DNA of 64,000 bases from Cetobacterium sp. ZOR0034 (lineage in GTDB: Bacteria; Fusobacteriota; Fusobacteriia; Fusobacteriales; Fusobacteriaceae), in contig NZ_JTLI01000014.1 of the NCBI RefSeq assembly GCF_000799075.1, forward strand, positions 62,001-126,000, read 5' to 3'. The notes below the pieces were generated by a model. That model was not told the origin of the DNA. It saw only the letters and a list, made by a program, of their open reading frames with translations, and did not search any database. This document shows positions 1 through 64,000 of this stretch, piece after piece (within the stretch, counting starts at the first letter, position 1; each line of letters starts with the position of its first letter). A program made the position numbers and the translations under genes.

Positions 1-384
1 TAATGTCGCTTTAGCTATCGCTGCTTTTGTTAAAGATATCGCTTTTTCTGTTCCAACCTCTTTATCTTTATGAACCCAAGAACAATGTTCTCTTATATTT
101 GCTATTTCAACTAAATACGGATTTAATCCCGCTGTTTCAGCTGCTTTTCTAAATGTTGCCTCATGCATTCTAGGTGAGCATGACGCTACAACAATTCTAT
201 CTAAATTTTTCTCTTTTATTGCATCTTTTAAATAGTTTTGCCCTACCTCTGAGCACATATATTGGTAGTCTACTGAATGTACAACTCCTGGCATATCTTT
301 TACTGCATCTCTTACTTTTTCTACATCTACAGTACCAGCAATGTTACTTCCGCACCAACAAACAAACACCCCTATTCTACGCAC
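1..384 (-). CDS. hdrA: HdrA-like iron-sulfur flavoprotein subunit (partial, runs off left edge)
   Basis: N-terminal 128 residues of a CoB-CoM heterodisulfide reductase subunit A homologue; the rest lies left of the window. Read directly from the reverse strand: a GTG start at 384 with a strong AGGGAGG site 7 bases upstream, then the typical HdrA opening RIGVFVCWCGSNI, a YMCSE segment and VVASCSPRMHE. HdrA family proteins carry FAD and several 4Fe-4S clusters and act as the electron hub of Hdr complexes in the cytoplasm. It is the third gene of hdrB-hdrC-hdrA, 26 bases after hdrC. In a non-methanogen the substrate is not CoM-S-S-CoB, so the electron acceptor here is unknown. Confidence 0.85.
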   Translation of the reverse strand, partial: MRRIGVFVCWCGSNIAGTVDVEKVRDAVKDMPGVVHSVDYQYMCSEVGQNYLKDAIKEKNLDRIVVASCSPRMHEATFRKAAETAGLNPYLVEIANIREHCSWVHKDKEVGTEKAISLTKAAIAKATL

Positions 385-410
385 TGATTTTCCTCCCTTA
401 ATTAAAAAAA

Positions 411-821
411 TTACTTAGTATATTTACGGAATCCACTTACTACTGCTTGTTGTGGCATTTTTCTATCTTGCATTATTTTTGCTACAAACTCAGGAGTTAA
501 TCTATCCTCTCCTTGCTTTCTAACAACTGTTTGTCTAACTGCTTCCATTAACTTTGAAACACTGACATTTCTAGGACATCTCGATTCACAAGTAAAACAA
601 GCTGCACAGTTCCAAATAGATTTAGATTCCCTTAACTTTTCTACATCTCCAATTTGTAAAAATCTTATAACTTGGTGAGGTAAAACGTCCATTCCTGCAT
701 TTGCTGGACATCCTGCAGAACATTTTCCACACTGCATGCAGTCATCTATTTTTTCTTTGCTTAACTCAAGTACTTTTTCTACTTCTGAGTTTCTTTTAGG
801 ATTTATTTTCCCTTTAAACAT
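411..821 (-). CDS. hdrC: HdrC-like ferredoxin subunit
   Basis: A 136-residue iron-sulfur protein. It has two 4Fe-4S cysteine sets: C28, C31, C34, C38P (CMQCGKCSAGCP) and C72, C75, C78, C82P (CAACFTCESRCP). This is the HdrC architecture, in which the protein relays electrons between HdrA and HdrB. The ATG overlaps the hdrB stop codon by one base (TAATG), so the two are probably translationally coupled and made in equal amounts. No membrane segment is visible, so it is cytoplasmic. Family assignment is firm; the physiological electron partners are not evident from the sequence. Confidence 0.9.
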   Translation of the reverse strand: MFKGKINPKRNSEVEKVLELSKEKIDDCMQCGKCSAGCPANAGMDVLPHQVIRFLQIGDVEKLRESKSIWNCAACFTCESRCPRNVSVSKLMEAVRQTVVRKQGEDRLTPEFVAKIMQDRKMPQQAVVSGFRKYTK

Positions 822-1609
822 TACTCCTCCTCTGCTTTAATCTCTAAAGCTTCTGCTAATAACTCAGTAAAATATGTAACTTTTATCTTAGAATTTTTCT
901 CCTCTAAGTTATATTTACAAAGAGGGCAAGCTGTTATAATTTCCTCTATTCCATTTAACTCTGCTGATTTTAGAATTTTTTCACTCATATTTTCAGCTAG
1001 CTCTTTATTATTTACAGATAAATATCCACCACAGCACTCTGTTCTATAAGGATATTTTATCGCCTTTGCACCTAAAGCTTCTATAAAATCTTCCATTATT
1101 TTGGGATTTTCAGGATTATCAAAAGTCATCTCTTTTTGTGGTCTCAACAATAGACAACCATAATAAGCTCCGATTTTTCTTTCTTTTAAAGGATTAGTAA
1201 CCTTTGCCTTTAATTTCTCAAAAGTAACATCATTCTTTAACATCTCTAAATAATGCACAACCTCTGTTTCACCAACATACTCATTCTCAACCTCTAAGTA
1301 TAAGTTCGCTTTTTTTCTAACATTTGGTTTTGTTCTCATATCGTTATTAACTCTTTTTATAACATTGTGACAAGCTGAACAAAGAGTCAAAAGTTTTTCT
1401 CCTTTATCTCTTGCTGAAATTAAGCTTCTAACTGATGAAAGTTTATGCGCTACCTCTCCGTCACTCTGAGGATATACCCCACCACAGCATTGCCAATTTT
1501 CAATCTCTTCCATTGATATTCCTAGCTTTTTAGCTGCATCTAAAGCATAATTCTCTAAATCTTTTGCTTTAGTTTTTAAGGTACAACCTGGATAGTAACT
1601 ATACTTCAT
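821..1609 (-). CDS. hdrB: HdrB-like heterodisulfide reductase subunit
   Basis: A 262-residue protein with two CCG domains, the hallmark of HdrB. The first set is C9, C41-C42, C77 and C80 (YPGC, QCCGG, CSAC); the second is C152, C192-C193, C228 and C231 (YYGC, ECCGG, CPLC). In characterised HdrB these bind the non-cubane 4Fe-4S clusters that cleave a disulfide. GGAGG lies 6 bases before the ATG. It is first in the hdrBCA operon, behind a consensus promoter. In bacteria such complexes can serve in flavin-based electron bifurcation or thiol/disulfide chemistry; which applies here would depend on the genes left of the window. Confidence 0.88.
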   Translation of the reverse strand: MKYSYYPGCTLKTKAKDLENYALDAAKKLGISMEEIENWQCCGGVYPQSDGEVAHKLSSVRSLISARDKGEKLLTLCSACHNVIKRVNNDMRTKPNVRKKANLYLEVENEYVGETEVVHYLEMLKNDVTFEKLKAKVTNPLKERKIGAYYGCLLLRPQKEMTFDNPENPKIMEDFIEALGAKAIKYPYRTECCGGYLSVNNKELAENMSEKILKSAELNGIEEIITACPLCKYNLEEKNSKIKVTYFTELLAEALEIKAEEE

Positions 1610-1648
1610 TCCATTCCTCCATTTTAAAAGTATTTTTTCAAAAATTAC

Positions 1649-1686
1649 TGTTCTGAAAACAAATGAATTACTTCATTAAAAGAACA
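1649..1686 (-). promoter_or_regulatory. Nested inverted repeats in the hdrB leader
   Basis: Between the hdrB promoter and its ribosome site, an outer pair TGTTCT (1649-1654) / AGAACA (1681-1686) encloses a palindrome AATGAA-TTAC-TTCATT (1662-1677). The two centres are offset by about 2 bases. The position just downstream of transcription start suits a repressor operator or an mRNA hairpin. The repeats are seen directly; regulatory function is inference. Confidence 0.4.
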
Positions 1687-1698
1687 CTTTTTACTTAA

Positions 1699-1728
1699 AT
1701 TATAGTATTACACTAGTATTCACGTCAA
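1699..1728 (-). promoter_or_regulatory. Promoter of hdrBCA
   Basis: On the reverse strand, TTGACG (1728-1723), an 18-base spacer and TATAAT (1704-1699), about 90 bases upstream of the hdrB ATG. This is close to the housekeeping sigma-factor consensus. Confidence 0.75.
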
Positions 1729-1826
1729 CTATTTTTTTTTATTTTTTCATTTTTTATGAAAACTTAACCAAAACTCGCTTAATAAACGGTTAATCGTTAC
1801 CATTAATAAAATATATTTTTCATTTG

Positions 1827-1855
1827 TTGACAGTTGTGTACAAACTATGTATAAT
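1827..1855 (+). promoter_or_regulatory. Consensus promoter of dcuC
   Basis: TTGACA (1827-1832), 17 bases, TATAAT (1850-1855): a perfect housekeeping promoter, with a 90-base leader before the dcuC start. Upstream, TTAATAAA occurs twice around 1780-1810, a possible regulator site. The whole 1610-1948 stretch is a divergent control region without a gene. Confidence 0.8.
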
Positions 1856-1948
1856 TAGTGAAAAATGTTCTTAAATAAATTTATCAACACTATTTTTATA
1901 CAGTTTTATTTTTGAATGTTAATTAAATTTTAAGGAGGAAACTACTCA

Positions 1949-3313
1949 ATGATTTTTTTCATCACACTTTTAATCATCTTTTTTGTGGGATATTTTATAG
2001 TTAAAAAATATTATCCTCAAGGGGTCCTATTTGTAGGAGGATTTCTTTTACTTTGTACCGCAATTTTATTTAACGACACACCCATGTTAAGTGAAAAGGC
2101 TTCTCTAGGATCTAATTTTTTAGACATATTCCAATATCTAAAAGATACTTTCTCTAAAACAACAGCCGGTTTAGGATTAACTATTATGGTTGTTGGTGGA
2201 TTTGCTAAATATATGGATCATATCGGGGCTAGTAAGGCTCTTGTTAAAATTACAACAAAACCTATGAAGAAACTTAACTCTCCATATCTTGTTTTAGCTT
2301 TAACTTATATTCTTGGACAGATATTAAATATATTTATTCCTAGTGCATCAGGTCTTGGAGTTTTACTTATGGTAACTGTTTATCCTATACTAGTTTCTCT
2401 TGGTGCTAGTCCACTTTCAGCTACAGCCGTTATAGGAACAACTGCCTGCCTTGATTTAGGACCTGCATCTGGAAACTCAGTTCTTGCTGCTAAAACAGCA
2501 AATATAGACGCAGCTCTTTATTTTGTTAAATATCAACTTCCTGTCTCTGTTTTTGTTATCACTGCTATCGCTTTAACGCATTATTTTGTTCAAAAAATCG
2601 GAGATAAGAATCTTTCATATGATGAAAGTGAAATCAAAAAAGAAGCAACTCAAGCTGATAATTCGGAAGAGGCTCCTGGATTCTATGCATTATTCCCGAT
2701 TATTCCTTTGGTTATAATATTAGGATTTAGTTCACTTTTCAAAAGTAGTATCAAAATGAATGTTGAAGTTGCAATGCTTTTAAGTATCACTGTTAGTATG
2801 GTTGTTGAAGGAGTAAGAAGACGTACTTTCAAAAATACAATCACTGATTTAAAAATAGTTTTTAATTCTATGGGTTCTCAATTTGCGGCTGTTATAACAC
2901 TTATTGTTGCGGGTCAGTTCTTTGCTTACGGACTTACTAAAGTTGGAGTTATCGATAGTATTATCGAATGGACAAAACATGCAGGTCTTGGTGTTCAACC
3001 TATGATTCTTGTTATGACTGGTGTTATCTCTGCATCATCTGTTATTATGGGATCTGGAAATGCTCCATTCTTCGCTTTTGCTGCCCTTGCTCCTACTGTT
3101 GCAGCTTCTGTCAATATAGATCCTGTTGTTATTGCTATGCCTATGCAACTTGCATCTGGAATTGCTAGAAGTGTTTCTCCTATAACTGCTGTTATTGTTG
3201 CTGTTTGCGGTATCTCTGGTGTTTCACCTTTCTTAGTTGTAAGAAGAACTTTCTTACCTATGCTTGTTGGTTTAATTGTTTTATTAGTTTCAAATATGAT
3301 TTTATTTGGATAA
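1949..3313 (+). CDS. dcuC: DcuC-family C4-dicarboxylate transporter
   Basis: A 454-residue, very hydrophobic inner-membrane protein with about 12 membrane segments. It resembles DcuC along its length: GVLFVGG near the N terminus, a conserved HIGA segment, SASGLGVLL, GSGNAPFFAF and SPFLVVRRT near the C terminus. DcuC carriers move fumarate, succinate or related dicarboxylates during anaerobic growth, usually as exchange or succinate efflux. AAGGAGG lies 10 bases before ATG. An M20 peptidase follows 22 bases later in the same transcript, so the real substrate could instead be an N-acylated acidic amino acid or peptide; that part is inference. Confidence 0.82.
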   Translation: MIFFITLLIIFFVGYFIVKKYYPQGVLFVGGFLLLCTAILFNDTPMLSEKASLGSNFLDIFQYLKDTFSKTTAGLGLTIMVVGGFAKYMDHIGASKALVKITTKPMKKLNSPYLVLALTYILGQILNIFIPSASGLGVLLMVTVYPILVSLGASPLSATAVIGTTACLDLGPASGNSVLAAKTANIDAALYFVKYQLPVSVFVITAIALTHYFVQKIGDKNLSYDESEIKKEATQADNSEEAPGFYALFPIIPLVIILGFSSLFKSSIKMNVEVAMLLSITVSMVVEGVRRRTFKNTITDLKIVFNSMGSQFAAVITLIVAGQFFAYGLTKVGVIDSIIEWTKHAGLGVQPMILVMTGVISASSVIMGSGNAPFFAFAALAPTVAASVNIDPVVIAMPMQLASGIARSVSPITAVIVAVCGISGVSPFLVVRRTFLPMLVGLIVLLVSNMILFG

Positions 3314-3335
3314 TTTATATTAAATGGGGGATTTT

Positions 3336-4430
3336 ATGGATTTAAATAAATATTTAAAAAATTTAGAAACTTTAGTTAATGTAGATTGTGGAAGTAACAC
3401 TCCTGATGGTCTTAAAATTGTAACGAAGTTTTTTGAAGAGCTTTATTGCGATTGGATTGTTGAATATCATGAATTAAATAAAAATAATCCTGTTCTTGTT
3501 ATAAAAAATAGAGATGTCGAAAATTTTGATTTTCTTTTTATTGGACATAACGATACTGTTTTTCCTGAGGGAACTGTAGCTAAAAGACCATTTAAAATAG
3601 ATGGAGATATCGCTACCGGACCTGGTGTTTACGATATGAAATCAGGATTACTTTCTATGTATGAAGTTGCGAAGGAGTTTAAAGATTCAAAGTTAAATAT
3701 CTGTATTATTATAAATACAGATGAAGAGATTAGCTCTTTAATCTCTAGAGATTTAATTACTGAAATGGGGAAAAAAACAAAATATGCTTTAGTTTTTGAA
3801 CCTGCTAGAAAAAATGGAAATATGGTTTCAGAAAGAAAAGGTTTAGTTAAATATGAGATTACTTTCAAGGGAAAAGCGGCTCATGCAGGAATCGCACCAC
3901 AAAATGGAATCAATGCTATCATAGAAGCCTCAAGATGGGTTTTAGAAATTTCAAAACTTCAAAATTTAGAGATTGGAAACTCTATAAATGTTGGAGTTAT
4001 AAATGGTGGCTTTGGTGTAAATACCGTTCCTGATAAAGCTGTTATAAAATTTGAAGGTCGTTCTCATGATATAAAACATTTTGAAAATATTATCAAAACT
4101 TTAGATACTTTAAAGTCAACTCCTTATGTAAATGGAATTGAAATAGAAGTAAAAGAGATTGGATATAGACCTCCTCTTGTTTTAAATAATCTTTCAAAAG
4201 TTCTTTTAGAGAAATTTGATGTTGCAAAAGCTGAATTGGGAATTAAAGCTGAATGGGAAAAAACTGGTGGTGGCTCTGATGCTAACTTCTTAGGAATACT
4301 TGGAGTTGGAGTCTTAGATGGGATTGGCCCTATTGGAGGAAATTCTCATGAGGAAACTGAGTATCTTGTTATCTCGTCAATTGAAGATCGTATCGAAATG
4401 ATAAAAAAAGTATTAAGAACATTTTTATAA
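3336..4430 (+). CDS. M20 family metallopeptidase (carboxypeptidase G2-like)
   Basis: A 364-residue cytoplasmic M20 hydrolase. Conserved elements are in order: GHNDTVFP with the first metal His (about residue 71), YDMKSG with the bridging Asp (about 100), TDEE with the general-base Glu (about 130), a dimerisation domain containing AAHAG, and the C-terminal NSHEETEY with the last metal His. I place the start at the ATG at 3336, because the GGGGGA site sits 5 bases before it; an ATG at 3324 overlaps that site. The glutamate carboxypeptidase/deacetylase subgroup fits best, but the substrate cannot be read from the sequence. It shares a transcript with dcuC and ends at a strong terminator. Confidence 0.8.
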   Translation: MDLNKYLKNLETLVNVDCGSNTPDGLKIVTKFFEELYCDWIVEYHELNKNNPVLVIKNRDVENFDFLFIGHNDTVFPEGTVAKRPFKIDGDIATGPGVYDMKSGLLSMYEVAKEFKDSKLNICIIINTDEEISSLISRDLITEMGKKTKYALVFEPARKNGNMVSERKGLVKYEITFKGKAAHAGIAPQNGINAIIEASRWVLEISKLQNLEIGNSINVGVINGGFGVNTVPDKAVIKFEGRSHDIKHFENIIKTLDTLKSTPYVNGIEIEVKEIGYRPPLVLNNLSKVLLEKFDVAKAELGIKAEWEKTGGGSDANFLGILGVGVLDGIGPIGGNSHEETEYLVISSIEDRIEMIKKVLRTFL

Positions 4431-4434
4431 ACTT

Positions 4435-4458
4435 AGAGAGGATTTTCCTCTCTTTTTT
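4435..4458 (+). terminator. Terminator of the dcuC-M20 transcript
   Basis: Stem GAGAGGA (4436-4442), loop TTT, TCCTCTC (4446-4452), then a run of six T. It begins 5 bases after the M20 stop codon. Confidence 0.85.
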
Positions 4459-4536
4459 ATTAAAAAAGATTTTCATAGAAAAAAATACTAAAATAATGTA
4501 TAATTAGGAAAAAGAATATATTTGGAGGTAATTTTA

Positions 4537-5163
4537 ATGAAAATTAAAGCCTTTCCTTTAGGAAGCTATATGACAAACTGTTATTTAGTTTGGAATGATA
4601 AAAATGAGGCTTCTCTTTTTGATTGTAGCGATACAAGATTAGCAGGGATTGTTTCTTTTATAAAAGAGCATAATTTAACTTTAAAAAATGTTATTTTAAC
4701 TCATGGTCACGGAGACCATATCGGTGGAATAAATGAAATTAAAAATATTTTTCCTGAGGTACAACTTTTCATAGGAAAAGAGGAAGAAAAGTTCCTAACA
4801 GACGCTTCTTTAAATCTATCTTACGCTATACAAGGATTTGACTTTGTATATACAGGTGATTTTACTCCTTTAAAAGAGGGAGATTCTATTTTTGGATTTG
4901 AAGTTATTGATACTCCTGGTCATACAATTGGTTCGAAATGTTTTTATAACAAAGAAGCTAATTTTATGATCTCTGGCGACACACTATTTAGAAGAAGCTA
5001 CGGTAGATATGATCTACCAACTGGAAATTTATCACAATTACAAAGAAGTTTAAAAAAGATTTGTGAGAACTATCCAGAAGATACTATAGTGTATAGTGCC
5101 CACACTGAACCTACACTTTTAGGGGAGGAGAGAAGAGTATTAAAATCCCAAGGAATGTTTTAG
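4537..5163 (+). CDS. MBL-fold hydrolase (glyoxalase II-like)
   Basis: A 208-residue metallo-beta-lactamase-fold protein with the binuclear metal motif THGHGDHIGG, a further His in DTPGHTIGS, the bridging Asp in ISGDTLF and a C-terminal His in YSAHTEPT. Size and motif spacing fit the short glyoxalase II/YcbL-type hydrolases, probably acting on thioesters in the cytoplasm. The start is the ATG at 4537, with GGAGG 8 bases upstream; the TTG at 4522 overlaps that site and is rejected. A TATAAT at 4499-4504 is a likely -10 element. The thioredoxin-reductase-like gene follows after 11 bases, so both may serve thiol or aldehyde detoxification. Confidence 0.82.
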   Translation: MKIKAFPLGSYMTNCYLVWNDKNEASLFDCSDTRLAGIVSFIKEHNLTLKNVILTHGHGDHIGGINEIKNIFPEVQLFIGKEEEKFLTDASLNLSYAIQGFDFVYTGDFTPLKEGDSIFGFEVIDTPGHTIGSKCFYNKEANFMISGDTLFRRSYGRYDLPTGNLSQLQRSLKKICENYPEDTIVYSAHTEPTLLGEERRVLKSQGMF

Positions 5164-5174
5164 GAGGACTTAAT

Positions 5175-6119
5175 ATGGAAAATAAAATTTATGATGTTGT
5201 TATTATTGGAGCTGGACCCGCAGGTTTAACATCTGCACTTTATGCAGGAAGATCAAACTTGTCAGTATTAGTTATTGAAAAACCAACTGTTGGAAGCTTA
5301 CTTATGGCCCACAAGATTGAAAACTATCCTGGAATTCAAGGATCACCTACTGGTAAAGATATCTATAATTTAATGAAAGAACAAACTTTAAAATTTAATG
5401 TAGAATTTGTAGATGCTACATTTTTAGGTTTTGATCTACTTGGTGAAAATAAAATAGTTAAAACTGATAAAGATAACTTTGCAGCTAAAACTGTTATTAT
5501 TGCAAGTGGTTGGGCAAAAAATGGTGCTAAAAAATTACCTGGTGAAGAACAGTATTTAGGTAAAGGAGTTTCTTACTGTGCTACTTGTGATGGTGCTTTC
5601 ACTAGAAATATGAGCGTTTCACTTTTCGGAAAGGGTAAAGAAATCGCTGAAGAAGCATTATTTTTAACAAAATACTCTAAAGAAATCCATATGTTTTTAA
5701 CTGAAGCTTCGGATGAATCAGAGGATAAATCACTTATGGAAACTTTAAAAGCCAATGAAAAAATTAAAATGTACTATTCATCTAAACTTTTAGAAATAAA
5801 AGGTGAAGAATTTGTAGAAGAGGTAATAGCTGAGGTAGCTGGAGAAAAAATAAACTGTAAAACTCAATTTGCTTTTCTATATCTAGGAACTAAATCATTG
5901 AAAGAGCTATATGGAGAAGTGGCATCTTTAGACGAAAATGGATATCTTATAACAGATGAAGCTATGCATACTTCTATTGAGGGTATATTTGCTGCTGGAG
6001 ATGTCAGATCAAAAATGATTAGACAAGTGACTACAGCAACTTCTGATGGAACAATAGCGGCACTTGAAGCTATAAAATTTGTACTTAAAAAACAAAATTT
6101 AAGAGCTCAATATAGTTAA
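5175..6119 (+). CDS. Thioredoxin-reductase-like flavoprotein lacking the NADPH motif
   Basis: A 314-residue protein with TrxB topology. The FAD-binding IGAGPAG is at 11-17, ENYPG near 50, the redox pair CATC at C135 and C138, and the second FAD motif AAGDVR near the C terminus. The NAD(P)H domain is unusual: the GGGDSAxEE loop of NADPH enzymes is FGKGKEIAEE (151-160), and the HRRxxxRA segment that binds the 2'-phosphate is absent, with an acidic LTEASDESED stretch in its place. Known families with this loss use ferredoxin (FFTR of clostridia) or another donor. I infer a ferredoxin- or NADH-dependent thioredoxin reductase; NADPH use cannot be excluded. AGGAGG precedes the ATG. Confidence 0.78.
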   Translation: MENKIYDVVIIGAGPAGLTSALYAGRSNLSVLVIEKPTVGSLLMAHKIENYPGIQGSPTGKDIYNLMKEQTLKFNVEFVDATFLGFDLLGENKIVKTDKDNFAAKTVIIASGWAKNGAKKLPGEEQYLGKGVSYCATCDGAFTRNMSVSLFGKGKEIAEEALFLTKYSKEIHMFLTEASDESEDKSLMETLKANEKIKMYYSSKLLEIKGEEFVEEVIAEVAGEKINCKTQFAFLYLGTKSLKELYGEVASLDENGYLITDEAMHTSIEGIFAAGDVRSKMIRQVTTATSDGTIAALEAIKFVLKKQNLRAQYS

Positions 6120-6140
6120 AAACTTATAATTTTATAAAAA

Positions 6141-6175
6141 AAGAAGTCAGAGCCTCAAAACTCTGACTTCTTTAT
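6141..6175. terminator. Bidirectional terminator between the TrxB-like gene and glnN
   Basis: A 12-bp perfect stem, AAGAAGTCAGAG (6141-6152) with CTCTGACTTCTT (6161-6172), loop CCTCAAAA. It has T-rich flanks on the forward side and an A-run upstream that serves the reverse strand. It separates two convergent genes. Confidence 0.88.
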
Positions 6176-6177
6176 AT

Positions 6178-8289
6178 TTATAATCTGAATAACATATCCT
6201 CATAAGTTGGAACTGGCCAAACTTTCTTTTCAACTTGATGCTCTAATAAATCAACAATATCTCTTAAACAACTTAAAAGAGGAATAATCTCTTTATTTAA
6301 ATATTCTACTTTTTCATATAATCCATCAATTTCATTAGCTACAACTAATTGTGATTCTAATTGTGCTAAATAATCTTTTAAACGATTTTTACCAGCTAAT
6401 AATTTAACTAAGTGAGCTTTATCAGCAGATAAATATTCATCATTTCCTAAAACTTCTCTCAATGAAAGAATACTGTTTGATATTTTTGCAGCATACTCCA
6501 TAAGTGCTGGATATATTTCATTTCTTGCGATTCTAACCATTGAGCTTCCTTCAATATTTACTTGCTTTATATAACGCTCACAGTAAACTGAATATCTCGC
6601 CTCTAATTCTTCCGGAGATAAAACTTTGGCATTTTTAAACAGTTCGATTATATTCTCTTGTTTATAAACTTTTAATCCTTCTAAAGTATTTCTTAAGTTT
6701 TTTAAACCTCTTTTTTCAGCTTCAACTTTCCAACTGTCATCATAACCATTTCCATTAAAAACGATTCTTTTATGTTTTTCATATCTATCTTTAATTAATT
6801 CAATTATATTTTTCTTTAAATCCTTTGGATCTTTAGATTCTAATAAATCCGCATATTCCTTTATGATTGTACCAATTATTGTATTTATAATAAATGTCGG
6901 TGTTGATGCTGAAGCACTTGATCCTGGCATTCTGAATTCAAATTTATTTCCTGTGAATGCAAATGGAGATGTTCTATTTCTATCAGAAATATCTTTTGGT
7001 ATTTTTGTAAAGTTTTTAACACCAAATTCCATGCTTTCTTTTACATCGTTTGTTGGAACAATCTCTCCAATATTTTTTAAAATTTCTTCTAATTCATCAC
7101 CAATGAAAACAGAAATTATTGCTGGTGGAGCCTCATGCCCCCCTAATCTATGATCATTTCCTGGTGTTGCACAAGACGCTCTTAATACATCAGCATATCT
7201 ATCAATTCCTTCTAATACTGCTGTTAAAAATACTAAGAACTGAAGATTATTTTTTGATAAAGAAGATGGATCCAATAGATTTTCTCCTAAATTTGTTGCT
7301 AATGACCAGTTACAATGTTTTCCTGATCCATTCACACCTTTAAATGGCTTCTCGTGTAATAAGGCACTTAAATTGTGTCTGTCTGCAACTTTTTTAATTA
7401 TATCCATTGTTAATTGGTTTTGATCCACTGCCACATTTGCTGTCGCAAACATAAGTGCTATCTCAAACTGGTTTGGAGCTACTTCATTATGCTTTGTTTT
7501 AGCCATAATTCCTATTTTCCATAACTCTGCGTCTATTTCATTCATTACTTTTTCAACTTTCTCTTTAATACTTCCATAGTAGTGATCATTTAATTCTTGA
7601 CCTTTTGGAGGCAATGAACCAAATATTGTTCTACCAGAAAGCATTAAATCTTGACGCTTCTCCCAGAAACTCTTCTCTATTAAAAAATACTCTTGCTCTA
7701 GACCTAAAGTATTTGTAATTGAAGTTACATTTGATTTAGGATCTAAAATTCTTTTTAATCTTAATGTTTGCTCTGATATAAAATCAATTGATCTTAATAA
7801 AGGAACTTTTTTATCTAATGCCATTTGATTGTATCCTATAAAGGCTGTTGGAATATATAACGACTTAGACAATCCTTCTCCTCTTAAAAACATTGGTGAT
7901 TTACAATCCCACGCTGTATATCCTCTAGCTTCAAAAGTTGATCTTACTCCTCCATTTGGGAATGATGATGTGTCAGCTTCTCCTTTTATAAGCTCTTTTC
8001 CTGAAAACTGTGAAACACAACTTCCATCTGAAGACATTGAAATAAATGAATCATGCTTTTCTGCTGTTAGTTCTGTCAAAGGTTGGAACCAGTGTGTAAA
8101 ATGTGTTGCTCCATTTTCAGTAGCCCAATTTTTAACTGCATTAGCTATAGAGTCCGCAAGTTCGATAGATAACTCTTTTTCTCCGTTTTGAACCTTTTTA
8201 AACTCTTTAAAATACGATTCTGGTATTCTGCTTTTTAATTTATCCTCTGTAAAGCAAAATTGTCCAAAAATTTCTAGCATGTTGTTCAT
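6178..8289 (-). CDS. glnN: Glutamine synthetase type III
   Basis: A 703-residue glutamine synthetase of the GSIII class found in Bacteroides, cyanobacteria and fusobacteria. It makes glutamine from glutamate, ammonia and ATP in the cytoplasm. Conserved blocks include FTHWFQP near residue 60, LEQEYFLIE near 200, KHNEVAPNQFEIA, NGSGKHCNWS and NDHRLGGHEAPPA, all typical of GSIII active-site regions. The length equals the family norm. The start at 8289 has AGGAGG about 4 bases upstream. It has its own promoter and an inverted repeat in the leader. An IclR gene lies upstream but ends at its own terminator, so linkage is not required. Confidence 0.95.
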   Translation of the reverse strand: MNNMLEIFGQFCFTEDKLKSRIPESYFKEFKKVQNGEKELSIELADSIANAVKNWATENGATHFTHWFQPLTELTAEKHDSFISMSSDGSCVSQFSGKELIKGEADTSSFPNGGVRSTFEARGYTAWDCKSPMFLRGEGLSKSLYIPTAFIGYNQMALDKKVPLLRSIDFISEQTLRLKRILDPKSNVTSITNTLGLEQEYFLIEKSFWEKRQDLMLSGRTIFGSLPPKGQELNDHYYGSIKEKVEKVMNEIDAELWKIGIMAKTKHNEVAPNQFEIALMFATANVAVDQNQLTMDIIKKVADRHNLSALLHEKPFKGVNGSGKHCNWSLATNLGENLLDPSSLSKNNLQFLVFLTAVLEGIDRYADVLRASCATPGNDHRLGGHEAPPAIISVFIGDELEEILKNIGEIVPTNDVKESMEFGVKNFTKIPKDISDRNRTSPFAFTGNKFEFRMPGSSASASTPTFIINTIIGTIIKEYADLLESKDPKDLKKNIIELIKDRYEKHKRIVFNGNGYDDSWKVEAEKRGLKNLRNTLEGLKVYKQENIIELFKNAKVLSPEELEARYSVYCERYIKQVNIEGSSMVRIARNEIYPALMEYAAKISNSILSLREVLGNDEYLSADKAHLVKLLAGKNRLKDYLAQLESQLVVANEIDGLYEKVEYLNKEIIPLLSCLRDIVDLLEHQVEKKVWPVPTYEDMLFRL

Positions 8290-8305
8290 AAATCCTCCTC
8301 TTTTT

Positions 8306-8324
8306 CGTTCTACATTGTCGAACG
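8306..8324 (-). promoter_or_regulatory. Inverted repeat in the glnN leader
   Basis: CGTTC (8306-8310), nine bases, GAACG (8320-8324), lying between the glnN promoter and its ribosome site, about 16 bases before the start codon. This is a suitable place for a repressor operator of a nitrogen regulator. The repeat is seen; its role is inference. Confidence 0.4.
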
Positions 8325-8353
8325 TTGTTCTTTAATAAAAATTTGTTATATTC

Positions 8354-8382
8354 ACAATATACTATTTTTATATTTTTGTCAA
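8354..8382 (-). promoter_or_regulatory. Promoter of glnN
   Basis: On the reverse strand, TTGACA (8382-8377), 17 bases, TATTGT (8359-8354). It begins directly after the terminator of the upstream iclR gene. Confidence 0.72.
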
Positions 8383-8384
8383 CC

Positions 8385-8416
8385 AAAAAATAAAAAAGAG
8401 GAGTTAATACTCCTCT
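8385..8416 (-). terminator. Terminator overlapping the iclR stop codon
   Basis: On the reverse strand, stem AGAGGAG (8416-8410), loop TATTAA (8409-8404), CTCCTCT (8403-8397), then TTTTTATTTTTT. The TAA stop of iclR lies inside the hairpin loop. Confidence 0.8.
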
Positions 8417-9171
8417 CTTGCTCCTAATTCGAACGATATTTTTTTACTCATAGCTACCATCTTCGGTGCCAGATGCGGAAGAATATGCATCATTTTCTCC
8501 CTTGTAGCCATTATCGATGCAGTTCCTACAAATTCATTATTAACCTTAAAAATTGGAACTGAAATACAATATATTCCCAATTCTACTTCTGATCTCTCTA
8601 GAGAATAACCATCTTTTCTAATCTTGTAAATCTCTTCGATTAAAGTTTCTCTATCTATTATTGTACTATTAGTATATTTATATAATAAATCTTTATTAAA
8701 TATAACATCTATATTTACATCCTTAGAGTAAGCTAATGCTAACTTTCCAGAAGCTGATGCATTCAAAGGAATCTTAGTTACTGATGTACTTATTGTATAA
8801 TACATTGAATCAGACTGAACTCTATCAATTAACTTTAAATGCTCTCTTTTAAAAATAAACAGATTTACTGTTACAGAAAACTCCTCTGATATGTTAACTA
8901 AATATTTATGTCCCACATTCTTTATCAAAACATCTTCATTTACAATAAAACTTTTCTCTATAAAAGCTGGTCCTAGTGAATAGTTACTATTTTTTTCACT
9001 CTGCTCTAAATATGAATTTTTTAAAAGTGTTGAAACAATTCCATGAACAGTACTTTTACTTAATCCAACCTTCTCACTAATCTCTTTTAGTGATAGTTCA
9101 TGAACTTCCTCATTAAAGCAATTCATTATATCTATTGCTCTTTGGATAGATTGTATAGTTTTTCCTTCCAT
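8404..9171 (-). CDS. IclR-family transcriptional regulator
   Basis: A 255-residue DNA-binding regulator. Residues 8-65 form the IclR winged helix (SLKEISEKVGLSKSTVHG, wing after LLKNSYLEQ). Residues about 75-250 form the effector-binding domain, with the usual ASASGKLALAY and RSEVELGIYCISVPIF segments. IclR proteins sense small carboxylates or aromatic compounds and repress or activate nearby catabolic genes. It follows cvfB by 11 bases, so it probably shares that transcript. The nearby glnN and the tyrosine phenol-lyase about 4 kb away are possible targets, but nothing in the sequence proves it. A GGGGA ribosome site precedes ATG. Confidence 0.88.
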   Translation of the reverse strand: MEGKTIQSIQRAIDIMNCFNEEVHELSLKEISEKVGLSKSTVHGIVSTLLKNSYLEQSEKNSNYSLGPAFIEKSFIVNEDVLIKNVGHKYLVNISEEFSVTVNLFIFKREHLKLIDRVQSDSMYYTISTSVTKIPLNASASGKLALAYSKDVNIDVIFNKDLLYKYTNSTIIDRETLIEEIYKIRKDGYSLERSEVELGIYCISVPIFKVNNEFVGTASIMATREKMMHILPHLAPKMVAMSKKISFELGAREEY

Positions 9172-9182
9172 AAAATCCCCTT

Positions 9183-10028
9183 TTATTTTAGTCTGAAGTA
9201 TCCTTCCTCTGTCTTCTCTACTTTACCTTCTTTTAATAGTCTTCCCATTGCTCTTTTAAACGCTTTTTTACTTATTCCAAAATATTCTTTTATAGCTTCT
9301 GGAGAACTGTCATCATTAAATCTAAAGTGAGTTTTTAATATTTTCATTTTACTTACTATTACTTCAGCATCTTTATCCATTTGAACAAAAGCTAACTCTC
9401 TCATTGCTAAATCTAACTTTCCATCTTCTCTAACTCTAATTACTCTTGCTTGAATCTCTTCTCCAACATTAAATTTTCTGAAACATTCACTATTAGGTAT
9501 AAGTCCAAAGTATCTATTATCTACTGCAACAAATATTCCAATTTCTGGATTGATTCTATAAACAGTACCTTCTACAAAATCATTTTTCTTGTAATCTTTA
9601 TTTGGCATTAGGAAGCTGTATATTTTCATAGTTGCAGATAATCTTCCTTTACTGTCTTCATATATACCAACTAAAACTTCATCACCTGGTTTTACGTCTC
9701 CATCCATTTGTGCGTAAGGTAATAATAACTCTTTCTTTAGTCCCCAATCTAAGAATGCTCCTAGTTTTTCGTTCATATCTGTTACATATAATTTCCCTAC
9801 TGTTCCAACTGTTAAAGCTGTCTTTCTAAATGTCGCTGTCAATCTATCTTCTGAATCTCTATAGATCATAACATCTATCTCATCACCTATATCTAACACT
9901 TTTCCTTCTAATTCATTGTTTGGTAGAAGAATGTTATCTTTTGCATCCCCTGTTCCTGCATCTAAATGTGCACCTTTACTACTGAAGTTGTTAATCTTCA
10001 TCGTTTGTCTTTTTCCTACTTTTATCAT
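9183..10028 (-). CDS. cvfB: CvfB/YitL-type S1-domain RNA-binding protein
   Basis: A 281-residue protein with the CvfB layout: three tandem S1-like beta-barrel domains (about 5-65, 68-135 and 145-210; for example LGAFLDWGLKKELLLPYAQM and GTVYRINPEIGIFVAVDN) followed by a C-terminal winged helix (about 220-280, FGISKKAFKRAMGRLLKEGKV). CvfB binds RNA and affects virulence and regulation in staphylococci; its precise role is unsettled. The start has GAGAGG close upstream. The gene lies 21 bases after the XRE regulator and 11 before iclR, so the three probably form one regulatory operon. Confidence 0.86.
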   Translation of the reverse strand: MIKVGKRQTMKINNFSSKGAHLDAGTGDAKDNILLPNNELEGKVLDIGDEIDVMIYRDSEDRLTATFRKTALTVGTVGKLYVTDMNEKLGAFLDWGLKKELLLPYAQMDGDVKPGDEVLVGIYEDSKGRLSATMKIYSFLMPNKDYKKNDFVEGTVYRINPEIGIFVAVDNRYFGLIPNSECFRKFNVGEEIQARVIRVREDGKLDLAMRELAFVQMDKDAEVIVSKMKILKTHFRFNDDSSPEAIKEYFGISKKAFKRAMGRLLKEGKVEKTEEGYFRLK

Positions 10029-10049
10029 TTCGCCTCTCTCCTTACTATT

Positions 10050-11282
10050 TTACTCCAAATAGTTTCTAAATAAATTAAATTTTTCATCCAATTTATGGGG
10101 ATAATTTTTATAGTAATATTGTAATAATGTTACTACTGGTTTATAATCCTCATAATTTTTTAATATTCTTAAATACTCTTCCTCTATGCTCAATAAAGAG
10201 TAATAATCACTTTTTTCAAAACTGATAAATAACTTATTAATTATCTCCGTAACTTGATTCAAAGGAACGTCAATTCCTTTTCCTATTATTAAAGCTTCAA
10301 TATAATATTTTTTCGCTTCATTTTTTTTATTCAAGATATCTGCAATCTTACCTAAATTATATAAAAGTATAAATTTCTTTCTGTTTTCATTTTCCAATTT
10401 ACGTTCATGAATCCTTTTTAATCTCAAATAAATAACTTTCAACTCATCATTTTTTAAACTTTTTATCAAAATTTCACTTAATTTATATAAAATCTCTAAT
10501 TTAAATTCTAAATCTAAAGCTTGTTTAAAAACTTCATTATATATTTTTATAGATTTCTCTAACGAATCTAGTGTGGAAATCTCTATTAAAATTTTTAAAT
10601 AATTATTTTTTGTGTCACTATTTTTTAAATTTTTTAAAATTCCTTTTATTATATCTTCTAACTCTATCGAATCAATAGTTCCCATTCTATATTTCGAATA
10701 CAAATAAAGATAATATATCTCATTTATTTTTTTTAATTTTTTTATGTCCTCTTCATATTTTTCAAAAAGTAATATTATTATCTCATACTTTTTATATTTT
10801 TCACACAAATTTAAAAAAATTATAAATTCTTGTTCATATTTTTTTATTTCAGATACTCGTTGAAATAATTTTCCATACATTTTTCTTGCTTCATCTTGAA
10901 GATCTAATCTTAAATAGAATCTACTTAAATCGAGAATCATTTTTATTTGATCAGCGATATTTAATTTTAAGATTGCTTCCTCTATCAACCATTTATTTTC
11001 TATAATCCCCGTTTTTAAAATTCCATCTAAATATCTCTTAGCTTTAACTTCAGAACTCTCAATAAATTCCTCATAAGTTAATTCTAATTTTTCTCCTTTT
11101 TTCTCTAAAATTTCATTCAAATTTTTGTAGAAAATAAAACTCATTCTTTTACTTAAAACTTTTTTACCACTTTCAACCATTCCTAAATAAGTTTTAGAAA
11201 CTATATTTTTTGTTAATTCCTCTTGTTTTATTTTATAATGTTTTCTATACTTTAATATCTTTTCCCCTGGCGATAAAAACAT
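10050..11282 (-). CDS. XRE-type HTH regulator with long helical-repeat C terminus
   Basis: A 410-residue protein that begins with a Cro/C1-type helix-turn-helix (about 5-60, EKILKYRKHYKIKQEELT, then TYLGMVESGKK). The remaining roughly 330 residues are Lys/Glu/Leu/Ile-rich alpha-helix with repeating Tyr pairs resembling degenerate tetratricopeptide repeats. The arrangement matches RRNPP-type peptide-sensing regulators of low-GC bacteria, but no cognate peptide gene is visible beside it. GGGGGAG lies 6 bases before ATG, and a TATAAT at 11317-11322 gives a plausible -10. Calling it a peptide sensor is inference; an HTH plus TPR-like regulator is what the sequence shows. Confidence 0.65.
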   Translation of the reverse strand: MFLSPGEKILKYRKHYKIKQEELTKNIVSKTYLGMVESGKKVLSKRMSFIFYKNLNEILEKKGEKLELTYEEFIESSEVKAKRYLDGILKTGIIENKWLIEEAILKLNIADQIKMILDLSRFYLRLDLQDEARKMYGKLFQRVSEIKKYEQEFIIFLNLCEKYKKYEIIILLFEKYEEDIKKLKKINEIYYLYLYSKYRMGTIDSIELEDIIKGILKNLKNSDTKNNYLKILIEISTLDSLEKSIKIYNEVFKQALDLEFKLEILYKLSEILIKSLKNDELKVIYLRLKRIHERKLENENRKKFILLYNLGKIADILNKKNEAKKYYIEALIIGKGIDVPLNQVTEIINKLFISFEKSDYYSLLSIEEEYLRILKNYEDYKPVVTLLQYYYKNYPHKLDEKFNLFRNYLE

Positions 11283-11345
11283 AGATATCTCCCCCTAAAA
11301 ATAAAAAAAGCTGTTTATTATAGAGTATCAAATTTTCCATATTTT

Positions 11346-11391
11346 TACAATAAAAAATACCCTAGATTGATATACTCAATCTAAGGTATTT
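11346..11391 (-). terminator. Terminator after the AGCS symporter gene
   Basis: Reverse strand: arms AAATACCTTAGATTGA (11391-11376) and TCAATCTAGGGTATTT (11370-11355), one wobble or mismatch, five-base loop, then TTTTTTATT. It starts 5 bases after the symporter stop codon. Confidence 0.85.
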
Positions 11392-11395
11392 AAAT

Positions 11396-12928
11396 TTATT
11401 TTTCTTCTAAAACCTTATTTTCATTTTTTATATAGACTCTTTCATAATCTTTTAAAGAATCTAAAGCAATTTTTGACATAGGAACTATCGCTATTATATT
11501 AAATACTGTCATTAACGCAACTCCTAAATCTCCTAATTCCCACACAAATAAATACTGCGCCATCCCTCCAACAAACATCATTACAAGTGCAAATATTTTA
11601 TAAGCATCCTGTGCTTTCATATTATCACCAAATAAAAAAGCCACATTAGACCTTGCATAAAATAATATTCCTAAAAAAGTACTAAAACTAAATAAAAACA
11701 ATATTAAAGCAACTAAAGGTGTCCCTATACTTCCAATATGATAGTCCATACAACTTTGTAATAGATCCATTCCCATCTTTCCATCTCTTACAGCTGCTGG
11801 AGCTAAAAGCATCGTAAAAGCTGTACAACTACATATAACTAAAGTATCTATAAAAACTCCTAAAGCTTGTATTAATCCTTGTTGTGCTGGATGTTCAACG
11901 TCTGCAGCTGCGGCTGCACATGGTGCTGATCCACTTCCTGCTTCATTGGAAAATAAACCCCTCTTAACTCCCTGCATTAATACCGCTCCAAATCCTCCCG
12001 CTGCTATTTGTCTTCCACCAAAAGCTTCCTCAAATATTTCTAAAAACATTCCTGGAACTGAACCAATATTTTTTATCAAAATAAATAGTGTCAATGTAAA
12101 ATATAAAATTGCCATAATGGGAACTAATTTATTTAAAACTTCTGCTATTTTATCTTTTCGTCCTTTTCCAAATAAAACTATTGTTCCTAAAACTGTCATT
12201 CCGATAGAAGTGTATAGAGGTGACAATCCAAATGCATTACTAAAAGATTCCGATACTGAATTCGATACTATCTGAGTTATTCCTACCCAAGTTATCAATC
12301 CTGATATTGCGAATAAAATTCCACACAGTTTAAAATTTGAAGTTCTTTTATAGTATTTTTTCTTATTTTTATCTATAACATCTGACTCTAAAATAATATT
12401 AGTTTCAAACGGATCACTATTTTTGGCCTCTACCACTACCTCCATTCTATTCATAAAGTATGCTGGACCACCTCTCCATCCACCATACAAAGGATCTTTC
12501 TCTTTATATATCTGTGCGAGAGTACTTTCTATAAAAGCAGTATTAGAAACTATTATAGCTGCTACCCACATCCAAAATATTGCTCCTGGACCACCGAAAG
12601 ATACAGCCGCTACAACACCAGCCAAATTACCCATTCCAACCCTTGAAGCTGTTGCTATAAAAAGTGCTTGTAACCCCGAAATTGCTTCTTTATCATCTTT
12701 AGCTTTACTTTTTAATACTATTCTAATCATTTCTGGAAATAATCTAAATGATAACATTTTAGTTTTTATACAATAATATATTCCTGTAGGAATCAACATT
12801 AAAACTAATAAACTTAATCCTATATTCGTTTCTCCAACATTAAAAAGAATAATATCTCCCCATAAAAAACCATTAAGAGCACTCACTGCCGTTTTCAATG
12901 GTGATAATAACATGTCTATAAACCCCAT
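11396..12928 (-). CDS. AGCS-family sodium:amino acid symporter
   Basis: A 510-residue inner-membrane carrier of the alanine/glycine:cation symporter family. Signature blocks are present: GNLAGVVAAVSFGGPGAIFW near residue 97, GGPAYFMN near 154 and SNEAGSGSAPCAAAAADVEH near 320; there are about 11 membrane segments. A hydrophilic insert at about 163-200 (rich in Lys, Asn and Asp) makes it longer than the usual 450-480 residues. AGGAGG is 5 bases before ATG. It lies about 100 bases downstream of tyrosine phenol-lyase, past an intercistronic hairpin. I infer import of tyrosine, serine or alanine for that pathway; substrate identity is not determined. Confidence 0.85.
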   Translation of the reverse strand: MGFIDMLLSPLKTAVSALNGFLWGDIILFNVGETNIGLSLLVLMLIPTGIYYCIKTKMLSFRLFPEMIRIVLKSKAKDDKEAISGLQALFIATASRVGMGNLAGVVAAVSFGGPGAIFWMWVAAIIVSNTAFIESTLAQIYKEKDPLYGGWRGGPAYFMNRMEVVVEAKNSDPFETNIILESDVIDKNKKKYYKRTSNFKLCGILFAISGLITWVGITQIVSNSVSESFSNAFGLSPLYTSIGMTVLGTIVLFGKGRKDKIAEVLNKLVPIMAILYFTLTLFILIKNIGSVPGMFLEIFEEAFGGRQIAAGGFGAVLMQGVKRGLFSNEAGSGSAPCAAAAADVEHPAQQGLIQALGVFIDTLVICSCTAFTMLLAPAAVRDGKMGMDLLQSCMDYHIGSIGTPLVALILFLFSFSTFLGILFYARSNVAFLFGDNMKAQDAYKIFALVMMFVGGMAQYLFVWELGDLGVALMTVFNIIAIVPMSKIALDSLKDYERVYIKNENKVLEEK

Positions 12929-12982
12929 ATGTACCTCCTATTTTTTAATTTTAGTAGAAAGTTTTATGTAGGTATTTATATT

Positions 12983-13014
12983 AAAATATCCTAAAGTTGC
13001 CCTTAGGATATTTT
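12983..13014 (-). terminator. Hairpin between tyrosine phenol-lyase and the symporter
   Basis: Reverse strand: perfect 12-bp arms AAAATATCCTAA (13014-13003) and TTAGGATATTTT (12994-12983), 8-base loop. The T-run is short, so it probably terminates only part of the transcripts and lets some continue into the symporter gene. Confidence 0.65.
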
Positions 13015-13026
13015 AATTGCTGTTAT

Positions 13027-14415
<1,389 letters not shown>

Positions 14416-14441
14416 TCATTTATTTTTTCTTGTTGATATCA

Positions 14442-14470
14442 TATATACTTCATTTTCTTTTTTATGTCAA
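14442..14470 (-). promoter_or_regulatory. Promoter of tyrosine phenol-lyase
   Basis: Reverse strand: TTGACA (14470-14465), 17 bases, TATATA (14447-14442), giving a leader of about 30 bases with GAGGAGG just before the start codon. Confidence 0.72.
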
Positions 14471-14830
14471 TAATTCTCATTTTAGAACATATATAGTAGT
14501 TAAAAATATATTTTTCATTATAACTCCAAAAAAAAATCTTTGATTATATTTAAAATAAACCTTTTTATGGTTTTTTTGTGTAAAAGTAGTATTTCTTTCT
14601 CTTTCTAATTTCACATAAAAATAATTCTTCTTATTTATAATGATTTAATTTTTAAAAATAAAAAAAATTTATTTTTATTTTTTATATAAATTTTAGTGAA
14701 AAAATAAATTAATTTCATTTTTTTATTTTTTATTTTTTTCAAACCTTTTAAGGGTTTATTTTTTGCAAAATTTGATTTTTGTATAATCTTTATGGTAAAC
14801 TCCTACTATATTTAATATCTAGGAGGAAGC
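14471..14830. other. AT-rich divergent intergenic region, no gene seen
   Basis: About 360 bases of A/T tracts with no credible open frame. Two similar weak hairpins of the form AAACC-loop-GGTTT plus a T-run occur on the forward strand, at 14557-14577 and 14741-14764. A TATAAT at 14782-14787 is a likely -10 for the lysine exporter genes, with a poor -35, and AGGAGG lies just before the start at 14831. Curved or regulatory DNA is possible; nothing else is supported. Confidence 0.5.
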
Positions 14831-15109
14831 ATGGTAAGAATTTTATTTTATATTTTCATTATAAGCTGTGGTTTTTTATTGAGTAAATACCAATTAATAC
14901 CTTTAAAATTAAAGATGAAAACTGCTATTTTACAATCATTTTCTCTTTTCTTTTTATTAGGAGTTATGGGGTATAAAATTGGTAGTGATAACAAAATTAT
15001 AAAAGAATTTCCAAATCTTGGATTACAAGCTATTGTTATTGCATTTTTCTCTATTTTAGGAAGTATTTTTATTACTAAATTTTTCTTCAGAAAAAGAGGT
15101 GACAAATAG
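14831..15109 (+). CDS. LysO N-terminal half (split lysine exporter subunit)
   Basis: A 92-residue membrane protein with three hydrophobic segments (about 1-16, 28-45 and 60-82). It corresponds to the first part of the E. coli lysine exporter LysO (YbjE, DUF340), which is a single chain of about 300 residues. Here the remaining part is a separate frame that starts directly at the next base after this stop codon (TAG then ATG). AGGAGG precedes the ATG. The conserved junction and intact ribosome sites argue for a genuine two-subunit form and not a frameshift. The role, export of excess L-lysine, is inferred from the family. Confidence 0.72.
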   Translation: MVRILFYIFIISCGFLLSKYQLIPLKLKMKTAILQSFSLFFLLGVMGYKIGSDNKIIKEFPNLGLQAIVIAFFSILGSIFITKFFFRKRGDK

Positions 15110-15709
15110 ATGCTAGGAATTTGTTTATCAATTATTTTTGGAGTTATTATAGGATTATTTTTTCAAACTCCATTTTTATCTAATTCATCAGATACTTTTA
15201 TCGATTTAGGTCTCTGCTTACTTTTATTTTTTGTTGGAATCGATATTGGAAATAATTCTTCTGTATTTTCTAATTTAAAAAAATATGGTAAAAAAATATG
15301 GCTTCTTCCTATCTCCACAATTTTAGGTTCTCTTTTAGGTGGAGTTATTGGTTCTTTATTTCTTCCCATCTCTATTGGAGAAAGCCTTGCTGTTTCTTCT
15401 GGTCTTGGTTGGTACTCTCTATCGGCCATTGAATTAACTAAAATAAGTCCTGAACTTGGAAGTGTTGCCTTTTTAAGTAATGTTTTTAGAGAAGTTCTTG
15501 CAATTTTAACAATTCCTCTTATTGCTAAATTCATTGGAAGTTTTGAATCTATATCTACAGCTGGTGCTACAGCTATGGATACTCTTCTTCCTGTTATAAA
15601 TAAAAGTAATAGTTCTGATATATCTGTTATCGCATTTTTTTCAGGCGTTGTTCTGACTACATCAGTACCTCTACTAGTTCCATTAATTGTAAATATATTT
15701 AAATTATAA
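15110..15709 (+). CDS. LysO C-terminal half (lysine exporter)
   Basis: A 199-residue membrane protein matching the larger C-terminal part of LysO. It has LLLFFVGIDIGNN near residue 37, SGLGWYSLSAIELTK near 95, SNVFREVLAI near 123 and GATAMDTLLPVI near 155, each with an E. coli LysO counterpart (for example GFGWYSLSG and GATSMDFTLPV). It has about six membrane segments. It begins immediately after the stop codon of the 92-residue partner, with an internal AGAGGTGA ribosome site, so the two are co-translated and probably assemble as one exporter. A bidirectional terminator follows at once. Confidence 0.8.
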   Translation: MLGICLSIIFGVIIGLFFQTPFLSNSSDTFIDLGLCLLLFFVGIDIGNNSSVFSNLKKYGKKIWLLPISTILGSLLGGVIGSLFLPISIGESLAVSSGLGWYSLSAIELTKISPELGSVAFLSNVFREVLAILTIPLIAKFIGSFESISTAGATAMDTLLPVINKSNSSDISVIAFFSGVVLTTSVPLLVPLIVNIFKL

Positions 15710-15738
15710 AAGGACATGAATTTCATGTCCTTTTAAAA
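15708..15738. terminator. Bidirectional terminator after lysO
   Basis: A 13-bp perfect stem, AAAAGGACATGAA (15708-15720) with TTCATGTCCTTTT (15722-15734). It overlaps the ends of both convergent genes (the lysO half and the lipase-like gene). Confidence 0.82.
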
Positions 15739-17253
15739 TAATATCAAATCATAAATATCTTGTATTCTGTATGGACTTGGTAGCTTCATTTTCAAATTCT
15801 CCCATACTCTTGTAAAAGTCTGTTGATCCATATCTTTTAATTGATTGTATGCTTGTGATTTATATAAAATATCATCACCACATTTTTTTATTGCATTCAA
15901 AATCTCTGTCTTTATCTTCTTAAAATTACTATCTGTCATTGGAACTAAACTATAATAATCTGCAAGCAACTCTCTTTCAACACAGTATTCCAATGTTAAA
16001 ATCTTTCTAATTATAGTTCCTAAATATCCAATCGACAGATTTTTACTAAACATCCCAATACGTTCTCCCTCAACTTCAATGAAAGGTAAGAAAATATCTT
16101 GATAATGATAATCTTGAACTGACTTAGTAAAAAATAAAAAATTAGAAAAAATAGTTTTCTTCCTCACTTCTTTTCTCAAAAAATATTTATCAACTTGATA
16201 AACTGCTCCTATATGAGGAAAAAGTGAAACTGTCAAATCCTCAGAATGACAAAAATTAACAATATTTTCTTCATAAACTTTATTTGTTTTTATTCTTCTT
16301 ATAAAATAATCAGCCTGATAAAGTTCCTCTGTTAAATTATCAACTTTAAACAAGGCATTAAACACTTTATTATTATCAAGCAATCTATTTTTTGTATCTA
16401 CAGATACTTTTCCCAATAGATTTTCAAACTTAGTACTTTTTACAAAACTTTTTACAAAGCTTTCATCAATTTGAGGTGTTACTTCTATATTCCCTGTCAA
16501 TAATAAAGTATTGTTATCTTTTATCACTTTACCTTTTTTTAGTTCTTTCAAAAAGAATGATAAATATTCATTCTTAAACTCTAAAAAATATTGCCTCTCT
16601 ATATCATCTAAATTTAATTTATCTAGTATTTTATCATAATTAAAGAAATCCAAAAGATTTATTATTCCATCTCTATTGATTCCTACAGCATTCCAAGTAC
16701 AAGTATACGGAATAAATCCTCTCTCCTTATCTACCATGATACTTACAAATTGAGCTATCCCTCCACCCAGAGAGTGACCAGTAATAGATATTTTCTCTTT
16801 AGGAATTTTAAACTCGTCATAAAGTTTATTAAAAACTTCTAGCCCATCATAAAATTGCTTCGGTTTTACACCCAAACCTATTTTCAAATCGTTTTCTATA
16901 AAATCTTTGTATGCATCCTCCAAAGGATATTTCTCACTTCCTCTATAAGAGATAACATATCTATCATATTTTGTATTTTTAAAAACTACACTATAAAAAC
17001 CTGTTGAATTTTTATCCAGATCTGAAGCTCTTTTACTTTCTACATAGAATATCTCCCAATTTGGAAGAATCTCTTTAAAAAAATCATAAAACAAATATCT
17101 TGTTTTTGAATTTGAAAAATAGAAACCATCGCTATCTAATTTTAATGAATCGTTCTCTCTGTAAATTTGATTTAAATTTTTTTTATAATCCTCTTGTGAA
17201 AAATTACAATAAGAGAGTACACTAAGCAATAGATAATCTTTCGCTCTTTGCAT
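15733..17253 (-). CDS. Lipase-like alpha/beta hydrolase
   Basis: A 506-residue protein with a class 3 lipase-type core in its first half: the nucleophile elbow GHSLGGG (about residue 160) follows a VISYRGSE segment that would form the oxyanion region. It resembles the Mbeg1-like/DUF2974 hydrolases of low-GC bacteria. The second half, rich in Lys, Asp and Phe, has no recognised domain. No signal peptide is visible, so it looks cytoplasmic. The start is the ATG at 17253, with GGGAG 7 bases upstream; a TTG at 17271 is rejected. It ends the pgpH operon, 19 bases after dgkA-PAP2, and may act on lipids there; the substrate is unknown. Confidence 0.7.
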   Translation of the reverse strand: MQRAKDYLLLSVLSYCNFSQEDYKKNLNQIYRENDSLKLDSDGFYFSNSKTRYLFYDFFKEILPNWEIFYVESKRASDLDKNSTGFYSVVFKNTKYDRYVISYRGSEKYPLEDAYKDFIENDLKIGLGVKPKQFYDGLEVFNKLYDEFKIPKEKISITGHSLGGGIAQFVSIMVDKERGFIPYTCTWNAVGINRDGIINLLDFFNYDKILDKLNLDDIERQYFLEFKNEYLSFFLKELKKGKVIKDNNTLLLTGNIEVTPQIDESFVKSFVKSTKFENLLGKVSVDTKNRLLDNNKVFNALFKVDNLTEELYQADYFIRRIKTNKVYEENIVNFCHSEDLTVSLFPHIGAVYQVDKYFLRKEVRKKTIFSNFLFFTKSVQDYHYQDIFLPFIEVEGERIGMFSKNLSIGYLGTIIRKILTLEYCVERELLADYYSLVPMTDSNFKKIKTEILNAIKKCGDDILYKSQAYNQLKDMDQQTFTRVWENLKMKLPSPYRIQDIYDLILF

Positions 17254-17272
17254 TATACCACTCCCAAACAAT

Positions 17273-17983
17273 CTAAATTTTTAATAATGATAGGAATAGA
17301 TAAGTTACTCCCATTCCTAGTACTGCCCCTATAAGGGTTTCCAATACAGTATGTATCTTTCCTTCAACTCTTGACTGTAGTACTAAAATTAAAAGAAAAA
17401 GCGAAAGATAAAAAATTCTAACATCATCTGTTAAAAAGAATATTCCTACAAAGAGTGCACCACCTAAAGCACTATGACCACTAGGTATTCCTCCTCTTAA
17501 AGGAGTTCCTTTTTTAAAAAAACTTTTTATTGTAATTACCAATATAACTAAAAAAATCAATATAAAAACAATTACATTAGCATATGATTCTTTTAGTAAA
17601 TCGAAAAAATTTGCAAACTCTCCCGCTATTCTTTTATGAAATACTAAATATCCAACTATTAAAGCATTTGTTGCTGCTATAAAAACAGCACCCGCTCCAA
17701 CATCTTTTGCTCTCTTGGCCAAAAGATTATAGTCTGGACAAACTAAATCTACAAAACTTTCAATCGCTGTATTTAATAATTCTGCCGCTAAAACTAGGGA
17801 CATACTAATTGATAACACAATTAACTCCATTCTACTAACACCTAAAAATATTGAAATCATCAAAACTAATATTGTACAAAAAGCATGAAACTTCATATTT
17901 CTCTCTGTTCTAATTGTCTCTATTATCCCTTCAATTGCAACATTAAAACTTTGTGTTACATCCTGTTTAGTCCCTTTTTTCAT
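17273..17983 (-). CDS. Diacylglycerol/undecaprenol kinase fused to PAP2 phosphatase
   Basis: A 236-residue inner-membrane protein with two enzymes in one chain. Residues about 8-115 are a DgkA/UdpK-type kinase (RTERNMKFH, AAELLNTAIESFVDLV, AKDVGAGAVF). Residues about 130-236 are a PAP2 phosphatase (KKGTPLRGGIPSGHSA with the phosphatase Ser-Gly-His, then SRVEGKIHT with its Arg and His). Together they could phosphorylate and dephosphorylate undecaprenol or diacylglycerol, recycling lipid carriers. The start is the ATG at 17983, 6 bases after GGGAGG; an ATG at 17989 lies too close. It sits 14 bases after ybeY, the neighbour order known from Firmicutes. Confidence 0.85.
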   Translation of the reverse strand: MKKGTKQDVTQSFNVAIEGIIETIRTERNMKFHAFCTILVLMISIFLGVSRMELIVLSISMSLVLAAELLNTAIESFVDLVCPDYNLLAKRAKDVGAGAVFIAATNALIVGYLVFHKRIAGEFANFFDLLKESYANVIVFILIFLVILVITIKSFFKKGTPLRGGIPSGHSALGGALFVGIFFLTDDVRIFYLSLFLLILVLQSRVEGKIHTVLETLIGAVLGMGVTYLFLSLLKI

Positions 17984-17997
17984 AAGCATCCTCCCGT

Positions 17998-18462
17998 CTA
18001 ATCTCTAGTATGACCAAATTTCCCTAAAATTTCTTCCTCTCTAGCCCTCATCTCTTTCTTATCTTCTTCCTCTATATGGTCGTATCCTAAAAGGTGAAGC
18101 ATTCCATGAGTTAAAACATAGAAGAACTCTCTTCTAAATGAGTGATTATACTCATTACATTGTTCCTCTACTCTTTCTAAAGATATTATAATATCTCCTA
18201 ATGTATCATATGGCCCTATCATGTAATCCTCTGTTTCATGGTAAGCAAATGAGATAACATCCGTGGGTCTATCCTTATCTCTAAAATCTCTATTTATTCT
18301 TTGAATATCTTCATTTCCGACTAAGGCTACTGATAAATATACTGGTTTTTCTGATTCAAATTCATCATTTAAAACTTCACAGATATATTGTTGTACTTCA
18401 TCTTCTTTTATATATTCATTGTATCCCTCTATTTCTAGAGAAAAATCTAAAACTACTTCCAT
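17998..18462 (-). CDS. ybeY: YbeY endoribonuclease
   Basis: A 154-residue zinc-dependent endoribonuclease used in 16S rRNA 3' maturation and ribosome quality control. The metal site HGMLHLLGYDH (three His) lies near residue 115-125, and the TDVISFAYHE segment near 75 is also a family hallmark. AAGGAG lies 6 bases before the ATG. It is between pgpH and the kinase/phosphatase fusion, the conserved pgpH-ybeY-dgkA order of low-GC bacteria. It ends with a short acidic tail. Cytoplasmic. Confidence 0.95.
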   Translation of the reverse strand: MEVVLDFSLEIEGYNEYIKEDEVQQYICEVLNDEFESEKPVYLSVALVGNEDIQRINRDFRDKDRPTDVISFAYHETEDYMIGPYDTLGDIIISLERVEEQCNEYNHSFRREFFYVLTHGMLHLLGYDHIEEEDKKEMRAREEEILGKFGHTRD

Positions 18463-18489
18463 CTCTAACTCCTTTTAATCTCTCTTATT

Positions 18490-20559
18490 CTACTTTTGCC
18501 CAGGATATTTTATTCTCACATGGTGAATACTCATCAATACCTTTGTAAAAGTTTTAATTATTATTTCAATCTCTTTAAATGTTAGTGCCGCTTCAGAAAG
18601 TTGATTATCCTCTATTTTCGAGTTAATAATCCTTCTTAACATATTTTCAATAGTTATTGGCGTTTTTTCATCTAAAGATCTTACCGCTGCTTCTATCGAA
18701 TCAGCTAACATTATTATAGCCGATTCCTTACTTCTTGGAATTGGTCCACTATATTTAAAATCATCCTCTAAAACCGTTGGATCTAGCTGTTTAGCTTTAT
18801 TATAAAAATAAGCTAACATAGTCGTTCCTTGATGCTCAAACATAACATCCCTTATCTCTCTTGGAATTTTATATTCTCTTCCTAACTCATTTCCATCTTT
18901 AGTATGAGATGTTATTATCAGAGTACTTAAAAATGGAGATATTTTAGAGTGAGGATTTTCTCCCCCCTCTTGGTTTTCCACATAAAATTTGGGTCTCTTC
19001 ATTTTTCCTATATCATGATAGTAAGATGCAACTCTAGCAAATATTGCATTTGCACCTATAGCCTCTGCTGCTGCTTCAGATAAAGTTGCTACCATCATCG
19101 AATGATGGAACGTCCCTGGAGCCTTCATAGATAATAATTTTAATAAAGGATGAGACAAATCTCCTAATTCCAACAATCTAAATGTCGTCAAAATATTAAA
19201 TGTTTTTTCAAAATACGGTAGAACAGCTATGGCTAACATACCTGAAAGCAGTCCCGATATAACTATTTCTCCACTTTGTAAGGCTATCAAGTTCTTTTCT
19301 CTTCCTATAAAATATGTTAATAATAAGTATAAGAAAAACTTAGTTACTGCTAACTTCATTCCTAAAGCAATTAACTCCTGTCTTGTTGTAACCTTCTCTA
19401 TCAAATATGATCCCATCAAACAAGCTAAAAATGTCACTATTATAAAAATAGGATCGTATCCTACAATTGGGAATAAAAACGTTATTGACATCAATGTCAT
19501 TATAAATGCAAAATCTTTAGCAAATAGTATAGACATCAAGAAAAACATAGTTTCAAACGGTACAAAATATATATGATCTGGTTGTGTAAATCTATATGCT
19601 AAAAATCCTATAGTATATATTAAAAACAAACTTCTATAAACATTTTTATTTAATATATTCTTTTTAAATTTATTTGCTAACAAATGATAAAATATAACAG
19701 TTAAAATAATTGTATATAAAAAATTTGCAACTGAAAAACCTAAACTTTTTTTATACGAATATATTCCCACAGCCTCTAAAAGTTTAGCTCTACTATCTGT
19801 TATTATATCTCCTTTTTTCACAAGTAAAGTTCCGGCTTTTATATCTAAAATCTGATCGTCTATCTGAGATATCTTTTCTGCTATCGAGTTTTTAGTTTTT
19901 GTTTCATCATAGATATAATTTGCCGTTAAAAAATTCTCTACAATTTTCTTATCAAAATCAGACAGTTCTAAAAATAATTCATCATTTGGAGGAGAGATTG
20001 TTAAACTTCCTTTTTCTCTTATGATTCCTGTTGCATAAGCTTTTGTTAAAAATCCTATAACTCTTTCTTTAGTATCCGTCAAATCTCTTTTATTTAGCTG
20101 AGTCAATTCATTTATCAATTTTGGAGATAACGGTTTCCCTATTATATCTTCAACTCTATCTAAATAAAGTTTATTTTTTTTGAAATCTTTCTTCAAAATT
20201 TCATCAAATAAATATTCAGCACCAGATATATAAACGCTACCTGCTTGAGGTACATAGATATATTCTTTCTTTGAACCTTCCATTAAATTTTTTATAATAT
20301 CTTGTTTTTTATCTCTATCATTAAAAAGAATACTCTTTGGAGAGTAAATATCATTTATTGCTACATCTCCTATATCATACTTTTGTGTATTTACTATATA
20401 GCCACTCTTTGAACTAATAACTATTACCATAACCATCAAAATTAAATAAAATATTTTCTCCTTTAAATGATTATCTTTCGTATATAATTCAGCATCATCT
20501 GCATTCTTTTTGTTAATCTTAAAAGTCAAGCTCAGACCAAACAGCTCAATTTTCTTCAT
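18490..20559 (-). CDS. pgpH: PgpH-type 7TM HD phosphodiesterase (c-di-AMP)
   Basis: A 689-residue membrane protein of the 7TMR-HDED/7TM-HD family. It has an N-terminal membrane anchor (about 33-52), a large extracytoplasmic domain (about 60-270), seven membrane segments (about 275-460) and a cytoplasmic HD domain (about 480-660) containing GTFHHSMMVATL, YYHDIGKMKRP, ITSHTKDG and EHQGTT. Its best-known members (Listeria PgpH) hydrolyse cyclic di-AMP. This suggests that the organism uses c-di-AMP, although no cyclase gene lies in the window. AAAGGAG precedes the ATG. It is 14 bases downstream of dinG in the same operon. Confidence 0.9.
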   Translation of the reverse strand: MKKIELFGLSLTFKINKKNADDAELYTKDNHLKEKIFYLILMVMVIVISSKSGYIVNTQKYDIGDVAINDIYSPKSILFNDRDKKQDIIKNLMEGSKKEYIYVPQAGSVYISGAEYLFDEILKKDFKKNKLYLDRVEDIIGKPLSPKLINELTQLNKRDLTDTKERVIGFLTKAYATGIIREKGSLTISPPNDELFLELSDFDKKIVENFLTANYIYDETKTKNSIAEKISQIDDQILDIKAGTLLVKKGDIITDSRAKLLEAVGIYSYKKSLGFSVANFLYTIILTVIFYHLLANKFKKNILNKNVYRSLFLIYTIGFLAYRFTQPDHIYFVPFETMFFLMSILFAKDFAFIMTLMSITFLFPIVGYDPIFIIVTFLACLMGSYLIEKVTTRQELIALGMKLAVTKFFLYLLLTYFIGREKNLIALQSGEIVISGLLSGMLAIAVLPYFEKTFNILTTFRLLELGDLSHPLLKLLSMKAPGTFHHSMMVATLSEAAAEAIGANAIFARVASYYHDIGKMKRPKFYVENQEGGENPHSKISPFLSTLIITSHTKDGNELGREYKIPREIRDVMFEHQGTTMLAYFYNKAKQLDPTVLEDDFKYSGPIPRSKESAIIMLADSIEAAVRSLDEKTPITIENMLRRIINSKIEDNQLSEAALTFKEIEIIIKTFTKVLMSIHHVRIKYPGQK

Positions 20560-20573
20560 ATTAGTTACTCCTT

Positions 20574-23036
20574 TTAAGTTTTAGAAATATCCTTTAAAAT
20601 ATCTTCTTTATTAAGTATCTTTATATTTTTTGTAGGTATTGCATCTTTAAAGTATTTTCCATAGCTTTTTGTTATTACTCTATTATCTAATATTGTAACA
20701 ATTCCTCTATCACTTTTACTTCTTATCAATCTTCCAATTCCTTGTTTAAATTTAATTACTGATTCTGGAATTTGATATTCTACAAAAGCATTTTTATTTT
20801 GTTGAGTTATATTTTCTATTATTGCTTCTGTAATAGGGTCACTTGGAACTTTAAATGGTAGCTTTATTATAATTACAGAACTTAATTGTTCTCCCTTTAT
20901 ATCTACCCCTTCCCAGAAAGAATCTGTTCCAAATAAAACTGGATTTTTTATATTTTTATACATATTCACAAGCTGAGTTCTCGGAGCTTGTCCTTGAATT
21001 AATAAATTTAATCCTGCGTCTTCTAAATCATCTTTTATCATATAATACATATAATTTAATGTCGTATAAGAAGTAAATAGTATAAAACATTTCCCTGAAG
21101 TTTTCAATATCAAATTTTTTAAAAAATCTCTAATACTGTCTATAAATTTTGGATCACTTGGATTTAAAAGATCTTTAGGTAAATAAACTTTCATTTGATT
21201 ATCATAATCAAATGGTGAATGAATAACTTTTTCTAAAGTTTTTTCTTTTAATCCTATGCTCTCTTTAAAATATGAAAAATCACTTCCTATTGCTATTGTT
21301 GCAGATGTGAAAATCATCTGTTTTAAATTTGTATATAGATTTTTATCTAGTTCTCCATCTATTTTTAGTGGTGTTGCCACCAATTTAGAATTACTTTTTT
21401 TTCCATTTACTTCTGCCCAATAAATAAATTTCTCATCATCTAAAGCATTAATAAATTTTAAATTTTCAAAGAACCCGTCTAATCGATCTATATATCTTGA
21501 AAAATCACTTATATATCCCTCTTTATCCTCTAAATCTTTTATTCTTCCTAATATAGTTCTAACTTTTTTTAAATATGATGATAGATCTGCTATAAATTCA
21601 TCCTTCAAATTATCTAGCTGCTCATAGAATACAGCTCTTTCAAATTCATTTTTCTTTAATCTATAAGTTATGCTCGACATTTGTCCCTTTGAAAAAATTT
21701 CTATTAAAAAATTAAAATACGCTCTTCCAGATGTAAATAAATTACGATGTCTCAATTTAATATCATTCTCTAAATCTGATTCAGTTCCTTTTTTTCCATC
21801 ATAATCCGCTGTTTTTAAATAATTTATTAAGACATCTAAACTTCCCGTTCCTCTTTTTTTAGATTTTTCCATTGTATATATTTGATTCATAGTTTTTGTA
21901 AACCCGTATTTTGAAACATCATAAGAAAAATAATCTCTTGCCACTTTTTCAACATTATGAGCTTCATCAAAAACAACCAATTCATATTCTGGCAAAATTG
22001 AATATTCCGTATTGAATCCTATCTCTTTTCTTATTGCCAAATCAGAAAAATACATATGATGATTTGTTATCAGTATATCTGCTTTCTTCTTCTCATCTCT
22101 GGCTTTTAAAAAGTAACAGTCAGCTTTAAAAGGACATTTATTTCCTGCACACATGTCACTCTCACTCTGAAAATGCTCCCAAATTGTATAATCGACTTCA
22201 AATGGAAGCTCTGCCTTATCTCCACTTTCTGTTTTACCACCCCATTTTAAAACTTCTCGAAACTGAGCCTTTTGATTTTGGCTATATTCTTCAAAATCTA
22301 CAATATCTCCCGTTGCTACATTGTGTAATTTTCTATTACAAAGGTAATTCCCTCTACCTTTAACTAACATATAATTAAAGTCTCCTTGGATAACTTTTTT
22401 AGCTATCGGAATATCTTTGTTTAAAAGTTGTTCTTGTAAATTTATTGTATTTGTACTTATAACAACTCTTTTTTTATTTTTTATGCTCCATTCAATTGCT
22501 GGTATTAAATATCCTAAAGTCTTTCCTGTTCCTGTTCCAGCCTCTACTATTACTTTCGTTTCTGTATTTAATCCATTTTCAATAACTTCAGCCATCTCTA
22601 ACTGTTCATTTCTATATTCAAACTCTTTAAAAAGATTGGCTAAAAGTCCATTTTTTTCAAAATATGGCTTTATATCTATCTTTACATTTTTTCTTTGAAT
22701 CAACTCTACAATCACATAAATATCCGTTACATCATTATTTACTATATATGATGCTCCATCAAGTCTATTTGAATATATAGCCGCTATTTCAACATCGGGG
22801 TCTGACGGATATAAATGACCTGAAGGATGATTGTGTATTATAACTTCACCTTTTCTCATCGCTTTCAGTATTGCTGGAACTGAATATCTATTTCCTCTAG
22901 CTAAAACTTCGACATCTATCACTATGCCATTTTCATCTGGAATACCTCTAAAAAATACCTCATTTCCATCTACATTCTCTATCTCTAATCTCATTTTTTC
23001 TGCAGCTATTAAAGATATTTTTTCCTCTATATTCAT
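20574..23036 (-). CDS. dinG: DinG-family helicase with N-terminal RadC-like JAB domain
   Basis: An 820-residue XPD/DinG superfamily 2 helicase with an unusual N terminus. Residues about 1-115 carry a RadC/JAB metalloprotease-like site: H68, H70, P71, S78 and D81 (HNHPSG, PSDPD). The helicase follows: Walker A EAGTGTGKT (166-174), an iron-sulfur set with CNRKL and the later CAGNKCPFKADC, DEAH in VVFDEAHN, and the C-terminal motifs DSFWEGVDIKG and QGIGRLIRS. DinG unwinds R-loops, D-loops and G-quadruplexes. The fused domain could bind DNA or the same repair pathway as RadC; that is inference. A weak AAAGGATAAG ribosome site. First gene of a five-gene operon. Confidence 0.88.
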   Translation of the reverse strand: MNIEEKISLIAAEKMRLEIENVDGNEVFFRGIPDENGIVIDVEVLARGNRYSVPAILKAMRKGEVIIHNHPSGHLYPSDPDVEIAAIYSNRLDGASYIVNNDVTDIYVIVELIQRKNVKIDIKPYFEKNGLLANLFKEFEYRNEQLEMAEVIENGLNTETKVIVEAGTGTGKTLGYLIPAIEWSIKNKKRVVISTNTINLQEQLLNKDIPIAKKVIQGDFNYMLVKGRGNYLCNRKLHNVATGDIVDFEEYSQNQKAQFREVLKWGGKTESGDKAELPFEVDYTIWEHFQSESDMCAGNKCPFKADCYFLKARDEKKKADILITNHHMYFSDLAIRKEIGFNTEYSILPEYELVVFDEAHNVEKVARDYFSYDVSKYGFTKTMNQIYTMEKSKKRGTGSLDVLINYLKTADYDGKKGTESDLENDIKLRHRNLFTSGRAYFNFLIEIFSKGQMSSITYRLKKNEFERAVFYEQLDNLKDEFIADLSSYLKKVRTILGRIKDLEDKEGYISDFSRYIDRLDGFFENLKFINALDDEKFIYWAEVNGKKSNSKLVATPLKIDGELDKNLYTNLKQMIFTSATIAIGSDFSYFKESIGLKEKTLEKVIHSPFDYDNQMKVYLPKDLLNPSDPKFIDSIRDFLKNLILKTSGKCFILFTSYTTLNYMYYMIKDDLEDAGLNLLIQGQAPRTQLVNMYKNIKNPVLFGTDSFWEGVDIKGEQLSSVIIIKLPFKVPSDPITEAIIENITQQNKNAFVEYQIPESVIKFKQGIGRLIRSKSDRGIVTILDNRVITKSYGKYFKDAIPTKNIKILNKEDILKDISKT

Positions 23037-23231
23037 TCTTATCCTTTCTTTATTTACTAATTTCTATCTATAATATAATACCCTTTTTTTGAAAAAATAT
23101 AAAATATTTTTTTAATTATCTTCTTTTTTTCTATTAAATATGATAAAATATCTTAGGTCCATTGTACAAATTGTGTCTCTTTTTATGCTTACCTGTCAAA
23201 TTGAACTACCATACTTGGTATTAGAATCATA

Positions 23232-23260
23232 TTGACATAAAGCGTTATTTATGTTATTAT
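23232..23260 (+). promoter_or_regulatory. Promoter of rpsT
   Basis: TTGACA (23232-23237), 17 bases, TATTAT (23255-23260), about 40 bases before the rpsT start. Upstream, 23073-23231 holds no gene that I can support; it contains a small palindrome, TACCA-TACT-TGGTA, at 23207-23220. Confidence 0.78.
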
Positions 23261-23301
23261 GATATGAAAATTTTATTTAAAATTAAAGGGAGGTTTTTGA
23301 T

Positions 23302-23562
23302 TTGGCACATTCAAAATCAGCAAAAAAGAGAGTTATCGTAGCGGAGAGAAACAGAGAGAGAAATCAAGCTGTAAAATCTAGAGTAAAAACTATGCTTAAA
23401 AAGGTATTAGTAGCAGTAGAAACTAAAGAGGTTGAGGCTGCTAACGCTGCTTTATCTGTAGCTTACAAAGAGTTAGATAAAGCTGTAAGCAAAGGAATCA
23501 TGAAGAAGAACACAGCTTCTAGAAGAAAAGCTAGATTAGCTGCAAAAGTTAACGCTTTATAA
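23302..23562 (+). CDS. rpsT: 30S ribosomal protein S20 (TTG start)
   Basis: An 86-residue, Lys/Arg/Ala-rich basic protein with the S20 pattern AHSKSAKKRV, RNRERNQAVKSRVKT and KGIMKKNTASRRKARL. It binds 16S rRNA in the small subunit. Initiation is at TTG (TTG GCA CAT), with GGGAGG 7 bases upstream and no in-frame ATG near it. The E. coli rpsT gene also starts with UUG and is autoregulated, so a weak start may be conserved for feedback control. It has its own promoter and terminator and is monocistronic. Confidence 0.96.
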   Translation: MAHSKSAKKRVIVAERNRERNQAVKSRVKTMLKKVLVAVETKEVEAANAALSVAYKELDKAVSKGIMKKNTASRRKARLAAKVNAL

Positions 23563-23581
23563 TCGATGCTATCGAAGAAAT

Positions 23582-23616
23582 AAAACTGGAGACATCTCCA
23601 GTTTTATTTTATTTTT
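23582..23616 (+). terminator. Terminator of rpsT
   Basis: Stem AAAACTGGA (23582-23590) with TCCAGTTTT (23597-23605), then ATTTTATTTTT. It lies just ahead of the kdsC ribosome site. Confidence 0.82.
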
Positions 23617-23631
23617 GGAGGAGGATTTTCA

Positions 23632-24138
23632 ATGATTAAACTTATTGTTTTAGATGTCGATGGAACATTAACTGATGGAAAACTTTACGTTTCAAATTCA
23701 GGAGACGAGATGAAAGCTTTTAATGTTAAGGATGGTCTAGGAATAACTCAAGCTATTGCTCAAGGTAAAGAAATAGCTATTATAACTGGAAAGACATCAC
23801 ATATTGTTACTAAGCGTTGTCAAGAACTTGGAATAAATGAGATTCACCAAGGAATTAAAAATAAAATAGCGACACTTGATTTAATTTTAGAAAAATACAA
23901 TATTTCATATGAAAATGTTGCCTATATGGGTGATGATTTAATTGATTTAGCTGTTATGAAAAAATGTAAACTTGCTGCTGCTCCAAAAGATTCTGTTGAA
24001 GAAATTTTACAAATATCTGATTTTATCTCTACTAGAAATGGTGGCGATGGAGCGGTTAGAGAATTTATTGAATATATATTAAAAAAAGAAAACTTATGGA
24101 CCAATGTAGTTAATAACTTTACTCCAACAGAACAATAA
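23632..24138 (+). CDS. kdsC: KdsC-type Kdo-8-phosphate phosphatase
   Basis: A 168-residue C0-type HAD phosphatase without a cap domain. Catalytic DVDGTLTDG is near residues 8-16 (Asp nucleophile and acid), followed by the Ser/Thr-type IITGK, GDDLIDLAVM with the Mg-binding Asp pair, and the KdsC tail GGDGAVREFIE. It removes phosphate from 3-deoxy-D-manno-octulosonate 8-phosphate in LPS core synthesis, which is direct evidence for a lipopolysaccharide-bearing outer membrane. GGAGGAGG precedes the ATG. Alone between rpsT and a bidirectional terminator; the other kds genes are elsewhere. Confidence 0.9.
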   Translation: MIKLIVLDVDGTLTDGKLYVSNSGDEMKAFNVKDGLGITQAIAQGKEIAIITGKTSHIVTKRCQELGINEIHQGIKNKIATLDLILEKYNISYENVAYMGDDLIDLAVMKKCKLAAAPKDSVEEILQISDFISTRNGGDGAVREFIEYILKKENLWTNVVNNFTPTEQ

Positions 24139-24169
24139 AAAAATAGCTGAAATTCAGCTATTTTTTTTT
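24136..24169. terminator. Bidirectional terminator between kdsC and yibE/F
   Basis: Palindrome ATAGCTGAA (24143-24151) / TTCAGCTAT (24153-24161), with an A-run before it and nine T after it. The stop codon of the reverse-strand gene lies inside the stem. Confidence 0.85.
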
Positions 24170-25266
24170 GCAAACAAAACACAACAAAGATATGACGTTA
24201 TTGGAACTGCAACTAATATTCCTATACTTCCTGCAAAAGCTCTAAGTATATCTGCTGCTACAGATTCAAAGTTCAAAATTCTAATCAATGGAAATTGCTC
24301 TTTTTGTAAATATATAAATAATGTAGAAAGAATTCCACTTCCTATATAAGCTAGTATAAGAGTATTTACCATAGTTCCTATTATGTCTGCTCCTATTCTC
24401 ATTCCAGAATCGAAAATCTCTTTTTTCGTTATATTAGAGGCTACAGCCTTAAGCTCAGTTAATGCCGAAGAGATTGACATCGATACATCCATTACTGCCC
24501 CCATACTTCCTAAAATAACTCCAGCCGAAATTATCTCTCTCACTCTTATACCTTGAAGTAATGCCGAATAATTTAATGCTTCTACAGATACAAAACCTGT
24601 CATTGCCATTTTATAAGAAAAATACATCGAAATTACTCCTGCTATAATCACTCCAGCAACCGCTCCAAGAATTGCAACAATACCCTTTTGAGAAAATCCT
24701 GTTGTCAAAAATATTGTAATCGTAGAACATAGAAGTGCACATAATGTTGATATAAGAATTGGAGAATATCCATTTGCTATCATTGGTAAAAATATATTAT
24801 ATATTATAGCCACTACAATAACTAAAGAGAGTAAGGCTTTTATGCCTTTAAGTTTGGCTATAAAAATTGTTAACGCTACAAAAATCCCAATTATAACTAA
24901 TATTGAATCTCTTTTATCTATGTCTACTATATAGTATGTATTTCCAGCTTCATCACTACTTTCTTTATATAAAACGATATTTTGCTTTTCTCTTATAAAT
25001 ATATTATATGCTCTCTCTTCATAAACCGGAGATTGAACTAATACCTCTTTATTCTTATCCTCCCCTTCTAAAATTTTAACTTTATACTCCTCTATCTCTC
25101 TTATTCCATCCTGTTCATTATACCCATTTTTTATTACATTTTCTAAAGATAGTATTTTTCCTTTTATATACTCTTCTTGCCTTATCTCTTCTGTATAGCT
25201 TTCAATATTTTGTGAAAATATAACTATTGAAAATATTGAAAACAACAAAATTATCATTCTTTTCAT
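24154..25266 (-). CDS. YibE/F family membrane protein
   Basis: A 370-residue protein with an N-terminal signal-like segment (about 1-20), an extracytoplasmic domain of about 100 residues and roughly seven membrane segments from residue 125 on. The second part has the YibE/F signature: GSMGAVMDVSMSISSAL near 255 and MVNTLILAYIGSG near 305. The family is widespread in low-GC bacteria and has no established biochemical function. It stands alone, with its own terminator on the downstream side. The start is preceded by a GGGGAAAAG ribosome site. Membrane location is clear; its function is unknown. Confidence 0.82.
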   Translation of the reverse strand: MKRMIILLFSIFSIVIFSQNIESYTEEIRQEEYIKGKILSLENVIKNGYNEQDGIREIEEYKVKILEGEDKNKEVLVQSPVYEERAYNIFIREKQNIVLYKESSDEAGNTYYIVDIDKRDSILVIIGIFVALTIFIAKLKGIKALLSLVIVVAIIYNIFLPMIANGYSPILISTLCALLCSTITIFLTTGFSQKGIVAILGAVAGVIIAGVISMYFSYKMAMTGFVSVEALNYSALLQGIRVREIISAGVILGSMGAVMDVSMSISSALTELKAVASNITKKEIFDSGMRIGADIIGTMVNTLILAYIGSGILSTLFIYLQKEQFPLIRILNFESVAADILRAFAGSIGILVAVPITSYLCCVLFAKKNS

Positions 25267-25312
25267 GACTTTTCCCCTTTATACTTTTTCATTGTGTATT
25301 TCTTGTGTAACT

Positions 25313-25345
25313 TATAAAAAAAAACGAGGAAAATTTCCTCGTTTT
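25313..25345 (-). terminator. Terminator of rpsO
   Basis: Reverse strand: AAAACGAGGAAA (25345-25334) and TTTCCTCGTTTT (25332-25321), followed by a continuing T-run. It starts 5 bases after the rpsO stop codon. Confidence 0.87.
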
Positions 25346-25349
25346 AAAA

Positions 25350-25610
25350 TTACTTTCTGATTCCTAATTTAGCAATTAAAGCTCTGTATCCTTCGATATC
25401 TTTGCTCATTAAGTAGCTTAATAATCTCTTTCTTTTTCCAACCATTTTTAATAATCCTAATCTTGAATGGAAGTCTTTCTTGTGAGTTCTTAAGTGGTTA
25501 GTTAAGTGGTTGATTTGTGCTGTTAATATAGCAACTTGAACCTCTGTAGATCCTGTATCTTTTCCATCTTTTCCGTATGCTGCGATGATTTCTGCTTTGT
25601 TTATAGCCAT
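25350..25610 (-). CDS. rpsO: 30S ribosomal protein S15
   Basis: An 86-residue protein with the S15 landmarks [47 protein letters not shown] and [12 protein letters not shown]. It binds 16S rRNA at the three-way junction early in 30S assembly. A long leader between its own promoter and the start codon can fold into a structure typical of S15 feedback elements. The TCAGGAGG ribosome site precedes ATG. Monocistronic, between ftsH and yibE/F. Confidence 0.97.
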
Positions 25611-25637
25611 TTTTATTTCCTCCTGAATATTTAATAT

Positions 25638-25675
25638 CTAGGCCAAGGTCTACGGGGCTTAATCGTAAATCCTAG
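25638..25675 (-). ncRNA. Candidate S15 autoregulatory leader RNA
   Basis: In the rpsO mRNA leader, an outer stem CTAGG (25675-25671) / CCTAG (25642-25638) encloses a second stem, TTTACG pairing with CGTAGA (one G-U) around the loop ATTAAGCCC, and then CCTTGG. A closed two-stem element between promoter and ribosome site is what S15 repressor sites look like in other phyla, although those structures differ between groups. The pairing is seen; binding by S15 is inference. Confidence 0.5.
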
Positions 25676-25689
25676 CAAAGATTAAATTA

Positions 25690-25718
25690 ATTATAACATA
25701 ATTTCTTTTTTTAGTAAA
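25690..25718 (-). promoter_or_regulatory. Promoter of rpsO
   Basis: Reverse strand: TTTACT (25718-25713), 17 bases, TATAAT (25695-25690). It starts 17 bases downstream of the ftsH stop codon. Confidence 0.75.
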
Positions 25719-25734
25719 GTTTATTTTCTAGATA

Positions 25735-27906
25735 TTACTCTGGTGTATTATCCAAAACTGATTGAGCTGCTTTTTGCTTTAGCTCCTCTTTTAACTTTTC
25801 CTCTTCTTCTTTTAAATCCACAATTTTTTCTTCGATACTATTTTCTTTTTCTAATCTTTCAACAGTTTTCCCTGCTAACATCTCATCTAACTCTTCACCA
25901 TTTATTGTTTCTAATCTCAATAAAGCTTGAGTTATCTCTTCAAGTTTATCTCTATTATCTGTTAAAATCTCTTTAGCTTTAGCATAAGCTGTAGAAACTA
26001 ATCTTCTAATCTCATCGTCAATCTCTTTAGATGTCGTTTCACCATAAAGCTTTTGCTGGAACATATCTCCATCACGTGTAGCATCTAACATTATTGGTCC
26101 AAATTTATCACTCATTCCATATTTTGTTACCATGGCATGAGCTATTGCTGTTGCCCTTTCAATATCGTTACTTGCTCCCGTTGTTATATCTCCAAATACA
26201 ATCTCCTCTGCGGCTCTTCCTCCTAATAAAGTTACAAGCTCAGATAAAAATTCATTTTTTGATTTAAGATATCTATCTTCCGTTGGTAGCGTCATAGTAT
26301 ATCCTAACGCAGCCATACCTCTTGGAATAATCGTCACTTTGTGAACTGGCTCTGTATTTGGTGATAATCTCTGAGTCATTGCGTGCCCTACCTCATGATA
26401 AGCTACAATGATTCTTTCTTTCTGAACAGCCATTCTCGATTTTCTTTCTGGACCTATAGTAACTTTTTCTGAAGCTTCTTCTAAATCTGCCATATTTATC
26501 TCTTCTCTTCCAGCTCTTGCAGCTAAAATAGCGGCTTCATTTAACATATTTGCTATATCTGCTCCAACAAATCCAGGTGTTTTTCTTGCGATTACTTCAA
26601 AATCTACATCTGAAGCAAACTTTTTATTTTTAGAGTGAACTTTTAAAATAGCTTCTCTTCCTTTTATATCTGGTCTATCAACAACAACTTGTCTATCAAA
26701 TCTTCCAGGTCTCATTAACGCTTTATCTAAAATTTCCGGTCTGTTTGTTGCTGCTAAAACAATGATTGTCTCTTCAGTTCCAAATCCATCCATCTCTACT
26801 AAAAGTTGGTTAAGTGTTTGTTCTCTTTCGTCGTTTCCTCCACCTTGACCACTTCCTCTTTTTCTACCTACAGCATCAATCTCATCTATAAAAATTATAC
26901 AAGGAGAGTTTTTTCTAGCTTTAGAGAACAAATCTCTAACTCTTGAAGCTCCAACCCCTACGAACATTTCTACGAACTCTGATCCTGACATACTAAAGAA
27001 TGGAACTCCAGCTTCTCCAGCTACCGCTTTTGCTAAAAGTGTCTTTCCTGTACCTGGTGATCCTAATAAAAGAACTCCCTTAGGAATTTTAGCACCTAAA
27101 TTTTTAAACTTATCCGGCTCTTTTAAAAACTGAACAACCTCTTCTAATTCGATTTTAGCTTCATCAATTCCAGCTACATCCGCAAAAGTTACTTGAGATA
27201 CATTTTCTCCATTTTCTTTTGCCTTAGATTTACCCATATTGAAAACTTGAGGTCCTCCACCTCCACCTTTATTCATTTTGTTAAGCATAAATATCCAGAT
27301 TCCAATTAATAATAGCATTGGGAACCAAGATGCTAGCATATTTAATAAGAATGGTAGCTCTTGTGGTGGTAACGATTCAATTTTGACTGTCTTACTTTCT
27401 ATCAAGCTAACAAGTTGAGAATCTCCCCCTAATCTATCAGTTATCATTCTAGCTTTTACTGCTGTCGTATCTTTTTCAGAAGTATATCCATAAACATACC
27501 CTTCTCTTTCATCTACTCTAACAAGTTTGTTATCGTTTAACTCTTTTATAAAATCAGTATAACTAATAGTCTTTACATTTGATGAATCTGACTTTGAGAA
27601 CATTGTTGGTAGTGATAAAATTATTGTTACTATAAACAACAACATTACAAATCCTTTAAGATTAAATTTCCCTCCAATTTCTCTAGGTTCTCCAGATTCT
27701 TTTTCCTGCTTACTTTTATCTATTCCCTCTTTTAATTTTTCCTTAATTTTTCTTTTTCTTTCCTCTAATTCACTTTGTTCTTGTTCATCTTTTACTTTTT
27801 TTTCTTCTTCTTTTTTAGCTTCATCATCATGCACGTCATCTTTTTTTGGCTCTTCTTCAATGAAGTTATGCAATGCCATTTTTTCATTATCTTCTCTATT
27901 CTTCAT
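25735..27906 (-). CDS. ftsH: ATP-dependent zinc metalloprotease FtsH
   Basis: A 723-residue membrane AAA+ protease that degrades misfolded membrane and regulatory proteins. In order: a charged Glu/Lys-rich N-terminal extension (about 1-80, not usual in the family), membrane segment 1 (about 84-103), an extracytoplasmic loop, membrane segment 2 (about 190-210), Walker A GSPGTGKT near 280, [11 protein letters not shown], second region of homology [19 protein letters not shown], and the zinc site HEVGH near 505 with its downstream Asp in [10 protein letters not shown]. The usual HEAGH is HEVGH here. AGGAGG lies 4 bases before the ATG, and the first bases overlap tilS by 11 bases, so the two are co-translated. 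Confidence 0.95.
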
Positions 27907-29236
27907 CTTGCCTCCTTATGATTAGCTTAATTCCTTTTTCATTTTTTCTACATTTAAAGTCTTCACTTTTTTTTACTCCTGAAATCCAGACAATCTCATT
28001 ATCTTTTATTACTAATGGGATTGTACCCCTCATTTCCTTTGGTATCTTCTCATTTATAAATATATCTTTTACTTTTTTATGAGAAGTCATTCCTAAAGGT
28101 TTTATTCTATCCCCATCCTTTCGATACCTTATCTCTAAAGTATCACCTATTTTTAAATTTGTTAAAAATTCATTTTTACCAAAACTTCTTTCATCTAGAA
28201 ATGCTTCTAAAATAAAATTATCAACTTTTATTTTAAAGGGTACTTTTTTTATAAGACTAATATTTATATTTTCTAAATTATCTATATTTTCCTTCTCTAT
28301 CCAAATATTTTTATATTGTTTTTTTAAAATAAAATTATTTTCTAAGTGTATATTTTTACTTCCTGAACTTTTAAATAGTTTTATTACATTTCCAATTTTT
28401 TCTCTAGATGATTCTAATTCAAACTCTTTAAAATATTCATTAATTATTTTTCTTTGGATATAACTATCTTCTGTTTGAATCAAATCTATATTTAAAACTT
28501 CCTTATCATTTTCAAGAATTTTATATTTTTCTAAATCTATTTTGAGAATCTCATTAACCTCTTTAATCTCTTCAATTAAATTATGAACTTTATCTTTAAA
28601 ACTAACATTATATCTTTCTTCTATAAATGGAATTAAATCCAATCTTATGCTGTTTCTAGTAAAATCGTTTTCAAAATTTGTTTCATCTACTCTATATTCA
28701 ATATTTTGGGTATCTAAAAAATTTAAAATATCATTTTTATATGTTTCATTTATAGGTCTAATTATATTTTCTCTATGTTGAATTCCTTCTAAACCTTCCA
28801 AAGATGAACCTCTAATAAGTCTAAATAAAAAGTTTTCGATTTGATCATCTAAATTGTGAGCTATTGCTATTTTATTACTATTTGTTTCTTTTAAAACTTC
28901 TGAAAAGAATTCATATCTTATCATTCTTCCCGCTTCCTCTAATCCAATTCCATTTTCTTTAGCTACTGTTTCCATCGAAGCTCTTTTTATAAAAACTGGT
29001 ATTCCTATCTTTTCTCCGCTTAAAAGACTAAATTTCTCATCACCGTCTGAATTCTTACCTCTAAACAAGTGGTTAATATGGGCTAATACAAACTCAAAGT
29101 CTAACTCTTTTTTTAATTCTTTTAAAACTTCTAATAAAAATACTGAATCTGGTCCTCCTGAAAAACCAAGAACAATTTTATCTCCATTTTCTATTAATTT
29201 TTCATTTTTTATTTTTTTTAAAATTTTTCTTAACAT
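27896..29236 (-). CDS. tilS: tRNA(Ile) lysidine synthase
   Basis: A 446-residue PP-loop ATPase that converts the wobble C34 of tRNA-Ile(CAU) into lysidine. The PP-loop is SGGPDSVF near residue 24, followed by AHNLDDQIENFLFRLIRG near 130 and RPI; the C-terminal substrate-recognition part contains GDRIKPLGM near 390. I start it at the ATG at 29236, with GAAGGG 7 bases upstream. An ATG at 29251 has no ribosome site and lies within a few bases of the predicted transcription start. It overlaps ftsH by 11 bases. Essential in most bacteria. Confidence 0.92.
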   Translation of the reverse strand: MLRKILKKIKNEKLIENGDKIVLGFSGGPDSVFLLEVLKELKKELDFEFVLAHINHLFRGKNSDGDEKFSLLSGEKIGIPVFIKRASMETVAKENGIGLEEAGRMIRYEFFSEVLKETNSNKIAIAHNLDDQIENFLFRLIRGSSLEGLEGIQHRENIIRPINETYKNDILNFLDTQNIEYRVDETNFENDFTRNSIRLDLIPFIEERYNVSFKDKVHNLIEEIKEVNEILKIDLEKYKILENDKEVLNIDLIQTEDSYIQRKIINEYFKEFELESSREKIGNVIKLFKSSGSKNIHLENNFILKKQYKNIWIEKENIDNLENINISLIKKVPFKIKVDNFILEAFLDERSFGKNEFLTNLKIGDTLEIRYRKDGDRIKPLGMTSHKKVKDIFINEKIPKEMRGTIPLVIKDNEIVWISGVKKSEDFKCRKNEKGIKLIIRRQDEE

Positions 29237-29267
29237 AATTTTACCCTTCATGACAGTATTTTATAGA

Positions 29268-29295
29268 ATTATACCATATAGAGAATCTTTTTCAA
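29268..29295 (-). promoter_or_regulatory. Promoter of the tilS-ftsH transcript
   Basis: Reverse strand: TTGAAA (29295-29290), 16 bases, TATAAT (29273-29268). The predicted start of transcription lies about 20-25 bases before the tilS ATG, supporting the shorter tilS start. Confidence 0.7.
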
Positions 29296-29314
29296 ACTCT
29301 TTTCCCTCTTATTT

Positions 29315-30973
29315 TTATTTAAAAATCTCTAGTTTTGGTTTTTTATTCGAGTAATTGAAAAATATTTCAATTGTATCTACTCTGTGATTTAAAACATCAT
29401 ATTCGAATTTTTCAAATTCAGTTTTTTTATAGGCTTCTCTTGTTGATGAAAAGTTTTTTTCGACTACTATTTCATTGTATTTTTCTTTATCTTTTTTAGA
29501 AATAAACCATTCTGGATAAGCTCCTGGTTTACCTAAAAGTAAATAATCCAACTTTAAATACTCAATAAAAATATCTTTTCCTATAAAATTCTTTTCTTTA
29601 TAAAATTTAACCAAGTGATTAAATATGGCAACTATCTTGTGCCCAACTCCTAAAAGGTTATTTTTTTCATAATATTCTGCAATCTCCTCAAAGAAAGTAA
29701 ATGGTCTATCATAATGATTATCAATTATATATTTTACAGAGTTTTTAAATTTTTCAGAATTATAATAGAAATCTAACATTTTTTCAAGATTTTTCAATTT
29801 AACTAATTCAGTATAATTTATAAAACAATTTGATAATATCTCGTATGGCGGAAACTCCATATATTTATAATCATATTCTTCTATCTCTTTAGAAATTTTT
29901 GTCCCACTCAATATTTTTAAAAAACCTAATTGAATCATCTCGGCATCTAAATCATAAACATAGTCAAACGAATCTTTAAATGTTTCATATGTATCGTGTG
30001 GAAGTCCTGCAATTAAATCTACATGTAGATGAACATTTTTCGATATTGCCTTTATATTATATCTCAATCTTTCAAGTAGATTTCTTCTATTAATGCTATT
30101 CATTGTATCTTTATTAATACTTTGAACTCCAATTTCAAATTGAAAGTAACCCTCTGGAACTTTTTTTAAGAATTCTATAATTTCATCATCAAATATATTA
30201 GCATTTATTTCAAAATGGAATGTTACATTTTCCTTATAGTTTTCTAATAAAAATTCCCAAATTCCTAAATATCTTTCTTTTCTTAAATTATAAGTTCTAT
30301 CAACAAATTTAACTAACTCAACACCTGAATCTAAAAATTTCTTTAAATCAGTTTTTACTCTTTCTAAGCTCCAATATCTAACACCCTTATCTATAGATGA
30401 TAGACAATAAGAACAGCTAAACGGGCATCCTCTACTCGATTCATAATAAAGTATTTTTATATTCTCTTTTAATTCGTTTTCTGTATATGGAAAAGGAATC
30501 GTATCTAAATTCTCAATTGGAAACTCATCTCCATTATAGATAAACTCTCCATTTTTTAAAGTTGCCACTCCTCTTTGTAATTTATCATTCTCTACTAAAA
30601 AGTTATAAAGAACTTTTTCTCCCTCTCCAATCAGAACATAGTCAATAGCTCCATTTTCTAATAAAGATTCTTTTGCATTATAACTAACTTCTGGTCCACC
30701 AAGAGTAATTGTTACGTCTGGTCTAATCTTTCTTAATTCCTTTATAATTCTAAACACATACTCTTTATTCCAAATATAAGTTGAAAATATATAGTGATCT
30801 GCGTCAAGATTAAATAAATCTGTAATTATACTTTGAACTTGATTATTTATATTACTTTCATAAAGTTCTATTTTTAAATCACTGTATTTTTCTACATAAC
30901 TTTTTAAATATCTAATTGCTAAATTCGTATGTATAAACTGACTATTTATACCGACTAAAACTATTTTATTCAT
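29315..30973 (-). CDS. B12-binding radical SAM protein (DUF4080)
   Basis: A 552-residue enzyme. Residues about 1-140 form a cobalamin-binding Rossmann domain (VGINSQF, ITLGGPEVS, VLIGEGE). The radical SAM core follows, with CPFSCSYC near residue 183 carrying the three 4Fe-4S cysteines, a FVDRTYN strand, FEIGVQS and HVDLIAGLP. The C-terminal part after about 400 is the DUF4080 region. The reaction is unknown for this family; a methyl transfer or backbone modification is possible. It lies 15 bases downstream of mltG in the same transcript, an association not explained by function. AGGAG precedes the ATG. Confidence 0.85.
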   Translation of the reverse strand: MNKIVLVGINSQFIHTNLAIRYLKSYVEKYSDLKIELYESNINNQVQSIITDLFNLDADHYIFSTYIWNKEYVFRIIKELRKIRPDVTITLGGPEVSYNAKESLLENGAIDYVLIGEGEKVLYNFLVENDKLQRGVATLKNGEFIYNGDEFPIENLDTIPFPYTENELKENIKILYYESSRGCPFSCSYCLSSIDKGVRYWSLERVKTDLKKFLDSGVELVKFVDRTYNLRKERYLGIWEFLLENYKENVTFHFEINANIFDDEIIEFLKKVPEGYFQFEIGVQSINKDTMNSINRRNLLERLRYNIKAISKNVHLHVDLIAGLPHDTYETFKDSFDYVYDLDAEMIQLGFLKILSGTKISKEIEEYDYKYMEFPPYEILSNCFINYTELVKLKNLEKMLDFYYNSEKFKNSVKYIIDNHYDRPFTFFEEIAEYYEKNNLLGVGHKIVAIFNHLVKFYKEKNFIGKDIFIEYLKLDYLLLGKPGAYPEWFISKKDKEKYNEIVVEKNFSSTREAYKKTEFEKFEYDVLNHRVDTIEIFFNYSNKKPKLEIFK

Positions 30974-30988
30974 AATTTTTTCTCCTGC

Positions 30989-31939
30989 TTATTTTTTCTT
31001 TTGAACTTCTAAATGCTCTCTATATGTTTTTGTAAACGTATGTTTTCCTGTGCTTGTAACAACAAAAAATAGGTAATCTGTTTCGGCTGGATTCATCGCT
31101 GCCATCACCGAAGAATAATCTGGGTTTGATATTGGTCCCGGTGGTAATCCTCTATACATATATGTATTGTAAGGAGAATCTATTTTTAAATCTTTGTAAT
31201 ACATTCTTCTCTTACTGTAGTCATATAAATAATTTACTGTTGCATCAGATCCTAATTTCATACCTTTTTTCAAACGATTATAAAAAACTGATGACATCAA
31301 AGGTTTCTCATCCTTCAATTGCGCTTCTCTTTCAATTATTGATGCCATGATTAACTTTTCATAAAACTCTTTTTTATCAGAATACTTATCAGGTGGGAAT
31401 ATCTTCAAAAATTGTCCTAGCATAGCCTTCGCTACCTCTTTCTCATTTGTATCTACTGCTAAATAGTATGTTTCTGGATATAAATATCCCTCAAAGTTTC
31501 CATCAGGGGTTAAATATGGAAAATCCTTTATTTCCTTTAAAGCATTTCTCAATCCCTCTTCAGTACCAATTCCTCTTTCTTTAAGTAAAGACCCTATCTC
31601 TTTTATTGAATATCCTTCTGGTATTGTTAAAATTGTGTATTTAACTCTTCCCTCTTCCATCATTTGAATTATATCTCTATAAGAATATTTTCCATCTAAC
31701 TCATAAAATCCAGCCTTTATATTTTTTCCTGAATTTTTTTCATATTTTAAAAATATTTTGAAGAAAATAGAATCTGCTATTCCCATCTGTTTAAATGCAC
31801 TATTCAAACTTGTACCAGTTCTTAAGTTTACTTGAACTTTGTATTCTTTTTTTGCATCTACTTTTATTGAATACAACTTAAATATTGAAAAAACTCCTGT
31901 TAAAATAATTAATAAAAAAATTAAAAATTTTTTCTTCAT
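30989..31939 (-). CDS. mltG: Endolytic murein transglycosylase MltG
   Basis: A 316-residue inner-membrane protein with an N-terminal anchor (about 4-20), a LysM-like region (about 38-90) and the YceG catalytic domain. Key elements are GYLYPETYYL near 145, ASIIEREAQ with the catalytic Glu near 198, and SSVFYNRLKKGMKLGSDATVNY near 215. MltG cleaves nascent peptidoglycan to end glycan strands. GGGAG precedes the ATG. It is followed by the B12 radical SAM gene, and an upstream terminator separates it from the DEAD-box helicase. Confidence 0.94.
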   Translation of the reverse strand: MKKKFLIFLLIILTGVFSIFKLYSIKVDAKKEYKVQVNLRTGTSLNSAFKQMGIADSIFFKIFLKYEKNSGKNIKAGFYELDGKYSYRDIIQMMEEGRVKYTILTIPEGYSIKEIGSLLKERGIGTEEGLRNALKEIKDFPYLTPDGNFEGYLYPETYYLAVDTNEKEVAKAMLGQFLKIFPPDKYSDKKEFYEKLIMASIIEREAQLKDEKPLMSSVFYNRLKKGMKLGSDATVNYLYDYSKRRMYYKDLKIDSPYNTYMYRGLPPGPISNPDYSSVMAAMNPAETDYLFFVVTSTGKHTFTKTYREHLEVQKKK

Positions 31940-31962
31940 AACACTCTCCCGATTTTATGCTG

Positions 31963-32001
31963 AAAAAAGCTGTACTTTGGTCTCCCTAGTTACAGCTTTT
32001 T
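31963..32001 (-). terminator. Terminator of the DEAD-box helicase gene
   Basis: Reverse strand: AAAAAGCTGTA (32001-31991), 16-base loop, TACAGCTTTTT (31974-31964) and one further T. It lies 14 bases downstream of the helicase stop. Confidence 0.78.
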
Positions 32002-32015
32002 CTTAATCTATTTAA

Positions 32016-33602
32016 TTATCTTTTAGATTGTTTTGCTTTTTCGATTAAAGGCTTTCTTCCTTTTCTATCTTTTTGGAATACATCTACTATTGTTTCCGCT
32101 TCAACAAATGGTACAGATACGAATGAGAAGTTCTCATATATTTCTACACCTTTTAATTTTGATTCATGTACTTTAGCTTTCTTAGAGATTAAGTCCACTA
32201 ATTTTCTTGGAGTCATTTTATCTTTCTTTCCAAGAGCAATGAATAATCTTGTTTTTCCTGTTTTATCGATAGAAACGCTCTCGATATCAGAGTAGTTAGT
32301 TTCTTCTAACTCTTCCTCATAACAATTCTTTAATATAGCAGCAATTACTTCAATTGGAGTAGCTTCTTGATTTAATAACTCTTTAGCCATATCATAGTAA
32401 GACTCAGCATCTCCATTTGATATTAAGTTAGCAACGTTATCAAATAATCTAGTTTTCTTAGCTAAGATTACATCTTTAACTCCTGGTACTTGCTCTTTTT
32501 TGATTTCTGTTTTTGTTATTCTTTGAATTTGAAGTAATTTTCTGTACTCAGAAGGAGTTATGAACGTTATAGCTGTTCCTTGCTTTCCTGCTCTTCCAGT
32601 TCTTCCAATTCTATGAACATAACTTTCTGCTTCTTGTGGTATAGCGTAGTTGATTACGTGAGTAAGATCATTTACGTCAATTCCTCTTGCAGCAACGTCA
32701 GTTGCTATTAGAATGTTTAAGTTTTTATTTTTAAATCTCTTTAAAGTAACTTCTCTATGGTTTTGGCTGATATCTCCATGAAGACCTTCAACGTCATATC
32801 CTCTATCTTGAAGTTTTCCTACTAATTCGTTAACATCATTTTTAGTTCTACAGAATACTATTCCGTAGAAATCAGCTTCGATATCAACTATTCTACATAA
32901 AGCCTCAAACTTATCTCTCTCTTTTACTTCGAAGTAAATTTGCTCAGTTAAGTTTGTAGTTAACTCTTTCTTTTTAACAGCTAATACTTCATGCTCTCCC
33001 ATGTGAGATTTAGCTATCTTTAAAATTTCTGGTGGCATTGTAGCAGAGAAGAATAACATTCTTTTATCTTCGTTAGTTTGAGTTAAGATTTGCTCGATAT
33101 CTTCTACAAATCCCATGTTTAACATTTCATCAGCTTCATCTAATATAAAGTAATCAATGTTGTTTAATTTTAAAACTTGTCTGTTCATTAAATCCATAAC
33201 TCTTCCTGGAGTTCCAACAACTATATCAACACCTCTGTTAAGTTGTCTCTTTTGTTGCTCTAATGATTGTCCTCCATAAACTGGAATTATCTTTAATCTT
33301 CTTCCGTGTGCAAGCGAGTTCATCTCCTCAGCAACTTGAACTGCTAACTCTCTAGTTGGAGCTAAGATTATAGCTTGTACATGACCTGTACTCTTCTCAA
33401 TTTTCTCTAAAATAGGTAATGAGAATGCAGCTGTCTTTCCTGTTCCTGTTTGAGCTTGTCCGATTATATCCTTATCTCCATTTAATAATGCAGGTATAGT
33501 TAATGCTTGTATTGGGCTTGGTCTTTCGAACCCTTTTTCTTGTAAAGGTTTTAACGTTTTTTCAGTTAAACCTAAATCTTTAAATGTTAATATACTTTCC
33601 AT
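32016..33602 (-). CDS. DEAD-box RNA helicase (CsdA/DeaD-like)
   Basis: A 528-residue RNA helicase. The complete motif set is visible: AQTGTGKTAAF, PTRELAVQ, VGTPGRV, DEADEMLN, SATMP and HRIGRTGRAGKQG. A C-terminal DbpA/RRM-like RNA-binding domain covers about 440-515 (TRLFIALGKKDKMTPR, VSVPF). It would act in ribosome assembly, mRNA decay or cold adaptation. I choose the ATG at 33602 (AAGGA with 7-base spacing) and not the ATG at 33635, which lacks a site. A TATAAT lies about 45 bases upstream. Single-gene transcript with a terminator. Confidence 0.92.
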   Translation of the reverse strand: MESILTFKDLGLTEKTLKPLQEKGFERPSPIQALTIPALLNGDKDIIGQAQTGTGKTAAFSLPILEKIEKSTGHVQAIILAPTRELAVQVAEEMNSLAHGRRLKIIPVYGGQSLEQQKRQLNRGVDIVVGTPGRVMDLMNRQVLKLNNIDYFILDEADEMLNMGFVEDIEQILTQTNEDKRMLFFSATMPPEILKIAKSHMGEHEVLAVKKKELTTNLTEQIYFEVKERDKFEALCRIVDIEADFYGIVFCRTKNDVNELVGKLQDRGYDVEGLHGDISQNHREVTLKRFKNKNLNILIATDVAARGIDVNDLTHVINYAIPQEAESYVHRIGRTGRAGKQGTAITFITPSEYRKLLQIQRITKTEIKKEQVPGVKDVILAKKTRLFDNVANLISNGDAESYYDMAKELLNQEATPIEVIAAILKNCYEEELEETNYSDIESVSIDKTGKTRLFIALGKKDKMTPRKLVDLISKKAKVHESKLKGVEIYENFSFVSVPFVEAETIVDVFQKDRKGRKPLIEKAKQSKR

Positions 33603-33810
33603 ATTCACTTCCTTAATATTTTTATATTCATTCATTAGATTATAACATACATTTATAATTTTGTGTACTTTTTTTATCTTTTTATTTCTTATTTGTGAGT
33701 TGTTTTTTTACATGTTCTTATTCTGTAAGAATTTTTACTGTTTTAAGATATTGATTTTTTTTTAAAAATGTAGTAAATAAAGTATTAATAAGATTTTAGA
33801 GGAGGCTTTT

Positions 33811-34200
33811 ATGATTATTGATAGAAAAAATGCGAAAAGAACTGTTATTTACATTAATGATTCTCAAAAAAATAATCTCCAAAACTTTTTACACTCTATC
33901 GGCTTTCATTATTATACTATCCAATCAAAACTTGAAGGTAGTTGGGAACATGGAATTAGACATCTAAATAATCATGTTTGGCCTGGTTCAGAAGCTGTTT
34001 TTCACCTAATTGTTTCTGGTTCAAAAGTTGATTTATTGCTACAAAAATTAAAAAGCTTTAGAATGGGATTACCTGACAATGTTGTTATGGCAGTACTCGT
34101 TTGTCCCTTAGATGATTTTATCTATAATATGATGACTGTTGATATAGAACCAGACTCATCGACCGAGAAAGTACACTGGCTAAAAGAAGATGAAAATTAA
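33811..34200 (+). CDS. PII-like small protein (possible transporter-associated)
   Basis: A 129-residue protein that I recognise only tentatively. The pattern FHYYTIQSKLEGSWEHGIRHLNNHVWPGSEAV... followed by LLQKLKSFRMGLPDN is reminiscent of the small PII-like (GlnB-fold) proteins found beside transporters, such as PG0541-type proteins. No T-loop Tyr motif of classical GlnB is seen. AGAGGAGG lies before the ATG. It is a single gene between the DEAD-box helicase and the feo operon, convergent with feo across a shared terminator. Cytoplasmic; ligand and partner unknown. Its nearness to feo may be coincidence. Confidence 0.4.
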   Translation: MIIDRKNAKRTVIYINDSQKNNLQNFLHSIGFHYYTIQSKLEGSWEHGIRHLNNHVWPGSEAVFHLIVSGSKVDLLLQKLKSFRMGLPDNVVMAVLVCPLDDFIYNMMTVDIEPDSSTEKVHWLKEDEN

Positions 34201-34212
34201 TTATAAAAAAAG

Positions 34213-34238
34213 GAGCTAGTTCATAAATGAGCTAGCTC
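34213..34238. terminator. Bidirectional terminator at the end of the feo operon
   Basis: GAGCTAGTTCA (34213-34223) with TGAGCTAGCTC (34228-34238), 11 bp with one G-U. On the reverse strand it is followed by CTTTTTTT, a strong stop for the feo operon; the forward-strand T-run is weaker. Confidence 0.82.
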
Positions 34239-34245
34239 TCTTTAA

Positions 34246-34395
34246 TTAATGTTTACACTTATCTTTTATACTACAACTTCCATTTTTGGCCTTTGAACAG
34301 TTACAACCGCTTTCACCTTTAAACATCTTATATAAACTTTTCAAAGCTATTGCTCCTATCACAACAACTATTCCAACTAAAATTAATGTTTTCAT
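34246..34395 (-). CDS. FeoB-associated Cys-rich membrane protein
   Basis: A 49-residue protein found by reading the reverse strand between feoB and the terminator. It starts MKTLILVGIVVVIGA, one membrane segment (about 2-18), then a basic stretch and a Cys-rich tail with four cysteines (CNC, SC, KC) ending in KCKH. This is the pattern of the small FeoB-associated Cys-rich proteins (Pfam PF12669) encoded after feoB in many anaerobes. GGAGGAG lies about 5 bases before ATG. Its start is 20 bases after the feoB stop, so it is co-transcribed. It may assist ferrous iron entry or sit in the FeoB pore complex; its role is not established. Confidence 0.85.
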   Translation of the reverse strand: MKTLILVGIVVVIGAIALKSLYKMFKGESGCNCSKAKNGSCSIKDKCKH

Positions 34396-34415
34396 TTTCT
34401 CCTCCTTATAAAGAG

Positions 34416-36620
34416 TTAAAAGAACAGTTTTCCTATTTGGAATACTAAAGTAGACGCTATATAAGGTATAACTAAAAGTAATCCAATTACAAATCCTGTA
34501 AACTTATATCCGAACTCTTGCTTTATAGCTCCTAAAGTTACTACACAAGGAACTACTAGTAAAATATACACCATAAATGAATAAGCTCTTAGTGGTGCTA
34601 AATTATCTGTCCATAAAGCTTTCGTTGCCGCTACAACTCCACTTCCTTCTTCCTCTATCTCTTCCGCATCAGGTACTGTAAATAATCCACCAATATCAAA
34701 ACTTAAAACTCCTACAACAGAATCTTTTATTGCTATTCCTAACCCAACAACTTGCTCAACTGTATCCTCTACAAATGTTGTTTCTTCCATCTCTTCCGCT
34801 TCTATAACATCTTCAGCTGATTCATCACCTACTAAAACTTGAGCCATAAATCCTACAACAATCTCTTTAGCAGCTAAGCTCGGTGGAATTGCGGCTACTG
34901 TTTCCCATCTATTTGCAAAACCTGTAGGTTGTAAAATTGGTTGGAACGTTTTTCCAAATTTGGCCATATAAGAATTTGATGTATCTCCATGATTTGGGAA
35001 GTATGTCAATGCCCATAAAATCATCAACATTCCCATGATAATTGTTGTTGCTTTTTTTAAGTATGATCCAGTTCTAGTTAAAGTTGATTTTAAAATAACT
35101 CTTAAACTTGGCACTCTATAAGGTGGTAATTCTATAAGTAATGCTCTTCCTTCAGATTTAAACATTTCAAAATTCTTTAAAACCAACCCTGTTAATATTG
35201 CTACAACAATTCCTAAAACATATAACGACATTACAACTAATCCAGCTTTAGCTCCAAAGAACGCCGCTGTAAATAACCCATATACAGGAAGCCTTGCTCC
35301 ACAAGACATGAACGGTGCCATTGCTGCGGTCAATCTTCTTGATGAATCATCCTCTAAAGTTCTTGTTGCATATATTGCTGGTACAGTACATCCAAATCCA
35401 AGAACCATCGGAACAAACGCCTTACCATTTAATCCTAATTTTGTCATTATCTTATCCATAAGGAAAGCAACTCTAGACATATATCCACTTTCCTCAAGTA
35501 AAGCTAAGAAGAAGTATAAATAAAGCATTAATGGAACGAATACAACTACTCCACCTACTCCACCTAATATACCATCCATAACTAATGATGCTAACCAATC
35601 TGGGGTATTTTCATCTATTAACAACCCTACATATTTCCCTATATAGTCACTTACAAATCCATCTACCCAATCAATCAATGGTGCTGAACCATTAAATACA
35701 GTTCCCATCAATCCAACTATAATTAAGAAGAAGATTGGTAATCCCAAATATTTATTTAGTAAAACTCTATCAACTTTATCAGTGAAATCTAATCTAGATT
35801 TTATTGATGTTGTAAATGTTTTTGCTAAAATACCCTTTACAGTTCCATATCTACCTTCTGCGAATATAGTTTCTATATCCTCATCATGATCATCTTCTAA
35901 TTGCTTCGTTCTCTTTATTATTTCAGAATCTAATTCATATCCATACTCTGATTTTAATATCTCTATTAAATGAGAATCTTGCTCTAATAATTTGATTGCT
36001 AAAAAATCCTCTCCGAATTTTTTTGATGCTTTGATTAACTTTTCATTACAATTAATATCACACTTTATTTTTTCAATTGCATCTTGTAAACAACTATCAA
36101 ATAAAAGAGTGTATTTCTTATACTCTTTTTTTGCTTTTGCTATCTCTAAAGCTTTATCTAATAGTTCCTGTAAACCTGTTCTTTTTGTTGCTGATGTCAT
36201 AACAACATCCATTTCTATCATATCTGTAAACTTTTTCATATCTAACTTATAGTTTAATTTTTCAAATTCGTCATAGAAATTCAATGCCATTACCATTGGT
36301 TTCTCTAACTCTTTCAATAACATTGTTAAATATAAATTTCTCTCTAAGTTTGTTGAATCAACTATATTTATGATTACATCCGGTTTTTCATTTATTATAA
36401 AATCTCTTGTTATTGTTTCTTCTAAAGTATAAGGACTTAAACTGTATACTCCAGGTAAATCTATACACTGAATTCTCTCTCCGTTATAATCAAATTCAGC
36501 TTCTTTTTTCTCAACTGTAACACCTGCCCAGTTCCCAACCTTTAGATTAGAACCTGCTATTGCGTTTATCAATGCTGATTTCCCTACATTTGGATTTCCT
36601 GTAAATGCTATTTTTATCAT
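34416..36620 (-). CDS. feoB: Ferrous iron transport protein B
   Basis: A 734-residue inner-membrane ferrous iron permease with an N-terminal G protein. G1 GNPNVGKS is at 8-15, then the G2 region NWAGVTVEKKE, G3 DLPGVYSLSPY and G4 NFYDE. The membrane part has the FeoB cores VPLMLYLYFFLALLEESGYMSR and VLGFGCTVPAI with its Cys, and later GARLPVYG. A Glu-rich stretch near 605-625 (acidic loop before the last segments) is longer than in many FeoB proteins. feoA lies 9 bases upstream and the small Cys-rich protein 20 bases downstream. Used for Fe(II) uptake under anaerobic conditions. Confidence 0.96.
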   Translation of the reverse strand: MIKIAFTGNPNVGKSALINAIAGSNLKVGNWAGVTVEKKEAEFDYNGERIQCIDLPGVYSLSPYTLEETITRDFIINEKPDVIINIVDSTNLERNLYLTMLLKELEKPMVMALNFYDEFEKLNYKLDMKKFTDMIEMDVVMTSATKRTGLQELLDKALEIAKAKKEYKKYTLLFDSCLQDAIEKIKCDINCNEKLIKASKKFGEDFLAIKLLEQDSHLIEILKSEYGYELDSEIIKRTKQLEDDHDEDIETIFAEGRYGTVKGILAKTFTTSIKSRLDFTDKVDRVLLNKYLGLPIFFLIIVGLMGTVFNGSAPLIDWVDGFVSDYIGKYVGLLIDENTPDWLASLVMDGILGGVGGVVVFVPLMLYLYFFLALLEESGYMSRVAFLMDKIMTKLGLNGKAFVPMVLGFGCTVPAIYATRTLEDDSSRRLTAAMAPFMSCGARLPVYGLFTAAFFGAKAGLVVMSLYVLGIVVAILTGLVLKNFEMFKSEGRALLIELPPYRVPSLRVILKSTLTRTGSYLKKATTIIMGMLMILWALTYFPNHGDTSNSYMAKFGKTFQPILQPTGFANRWETVAAIPPSLAAKEIVVGFMAQVLVGDESAEDVIEAEEMEETTFVEDTVEQVVGLGIAIKDSVVGVLSFDIGGLFTVPDAEEIEEEGSGVVAATKALWTDNLAPLRAYSFMVYILLVVPCVVTLGAIKQEFGYKFTGFVIGLLLVIPYIASTLVFQIGKLFF

Positions 36621-36629
36621 CTCTATCTC

Positions 36630-36857
36630 CTATCCGTCTATCTCTATTTCAATATTTTGTGCATCTTGTTTTCTTATAGCGATGTTTGTTGATTTTACAA
36701 TAAACTCTTGTGGATCTCCTAGGGGCGCATTTCTTTCTAATTTAATAATCTCACCGTTAGTTACTCCCATGTCAACTAACCTTTTTTTCAATTCGCCAAT
36801 TTTCCCAATTTTGACGATTTTTGCTGATTCTCCTCTTTTTAATTCTGTTAACTTCAT
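36630..36857 (-). CDS. feoA: FeoA-like SH3 protein 1
   Basis: A 75-residue SH3-fold protein of the FeoA family: LKRGESAKIVKIG, LKKRLVDMGVTNGEIIKLERNAPLGDP and IRKQDAQNIEIE are the standard FeoA core. It is a cytoplasmic partner that modulates FeoB. It ends 9 bases before feoB. GGGAGG lies 5 bases before the ATG. A terminator lies between it and the second feoA copy upstream, so its expression may depend on readthrough or a promoter of its own. Confidence 0.92.
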   Translation of the reverse strand: MKLTELKRGESAKIVKIGKIGELKKRLVDMGVTNGEIIKLERNAPLGDPQEFIVKSTNIAIRKQDAQNIEIEIDG

Positions 36858-36912
36858 TCAAGCCTCCCAACTCATTAGTCATAAATATATTTTGAAACAC
36901 AAAGTATATTTG

Positions 36913-36946
36913 GAAAAATTTAAATCACAGGATAATCCTGTGATTT
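36913..36946 (-). terminator. Terminator between the two feoA genes
   Basis: Reverse strand: AAATCACAGG (36946-36937), loop ATTAT, CCTGTGATTT (36931-36922), then AAATTTTTCC. It lies 4 bases after the upstream feoA stop. It would reduce transcription into feoA1-feoB. Confidence 0.75.
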
Positions 36947-36950
36947 ATTC

Positions 36951-37172
36951 TTACTCATTTCCTATTATTATTTTGTTTGCCAACCCAAAATTTAATACAT
37001 ACTTCGTTTCATTTATTTTAACAATATAATTACTTTGATCATCTCTAAGTAAACATATTTTATTTCCTATACAAAAACCTTTTTCTGTCAGTCTACTCTT
37101 ATCTTTGTCTCTACCTTTTATCTCTTTTATAACAAACTCTTTATTTTGTTCTGCAAAAACTAATGGCGTCAT
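36951..37172 (-). CDS. FeoA-like SH3 protein 2
   Basis: A 73-residue FeoA-domain protein (FVIKEIKGRDKDKSRLTEKGFCIGNKICLLRDD, then NYIVKINETKYVLNFGLANKIII). It has the FeoA fold but diverges from the 75-residue copy beside feoB, and its loop region has a Cys. It is first in the feo region, with AGGAGG near the ATG and a perfect consensus promoter with a palindromic operator 40 bases upstream. Two FeoA proteins next to one FeoB is common in clostridia and fusobacteria; a separate regulatory role is inferred because a terminator follows it. Confidence 0.85.
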   Translation of the reverse strand: MTPLVFAEQNKEFVIKEIKGRDKDKSRLTEKGFCIGNKICLLRDDQSNYIVKINETKYVLNFGLANKIIIGNE

Positions 37173-37208
37173 AGAATAAACCTCCTAGTAATAATTTCCT
37201 ATCTATAC

Positions 37209-37223
37209 TAGAATTATATTCTA
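37209..37223. promoter_or_regulatory. Palindrome overlapping the feo -10 element
   Basis: TAGAA (37209-37213) TTATA TTCTA (37219-37223), a perfect 15-bp palindrome containing the -10 of the feo promoter. This is the expected site for an iron-responsive repressor of the Fur or DtxR/MntR type; it does not match the classical Fur box closely. Function is inferred. Confidence 0.5.
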
Positions 37224-37241
37224 TGCAGTAACATTTGTCAA
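37213..37241 (-). promoter_or_regulatory. Consensus promoter of the feo region
   Basis: Reverse strand: TTGACA (37241-37236), 17 bases, TATAAT (37218-37213), a perfect consensus. It lies directly after the hairpin that ends the upstream TtcA-like gene. Confidence 0.85.
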
Positions 37242-37242
37242 G

Positions 37243-37271
37243 AATAAAACTTTGATTATTAAAGTTTTATT
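37243..37271 (-). terminator. Hairpin at the end of the second TtcA-like gene
   Basis: AATAAAACTTT (37243-37253) with AAAGTTTTATT (37261-37271), 11 bp perfect, loop of seven. No T-run follows beyond the stem itself, so termination is uncertain. The TtcA-like stop codon begins in the stem. Confidence 0.45.
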
Positions 37272-38215
37272 TATGCAAACAGATCTTTAATGCTATGTAA
37301 CATAACACTTCTTATATTTGGACTATCCTTTGATAACTCCTCTATCATCTTCTTAACTTTTAAACGTTTAGAGTTATCACTTGTTTCATAAGGGCAATCA
37401 TTATGAAGAATTGGTAATCCTAATTTCTTAGCATACCTAATTGTTTCTTTCTCTTCAACATATGCAAGAGGTCTTATTACTCTCAATCCATATTCTTCAG
37501 AATCATAAGCAGGTTTCATAACTCCCATATTTCCTTGATATAAAACATTTAATAAAAATGTTTCTACAATATCATCCTTATGATGTCCTAAAACAAGTTT
37601 ATTTATATTCTGTTCTTTCATAGCTTTATATAAAATCCCTCTTCTTACTCTAGCACACATAAAACATGGATTTTTTAATTCAGCATTTGTTAAAATACTT
37701 TCTCCTATCGATGTTTCTATAACCTGTAACTCTGTTCCTAGCTTTCTGCAATACTCTTGTATATCTCCATATTTCCCTCCCTCTTCAACAGGGTGGATGT
37801 GAATCGGAAATATTTCAAACTTTATTCCTGATATTTTTTGAATTCTTATTAAAGCATTTAGCACAGTTAAGCTATCCTTTCCTCCTGAAATACCTATAGC
37901 TACTCTATCTCCTTCTTCAATCATATTATAATCATGCATAGCTTTTCCTATTGGACTCCATAAAGTCTTTTCAAAACCTTTATCTTGTATAAAAGCTAAA
38001 ATCTCCTTCTCATCTAATTTATTTAATGAGATTTTTAGTCCTGTTTGTTTATATATTTTATCTATTAATTTTATTATTTTATTTTGTGAATATGAAATCT
38101 CTATCTTGATTTCCTCTTTTGAATTAGTTACTAAAACCTTATCTTCTTGTACTTCAAATGTGTATGCTTGAAAGACATATCCATTTAAATCTTTTATATT
38201 ATCTATCTTTAACAC
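37271..38215 (-). CDS. TtcA-like PP-loop tRNA thiolase (paralogue 2)
   Basis: A 314-residue PP-loop protein: ISGGKDSLTVL is preceded by an extra N-terminal stretch of about 90 residues. It has CFMCARVRRGILYK and the GHHKDDIVETFLLNVLY block, as in TtcA, which inserts sulfur into C32 of tRNA with an Fe-S cluster. I choose the GTG at 38215, because AAGGAG lies 9 bases upstream and it starts 4 bases after the upstream stop; the ATG at 38248 overlaps the previous gene and lacks a good site. It is a divergent tandem paralogue of the 268-residue gene; whether both act on tRNA is not known. Confidence 0.8.
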   Translation of the reverse strand: MLKIDNIKDLNGYVFQAYTFEVQEDKVLVTNSKEEIKIEISYSQNKIIKLIDKIYKQTGLKISLNKLDEKEILAFIQDKGFEKTLWSPIGKAMHDYNMIEEGDRVAIGISGGKDSLTVLNALIRIQKISGIKFEIFPIHIHPVEEGGKYGDIQEYCRKLGTELQVIETSIGESILTNAELKNPCFMCARVRRGILYKAMKEQNINKLVLGHHKDDIVETFLLNVLYQGNMGVMKPAYDSEEYGLRVIRPLAYVEEKETIRYAKKLGLPILHNDCPYETSDNSKRLKVKKMIEELSKDSPNIRSVMLHSIKDLFA

Positions 38216-38219
38216 TTTT

Positions 38220-39026
38220 CTATTCTCCTTTTCCCGTTTCAGATACATATCCTAATACATAATCTAAATTTATATTTTTCATTGAATTAAATATACTTTG
38301 CTTTATTTGTGGATTAGTTTTTTCTAACGTTGCTAAAAGATTTTTGATCTCTTTTCTCTTTGAATCAACTTTTCCTGATTCAATTGGACATCCACAAGCC
38401 ATTGCTGCTATTTCATTCTTTTTAGTAAAATTGATAATATCTTGTTCTTTTATATAAATCAACGGTCTTATCAACTCCATCTTTCCACTTGTCGATTTCA
38501 CCTTAGGTATCATTGTTTTTACAGTTCCTGCATAAAACATATTTATCATTGCTGTCTCAACCATATCATCAAAATGATGTCCTAAAGCTAGTTTATTATA
38601 TCCCAACTCCTCAACCTTGTTATAAAGAACACCTCTTCTCATCTTTGCACATAAGAAGCATGGACTATCAGGTGATGATTCAAATGCTATCTCCCAAACA
38701 TTAGCATCAAATATCTCACATGGGATTCCTAACTCTTCTAAATTTACTTTAAATTGCTCTAAGTCCATTGATCCAAATCCAGGATTCATAGATATAAAAG
38801 CCACCTCAAAATTTTTACTTCTATCTTTTTTTAACTCTTGGAATAGTTTCGAAAGTAGCAAGCTATCTTTTCCTCCAGATACCCCTACTGCGATTTTATC
38901 TCCATCTTGAATCAAATCAAAATCTTTTATAGCTTTCATAAATTTAGACCATATTTTTTTTCTGTATGCAGTTCTTATAGAGTGCTCAACCATATCTTTT
39001 TTCGTTTCAAAAACTTTTTCTTCCAT
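38220..39026 (-). CDS. ttcA: TtcA-like PP-loop tRNA thiolase (paralogue 1)
   Basis: A 268-residue PP-loop ATPase: VSGGKDSLLLSKLF near residue 49, CFLCAKMRRGVLYNK and LGHHFDDMVETAMINMFY. These are the TtcA cores, including the first CxxC of the Fe-S site; further cysteines occur in AMACGCP. It most likely catalyses 2-thiocytidine formation at tRNA position 32. GGAGGG precedes the ATG. The second, longer paralogue follows with a 4-base gap, and a Cys-repeat gene lies divergently upstream. Cytoplasmic. Confidence 0.85.
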   Translation of the reverse strand: MEEKVFETKKDMVEHSIRTAYRKKIWSKFMKAIKDFDLIQDGDKIAVGVSGGKDSLLLSKLFQELKKDRSKNFEVAFISMNPGFGSMDLEQFKVNLEELGIPCEIFDANVWEIAFESSPDSPCFLCAKMRRGVLYNKVEELGYNKLALGHHFDDMVETAMINMFYAGTVKTMIPKVKSTSGKMELIRPLIYIKEQDIINFTKKNEIAAMACGCPIESGKVDSKRKEIKNLLATLEKTNPQIKQSIFNSMKNINLDYVLGYVSETGKGE

Positions 39027-39084
39027 TTTCCCTCCAATTAAATTCTATAGGTTTTCATTCCATTATACCATGCTTGCAAAAAAA

Positions 39085-39113
39085 TTAACAATTCTTTTTT
39101 TTTGTGTTAAAAT
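39085..39113 (+). promoter_or_regulatory. Promoter of the Cys-repeat gene
   Basis: TTAACA (39085-39090), 17 bases, TAAAAT (39108-39113), about 36 bases before the ATG. The -35 is one base from consensus. Confidence 0.6.
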
Positions 39114-39148
39114 GTTCTTAATCTTAATTTATGAGGTGAATAAAATTT

Positions 39149-39499
39149 ATGAATAAAATAGAAACTGCTGTTTTAGACTTTCTAAAAAGCGGAATGGTTT
39201 ATAGTGATGGTGCCATCATGAAAAACCTTGGTATCAATGAATTAGAGTTAGAAAACATCTATAATTCTCTTACAAAACAAGGGTATTTAGAAAGTTATGA
39301 AGATTTTCTAAAAAGAAATCCCGACTATGAAAAGGGAGAGGAGGAACACTCTTGTGGGGGATGTAGCTCTGGAGGATGTTCTTCTAGCGGTTGTAGCTCT
39401 GGGGGATGTTCTTCTGGGGGATGTTCTTCAAAAGATGACGATATCGACTACTCTAAAATTAAAGTTTTAACAGAAAAAGCTTTTATCTATTCTTACTAA
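39149..39499 (+). CDS. Winged-helix-like protein with Cys/Gly/Ser repeat
   Basis: A 116-residue protein that I cannot match to a named family with certainty. Residues about 1-60 look like a small winged helix (ETAVLDFLKSG, GAIMKNLGINELELENIYNSLTKQGYLESYEDF). Then comes a repeat with six cysteines, C69, C72, C77, C82, C87 and C92, separated by SSGG/SSSG. The last 20 residues have no cysteine. FeoC proteins also combine a winged helix with cysteines that sense iron-sulfur state, and the feo operon is 2.0 kb away, so an iron- or redox-sensing regulator is a reasonable inference. GAGGTG lies about 10 bases before ATG. Single gene, own promoter and terminator. Confidence 0.6.
   Translation: MNKIETAVLDFLKSGMVYSDGAIMKNLGINELELENIYNSLTKQGYLESYEDFLKRNPDYEKGEEEHSCGGCSSGGCSSSGCSSGGCSSGGCSSKDDDIDYSKIKVLTEKAFIYSY
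39353..39430 (+). repeat. 15-base coding repeat of the Cys tract
   Basis: TGT codons at 39362, 39377, 39392, 39407 and 39422 recur every 15 bases, preceded by one at 39353. Units alternate between two spellings (with TTCTTC or AGCTCT), so they look like amplified segments. Tandem repeats of this kind can change copy number by slippage. Confidence 0.75.
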
Positions 39500-39502
39500 A
39501 AA

Positions 39503-39530
39503 AAGGAGGGCAATAAATTTTGTCCTCCTT
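39503..39530. terminator. Bidirectional terminator after the Cys-repeat gene
   Basis: AAGGAGGGCAA (39503-39513) with TTGTCCTCCTT (39520-39530), 11 bp with one G-U, followed by CTTTT. It separates convergent genes. Confidence 0.78.
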
Positions 39531-39533
39531 CTT

Positions 39534-39965
39534 TTAAAATATTTTATTCAATTTTGATCCACCACTTATTTGAACATCCGCCACTACTTTAGAAATCTCA
39601 TTTGATAACTCCTCCATAGAAACCTCATATCTGAAAAACCAATAAAAATTGTATCCCGGTGATGACGTTATACAAATCGCTTTCAACTTAAACAATTTAA
39701 AACTAAAGGTATCCAATGTTCCTAGTTGAAAAAGTGGTATTGAAAATATCTTTATTCTATTTCTTAATTTAAAAACACTAATCAAACGAGTATTTGTTAT
39801 TAAAAATGAATTTATTTTATTGTCATATGCTGTATAAAGAGTTTCATTTGGATATATTATATCTTTATTGTCTGGATTTCTTAAAAAGTTAATGGTGTTA
39901 ACTTTTTTCATTTTACTCATCGGCACTAAAAGAAACATAAGAATAACTTTGATTCCTGTAAGCAT
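39534..39965 (-). CDS. PH-domain-like membrane-associated hypothetical protein
   Basis: A 143-residue protein not recognised as a named family. It starts with a hydrophobic segment (about 1-17) and then shows a beta-rich stretch whose pattern (ETLYTAYDNKINSFLITNTRLISVFKLRNRIKIF) resembles the bacterial PH domain of short YvbH/YdbT-like proteins. A GGGGS-like low-complexity element is absent. AAAGGAG lies about 8 bases before the ATG. It lies 68 bases downstream of the zinc-ribbon gene and may share its transcript. Function unknown; the PH reading is a weak structural guess. Confidence 0.35.
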   Translation of the reverse strand: MLTGIKVILMFLLVPMSKMKKVNTINFLRNPDNKDIIYPNETLYTAYDNKINSFLITNTRLISVFKLRNRIKIFSIPLFQLGTLDTFSFKLFKLKAICITSSPGYNFYWFFRYEVSMEELSNEISKVVADVQISGGSKLNKIF

Positions 39966-40033
39966 AGATTTAACTCCTTTTAAATTTTATATTCTATTCT
40001 TACTCTCTTCAATCTTCGTTTCTTTTTTAGAAT

Positions 40034-40435
40034 TTAAAAAATTATACTTTCTAACAAAGCTTGTTCTTCCTCATCTAAATATGCATTCTCCAGTAACTCT
40101 TCTGCCCATGAATATTTTTCTTTTATGCTATTTAATATATATATTGCTGTTACTTTTACTATCGGAGTTTCACTCCACATAGCTCCACTTAAAAATCTAA
40201 AATCATTTTCTTTTGATCTCTTTATATTTTTCAAAAGTTCTATACAACTATCACATAAAAATATACATCTATCATAATCTGGTTCATCTTTTGACGGCGG
40301 AACTTCAAAAACAGACAATTTAACTCCTATCGCCTCACACAATTCACACTTTGATTTTGATCTTCTAGCCAAATTTTTTCCAAATCCAGAAACTATACTC
40401 AATCTCTCCTGATGCTTATCAAACCCTTTTGCCAC
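40034..40435 (-). CDS. PhnA-like zinc-ribbon protein
   Basis: A 133-residue cytoplasmic protein. Two cysteine pairs, CELC (about 30-33) and CDSC (about 61-64), flank an EVPP segment and form a zinc ribbon with the spacing of the PhnA N-terminal ribbon family. The C-terminal half is acidic and helical, with no further domain. It lies 17 bases downstream of rlmF in the same transcript. PhnA-like proteins are not known enzymes here; nucleic-acid binding is possible but not shown. No phosphonate genes are nearby, so the E. coli naming should not be carried over. Confidence 0.55.
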   Translation of the reverse strand: MAKGFDKHQERLSIVSGFGKNLARRSKSKCELCEAIGVKLSVFEVPPSKDEPDYDRCIFLCDSCIELLKNIKRSKENDFRFLSGAMWSETPIVKVTAIYILNSIKEKYSWAEELLENAYLDEEEQALLESIIF

Positions 40436-40452
40436 AATATATCCTCCTAATT

Positions 40453-41352
40453 TTATTTTTTTCTAAAAGTCCAAGCCAATACTCTACTTATTTTTTGTCC
40501 CTGAGTCATCTCTAATATTTTACAATTAGCACCTAATTTTTCAAGAATTTTCACTGTTGGTTTTATGTTATCTTTATTCGAAATCAAACTTGTAAAATAA
40601 AATACTTGAGATGCAAATATCGCACTCTCCTTTGCCATTTTCTTCAAGAAAAGACGTTCGCCTCCTGGACACCATAATTCAGCTTTCTGTCCACCAAAAT
40701 TCAAACCTTTTTTTATATCTTTATTACCTTTATTTAAATTATCAACTTTTCTTTTATTTGCTTTTAAGGCGTCTTCAAGTGATGAATGAAATGGCGGATT
40801 ACACATTGTCAAATCAAATTTATCCTCACTTTCAATAATCCCTATAAAAATATGATTTTTATCTTTTTGAAGTTTCAAAGTAACTTTGTTTTTTAAGTTT
40901 TCATTTAAATCAACTATTTTTTGAGCATTTTCTATAGATTTTGGATCTATATCCGATGCAACATAGTTCCAATCATAAGTTTGGCTTCCTATTATAGGAT
41001 ATATACAGTTTGCTCCCGTTCCTATATCAAGTACTCTTACATCTTTCTTTTTTAATAGTAACTCTGCGATATAATGGATATAGTCAGCTCTCCCCGGAAT
41101 TGGAGGACATAAAAATCCATCTGGAATATTCCACTCATCTACATTATAATAAGTTTTGATCAATGCTTTATTAAGACTTATAACCGCTTTATTATCACTA
41201 AAGTCAATGGTTTCTTCTCCTATCGGATTTTTTATTACAAATGATTTTAACTCTGGTAAGTTTTCTTTTAAGCTTTTAAAATCATATCTTCCTTTATGTG
41301 GATTATTAGGATGTAATTCTCCTTTTTTTATATCTTTTTTCAATACCAACAT
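40453..41352 (-). CDS. rlmF: 23S rRNA adenine-1618 N6-methyltransferase
   Basis: A 299-residue SAM-dependent methyltransferase. The family opening HPNNPHKGRYDFKSLKENLPELKSFV is visible, followed by IDFSDNKAVISLNKALI, LDIGTGANCIYPIIGS (SAM binding) and the catalytic NPPFHSS (N6-adenine type). This set is diagnostic of RlmF. AAGGAG lies only a base before the ATG, so the true start may be a TTG one or three codons further on. First of a likely two- or three-gene transcript with the zinc ribbon and PH-like genes. Confidence 0.92.
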   Translation of the reverse strand: MLVLKKDIKKGELHPNNPHKGRYDFKSLKENLPELKSFVIKNPIGEETIDFSDNKAVISLNKALIKTYYNVDEWNIPDGFLCPPIPGRADYIHYIAELLLKKKDVRVLDIGTGANCIYPIIGSQTYDWNYVASDIDPKSIENAQKIVDLNENLKNKVTLKLQKDKNHIFIGIIESEDKFDLTMCNPPFHSSLEDALKANKRKVDNLNKGNKDIKKGLNFGGQKAELWCPGGERLFLKKMAKESAIFASQVFYFTSLISNKDNIKPTVKILEKLGANCKILEMTQGQKISRVLAWTFRKK

Positions 41353-41401
41353 TCTCCTTTTAACTTTTGTTTTAAATTAGTTTAACATTTTTAATTTTAA
41401 T

Positions 41402-41458
41402 AAGCAATAAAAGAGGTCTTATCAAAAAGAATTACTTTTCTCTTTTGATAAAACCTCT
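41402..41458 (-). terminator. Terminator after the SSS symporter
   Basis: Reverse strand: 16-bp arms AGAGGTTTTATCAAAA (41458-41443) and TTTTGATAAGACCTCT (41427-41412), one wobble, followed by TTTATT. It closes the GH105-symporter operon. Confidence 0.85.
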
Positions 41459-41470
41459 CATTTTCTCACT

Positions 41471-43261
41471 TTAGATTGAACTAGCTTCTGTAACTGAAAT
41501 TTTATTTTTTATTTTCGGTGTACTTGCTTTATTTAAAAAATACCCTATTGTAGAATTCGTTAATCCAATCAATAGAAGAGTTATTCTTCCAAAAGTAGGA
41601 TTAGGTATAACTACCAGCATTGATAGTATTATTCCAAAAGCAAATATAAGCTTTCCTAATATACTTCTTTGAGTATTGTCTAACTCATTTTCATCTGATT
41701 GTACTGCTATAACCTCTGTCGAAATATTATTGAAGAATTTATTATAAGATTCCTCTCTCTCTTTTGACTTGAATCCTTTAAAGAATAACTTCGTCGACAT
41801 AAAGAATCCACAAGTTATTGTTAACTGAGCCCCTAAACCAACAACAATCTCCAAATCTTTTGCTTCTCTAGCTGTAAACGGAACTACTAAATTAAGTGTG
41901 TTCGCTACCCAAATTGGATTATATAATTTCATAACTGCAAACGAAACTATGAATCCTACTACTACAGTTGCCCAACCAGCCCAATCTGGAGTCTTCTTCA
42001 CAACATAACCTAATAATCCTGGAATTAAAATTGGTAAATCTAATAGCGTTCCAATCATAAGAGTTATTGTAAATAAGCTCAGGTTATTAAATTTATTTAA
42101 TATTAAAGCGATTGAAATTATCATCACTCCAAAGAAGAATGTTACAATTTTACTAACTGACATCATCTGTTTTTCTGTCGCATTTTTATTTACAATTGGG
42201 CAGTAGAAACTTTTAATTACTATTCCGGCATTTCTATTTAATGCCGAGTCCATAGATGACATTGTCGCTGCGAAGATTCCCGACATCATAATTCCAGCCA
42301 TTCCTGCAGGCATCTCTTTCTTTATAAACGCTAAGTAAACACCATTTGTTATAGATTTTCCTAGAGTTGATAACCCCCAAGTAGTTACATCTGGATTAAA
42401 GGCTGACATATACCAAACTGGTAAGAACCACACTAAAGGTCCTATCAGCATCAAACCTAGTGCCAATAAAGCTCCTTTTTTTGCATTTTTAGTATCCTTA
42501 GCAGAGAAGAATCTATATGCTCCACCTGTTAAACTACTTACACTGAAGAACTGTTTACAGAAAATCATTATAAACCAAATTGCAAATAACCAAACGTAGT
42601 TTATATCTGGACCAACTATTTTATTAGTTGGAAGTCCCATATTTAAAATATTGAAGAACCCTCCACCTTTTATCGATGCAACTATAGCACAAGCTACCGT
42701 TCCTACCATTAAGATAATCATCTGCATAAAATCAGATGCTATTACAGCCCATGCTCCACCTGTCAGAGACATAAATAATACAACTAATCCTGTTACTAAT
42801 ATAGTAACATCTATCGAAACTTCAAATACAGCACTTGCAAATATTGCTAGCGCATTCAACCAAACACCTGCCGAGATTATATTCGGTAACATAATCGCCC
42901 ACGTAAAAGCTTGTTCACTCGTATTTCCAAATCTCATTCTTATTCCTTCTATCGGAGTTGCAATTCTTAATTGCCTCGCTTTAGGTGCAAACCATAAGAA
43001 ACAAGTTAAATATCCTAATGCATTTGCATAAAATACAACAACTGGACCAATACCTTTTGTAAATGCATCCCCTGCCATTCCTGTAAAAGTCATAGCGCTA
43101 AATTGAGTCATAAAAGCCGTTCCTCCTACCATCCACCACAACATTTTCCCACCACCAGAGAAATAGTCACTTGTAGAATTCGAAGCATGCTTTTGGAAGA
43201 AATATCCTATTGCCATCATAAACATAAAGTAAATTACAATTACTAATATATCTATTTTCAT
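41471..43261 (-). CDS. Sodium:solute symporter (SSS family)
   Basis: A 596-residue inner-membrane carrier with about 13-14 membrane segments. The opening DILVIVIYFMFMMAIGYFF, the KMLWWMVGGTAFMTQFSAMTF segment and GAYRFFSAKD match SSS sugar/solute symporters (the SLC5 fold). Its first base overlaps the GH105 stop codon (TAATG), so it is translationally coupled. I infer that it imports an unsaturated uronate disaccharide or a hexuronate released by pectin lyases. Its specificity is not readable from the sequence. The C-terminal tail (about 560-596) is cytoplasmic. Confidence 0.88.
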   Translation of the reverse strand: MKIDILVIVIYFMFMMAIGYFFQKHASNSTSDYFSGGGKMLWWMVGGTAFMTQFSAMTFTGMAGDAFTKGIGPVVVFYANALGYLTCFLWFAPKARQLRIATPIEGIRMRFGNTSEQAFTWAIMLPNIISAGVWLNALAIFASAVFEVSIDVTILVTGLVVLFMSLTGGAWAVIASDFMQMIILMVGTVACAIVASIKGGGFFNILNMGLPTNKIVGPDINYVWLFAIWFIMIFCKQFFSVSSLTGGAYRFFSAKDTKNAKKGALLALGLMLIGPLVWFLPVWYMSAFNPDVTTWGLSTLGKSITNGVYLAFIKKEMPAGMAGIMMSGIFAATMSSMDSALNRNAGIVIKSFYCPIVNKNATEKQMMSVSKIVTFFFGVMIISIALILNKFNNLSLFTITLMIGTLLDLPILIPGLLGYVVKKTPDWAGWATVVVGFIVSFAVMKLYNPIWVANTLNLVVPFTAREAKDLEIVVGLGAQLTITCGFFMSTKLFFKGFKSKEREESYNKFFNNISTEVIAVQSDENELDNTQRSILGKLIFAFGIILSMLVVIPNPTFGRITLLLIGLTNSTIGYFLNKASTPKIKNKISVTEASSI

Positions 43262-44379
43262 TACTTTCCTCCCTTATCACCTAATAAGATTATTTCACTA
43301 TAAGCTTTAAATAGAGGTCCTACTCCTTTAGGGTCATCAGATCCAACTTTTTCAGAAATATAGTATTCAAAACTTCCATTTCTATCTCCATTAAATGGTA
43401 TAAGTCCATTTAAACCAGCCATTATACATATGTTTCCTAACTCTAACTTTCCATCTTTTTCTTTTAAATTATTTGCAATAACTGCATCGAAAGCTTTTTT
43501 TCCTTTTTCTAAATAAGACTCATCAACTAGATTCAATCTATTTCCTTTTAATAATGAATATGCAAACATCAGTGTAGCTGAAGTTTCTAAGTAGTTTCCT
43601 TCTTTTCCTTCTAAAGCCATAACTTGATACCATAACCCTGACTCATCTTGATATTTTACAACTCCCTCCATAAGCTCTACATATAACTTTGCAAGTTCAT
43701 TTTTATATGAGTTAAATGTCACATCATCAATACCTTCAATAACATCAACTAAAGCCATAGCATACCAACCAACTGCTCTTGCCCAGAAGTTTTTTGATTT
43801 TCCTGTTTCTTTATCTGCCCAATTCATAGTTTTTGTTTCATCAAAACCATGGAAGTATAATTTTCTATCATCACAGAATAGATTTTTTCTTACATTTTTA
43901 AATTGATTTAAAACATCCTTTAAACCATTTTCATCGTGTTTTTCATTTGAATAGATTGCAAGAAATGGTTGGGCCATATATAGTCCATCTAACCAAACTT
44001 GATAAGGATATCTTCCTTTATGCCAGAAATTCCCCTCCAATGTTCTTGGGTGAATATTCAGCAAATACTTTACACTTTCAGTAGCTTTTTCATATTTTAC
44101 ATCGTTTGTTTCTTTGAATGCTGTAAATAAAACTCTTCCTGAGTTTATATTGTCAATATTATATTCCACTGGATTTAAATCTGCTATCTTTCCATTTTCA
44201 TCAATTCTTTTATCTAAATAATTTAAAATAAATTCTAAATATTTTTTATCTTTTGTAGCCTTATATAATGCTTCTGCTCCTATTAATATGCAACCATCTT
44301 CATAATTCCATTCAGTCTTATATTCTTTATAACTCCCTAAGTAAGACTCTATGTAGTTTTCAATTTGTAACCTTTTCAT
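43261..44379 (-). CDS. GH105 unsaturated rhamnogalacturonyl hydrolase
   Basis: A 372-residue (alpha/alpha)6-barrel glycoside hydrolase. Asp76 (NIDNINSG) and Asp131 (QVWLDGLYM) are spaced 55 residues apart, exactly the spacing of Asp88 and Asp143 in Bacillus YteR. Other family blocks are FWHKGRYP, TMNWADKETGKSKNFWARAVGWY and DESGLWYQVM. It would remove the unsaturated galacturonate or glucuronate from the non-reducing end of pectin or ulvan fragments. No signal peptide is present, so it acts in the cytoplasm after import. It lies first in an operon with the SSS symporter behind a GTATAC-rich promoter. Confidence 0.92.
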   Translation of the reverse strand: MKRLQIENYIESYLGSYKEYKTEWNYEDGCILIGAEALYKATKDKKYLEFILNYLDKRIDENGKIADLNPVEYNIDNINSGRVLFTAFKETNDVKYEKATESVKYLLNIHPRTLEGNFWHKGRYPYQVWLDGLYMAQPFLAIYSNEKHDENGLKDVLNQFKNVRKNLFCDDRKLYFHGFDETKTMNWADKETGKSKNFWARAVGWYAMALVDVIEGIDDVTFNSYKNELAKLYVELMEGVVKYQDESGLWYQVMALEGKEGNYLETSATLMFAYSLLKGNRLNLVDESYLEKGKKAFDAVIANNLKEKDGKLELGNICIMAGLNGLIPFNGDRNGSFEYYISEKVGSDDPKGVGPLFKAYSEIILLGDKGGK

Positions 44380-44469
44380 GATTAGATGTTCCCTCCGTGT
44401 TCTCTATTTAATTTTATTATTTAAATTTATTTTTTGTTCCCCTATTAGCTTTTAATAACTTTTATTATT

Positions 44470-44513
44470 GTATACTCTTGTGAAGATTGTATACGATTTT
44501 GTGTTTAGTATAC
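44470..44513. promoter_or_regulatory. Three GTATAC palindromes at exact 19-bp steps
   Basis: GTATAC at 44470-44475, 44489-44494 and 44508-44513, each starting exactly 19 bases after the previous one. The third overlaps the -10 of the GH105 promoter; the other two lie just downstream of the expected transcription start. GntR-type hexuronate regulators (UxuR/ExuR) bind GTATAC-centred sites, so a repressor array is a reasonable inference. No regulator gene is adjacent. Confidence 0.65.
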
Positions 44514-44535
44514 ATTTAAAATAAATTATTGTCAA
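44507..44535 (-). promoter_or_regulatory. Promoter of the GH105-symporter operon
   Basis: Reverse strand: TTGACA (44535-44530), 17 bases, TATACT (44512-44507). A leader of about 120 bases follows. The remaining intergenic stretch 44536-44636 shows no gene. Confidence 0.75.
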
Positions 44536-44636
44536 TTGTTTTTTTCTAATAATTTTATAAAAAGCAACAACTTTTATTCACTATATATTTTTTTTAACCT
44601 AAAACAGAACACTATACCATCTAAAAAACGAAGGTA

Positions 44637-44670
44637 AATAAAAAAAGGAAAGTTCTACGAACTTCCCTTT
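44637..44670 (-). terminator. Terminator of the 82-residue membrane protein gene
   Basis: Reverse strand: AAAGGGAAGTTC (44670-44659) with GAACTTTCCTTT (44655-44644), one wobble, then TTTTTTATTT. Confidence 0.8.
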
Positions 44671-44673
44671 AAA

Positions 44674-44922
44674 TCAAACATCTTTATCTAAGAAATCATG
44701 TATCCTAGTATAATATTTACAATATAACCAAGTTACCAACAAAAAGATTGTCGACACTAAAATGACCTCAAAACTTACAGTTTTATTTTTTATCGATATT
44801 AACAAACCTAAAATAAATATTATGTAATACAGAACTGAAAATCGCCTTAAAACTTCATATAAAATCTCCGAAATAACCTTTAAAACCGAAATTATTCCAA
44901 CCGTTACTTTTTTCAATACCAT
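44674..44922 (-). CDS. Small membrane protein, unrecognised
   Basis: An 82-residue protein with two hydrophobic segments, at about 30-45 (VLYYIIFILGLLISI) and 52-68 (FEVILVSTIFLLVTW). The N-terminal 28 residues are an amphipathic helix with several Lys and Arg, and the tail ends FLDKDV. AAGGGGG lies 5 bases before the ATG and a strong terminator follows, so it is a genuine gene. I do not recognise a family. It stands alone upstream of a divergent gene for a C_GCAxxG_C_C protein. Confidence 0.6.
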   Translation of the reverse strand: MVLKKVTVGIISVLKVISEILYEVLRRFSVLYYIIFILGLLISIKNKTVSFEVILVSTIFLLVTWLYCKYYTRIHDFLDKDV

Positions 44923-45007
44923 AATTACCCCCTTTATGATTTGAATTCTAATAAAAGTTTACCTCGTTTTTTTCTTGTTTTCAAATTCACTTTGTTTATA
45001 CTTACTA

Positions 45008-45036
45008 TTGACACTATTTCTTTTCAGGATTATAAT
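45008..45036 (+). promoter_or_regulatory. Consensus promoter of the C_GCAxxG_C_C gene
   Basis: TTGACA (45008-45013), 17 bases, TATAAT (45031-45036), a perfect housekeeping promoter 30 bases before the start codon. Confidence 0.82.
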
Positions 45037-45065
45037 CAAGTTAACATTTACCTAAGGAGCGATTT

Positions 45066-45425
45066 ATGAATAAAAAAGTAGAATATGTTAAAGGTCAATT
45101 TAATTGTGCTGAAAGTATCATTGCATCTTTCAATAAAAATAACGGAACAAATATTCCTATAGCTTTAGGAAGCGGTATGGGGACTGGTGTTACTGTTGGT
45201 AGCCTTTGTGGAGCTGTGAATGCTGCTGTTCTTATTATTGGTTTTTTAAAAGGTAGAGAAACTTATTTAGAGGAAAATAAGGCTAGAGCGCTTTCTAATC
45301 AACTTTTAAAAGAAATCAAAGAAAAATATAATTCTGAATTATGTATTGAATTGAAAAAATCTGGTACTAGTTGCCAAGAGATAGTAGCTTATACCTACGA
45401 AAAATTAGAAGAAGTTTTAAAATAA
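45066..45425 (+). CDS. C_GCAxxG_C_C family protein
   Basis: A 119-residue cytoplasmic protein of the C_GCAxxG_C_C family (redox-active disulfide-type). The defining pieces are FNCAES near residue 14, GSGMGTGVTVGSLCGAV near 38-54 and the C-terminal CIELKKSGTSCQEIV with two cysteines. Family members often accompany electron-transfer or metal enzymes, but their role is unknown. AAGGAGC precedes the ATG. Single-gene transcript between a consensus promoter and a strong terminator. Confidence 0.85.
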   Translation: MNKKVEYVKGQFNCAESIIASFNKNNGTNIPIALGSGMGTGVTVGSLCGAVNAAVLIIGFLKGRETYLEENKARALSNQLLKEIKEKYNSELCIELKKSGTSCQEIVAYTYEKLEEVLK

Positions 45426-45462
45426 AACAAGGAGTAGATTTTCATCCACTCCTTGTTTTTTT
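45424..45462. terminator. Terminator after the C_GCAxxG_C_C gene
   Basis: AAAACAAGGAGT (45424-45435) with ACTCCTTGTTTT (45448-45459), 12-base loop, then TTT. It also serves the convergent lipoprotein gene. Confidence 0.85.
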
Positions 45463-45464
45463 AT

Positions 45465-45803
45465 CTAATTTGCTATTTTTTCTTTTAGCATATCTACTCC
45501 AGCTTCAACCTTTTCTTTAGCTGCATCAACACCATCGTCAACTTTTTCTTTAGCCGCATCTCCTACTTTTTCTAATTCAGCACCTATTTTCTCAGTAGTT
45601 GTATCAACACTTTGTGCTGCTGTTTCTACATTTTGCTTTACATCCTCTTGAACAGTTGCCTCTACTGCTGCAGCTTTTTCCTGTGCTGCTGGAGCTTCTA
45701 TTACTGGTGCCTCTGGAGCAGGTTTAGCTTCTTGCTTCTCTCCTGAACAAGCAACCATAAGTACACTTATACCTAATAATGCTAACATAGTTATTTTTTT
45801 CAT
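45465..45803 (-). CDS. Ala/Glu/Lys-rich lipoprotein
   Basis: A 112-residue secreted lipoprotein. The signal peptide MKKITMLALLGISV... ends in the lipobox LMVAC with the lipidated Cys at 19. The mature part is low complexity: a Pro/Ala/Glu-rich linker (about 22-45) and an amphipathic helical repeat AAKEKVDDGVDAAKEKV (about 83-105) typical of long coiled helices. Probably anchored in a membrane, with a structural or envelope-protective role; no domain is recognised. GAGGAGG precedes the ATG. Its leader carries an inverted repeat. Confidence 0.8.
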   Translation of the reverse strand: MKKITMLALLGISVLMVACSGEKQEAKPAPEAPVIEAPAAQEKAAAVEATVQEDVKQNVETAAQSVDTTTEKIGAELEKVGDAAKEKVDDGVDAAKEKVEAGVDMLKEKIAN

Positions 45804-45826
45804 TTTAATTCCTCCTCAAAACGAAT

Positions 45827-45844
45827 TAAGATATTGTTATCTTA
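45827..45844 (-). promoter_or_regulatory. Inverted repeat in the lipoprotein leader
   Basis: TAAGATA (45827-45833) TTGT TATCTTA (45838-45844), a perfect 7-bp-arm repeat about 25 bases upstream of the lipoprotein start codon. Operator or mRNA hairpin; function is inferred. Confidence 0.4.
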
Positions 45845-45874
45845 TTGTTAATAACGAAGTCTCATTTTCCTTCT

Positions 45875-47212
45875 TTATTTCACAATTTTTTTTATATATT
45901 TTTCCATATCAAACTTTTTTTCCAAGCCAGAACTATTCATATATCTAACTTTTCCAAAAATTTTTCTTTCCTTCCAAGCTCTATCATGTTTTCCAAAACA
46001 CCACGCTACCCCAGCATAAGAATTAGGATCTCTTCCATCATATAAATATTTATTATTTAAATTTATCGCTATCTCATATGCTTCTTGAGGAGAGCCAACC
46101 CATTCTAATAGCTTTTTGCACCAGTACATCCTCATATAGCTTTCCATATATCCTGTATCTACCATCTGTTTTTGTGCTGAATTCCAATAAATATCATGAG
46201 TTTTATAATTTTCTAACTCTTCTAAAGAGTATAAGTAATCTCTTTGATCCTTTAAATGCTTTTCCATTGTTTCATAAGCCCATTTATAAGTAATCCCATC
46301 CCAAGCATCATACTTTAAATTATAGTATACAAAATTTATAGCTAATTCTCTTCTTATAAAAAGTTCTTCTAAAAATTTATCTTTTTGAATCTCTAATTCT
46401 TTGATTTTTTTTAGCGCACTCCATATTTGAAGAGGTGATATCTGTCCAAAATGTAAATATGGAGAAAGTTTAGAGCTCCAATCGTTATCAGGTCCTTTAA
46501 GTGAATAAAACTCTAATTTTTCTTCTATAAATTTTTCCAACACTTTTTTAGCTTCTATTTCTCCTCCAATAAAATCTCCATCTAACCTAGCTTTATTTTG
46601 AGGAAGATAAATTTGCGACTGATCCATTTTCTTTAATTTATTATTTATCAACTCATTATAAGCAAACTTTATAACTATTTTATAATCAGATTCTTTTAAA
46701 TATCTTTCTTTGACTTTTTTATATTTATCCCTAAATGTTTTTGCGCTATATTCTTCTTTAAAACTTACAACTTCTACAGGTACAACAACATTATTTTCAA
46801 CTTCAATTATAGTTAAATCCAATTTTTTTAAAATTTTTTCTCGAATATCTCTTTGATATCTCAGATAACTTTTATCCCAAATTAAAGTTCGAGCATCTTT
46901 GGAAATTTTTAGCATATTTTTTTCTAAATCTCCTTCTAACAAAACAAACTGAACACCATATCTTTCCAAAGTATCACGAACGTCCTTTAGTCCTTGAAGC
47001 ATAAATTTAAAATGTCTTTCAGATGCTTCTGGATAATTTTTTATATAGTTAAATATAACATAAAGTGGTAACTTCGATTCATTTGCGACTTCAATAGCTT
47101 TTTCTAAAGAAAAATTATATTCTATCCTTTGAGTCTCTTGCATCCAATAAATTATATATTCCCCTTTTTTCTCTTTATTTATTTTTAAATATTTAACTCT
47201 CTCTTTATCCAT
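45875..47212 (-). CDS. phrB: Class II CPD photolyase
   Basis: A 445-residue FAD photolyase that splits cyclobutane pyrimidine dimers with light. The class II pattern is present: YWMQETQRIEYN near residue 22, ERHFKFMLQGL near 65, LSPYLHFGQISP near 248, YLYDGRDPNSYAGVAWCFGKHD near 390 and KVRYMN near 420. Class II enzymes differ from class I by exactly these blocks. It lies 15 bases downstream of the thioesterase gene. An enzyme of light repair in an anaerobe suggests exposure to surface water or light. GGAGGG precedes the ATG. Confidence 0.93.
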   Translation of the reverse strand: MDKERVKYLKINKEKKGEYIIYWMQETQRIEYNFSLEKAIEVANESKLPLYVIFNYIKNYPEASERHFKFMLQGLKDVRDTLERYGVQFVLLEGDLEKNMLKISKDARTLIWDKSYLRYQRDIREKILKKLDLTIIEVENNVVVPVEVVSFKEEYSAKTFRDKYKKVKERYLKESDYKIVIKFAYNELINNKLKKMDQSQIYLPQNKARLDGDFIGGEIEAKKVLEKFIEEKLEFYSLKGPDNDWSSKLSPYLHFGQISPLQIWSALKKIKELEIQKDKFLEELFIRRELAINFVYYNLKYDAWDGITYKWAYETMEKHLKDQRDYLYSLEELENYKTHDIYWNSAQKQMVDTGYMESYMRMYWCKKLLEWVGSPQEAYEIAINLNNKYLYDGRDPNSYAGVAWCFGKHDRAWKERKIFGKVRYMNSSGLEKKFDMEKYIKKIVK

Positions 47213-47227
47213 AAAACACCCTCCTAA

Positions 47228-47623
47228 CTAAATAATAGCTTTTAATTTTTCAAATAATTCTTTAGGAAATTTCGAGATTTTTTTTAATACATAATTAAAA
47301 CCTACGATTAGTGTTGAACCCTCTATTACTATATCACCATTTTCATTTGCAACCTGATAAAAAAAATCTATTGAAGCCTTTTTAAGCTCAACTCTTACAA
47401 TTCTTACTTTCAATTTCTCTCCCATATAAACTTCACCTTTATAATAAACATGAGCATCCTTTTGAATTGTACCAATACCATCTATTACATTCATTTCATC
47501 TCCACCCAACGCCTTAAAAAGATTTATTCTTGCCTCTTGAAACAAAAGAAGAGCTCTTTCATTTCCCATATGACCACCGTAATTTATATCTGATACTGTT
47601 ACTTTATAATCTATTTCAAACAT
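47228..47623 (-). CDS. 4HBT-type acyl-CoA thioesterase
   Basis: A 131-residue hotdog-fold thioesterase. The N-terminal DINYGGHMGNERALLLFQEAR block holds the 4HBT-family Asn/His region near residue 14-20, and YKGEVYMGEKLKVRI forms the central strand. These enzymes release CoA from acyl- or hydroxybenzoyl-CoA in the cytoplasm; the substrate is not determined. It lies 15 bases upstream of the photolyase gene, probably in one transcript, with no obvious functional link. The start has a weak GGAG site. Confidence 0.8.
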   Translation of the reverse strand: MFEIDYKVTVSDINYGGHMGNERALLLFQEARINLFKALGGDEMNVIDGIGTIQKDAHVYYKGEVYMGEKLKVRIVRVELKKASIDFFYQVANENGDIVIEGSTLIVGFNYVLKKISKFPKELFEKLKAII

Positions 47624-47674
47624 TATTTATACTCCTTTTTTCTTTTTTTTCATTATAACAATATTTCTTCTAAT

Positions 47675-47704
47675 TTGTTAATTTTCTTTTTTATATGGTA
47701 TAAT
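47675..47704 (+). promoter_or_regulatory. Promoter of the LytS/LytR pair
   Basis: TTGTTA (47675-47680), 18 bases, TATAAT (47699-47704), 26 bases before the sensor-kinase start codon. Confidence 0.65.
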
Positions 47705-47729
47705 TAAGATCATAATTTAGAGGTGTCTT

Positions 47730-49394
47730 ATGTTCGAATTGGCAAGTAAACTATTTAATACTCTCGGCTATATTATAGCTATCGCGTTTTTCTTTTCTCG
47801 ATTCAAAAGTGCCAAAAATATTTTTGTAAGAGAAAAACATACAAAAAAAGATACAATACTTCTTTCAATTGTTTTTTCTAGTTTAGCTATTTTAGGAACT
47901 TATATTGGAGTCGATTATAAAGGTGCAATTGCAAACACTAGAAACATCGGAGTCATTGTTGGTGGTATGCTTGCAGGCCCTGAAGTTGCTATTATCTCGG
48001 CTATTATTGCTGGTATACACAGAGCTTCTATCGGAGTTAGTCAACTTACTGCAATTCCATGCTCTATTGCAACAGTTTTAGGTGGATTTATTACTAGCTA
48101 CCTCTACAAAAAATCTAACTCTAACAATCGTTCTTTTCTAGGCTTTTTCGCAGGTGTTTTCGTTGAAAACCTTAGTATGCTACTAATATTAGTTCTTTCT
48201 AGTAATAAAATTTTAGCTATGGATATCGTTAAAAATCTTTATCTTCCAATGATATTTATAAATGGAATAGGTGTCGCAGTCATAATCATAATAACCGAAG
48301 AAATTTTAGAAGAGAAAGAAAGAGAAGCGGGAACACAAGCTAAATTAGCTCTCGAAATCGCCAACAAAACTCTTCCGTTCTTTAAAAAAGGAGAATCTCT
48401 CGATAGTGTTTGTAAAATTTTACTTGAATCATTAAAAGCTGAAACTGTTGTTATCACTGATAAAAATTTTATAATAGCAAACGCTTTTAAAAATAAAGAT
48501 TTTTGTATAAAAAATCAAAGTATTCAAAGTGATGCTACTAAAAAAGTTTTATCTTCTGGTGAAGTTTTAATTTTTGATAGAAACAGTGAACTAAATGATT
48601 TCTGGTACTCTGAAAAAGGTATAAAATCTTGTATTATTACCCCTCTTTTTCAAGATGAAAGAGTATCCGGTACTTTGAAAATATACTTTAATAATGAAGA
48701 AAATATTACTGCTAGAAAAAAATATTTAGCTATTGGCCTTTCTCAACTTATCTCTAGTCAACTTGAAATAAGTAAATTAGAAAATTTGAAAGCCATGGCC
48801 AGAGATGCTGAACTAAAAGCTCTACAAGCACAAATAAATCCACATTTTCTATTTAATGCTCTCAATACAACAGCTTCATTTGTTAGATTTAATCCCAGTA
48901 AAGCAAGAGAGATTATTATTGATTTATCCACTTATCTTAGATACAATTTAGAAAATACAGATAGACTTGTTCCTTTAGAAAAAGAGTTAGAACAAGTTAA
49001 AGCTTATATAAATATAGAAAAAGCAAGATTTCAAGATAGAATTGAAGTAATTTATAACTTTGATCAAAATTTAGATAACTTAAAAATACCTAGTTTAACC
49101 ATTCAGCCACTTGTTGAAAACAGTATAAAACACGGATTATTAAAAAGAAATGGTTCTGGAAAAGTTAAAATTACTATAAAAAAAATGTATTTAAAATGTT
49201 TAATCTCTGTAGAGGATGACGGTATTGGAATTGATCCAGAAATAATCAAAAATATAAATAATAAAATTGAAAAAAATATAGGTTTAAAAAATGTTCATAA
49301 TCGTTTAAAACTTATCTATGGTAAAGGATTAAATATAGAACGTCTAAGTAACGGAACAAAAATTTCATTCTATATTGACCAGGAGGAACAATGA
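47730..49394 (+). CDS. LytS/BtsS-type sensor histidine kinase
   Basis: A 554-residue membrane sensor kinase. Residues about 1-195 form the multi-span 5TMR-LYT sensor (GGMLAGPEVAIISAIIAGIHR), followed by a GAF-like region (about 215-345), the phosphoacceptor AQINPHFLFNALN near 375 and an ATPase domain with NSIKHGL near 465 and DDGIGIDPE. It is the LytS/YehU/YpdA class. The last four bases overlap the response-regulator gene (ATGA). In E. coli the BtsS/BtsR and YpdA/YpdB relatives sense pyruvate and drive transporter genes; the CstA-type transporter next door suggests the same. AGAGGTG precedes the ATG. Confidence 0.92.
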   Translation: MFELASKLFNTLGYIIAIAFFFSRFKSAKNIFVREKHTKKDTILLSIVFSSLAILGTYIGVDYKGAIANTRNIGVIVGGMLAGPEVAIISAIIAGIHRASIGVSQLTAIPCSIATVLGGFITSYLYKKSNSNNRSFLGFFAGVFVENLSMLLILVLSSNKILAMDIVKNLYLPMIFINGIGVAVIIIITEEILEEKEREAGTQAKLALEIANKTLPFFKKGESLDSVCKILLESLKAETVVITDKNFIIANAFKNKDFCIKNQSIQSDATKKVLSSGEVLIFDRNSELNDFWYSEKGIKSCIITPLFQDERVSGTLKIYFNNEENITARKKYLAIGLSQLISSQLEISKLENLKAMARDAELKALQAQINPHFLFNALNTTASFVRFNPSKAREIIIDLSTYLRYNLENTDRLVPLEKELEQVKAYINIEKARFQDRIEVIYNFDQNLDNLKIPSLTIQPLVENSIKHGLLKRNGSGKVKITIKKMYLKCLISVEDDGIGIDPEIIKNINNKIEKNIGLKNVHNRLKLIYGKGLNIERLSNGTKISFYIDQEEQ

Positions 49395-50116
49395 TTAAAT
49401 GTGTAATTGTTGAAGATGAATTTCCCGCTAGAGAGGAATTAAAATTCTTTATTAACAGTAATACCAATTTTCAAATTGAAAAAGAATTTGAAAATCCAAT
49501 AGATGCTTTGAAATATATTGAGGCAAATGAAGTAGATGTCGTATTTCTAGATATAAATATGCCTGAATTAGACGGTATGACTCTGGGAAAGATAATCCAT
49601 CGAGTCAATAAAAATATAAAATTAGTCTTTATTTCTGCCTATAAGGATTTTGCTGTAGAAGCTTTTGAAATAAAAGCTTTTGATTATATTTTAAAACCAT
49701 ATTCAGAAGATCGGATAATAACTCTTCTTGAAAATATTGTAGAAAAAATTAAAAAAATTGATTCCCCTCCTAAAGACTATAATATAAAAAAAATAACTGT
49801 TAATTCCGATTCAAAAATGTTAGTAGTTTCAACTGATAATATTTTATACATTGAAGCAGATGAAAAAGAAACAAATATTTTTATGAAAGAAATAATGTAT
49901 ACATCAAAATTAAAAATTTCTCAATTAGAAAATATTCTTTCTGAAGAATTATTTTTTAGATGCCATCGTTCATATATTGTAAATATCGATAAAATTATCG
50001 AAGTAGAACCTTGGTTTAATGGCACTTATATTTTAAAAGTTTCAAATTCTAATTTCAAAATTCCTGTAAGTAGAAATAAAGTCAAAGAACTCAAAGAAAT
50101 TTTAACTATAAAATAA
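49391..50116 (+). CDS. LytTR-family response regulator
   Basis: A 241-residue regulator with an N-terminal receiver domain (Asp-acceptor in VVFLDINMPELDG near residue 55, Lys in LKPYSEDR near 105) and a C-terminal LytTR DNA-binding domain (about 135-240, VSTDNILYIEADEKETNIFM and FFRCHRSYIVNIDKI). It is translationally coupled to the sensor kinase. LytTR domains bind two direct repeats spaced about 21 bp apart; such a pair lies upstream of the adjacent cstA. I infer that cstA is its target, as for BtsR and btsT in E. coli. Confidence 0.92.
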   Translation: MIKCVIVEDEFPAREELKFFINSNTNFQIEKEFENPIDALKYIEANEVDVVFLDINMPELDGMTLGKIIHRVNKNIKLVFISAYKDFAVEAFEIKAFDYILKPYSEDRIITLLENIVEKIKKIDSPPKDYNIKKITVNSDSKMLVVSTDNILYIEADEKETNIFMKEIMYTSKLKISQLENILSEELFFRCHRSYIVNIDKIIEVEPWFNGTYILKVSNSNFKIPVSRNKVKELKEILTIK

Positions 50117-50147
50117 AAAATCTCTCCTAAATTAGAGAGATTTTTTA
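50116..50147. terminator. Bidirectional terminator between LytTR and cstA
   Basis: AAAAAATCTCTC (50116-50127) with GAGAGATTTTTT (50136-50147), perfect 12 bp, 8-base loop. Both genes converge here. Confidence 0.87.
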
Positions 50148-50151
50148 TTTA

Positions 50152-51528
50152 TTACTTTTTTATTTTTTTTAAGAATAATCCTAATGCCACTACTGCCCCC
50201 GCTATTCCAACTACATAACCTATAGTTTCTGATAATCTAAATCCTTCTGGTGCTATCAGTATGTATGTTGTAACTACCGCAGTCATAAATGTCGCCGGTA
50301 TAGTTGCTATCCAATGATTTTTTTCTCCTTTAGCTAAATATACTGCTCCAGCCCATAATGCTATCGTTGCTAAAGTTTGGTTTGACCATGCAAAATATCT
50401 CCAAATAATTGCGAAATCTATAAAACATAAACCAATTCCTACTGCAAATAGTGGTATTGCTATCATAAATCTATTTTTTATTGGTCCTTGCTTGTAGTCA
50501 ATTGCATCTGCTATTGCTAATCTTGCACTTCTAAATGCTGTATCTCCTGATGTTATTGGACAAGCTACAACTCCTAATAATGCTAAAGCTCCCCCAACTT
50601 TTCCTAATATACTATTTGATATTGTATTTACTACAACTCCTGCTGGTCCTGCATTCATAAGTCCTTCAGTTCCACCAAAGAATGACATTGCTGCCGCTGC
50701 CCAAACAAGTGCAATAACACCCTCTGCTATCATTGATCCATAAAATACTCTTCTTCCCTCTTTTTCACTCTTCATACATCTAGCCATAAGAGGTGATTGT
50801 GTTGCATGGAATCCAGAAATCGCTCCACACGCTATTGTTATAAATAGATATGGATAGATTGATGTTCCTTTAGGATGTAAGTTTACTAATGAAATCTCTG
50901 GTATATTATATCCTTGGAAGATTAGTCCTCCACCAATACCTATTCCCATAATAATCAATGAAGCTCCAAATATTGGATATATTTTTCCTATTAATTTATC
51001 AACAGGTAAAACTGTGGCAAGCATATAATATGCAATTATTATTGCTACCCATGTTAAAGTTCCTATACTTGTCATGCTTGCTAATATTCCGGCTGGTCCA
51101 TTTACAAATACAACTCCAACAAGTACTAATAATACAACTGAAAATACTCTCATAAGTTTTTTTGCATTGTCACCCAAGTAATGCCCTACAATTTCCGCTA
51201 TAGTTGCTCCATCGTGTCTCACCGAAAGCATTCCTGATAAATAATCATGTGTTGCTCCCGCAAAAATACATCCAAATACAATCCATAGAAAAGCTGCTGG
51301 TCCCCAAAGCGCTCCCGCTACTGCTCCAAAGATAGGTCCTAATCCAGCTATATTTAAAAACTGAATTAAAAATGCTTTTTTCCAATCTAATTCAACATAA
51401 TCAACTCCGTCTGCTAGACGAACTGCAGGAGTTTCCTTATCACTAATACCAAATACTTTCTCTACATACTTTCCATAGATTGCATAACCTAAAATTAACG
51501 CTATCAACGATCCTATAAAACTAATCAT
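50152..51528 (-). CDS. cstA: CstA/BtsT-family transporter (pyruvate or peptide)
   Basis: A 458-residue inner-membrane carrier of the CstA family. Family blocks are GPAAFLWIVFGCIFAGATHDYLSGMLSVRHDG near 75, SGFHATQSPLMARCM near 235, WAAAAMSFFGG near 272 and CPITSGDTAFRSARL near 315. It is the short form lacking the long C-terminal part of E. coli CstA/BtsT (about 700 residues). The start is the ATG at 51528 after GGAGG; the GTG at 51543 overlaps that site. E. coli BtsT imports pyruvate. The adjacent LytS/LytR pair and LytTR boxes upstream make regulated pyruvate uptake the best inference. Confidence 0.86.
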   Translation of the reverse strand: MISFIGSLIALILGYAIYGKYVEKVFGISDKETPAVRLADGVDYVELDWKKAFLIQFLNIAGLGPIFGAVAGALWGPAAFLWIVFGCIFAGATHDYLSGMLSVRHDGATIAEIVGHYLGDNAKKLMRVFSVVLLVLVGVVFVNGPAGILASMTSIGTLTWVAIIIAYYMLATVLPVDKLIGKIYPIFGASLIIMGIGIGGGLIFQGYNIPEISLVNLHPKGTSIYPYLFITIACGAISGFHATQSPLMARCMKSEKEGRRVFYGSMIAEGVIALVWAAAAMSFFGGTEGLMNAGPAGVVVNTISNSILGKVGGALALLGVVACPITSGDTAFRSARLAIADAIDYKQGPIKNRFMIAIPLFAVGIGLCFIDFAIIWRYFAWSNQTLATIALWAGAVYLAKGEKNHWIATIPATFMTAVVTTYILIAPEGFRLSETIGYVVGIAGAVVALGLFLKKIKK

Positions 51529-51563
51529 CTTAAACCTCCACACTCTGATATTTTTTCTAATAT

Positions 51564-51592
51564 ATTATAATTGTTTTTTATCAAAATGTATT
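51564..51592 (-). promoter_or_regulatory. Activator-type promoter of cstA
   Basis: TATAAT (51569-51564) with a poor -35 (AATACA at 51592-51587, 17-base spacing). A good -10 with a weak -35, preceded by an activator site, fits LytTR-dependent activation. Confidence 0.6.
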
Positions 51593-51613
51593 TTTTTTGG
51601 AATAAAACGACTA

Positions 51614-51649
51614 TTTATAAACTTAAATTGTATTTTTATATACTTAAAT
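51614..51649 (-). promoter_or_regulatory. Paired LytTR-type binding boxes upstream of cstA
   Basis: Reverse strand: ATTTAAGTATATAAA (51649-51635) and ATTTAAGTTTATAAA (51628-51614), identical at 14 of 15 positions and exactly 21 bases apart. The second contains TAAGTTTAT, which fully fits the LytTR consensus [TA][AC][CA]GTTN[AG][TG]; the first differs from it at one position. It lies upstream of the cstA promoter and overlaps the stop codon of the EI24 gene. Confidence 0.75.
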
Positions 51650-52387
51650 ACCTTTTTTTGTTTTTAAAAGTTTCAATGTTGTTGTTGTGAATGCAGTTAT
51701 GCTTATCAATGGAGCCACGATTATCCCTATGATAGGAATAAAATATATCAAAGTAAATATTCCACCTCCAATTGTAAATACGATCTTATTTTGCCATATA
51801 AAATCTGAACTTTCCTCTGCTGACATCTTGTGTCTTTCAAGTGTATAATCAACAAAATTATACGATATAAAGTAACTTTGAATAATATAAATTAAAATCG
51901 GTACGATTATATTTATAACAGGAATAAATCCCAATAAAATAACTATACTCGTAAAAAAAAATTCTTTAAAAAAACTTTTACCCGCAATTTTTATTCCCCT
52001 TAATATAAAAAACAAATTTTCTTTGACCGTGAATTTATACACAACTCCCTCTTCGTAGCATTCAATCTTTTCGGATATATAACTAAAAAAAGGTGCTAAT
52101 ATTGCCAATAAAATCGTTTTAAAAAAGAAATACTCTACTGAAATCATAATCGTTCTTATTAAAAAGATAAACAACCATCTTACTATTCTAGAATATTCTT
52201 GAAAATCAAAAACATTACTTACTTCTTTGAATATCCAATCCCCTATATATCCAGAAATCCAATAAAAAAATAAAAGTAATAATACGCCTACAAATCCTCC
52301 AACCAAATATCCCCATCTTAACCCTAATTCTTTTATTAATTTAGGCGCTTTCAAATAACCGTCTAATAATATTCTTATCTTTTCCAC
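51644..52387 (-). CDS. EI24/CysZ-like membrane protein
   Basis: A 247-residue inner-membrane protein of the EI24 domain family (CysZ-like), with about four to five hydrophobic segments: ~28-48, 65-88, 125-170 and 205-235. The DYTLERHKMSAEES segment followed by a C-terminal hydrophobic pair (GGGIFTLIYFIPIIGIIVAPL) is the family signature. CysZ relatives are sulfate transporters, but many EI24 proteins have no assigned substrate. It begins at GTG with GAGGAG 6 bases upstream. Its stop codon overlaps the LytTR boxes of cstA. Single gene. Confidence 0.78.
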   Translation of the reverse strand: MEKIRILLDGYLKAPKLIKELGLRWGYLVGGFVGVLLLLFFYWISGYIGDWIFKEVSNVFDFQEYSRIVRWLFIFLIRTIMISVEYFFFKTILLAILAPFFSYISEKIECYEEGVVYKFTVKENLFFILRGIKIAGKSFFKEFFFTSIVILLGFIPVINIIVPILIYIIQSYFISYNFVDYTLERHKMSAEESSDFIWQNKIVFTIGGGIFTLIYFIPIIGIIVAPLISITAFTTTTLKLLKTKKGI

Positions 52388-52452
52388 TTCTCTCTCCTCT
52401 AAATAAGTTTATAAATTAATTTACAACAACTTGTATATCTATCTTTCAAAAT

Positions 52453-52476
52453 AAAAAAAGGCTTTAAAGCCTTTTT
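52453..52476 (-). terminator. Terminator after the OmpA lipoprotein gene
   Basis: Palindrome AAAAAAGGCTTT (52453-52464) / AAAGCCTTTTTT (52465-52476), working in both directions; on the reverse strand it ends the OmpA lipoprotein gene. Confidence 0.82.
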
Positions 52477-53099
52477 TATTTTTGATATATATTAATTTCT
52501 ACTCTTCTATTTAACGCCTTTCCATCAACTGTCGCATTTGAAGCTACTGGATTTCTATCCCCATAACCAACACTTGAAATTCTACTCGGTGATACTCCCT
52601 GTGTTGCTAAATAATTTGCTACACTTTGTGCTCTTTGTAATGAAAGATTTAAATTAGAATTTGGATTTCCCGTATTGTCTGTATATCCAGAAATTTGGAT
52701 TTTTGTATCAGGATATCTATTCATGATATCCGCAATAGAATTTAACGGTGCATAGAATCCTCCGTTTAAGACAGAACTTCCACTTTTAAATGAAGATTCA
52801 CCAGGTAATCTTAAATTTATATTGTCTTTATTATTTGTTACTGTTATATTTGTACTATTTAGAGCATTTATAAACTCTTTGTATTGAGCATCTTTGTAAG
52901 CTCCCCAACCAAGTCCTGCTAAAGCACCTATTCCAGCACCTATAAGCGTTCCCTTTGTATCTTTTCCTACTAATTGACCTATCAGTGCTCCTGCTGCTGC
53001 ACCTTTTACAGTTCCACTAGTTTTTTTATCTGCAGTACTACAAGCCCCTAAAAGAGATGTCGTCAGTAGTAACATAGCTATTGTTTTCTTGTTTCTCAT
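52476..53099 (-). CDS. OmpA-family lipoprotein
   Basis: A 207-residue outer-membrane lipoprotein. The signal peptide ends in the lipobox LLGAC with C20, followed by a glycine-zipper region (about 30-65, KGAAAGALIGQLVG) and the C-terminal OmpA peptidoglycan-binding domain (about 95-205; ISGYTDNTGNPNSNLNLSLQRA near 140 and LNRRVEINIY at the end). It anchors the outer membrane to the wall, which supports a diderm envelope. AGGAGG is close to ATG, and a TTGACA promoter lies upstream. Confidence 0.9.
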   Translation of the reverse strand: MRNKKTIAMLLLTTSLLGACSTADKKTSGTVKGAAAGALIGQLVGKDTKGTLIGAGIGALAGLGWGAYKDAQYKEFINALNSTNITVTNNKDNINLRLPGESSFKSGSSVLNGGFYAPLNSIADIMNRYPDTKIQISGYTDNTGNPNSNLNLSLQRAQSVANYLATQGVSPSRISSVGYGDRNPVASNATVDGKALNRRVEINIYQK

Positions 53100-53128
53100 T
53101 TTGTTCCTCCTATTTTGATACTTCTTAT

Positions 53129-53157
53129 ATTATCTAATATATAAAGGAACATGTCAA
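53129..53157 (-). promoter_or_regulatory. Promoter of the OmpA lipoprotein gene
   Basis: Reverse strand: TTGACA (53157-53152), 17 bases, GATAAT (53134-53129), about 30 bases before the ATG. Confidence 0.68.
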
Positions 53158-53191
53158 GAATTCTATGTTACTTTTCTAACTAACTTGATAA

Positions 53192-54526
53192 TTACTTTGC
53201 ACTTAATGCAGCCATTGTTATATAGTTATATGGTTGATTAAAATGAGGTAAGAAGAATATATCTAATAATTTAATTTTATCTATAGTCACTTTCTCTTGA
53301 ATAGCAAGTGAGAACATATGAATTCCCATTGATATATCTTGTCTTGAAGCCATTTGAGCTCCTAGTACTCTTCTTGTATTTTTATCATAAACTATTTTTA
53401 AGAATACAGTATCATTATCATGTTCGATAAATCCAGGTTTTTGTAAATCTGCAAACTCAGTTGCAATTGCATCATATCCTAAAGCTTTTGCTTTCTCTAA
53501 AGTTAATCCTGTTGAAACCATATTTAACCCATATATTGAGATTCCATTCGAACCTTGAACTCCAATACTTTCTAATTTAGTTCCACACACGTTATGAGCT
53601 GCAACGATACCTGAACGAACCGCATTTGTTGCTAAAGCTATGTAGTTTGTATCTTCGATTGAGTTGTCATAAACTGTAGCACAATCTCCAATTGCATAAA
53701 CATCTTCTAAACTTGATTTTTGAGTTAAATCTACTCTGTAAGCTCCATTTCTAAATAACTCTAACTTTTCTTTTCCTAAGATATTATTTGGTACAAAACC
53801 AACAGCTAAAATAACCATATCAGCTTTGTAAGTTTTCTTGTCTGTTACAACTTCCTCAACTTTTCCATTTCCTTTGATCTCTAATACTTTCTCTCCAAAG
53901 TTTACATTAACTCCATTTTTTACCATATTTTCTTTCATCATCTCTCTGAATTCAGAATCATAGTAACCTGATAAGCAACTGTCACTTAAATCAACTAGCT
54001 CTACATTCTTTCCACATCTTTGGAAAGCTTCAGCTAATTCAACACCAATATACCCTGCTCCAACTACTACTATATTTTTTAACTCTTTATTTTCTAATTT
54101 TTTTATTACATCTTCAGCATGTTGATATAGTTTTACGAATTGAACATTTTCTAAATCTTTTCCAGGAATTGGTAAATCTATTGGTAACGATCCTGTTGAT
54201 AATATTAATTTATCATAAGATTCTACTATCTCATTTCCATTCTTATCCATTCCATAAACAACTTTATTATCAAAATCTACTCTTTTTATCTCTGTTTCCA
54301 TATGAACTTTAGCACCATTACATTCTAATTTTTCTTGTGAAGAGTAGAATAATCCTTCAGGTCCTGAAATTTGCTTTCCTATCCATAAAGCCATTCCACA
54401 TCCTAAAAAGCTAATGTTTGAGTTTTTGTCAAATACTACCACCTCTTGATTTGGGTAGTTCGATAAGATTGTGTTAATTGCTGCTGTTCCAGCGTGATTT
54501 GCTCCTACTACTACTATTTTACTCAT
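53192..54526 (-). CDS. NADH oxidase / CoA-disulfide reductase family flavoprotein
   Basis: A 444-residue FAD/NAD(P)H flavoprotein of the Nox/CoADR class. GANHAGT at 8-14 gives the FAD motif and the conserved His11; the redox Cys is C43 in [11 protein letters not shown]. The NADH motif is [20 protein letters not shown] near 152-171, FAD again in YAIGDCA near 278, and PHFNQPY near the C terminus. It may reduce O2 to water at the expense of NADH, or a thiol disulfide. For an anaerobe, O2 removal is the likely role. AGGAGG precedes the ATG. Single gene, monocistronic as seen. Confidence 0.9.
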
Positions 54527-54644
54527 AATTGCCTCCTAAAATTCATTTTATTTGATATATATTCAATCAAAGTATACCTTTTTAGTATTCTGAAGTCAAT
54601 TGTTTTTACGATTAAAATATGACCTTGAATTCATTTTTTTTTAA

Positions 54645-54680
54645 TCAAAATAAAAACGAGGATGTTTTTTTATCCTCGTT
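54645..54680 (-). terminator. Terminator of the EamA-MBL-PepV region
   Basis: Reverse strand: AACGAGGAT (54680-54672), 8-base loop, ATCCTCGTT (54663-54655), then TTTATTTTG. It follows the PepV-like gene. Confidence 0.85.
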
Positions 54681-54693
54681 AATTCTTTTATTT

Positions 54694-56031
54694 CTATATG
54701 TACTCTTTAAATTTTTCAAATGCTCTCATATATATTTTCATAGCTAATTTTATGTCTTCTAACACGATATACTCATTCGGTTGATGCTCTGTTTTTGGGC
54801 TATTTGGTAAAACTGCACCAAATGCTACACAGTTATTTATTGCTCTTGCATATGTAGCTCCCCCTCCAGCTATCGGTCTAGAAATTAAATCTCCTGTCAC
54901 TTCTTGATAAGCTGACATCAATGTTTTTACTAAACTAGAATCTAGAGGTGTATATATTGATTTCAAATAATCATGTGCCTGATATCTAAATCCATAATCA
55001 GAAGCCTTTTTAGTTATTGTTTCTATTATATTTTCTACACTATACGTCACCGGTATTCTCATATCAATACATAAAATTTCTTCTTTCTCTGTAAATTCGA
55101 TTTTACCAATATTAAATTTTAACTCTCCTGAATGTTCATCTTTAATCTCTCCAAAAATAGGTTCTGCAAAATTATAACCAATAATATTTTCCACTATAAA
55201 TTTACCAGATTTTGTATTTTGTCCACTTTCATTCAAAGCATGCATATATCTATTGATTGCATTTACACCTGTTTCAGCTACTTGAGCATGAACACTTTTT
55301 CCAATTATTTCAACGCATCCATTTTTTTCTAAATACTCGTAATTCAATTTTTCTAATGTCTCTATAAGACCTTTTGAGTTTTCAACTGTAATCGTCGAAG
55401 GAACCGAGTTAAATGCATCTCCACCTTTAAATATCATTCCACTTTCATTTTCAGCGATAAGCTTACATTGCAACAAACCCTTTTCTGCATATATCAATGG
55501 AAATTTAGAATCTGGTGTAAACCCTACTGTAGGCATCTCCTCTTTTTCTACATATTTAGGCATATCTCTCCATAGATTTTCTTCATCTGTACCAAAGATA
55601 AATCTTACTCTGTAATCTAATTCAAATCCAGTTTCTAATAAAATTTTCAGAGCATATATAGCAGCTAATGTAGGCCCCTTGTCATCTTGAGCTCCTCTTC
55701 CAAAATATTTCCCATCTTCAATTTTTGGTTCAAATGGCGGATTTTTCCATTTTTTCAAATCACCTGGTGGAACTACATCCAAGTGTCCTAAAACACCTAC
55801 TAATTTTTCTCCATCTCCAATTTCAGCATAACCATAATACCCTTCTGGATCAATAAAAGTTTTAAAACCTAACTCCTCACATATTTTCAAAGTTTCCTCT
55901 AATACATTTTGTATATCTTCTCCAAACGGATAACCACTTTTATCTTCTTTTAAGAAGCTGGGGATTTTTACTATTTTATTTAAACTTTCTATAAACTCTG
56001 GAAATTTTTCATCTAATTTTTTATACTTCAA
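54694..56031 (-). CDS. pepV: M20 dipeptidase (PepV/Sapep-like)
   Basis: A 445-residue cytoplasmic metallodipeptidase. The family set is complete: GHLDVVPPG with the metal His near 80, GAQDDKGP with the bridging Asp near 115, GTDEENLWRD with the base Glu near 150, TPDSKFPLIYAEKG near 172 with another ligand, and the final ligand in TEHQPNEYI near 418. PepV cleaves a wide range of dipeptides, supporting peptide-based nutrition. It lies 19 bases after the MBL gene and ends with a strong terminator. The start is preceded by a GGGAGAG site. Confidence 0.87.
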   Translation of the reverse strand: MKYKKLDEKFPEFIESLNKIVKIPSFLKEDKSGYPFGEDIQNVLEETLKICEELGFKTFIDPEGYYGYAEIGDGEKLVGVLGHLDVVPPGDLKKWKNPPFEPKIEDGKYFGRGAQDDKGPTLAAIYALKILLETGFELDYRVRFIFGTDEENLWRDMPKYVEKEEMPTVGFTPDSKFPLIYAEKGLLQCKLIAENESGMIFKGGDAFNSVPSTITVENSKGLIETLEKLNYEYLEKNGCVEIIGKSVHAQVAETGVNAINRYMHALNESGQNTKSGKFIVENIIGYNFAEPIFGEIKDEHSGELKFNIGKIEFTEKEEILCIDMRIPVTYSVENIIETITKKASDYGFRYQAHDYLKSIYTPLDSSLVKTLMSAYQEVTGDLISRPIAGGGATYARAINNCVAFGAVLPNSPKTEHQPNEYIVLEDIKLAMKIYMRAFEKFKEYI

Positions 56032-56050
56032 CGCTCTCTCCCTATTTCAA

Positions 56051-56866
56051 TTATAAATTTATTTTATTCCCTACTTGAATATCAGATATATAAATCCCAG
56101 TCTTCTCTATCATTCGCTTTATACCATACTCGCCAGTACAGTGACAAGGATACAGACTTTCAACTTTACTTTTATTCAGATAATCTATAACTTCATCTAT
56201 ATATTTTTCATTTTTATTTAAACTTGTTCTGCTCGAAAGGTGAAAACCTCCTACTATTACATTTACTTTATCACCATAAGCTTCACATTCATCTAAGATA
56301 TTATTTACTCCCTTATGAGCACATCCAATAAATAAAGCTTTAACTTTTTCCTCCTCAACTATCAAGTTTAATTCGTGTTTGAAATTATCTTTTATATACT
56401 CACCATTATCACTTTTTATATAAAGACTTTCGTTCAGAGGATTATAGCTCTCTCTATTAAAACAATGGAATAATTTTAAATTCTCAATTTCTAAAATATT
56501 CTCTACAAAATTAAATCTTTCAACATCCAGATACTCGTATGGTATTCCTATATCTATATACGCTCCAAAGATTTTCTTATAGTGCTTTTCAAAATAATAT
56601 TCACTACAATAAATCTTTGCTTTTTTATTTTTCTTTAAAAAATATGAAAGTCCGCCTCCATGATCTTTATGACCATGAGATAAAATCAAATAATCTACCT
56701 CTTCTAAATTTAAACCTAATTTTTCAGCATTTTTCCAAAACTTTTTGCTCTCTCCAACATCAAATAATATTTTCAAACCTTTTGTTTCTATATATAAAGA
56801 GAGGCCATGCTCCTTCGCTAACTCTTTATTTGAGCTTTTATTTTCAACCAAGACCTGTATTTCTAT
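56051..56866 (-). CDS. MBL-fold hydrolase, probably initiated at AUA
   Basis: A cytoplasmic metallo-beta-lactamase-fold protein (266 residues from TTG, 271 from ATA) with LSHGHKDHGGG near its N terminus, GCAHKGV and the final His in YPCHCTGEYG, the pattern of the dihydropterin-phosphate synthase-like branch. Members usually begin M-x-I-x-V-L-V-E-N. Here the frame reads I-E-I-Q-V-L-V-E-N, with ATA at 56866-56864 where ATG is expected. GGAAGGG lies exactly 7 bases before that ATA, and an in-frame TAG lies just upstream, so no earlier start exists. The nearest TTG (56851) has no ribosome site at usable spacing. I infer AUA initiation or a recent ATG-to-ATA change. Own promoter upstream. Confidence 0.75.
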   Translation of the reverse strand: MEIQVLVENKSSNKELAKEHGLSLYIETKGLKILFDVGESKKFWKNAEKLGLNLEEVDYLILSHGHKDHGGGLSYFLKKNKKAKIYCSEYYFEKHYKKIFGAYIDIGIPYEYLDVERFNFVENILEIENLKLFHCFNRESYNPLNESLYIKSDNGEYIKDNFKHELNLIVEEEKVKALFIGCAHKGVNNILDECEAYGDKVNVIVGGFHLSSRTSLNKNEKYIDEVIDYLNKSKVESLYPCHCTGEYGIKRMIEKTGIYISDIQVGNKINL

Positions 56867-56901
56867 CTTCTATCCCTTCCTTTTTTATTTTATTAAAAAT
56901 A

Positions 56902-56930
56902 ATTATATTGTTTTTATTACAAAAAATCAA
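56902..56930 (-). promoter_or_regulatory. Promoter of the AUA-initiated MBL gene
   Basis: Reverse strand: TTGATT (56930-56925), 17 bases, TATAAT (56907-56902). It lies between the EamA gene and the MBL gene, 15 bases upstream of the GGAAGGG ribosome site. Confidence 0.72.
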
Positions 56931-56933
56931 GTT

Positions 56934-57803
56934 TTATAGTATGAAAAATGTTGTTATTCCAACAAAAGAAATTATTGCACCGACTACTTCTGAAGGAGAT
57001 ATTTTTTCTTTAAAACAAACTATTGATATTGGAATTATTAATATTGGACTTGTTGCAGCTAGCGTACTCACAATCCCAACGTGTGCATGTTTCATAGCTT
57101 CAACTAAAGACGTCACACCCATCGTTGCTACAATTGTCCCTAACACTATATATAACATCGCTTTTTTATTCACTATTCCATCTTTTATATCCATCCACTC
57201 TTTACGATATGTTATATATAAAATAAAAGCTAATATAGCTGGAATTGTTCTAACCTGTATTGTTGCAAAAGAATCATAATCTATCGACCCCATCCGAGTA
57301 AAAACTATTCCAAAACTCTCTCCTAACATAGCTAATACAGCATACATAAACCCTACTTTTGAAAAAGTCTGGTCACTTTTCTTCTTTAAAATGACTATTG
57401 CAATTCCACTTATTGTCAATAACATCCCTATTACTTTAAATAACTCTATTTTCTCCTCTAAAATAAAAAAGCTTAATATTGACACCGCTATAGGACTAAA
57501 TGTCATCACAAGCAGTGTAATTCGAGGACCTATTTTCAAATAAGCTTTAAATAAAAAGAAATCTCCTAAAAATAATCCAAATAATCCTGATACAGATAGA
57601 TACTTTAAAGATTCTTTAGAAACATCTAAAGGTAGTAACATCCCTCTATTCATCTGTGTTATCATACCTAAAAATACCATAGCTAAAACTAATCTTATTA
57701 AGTTTACTGCCAAACTTCCCGCTTCTTTACTTGCTTTCTCTAAAAAAATAGAACTTCCTACCCATCCAAAAGCTGCTAAAAGTGCTAAACTTTCCCCCAT
57801 CAT
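56934..57803 (-). CDS. EamA-family (DMT) transporter
   Basis: A 289-residue inner-membrane protein with ten membrane segments arranged as two EamA repeats. The first repeat opens LLAAFGWVGSSIFLEK, and the second begins around 150 (GFMYAVLAMLGESFGIVF) and ends IISFVGITTFFIL. DMT carriers export or import small metabolites; its substrate is not known. GGGGGGAG lies 4-7 bases before ATG (two adjacent ATGs; either is possible). It precedes the MBL and PepV genes. Confidence 0.85.
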   Translation of the reverse strand: MMGESLALLAAFGWVGSSIFLEKASKEAGSLAVNLIRLVLAMVFLGMITQMNRGMLLPLDVSKESLKYLSVSGLFGLFLGDFFLFKAYLKIGPRITLLVMTFSPIAVSILSFFILEEKIELFKVIGMLLTISGIAIVILKKKSDQTFSKVGFMYAVLAMLGESFGIVFTRMGSIDYDSFATIQVRTIPAILAFILYITYRKEWMDIKDGIVNKKAMLYIVLGTIVATMGVTSLVEAMKHAHVGIVSTLAATSPILIIPISIVCFKEKISPSEVVGAIISFVGITTFFIL

Positions 57804-57865
57804 TGTTCTCCCCCCCTATTTTTCTTTTTTACTATTCTACACTATTTTTAATTTAATTTGAAATG

Positions 57866-57896
57866 AAAAAATAGAGAGGATTATATCCTCTCTAAA
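57866..57896 (-). terminator. Terminator of the rubrerythrin gene
   Basis: Reverse strand: TAGAGAGGAT (57896-57887), loop ATA, ATCCTCTCTA (57883-57874), then TTTTTTC. Confidence 0.85.
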
Positions 57897-57902
57897 TCAA
57901 TC

Positions 57903-58481
57903 TTAATAGTTTACACATTCCATTTCAAACTCTTTCTGTTTTTCTAAGCATGATGGGCACACCTTAGGAGCTTCTTTACCTGCATGAACATACCCACACT
58001 TTCTACACTTCCATCTCACATCTTCATCTTTTTTAAACACTAACTCTCTACCTAAATTGTCAAGAAGTTTACGATATCTTTTTTCATGTAATTTTTCTAC
58101 TTCAACTATAGCTTTAAACGCTGCTGCTACCTGTGGATATCCCTCTTCTATTGCTACCTCAGCAAATCCTGGATAAAGCTCTGCCCACTCCTCATATTCA
58201 CCTTCAGCAGCCTCTTCTAAATTTTCCATAGTTGTTCCAACAATTCCAGCTGGATATGTTGCTGTTATCTCAACAGGTCCTCCCTCTAAAAATGAGAAAA
58301 ATCTTCTAGCATGATATTGCTCATTTAAAGCTGTTTCTTCAAACAATGCAGCTATCTGCTCATACCCTTCACTCTTAGCTTTTTCAGCAAACATCGTATA
58401 TCTTTGTCTTGCTTGTGACTCTCCTGCAAAAGCTTTTAATAAATTTTGCTCAGTTCTAGATCCCTTAATCGATTTTACCAT
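57903..58481 (-). CDS. rbr: Rubrerythrin
   Basis: A 192-residue peroxide-reducing protein. Residues about 1-145 are a ferritin-like four-helix bundle with the diiron ligands in FAGESQARQRYT, ALNEQYHARRFF and EVEKLHEKRY. Residues about 155-190 are a rubredoxin with two Cys pairs, CRKCGYVH and CPSC. It reduces H2O2 with electrons from NADH via ferredoxin-type donors and is a standard oxidative-stress protein of anaerobes. A GGAGG lies further upstream than usual; a closer AGGA site is also present. A nitroreductase gene lies divergently upstream. Confidence 0.95.
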   Translation of the reverse strand: MVKSIKGSRTEQNLLKAFAGESQARQRYTMFAEKAKSEGYEQIAALFEETALNEQYHARRFFSFLEGGPVEITATYPAGIVGTTMENLEEAAEGEYEEWAELYPGFAEVAIEEGYPQVAAAFKAIVEVEKLHEKRYRKLLDNLGRELVFKKDEDVRWKCRKCGYVHAGKEAPKVCPSCLEKQKEFEMECVNY

Positions 58482-58600
58482 TTTATCCTGTTACCTCCTT
58501 ATTTGTATTCTTTGATATTATTCTATCTTTTTATTTTTTTCCTTTTTATTTTTTTATTTTATATGATAATATAGAAAATAAAATTATACGAGGAGGATAT

Positions 58601-59113
58601 ATGGATTTTTTATCAAGAAGAACCATTAGAAAATATACTACACAAAATATTGAAAAAGAAAAATTAAATGAAATTTTAAAAACCACTTTAGCCTCACCTT
58701 CTGGAAGAAACTTAAAACCATTTGAATTAATTCTAACTCAAAACAAAGATATTTTAAATAAATTATCTCTTTCCAAAAAAGTTGGTTCAGCTATGCTAAG
58801 TGAAGCTAATGCAGCAATTGTTGTTCTCGGAAATCCTGAGACATCAAACACTTGGAACGAAGACTCCTCTATTGCATCATTCACAATTCAACTAAAAGCT
58901 TTTCAACTTGGATTAGGTAGTTGCTGGATAAATGTAAAAGATAGAAAAACTAGTGATGGAATCGATTCTGAAATTTATATAAAAAATTTATTATCAATTC
59001 CATCTCATTTCAAAATAGTTTCAATTATTTCACTAGGATATCCAAACGAAGAAAAAATACCTCGAAATGAAAACGATATGGACTTTTCTAAAATTCATAT
59101 TGATAAGTTCTAA
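58601..59113 (+). CDS. Nitroreductase-family flavoprotein
   Basis: A 170-residue FMN protein of the nitroreductase fold. It begins with the family block SRRTIRKYTTQNIEKEKL, followed by ASPSGRNLKPFEL (FMN phosphate contacts) and GLGSCWINVKDR near 105. It is a typical cytoplasmic NAD(P)H-dependent reductase that acts on nitroaromatics, quinones or flavin; the physiological substrate is unknown. GAGGAGG lies before the ATG. It is divergent from rubrerythrin and converges on hugZ; no operon partner. Confidence 0.88.
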   Translation: MDFLSRRTIRKYTTQNIEKEKLNEILKTTLASPSGRNLKPFELILTQNKDILNKLSLSKKVGSAMLSEANAAIVVLGNPETSNTWNEDSSIASFTIQLKAFQLGLGSCWINVKDRKTSDGIDSEIYIKNLLSIPSHFKIVSIISLGYPNEEKIPRNENDMDFSKIHIDKF

Positions 59114-59115
59114 AA

Positions 59116-59157
59116 AAAAGGATTATTGTAACTTTACAGAGTCACAATAATCCTTTT
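59116..59157. terminator. Bidirectional terminator between nitroreductase and hugZ
   Basis: AAAAGGATTATTGT (59116-59129) with ACAATAATCCTTTT (59144-59157), perfect 14-bp arms, loop of 14. Confidence 0.87.
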
Positions 59158-59158
59158 C

Positions 59159-59677
59159 TTATCTATGAGTTTTTTTATCTCCAGTCATATGAATGATATC
59201 ATCACCTTTTAAATTAAACGCTTGACCAAAACCTTTAACAAATCTTCCATCAATTACATCTAATTTTACTAAATGGAAATCTTCCATCTTACGCACTACC
59301 TTAACTCCATGTCCCATTCTCTCTTCGAAAATATCTAAAATAGTTTCAAATCTCTCATCTCTTGGTTGGAATTCAGCTGTAACATTATATCTTAATCTCT
59401 TTCTTACTAACACTGATGCCGCTTCACTTTCATCTTGTAAGAACATAATCTCAAACTTTTGAGTGTTCTCTACTAAGTTATCATAGTGATCTCCTATTTC
59501 ACTGATAAAAATGTATCCTGCACCTTCATATTTTACATACGGAGCATAAGTAACATCAATCTCTCCATTTTTAGAAACCGTTCCTAAAACTACTGATTTA
59601 AAACTTCCTTCAAACTCATCTATCTCTTTTCTTAATTCATCTTTATTTAAATTCATTGCCATTGCCATTTTCATCAT
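59159..59677 (-). CDS. hugZ: HugZ/HutZ-like haem-utilisation protein
   Basis: A 172-residue split-barrel flavin-like protein of the HugZ/HutZ haem-degrading family. The beta-barrel part contains SVVLGTVSKNGEIDVTYAPYV near 30 and SEIGDHYDNL near 60. The C-terminal portion RFVKGFGQAFNL near 147 and HMTGDKKTH near 162-170 holds the His that acts as a haem ligand in HugZ. It would open haem to release iron, or act as a haem chaperone. AAAGGAG lies upstream of the start. It lies downstream of the haem/iron importer operon but has its own promoter. Confidence 0.85.
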   Translation of the reverse strand: MMKMAMAMNLNKDELRKEIDEFEGSFKSVVLGTVSKNGEIDVTYAPYVKYEGAGYIFISEIGDHYDNLVENTQKFEIMFLQDESEAASVLVRKRLRYNVTAEFQPRDERFETILDIFEERMGHGVKVVRKMEDFHLVKLDVIDGRFVKGFGQAFNLKGDDIIHMTGDKKTHR

Positions 59678-59716
59678 AAATATTCAATCTCCTTTAAGTT
59701 TGTATCTCAAAATATT

Positions 59717-59755
59717 ATATACTCATATAGTATATTTTTTTACAAACTTTGTCAA
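59717..59755 (-). promoter_or_regulatory. Promoter of hugZ with an overlapping palindrome
   Basis: Reverse strand: TTGACA (59755-59750), 17 bases, TACTAT (59732-59727). The -10 lies inside a perfect 7-bp-arm palindrome, ATATACT (59717-59723) CATAT AGTATAT (59729-59735). An iron or haem repressor site is likely; it does not match the feo palindrome. Confidence 0.65.
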
Positions 59756-59781
59756 GAATTAATTACACTTTTTTTGTATGA

Positions 59782-61482
59782 TTATAAATTCCCGGCTTTA
59801 TACATTCTGAAGAACTCTCCCTGTTTTTCCATTAAGGTTTTATAATCTCCCATCTCTTTGATACCCTCTTTTCCCAAAACAACAATTTTATCAAACTCTT
59901 TTATCGTATTTAATCTATGAGCAATCGAGATTATTATTTTATCATCAAACTTTTCTAAGATGTTATCCATAATTTTTTTCTCTAGGATATTATCTAGTGC
60001 TGATGTTCCTTCATCTAACATTATAATCTCTGGATTCTTTAAAAAGAGCCTTGCCATAGCTAATCTTTGCTTTTGCCCCGAACTCAAATTAACTCCACCT
60101 TGACCTAACTTAGTCTTTTCTTTGTGCTCAAGATTCTCTACAAACTCCTTCAATTGAGCTAATTCTAAGGCTTTCATTATCTCCTGATCAGTAGCGTCCT
60201 TTTTCACAACTTTTATATTATCTAAAATTGTTTCATTCATCAAACTATCTCTTTGATCAACTACTGCTATTTTATTAAGTAGACTCTCTCTTTCTAAATC
60301 TGTTATACAGTGATTATTTATTAATATCCTGTTTTCTTCAGGTAGAAATGTTCTTTTTAAAAGTGAGAAAATCGTTGTTTTTCCAACTCCACTCTCTCCT
60401 ACGAAGGCTACTTTTTCACCTTTTTCAATCACTAAAGACAAATCTTTTATTACATCTTGATTGCCAAAAGAGAAGCTTAAACCTTTAACTTCTATTTTTT
60501 TTATCTCGTCAGTCATTTGAATATCTCCATTCTTTTCATCTGGAATATTCATAATATCTAAAAATCTTCCAATTCCTGTTGCTCCTCTTTGGAAAACATC
60601 TATCAATCCCATCAATCTTAGTAGATATATCCTAAATCTATTTGTCAGTAATATGAACCCTACGATAACTCCTAGACTTATTTCATCATTTATATGCATA
60701 TACCCACCTATAAATATCACTATCAGTTGTGTAAGTTGATTGTAAAAATTAACTCCTGACATAAGAGCAGATGTATTAAATATATTTGTTTTCTCTACAT
60801 CTAAAAGCTCTTTATTTTTTTCTGAAAACTTTTCTAATATATCATCTTCTAAAACATTATCCTTTATAAAAAATACAGTTTTTAAAGAGTCGTGAATTTT
60901 TGAAGTAAGACCTGAAAATCTCTCTCTTACTAAACCATAACCTATCTTTAACTTTTTATTTTGATAAATTGTAAAATAAACAGCTAAAGGCAGAGGTATC
61001 ATCGTTAATAGGGTCAATTTTAAATTGAAATTAGCCATAAGAACAACTGCACCAATTATCGATAGTATAGAAAATAGAAAATCTTCTAAACCTCTGTATA
61101 AAAGAGCTGAAACATTTTCTAAATCACTTGTCACTCTTGATATTATATCTCCACTTTGATTTTTCATAAAATATGTATCTGGTTGACTTAAAATTTTCTT
61201 GAACAAATCCTCTCTCATCAGAAACTTTATTCTATTTCCCATCAACTGTCCTCTCGAACTAGAATAAACAGACAACAATAACCTAAACACATATATTCCT
61301 AAAAGGGCTGCTGAGAACATAAAGAACTCTTTAACATTTTTATTCGGTATTGATGTATCTATCAGGTTTTGAACTACTATCGGGCCATATAAGTCCAAAC
61401 CAGTTACAAAAAAACTGCTAACTAAAAAATAAGTTAGCAGTTTTCTTTCTTTTAGATAGTATTTAAAAATACTATTTAACAT
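59782..61482 (-). CDS. ABC exporter half-transporter
   Basis: A 566-residue protein with a six-span type I exporter membrane domain (about 1-310) fused to an ATPase domain: Walker A GESGVGKTT near 360, the signature LSSGQKQRLAMARL near 470, Walker B IIMLDEG and the H-loop in IAHRLNTIK. It works as a homodimer or with an unknown partner. AGGAG lies 7 bases before ATG, and its first 11 bases overlap the substrate-binding protein gene, so it is translated from the uptake operon. Exporters are rarely coupled to importers; efflux of porphyrin or a siderophore is possible but unproven. Confidence 0.88.
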   Translation of the reverse strand: MLNSIFKYYLKERKLLTYFLVSSFFVTGLDLYGPIVVQNLIDTSIPNKNVKEFFMFSAALLGIYVFRLLLSVYSSSRGQLMGNRIKFLMREDLFKKILSQPDTYFMKNQSGDIISRVTSDLENVSALLYRGLEDFLFSILSIIGAVVLMANFNLKLTLLTMIPLPLAVYFTIYQNKKLKIGYGLVRERFSGLTSKIHDSLKTVFFIKDNVLEDDILEKFSEKNKELLDVEKTNIFNTSALMSGVNFYNQLTQLIVIFIGGYMHINDEISLGVIVGFILLTNRFRIYLLRLMGLIDVFQRGATGIGRFLDIMNIPDEKNGDIQMTDEIKKIEVKGLSFSFGNQDVIKDLSLVIEKGEKVAFVGESGVGKTTIFSLLKRTFLPEENRILINNHCITDLERESLLNKIAVVDQRDSLMNETILDNIKVVKKDATDQEIMKALELAQLKEFVENLEHKEKTKLGQGGVNLSSGQKQRLAMARLFLKNPEIIMLDEGTSALDNILEKKIMDNILEKFDDKIIISIAHRLNTIKEFDKIVVLGKEGIKEMGDYKTLMEKQGEFFRMYKAGNL

Positions 61483-62356
61483 TCGATAACTCCTGATACA
61501 ACTCTTCTAGAGCATCTATAACTCTCGGAGTTCCTCTCAGTATTTTATCTGAATCAATTATCATCATATTACCTTTTTGCCCTGCTTTAGTTTGTTTTAC
61601 AACTGGGTTGCTATTTAAAATATCATTTTTATTTTTTATCGCCATTGATCCAACTAATAGATCTGGATTTTGAGCTAATAAATATTCTGGTGAAAGTATT
61701 GGTCTTCCTCCTGGCAACCCTTTTGCTATATTCTCAATACCTAAGGTATCAAATATCTGTCCTGGTAAAGAGTTCGGAGTAAACACCATCATTGGAGATG
61801 TCGAGAATAAAAACGCTCCCTTAATATTCAATGGTTTTTCCTCTATCTTTTGTTTTATCTCACCTAACTTAGATTTATAATCCTGTACTAACTTTTCTGA
61901 TTTTTCTCTTTGACCAGTTATTACCCCATACACCTCTAAATTTTCTAAAATTTGATCAAAAGAGTTCGCTTCATTTATTATAAAATTTAATTTTCTAGCT
62001 TTTAAGCTCTCTCCAAATGCTTCAGACATTGTATTTAATATTACAAGGTCTGGAGTAAAACTTAGAACCTGCTCTATCGATGGCTTCATTATAGTTCCTG
62101 CTTTTGGGAGGTCTTTTGTTTTCTCTTGTGGCCATATAGGATTTTTTGCTGTATCTGCTATAGCTACAATACTTTTCTCTCCTTCAATCAAATAAAATGA
62201 TTCAACCGCTGCGGGGTCTAATATTAAAACTTTCTTATATTCTTTTTCCTCTACTTTGTTACCTCTAGAATCTACAATAAATCCATTCTCTAACTTTAAA
62301 GCAAAGGCAAAATTACTCATCAAAACTGTGAATGCTAAAATTGCTAATTTTTTCAT
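61472..62356 (-). CDS. Haem/iron ABC transporter substrate-binding protein
   Basis: A 294-residue periplasmic binding protein of the FecB/HmuT type. The cleavable Sec signal MKKLAILAFTVLMSNFAFA ends at about residue 19 without a lipobox Cys, so it is soluble in the periplasm. The first lobe opens with KVLILDPAAVESFYLIEGEK, and the second lobe follows the helix near 165-170. It delivers a Fe-chelate or haem to the FecCD-type permease. It lies between the importer ATPase and the ABC exporter. The ligand cannot be told from the sequence; the downstream hugZ favours haem. Confidence 0.86.
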   Translation of the reverse strand: MKKLAILAFTVLMSNFAFALKLENGFIVDSRGNKVEEKEYKKVLILDPAAVESFYLIEGEKSIVAIADTAKNPIWPQEKTKDLPKAGTIMKPSIEQVLSFTPDLVILNTMSEAFGESLKARKLNFIINEANSFDQILENLEVYGVITGQREKSEKLVQDYKSKLGEIKQKIEEKPLNIKGAFLFSTSPMMVFTPNSLPGQIFDTLGIENIAKGLPGGRPILSPEYLLAQNPDLLVGSMAIKNKNDILNSNPVVKQTKAGQKGNMMIIDSDKILRGTPRVIDALEELYQELSNVK

Positions 62357-62365
62357 AATCTCTCC

Positions 62366-63139
62366 CTATACTAATGGAATAATATATGGTATCCCATTTT
62401 CATCTTTTATAACCTTTGATTTCAGATTATAAACTGCTCTTAAATTTTCCTCTGTTAAAACTTCTAATGGTGTCCCTTGGAACTTAATCTCTCCATCTTT
62501 CATCATTATTAATTCATCACAAAACATTGCCGCTAAATTAAGATCATGAAGAACTGCGACACTTGTCAGTGATTTTTCTAAAGATAAACTCTTAACTTTA
62601 TTTAGTAACTCTACAGCGTGATTTAAATCAAGTGCCGAAGTTGGTTCATCTAAAAGTAGTATCTCTGGTTCTTGAGTTAATGCTCTTGCTAACAATACCC
62701 TTTGGAACTCTCCTCCAGATAAACTTACCGCTACTCTTTCACTAAATTTATATAATCCTAAAAAATTTAGATTATCCTCTACCTTTTTTTTATCATCAAA
62801 TGTATATCCTGCCCAACTCGATTTTAAATGAGGTAATCTCCCCATTAAAACGAAATCTTTCACAGACATATTTGTCATTAAATTTGATTTTTGTGGAACT
62901 AACGATACAAGTTTAGCTTTATCTTTTTTAGATAACCCAGCTGTATCTTTTCCATTGAAAATAATCTCCCCACTATTTGGAGTTAAATAACCAAGTATAT
63001 TTTTTAAAAAAGTTGACTTTCCACATCCATTCGGCCCTAATATTCCTGTCATCTTTCCTTTTTTTATTTGAACTTTTAAATTCTTTAAAATAGCTCTATC
63101 TCCATAAGAAAAAGATAGATTTTCAACTTTAATACCCAT
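62366..63139 (-). CDS. Haem/iron ABC importer ATP-binding protein
   Basis: A 257-residue ABC ATPase of the FecE/HmuV group. Walker A GPNGCGKST near residue 35, the Q-loop in SLVPQKSNL, the signature LSGGEFQRVLLARAL near 140, Walker B ILLLDEPTSALD and the H-loop VAVLHDLNLA near 195. It powers the permease encoded immediately upstream (1-base gap) and the binding protein encoded 9 bases downstream. Cytoplasmic, membrane-associated. AGGAGG overlaps the end of the upstream gene. Confidence 0.93.
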   Translation of the reverse strand: MGIKVENLSFSYGDRAILKNLKVQIKKGKMTGILGPNGCGKSTFLKNILGYLTPNSGEIIFNGKDTAGLSKKDKAKLVSLVPQKSNLMTNMSVKDFVLMGRLPHLKSSWAGYTFDDKKKVEDNLNFLGLYKFSERVAVSLSGGEFQRVLLARALTQEPEILLLDEPTSALDLNHAVELLNKVKSLSLEKSLTSVAVLHDLNLAAMFCDELIMMKDGEIKFQGTPLEVLTEENLRAVYNLKSKVIKDENGIPYIIPLV

Positions 63140-63140
63140 C

Positions 63141-64000
63141 TTATCTTCCTCCTTTAGATTTAAATGCTAGATATAAAAAGAATGGCGCTCCAAAGAAGGC
63201 TGTAACCACACCTATAGGAATCTCAACTGGTGCTAATAAAAGTCTTCCAATAGTATCACAAATTAGTAAGAAGAATCCTCCTGCTAAAGCTGAATTTGGA
63301 ATTAGTTTTGAGTTTGAAGGTCCCACCAACATTCTTATTGAATGAGGTATAATTAAACCTACAAATCCTATCATTCCTGAAAAAGCTACTGAAAAAGCTA
63401 CTACTAAAGCAGAAACAGTTAAAACCTTTGCTTTTAATGCATGAACATCAACTCCTAAAGAGTTTGCTTCTTCATCTCCTGATAGCAGAGCATCCAACTG
63501 ATTTCTTTGTAGATAGAAGAAGATTAGAGAAAATACTAATGGTACAAATAAAAGTGCTACCTTTGTCCACGTTGCTCCTCCTAAATACCCCATTAACCAC
63601 ATAGTAATTTTAAATGATTCCTCACCTATAAGATACATAGCAAACGATGTAAACGCACCTATAAATGACGAGACAGCTATCCCTACTATCAATAGTGTTG
63701 TTATATCAACTTTTCCATTTCTATTTGAAAGCTTGAATATTACAAAAGTACTTATTAAACAAGATAAGAATGCTAGCACTCCGTAAAATATATCTGGTAA
63801 TTGGAATACATAAGCTATTACTGCTCCAAATGTCGCACTTGCTGCTATCCCTATTATATAAGGATCCGCTAAAGGATTTTGAAACACAGCTTGAACCACA
63901 ACACCACTTGATGATAGCATCATCCCTATTAATAGCGCCATAATTATTCTTGGTAATCTTATTTCATAAATTATTGTTTTTATATAATCTGGGGCAGTTG
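63141..64000 (-). CDS. FecCD-type iron/haem permease (partial, runs off right edge)
   Basis: The visible 286 residues of a BtuC/FecCD-type permease; the N-terminal part lies right of the window, since the frame stays open to 64000 (reading RLPRIIMALLIGMMLSSSG, the usual start of the second segment). Conserved blocks include GVVVQAVFQNPLADPYIIGI and the coupling helix region ALKAKVLTVSALVVAFSVAFSG, then GMIGFVGLIIPHSIRM and GAPFFLYL. It forms the membrane channel for the ATPase and binding protein that follow. About 40-60 residues are missing. Confidence 0.92.
   Translation of the reverse strand, partial: TAPDYIKTIIYEIRLPRIIMALLIGMMLSSSGVVVQAVFQNPLADPYIIGIAASATFGAVIAYVFQLPDIFYGVLAFLSCLISTFVIFKLSNRNGKVDITTLLIVGIAVSSFIGAFTSFAMYLIGEESFKITMWLMGYLGGATWTKVALLFVPLVFSLIFFYLQRNQLDALLSGDEEANSLGVDVHALKAKVLTVSALVVAFSVAFSGMIGFVGLIIPHSIRMLVGPSNSKLIPNSALAGGFFLLICDTIGRLLLAPVEIPIGVVTAFFGAPFFLYLAFKSKGGR

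Follow-up and report, generated by a model that had tools for sequence, protein, structure and literature searches.

Two LytS/LytTR two-component systems of E. coli are among the closest described counterparts of the locus analyzed here. The operator published for the regulator PyrR (YpdB), the partner of the kinase PyrS (YpdA), is a direct repeat of GGCATTTCAT at yhjX (PMC4847170). The second system, BtsS/BtsR, has btsT as its target, which in E. coli is unlinked to the regulator and encodes a CstA-family (pyruvate) transporter; the pyruvate-contact residues of BtsS are R72, R99, C110, and S113 (PMC10653868). LytTR activators usually sit about 10 bp upstream of the -35 element (PMC6193735). 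Adjacency of lytS, lytR, and cstA has been listed for C. tetani (PMC7290440), and the portions of that text covered by our search describe no cstA box or regulation.

The window, by which we mean the whole 64,000-nucleotide (64-kb) stretch of DNA analyzed, belongs to the 2.74-Mb draft genome of a Cetobacterium (Fusobacteriaceae) and carries the same three genes side by side. We conclude with good confidence, from sequence comparison, that positions 51600-51653 hold three LytTR boxes that would be bound by a PyrR-type LytR phosphorylated by LytS and would activate cstA, with a pyruvate-like signal being likely. Within the open-access literature that we searched, LytSR control of cstA in Fusobacteriota is not described, which agrees with the first-pass annotation of this DNA; pairing of a PyrR-type regulator and box with a CstA-family target, in Fusobacteriota or Clostridia, was likewise absent from the literature searched. 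The parts and the logic are known, so that what is new is the wiring and not the kind of system.

The lytS-lytR-cstA locus and the affiliation of its regulator

Pfam matches far above the cut-offs identify the products of lytS and lytR as a LytS/LytTR two-component system (Table 1), and LytR is the sole LytTR-domain protein found in the genome of the window (G000; one PF04397 match). The two genes run head-on into cstA, as had been noted in the first pass, leaving a lytR/cstA gap of 35 bp with a hairpin that is a probable bidirectional terminator for both genes. We placed the start of cstA at the ATG at 51528-51526 because orthologue alignments begin there and GGAGG lies just 5' of it. A GTG at 51543, which would extend the ORF to 463 aa, adjoins the ribosome-binding site and probably makes the protein too long. 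Genes for an EI24/CysZ-like membrane protein and an OmpA-like lipoprotein precede cstA on its own strand. The EI24 gene is outside the circuit, and one relative, G007, has lost it; in that genome (loci L010 and L073) the OmpA-like gene is now joined to the cstA promoter, and the distal box AGGTATTTAAGT is retained.

Table 1. Features of the lytS-lytR-cstA region, in positions of the window
Feature	Position	Strand	Evidence or remarks
lytS, LytS-type sensor histidine kinase, PyrS/YpdA-like	47730..49394	+	Pfam 5TM-5TMR_LYT, GAF, His_kinase, HATPase
lytR, response regulator with LytTR DNA-binding domain, PyrR/YpdB clade	49391..50116	+	Pfam, identity, tree
Hairpin between convergent lytR and cstA	50111..50150	.	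Fold -17.2 kcal/mol, z = -6.0
cstA, short CstA-family transporter, 458 aa from ATG	50152..51528	-	Pfam CstA 1.3e-56
-10 hexamer TATAAT, cstA promoter	51564..51569	-	30-31 nt downstream of box 3 in Cetobacterium
Candidate box 4, TACATTTTGATA	51579..51590	-	21-bp register; score 5.0; overlaps -35 region
Box 3 (promoter-proximal), GTCGTTTTATTC	51600..51611	-	21-bp register; overlooked in the first pass
Box 2 (middle), TACAATTTAAGT	51621..51632	-	Overlaps first repeat of the first pass
Box 1 (distal), AGGTATTTAAGT	51642..51653	-	Overlaps EI24 stop codon and second repeat of the first pass
EI24/CysZ-like membrane protein gene, 5' of cstA	51644..52387	-	Pfam

The first-pass annotation had likened the locus to BtsS/BtsR-btsT, an analogy that comparison does not support. 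LytS is 40% identical to E. coli PyrS and 32% to BtsS, and LytR is 41% identical to PyrR and 28% to BtsR. A 30-regulator tree places PyrR and the LytR of the window, together with Fusobacteriaceae and clostridial LytR proteins, in a 20-row group (support 100/99) that leaves BtsR outside; the exact neighbors of PyrR are less sure. By sequence, then, LytR belongs to the PyrR clade and not to that of BtsR, and neither a BtsR-clade regulator nor a BtsR box was found at the locus. The PyrS/PyrR subfamily is represented here by both its regulator clade and its GGCATTTCAT box, and the array lies 5' of cstA instead of yhjX. Three of the BtsS contact residues, R72, R99, and C110, are kept in LytS as R71, R98, and C111; S113 is replaced by A114 and is Thr in E. 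coli PyrS. The phospho-accepting H382 of BtsS corresponds to H372.

The resemblance to PyrS/PyrR-yhjX spans the kinase and regulator families (40-41% identity), the clade, the box, and its tandem arrangement at 21 bp. The two systems differ in their targets, the MFS transporter YhjX in E. coli and, in Cetobacterium, a short CstA protein whose gene adjoins the regulator. Compared with those at yhjX, the Cetobacterium boxes are A/T-drifted and three in number. BtsS/BtsR-btsT shares with this locus a LytS/LytTR pair and a CstA-family transporter, but its regulator clade and box are different and BtsT has 716 aa as against 458. The clostridial loci contain the same three genes with the same box in their promoters, but usually in tandem order.

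The box array upstream of cstA

The two 15-base direct repeats described in the first pass are present on the plus strand (51614-51628, TTTATAAACTTAAAT; 51635-51649, TTTATATACTTAAAT), identical at 14/15 positions and exactly 21 bases apart. No other pair in the 64 kb combines a distance of 21 with at least 14/15 identity, and pairs this similar are rare at any spacing from 15 to 30. Direct repeats with a period of 21-22 bp upstream of the target promoter are what is found in LytTR operators. One of the repeats does match the LytTR consensus core, as had been claimed, but the match is worthless as support: the window contains 87 matches to the AgrA-type consensus WMMGTTNRK, a looser LytTR-like pattern is likewise at chance level, and we rejected this consensus as evidence. 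Operators of the AgrA/AlgR type resemble the array in their direct repeats of about 21 bp and differ from it in core sequence.

To define the box independently, we took the 200 bp 5' of each cstA that was found among 61 Fusobacteriaceae genomes, added the corresponding segments of about 70 further loci, and ran de novo EM searches for a single motif recurring at a 21-bp interval. Twenty-four non-Cetobacterium Fusobacteriaceae promoters yielded TACATTTTA[at][ga]T, and a separate set of 24 lytSR-linked promoters from phyla other than Fusobacteriota, chiefly Clostridia plus a few Spirochaetota, yielded [at]GCA[tc]TT[ct]ATG[tc]. The respective likelihood gains were 238 and 204, whereas mononucleotide shuffles, which preserve base composition only, reached no more than 48; the related promoters are not independent. 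The box common to both model sets is T(A/G)CATTTYAnGT. Judged by sequence, both motifs are the E. coli PyrR box: with models built without E. coli, the verified yhjX site was the top match in 12 kb by 8-10 bits, and the same two models found no comparable site at the btsT promoter in the btsT region. When the spacing was varied from 14 to 30, there was a clear maximum at 21. In the held-out Cetobacterium promoters, the best pair always fell inside the same array under either model (p <= 0.015).

Comparison of these promoters demonstrates the identity, spacing, and position of the boxes, and it revises the choice of operator pair. The boxes of the window are drifted versions of GGCATTTCAT; under the non-Cetobacterium model, the first-pass pair ranks third among pairs in the 64 kb, and the array ranks first among triples. 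That pair corresponds to boxes 1 and 2, whereas the promoter-proximal pair is boxes 2 and 3, since box 3 is the one located at the family-wide distance from the -10 element. Box 3 with its next base shares 10/13 letters with the E. coli yhjX site GGCATTTCATTCC; it is also the most conserved block in the genus alignment and exceeds the distal box in conservation. Box 4 is weak and may be coincidental, and its equivalent (offset 42) is seen in few relatives.

A good -10 element with a weak -35, as recognized in the first pass, is confirmed: the -35 is AATACA, a poor 3/6 match at a spacing of 17 nt. The end of box 3 lies about 9 bp 5' of this element, and the distance from the end of the proximal box to the -10 is about 30 nt across the family (29-31 in most members). 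E. coli yhjX has a similar geometry, with a TATGGT hexamer 31 nt downstream of its boxes. A weaker third PyrR-like box, CGTCATTCATTC, was observed there as well (L236, 8111-8143), preceding the published pair by 21 bp.

Co-occurrence of the boxes with LytSR

Among the Fusobacteriaceae, the array was present in 37/37 examined cstA promoters from genomes with LytR and in 0/5 from genomes without it (G011, G012, G047, G048, and G051, two of which are under 90% complete), scored with the Clostridia-trained model at p <= 0.05 (Fisher 1.2e-6, uncorrected for phylogeny). One of the five, G048, was borderline under the Fusobacteriaceae-trained model (p 0.025). All 10 Cetobacterium promoters that come with the regulator have the array. 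Conservation of the repeats upstream of cstA orthologues that keep lytSR had been proposed in the first pass as a check, and its outcome is favorable, the array being present throughout. In three genomes (G021, G040, and G052), the boxes are kept at cstA with lytSR elsewhere in the genome.

A second comparison, mainly outside the Fusobacteriaceae, gave the same association: the array occurs in 25/27 loci with lytSR (three of them from Fusobacteriaceae) as against 3/44 without lytSR in the locus. Gene order may be convergent, divergent, or tandem, and the boxes stay upstream of cstA in all. Second cstA copies without lytSR mostly have no array, with L149 as a weak exception (p = 0.025). The sample consists of draft and MAG genomes with predicted promoters, and promoters of the same genus are not independent.

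Two further observations concern the Clostridia. In the lytR-cstA gap of L039, L040, L047, L057, and L059, the upstream box appears to coincide with a terminator-like inverted repeat of lytR, GCACTTTATGTGC followed by a T run, and by its sequence the operator may share this stretch with the terminator. Some Clostridium genomes (L042 and L041) have two tandem cstA genes beside lytSR.

Proposed control of cstA and alternative readings

Under the proposed mechanism, LytS, a PyrS-like membrane kinase, would sense an external 2-oxo acid and phosphorylate LytR. Two LytR molecules would occupy boxes 2 and 3 and recruit RNA polymerase to the weak cstA promoter, with box 1 probably strengthening LytR binding, so that the cell would make the CstA importer when its substrate is present. 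By analogy, the signal is likely external pyruvate or a close relative, because LytS and LytR resemble PyrS and PyrR and three of the four BtsS contact residues are kept, though the fourth is Ala and not Ser. We infer binding, activation, the ligand, and the CstA substrate, drawing for binding, sign, and ligand on the E. coli homologue and the promoter geometry. The earlier proposal of direct control by the adjacent pair is well supported by the tracking of boxes with lytSR and by the LytTR-type operators; its AgrA register and consensus, its choice of pair, and its BtsSR analogy fall away. The sequences thus indicate that cstA is very probably switched on by the LytSR pair.

That the locus is instead a BtsS/BtsR-btsT homologue, in which a BtsR-type regulator acts through BtsR-type boxes on a CstA-family pyruvate importer, would suit the identity of the target and the best NCBIfam match of LytR, which is BtsR (below the cut-off, 162 bits against 246). 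NCBIfam gave no PyrR match, however, so the best match is no test of subfamily. As LytS and LytR are both nearer to PyrS/PyrR by identity, the tree puts E. coli PyrR within the Clostridia/Fusobacteria group and BtsR outside it, and the box is that of PyrR with no btsT site found by the models, we consider this homology very improbable. We would also be surprised if the boxes served another regulator, their link to lytSR reflecting shared ancestry only. The LytR-negative genomes are few and in part incomplete, but the boxes accompany lytSR also where it is unlinked and are missing where it is absent, they match the box of the E. coli orthologue, and LytTR proteins, of which the genome has a single one, typically use direct repeats of about 21 bp (PMC4847170).

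The sign of regulation and the role of the distal box call for more caution. LytR might bind the array and repress cstA, or compete with another activator; sequence alone leaves the sign unfixed, and the possible box 4 overlaps the -35. Against this, the proximal box just 5' of a poor -35 has the usual geometry of a LytTR activator (PMC6193735), its distance to the promoter is conserved family-wide, and in E. coli the homologous regulator is an activator of its target (PMC4847170), so that we find repression or competition unlikely. As had been noted, one box covers the stop codon of the neighboring EI24 gene, namely the distal copy, and this box could be simply the EI24 coding end, alike by chance or recent ancestry, with only boxes 2 and 3 functional. 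Its overlap with EI24 codons or the stop in Cetobacterium, its lower score, and its greater variability between species speak for such a coincidence. We nevertheless think it rather doubtful: in Cetobacterium the mean score is +4.1 at exactly -21 as against -8 or less at all the remaining offsets from -32 to -11, in the rest of the Fusobacteriaceae about 60% of promoters show a box at -20 or -21 with nothing at any other offset, and G007 keeps the distal box without EI24 (a recent loss). The distal box is probably a real operator element, with the EI24 overlap in Cetobacterium as a caution.

Since PyrR nests among clostridial LytR proteins, E. coli PyrSR may be an offshoot of a cstA module, and we put forward tentatively, as a possibility short of our favored expectation, that a PyrR-type regulator with its CATTTCAT box is an old cstA module of Fusobacteriota, Clostridia, and some Spirochaetota, that the PyrSR offshoot was re-aimed at yhjX, and that BtsSR took over a CstA-family target. 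If true, operator and spacing have outlived a change of both phylum and target. The proposed control of cstA would itself tie an E. coli regulator known for one small regulon to a far wider family whose usual target is apparently cstA, and would give the Fusobacteriota (including Fusobacterium), with few described regulatory circuits, a concrete candidate for a nutrient-sensing switch with defined operators. The idea of pyruvate sensing also becomes testable through protein and promoter swaps between E. coli and Fusobacteriota.

A strict two-box pattern run over the 61 genomes established no additional regulon member, and a control pattern matched about as often in many genomes. Among the matches inspected, the two between genes (L190 and L192) belong to cstA/lytS regions; most others are intragenic, with L193 and L194 spanning a start codon. 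The genome-wide model R1, which uses sequence only and was run over the genus, placed the cstA promoter as the best match in the genome of the window (E 0.19; next, 0.66); it was partly trained on these sites, its E-values are near chance, and the search is underpowered for other targets. The stretch 47624-47729 gave no box-like match that would point to lytS autoregulation in Cetobacterium. In genomes of genus g8, a second, divergent LytS/LytR pair adjoins TRAP-type transporter genes (L241, G040:C2:854000-866000, 36-8910), which by their translations only encode a TAXI-like solute-binding protein and a fused permease, and this arrangement suggests another LytSR-transporter circuit.
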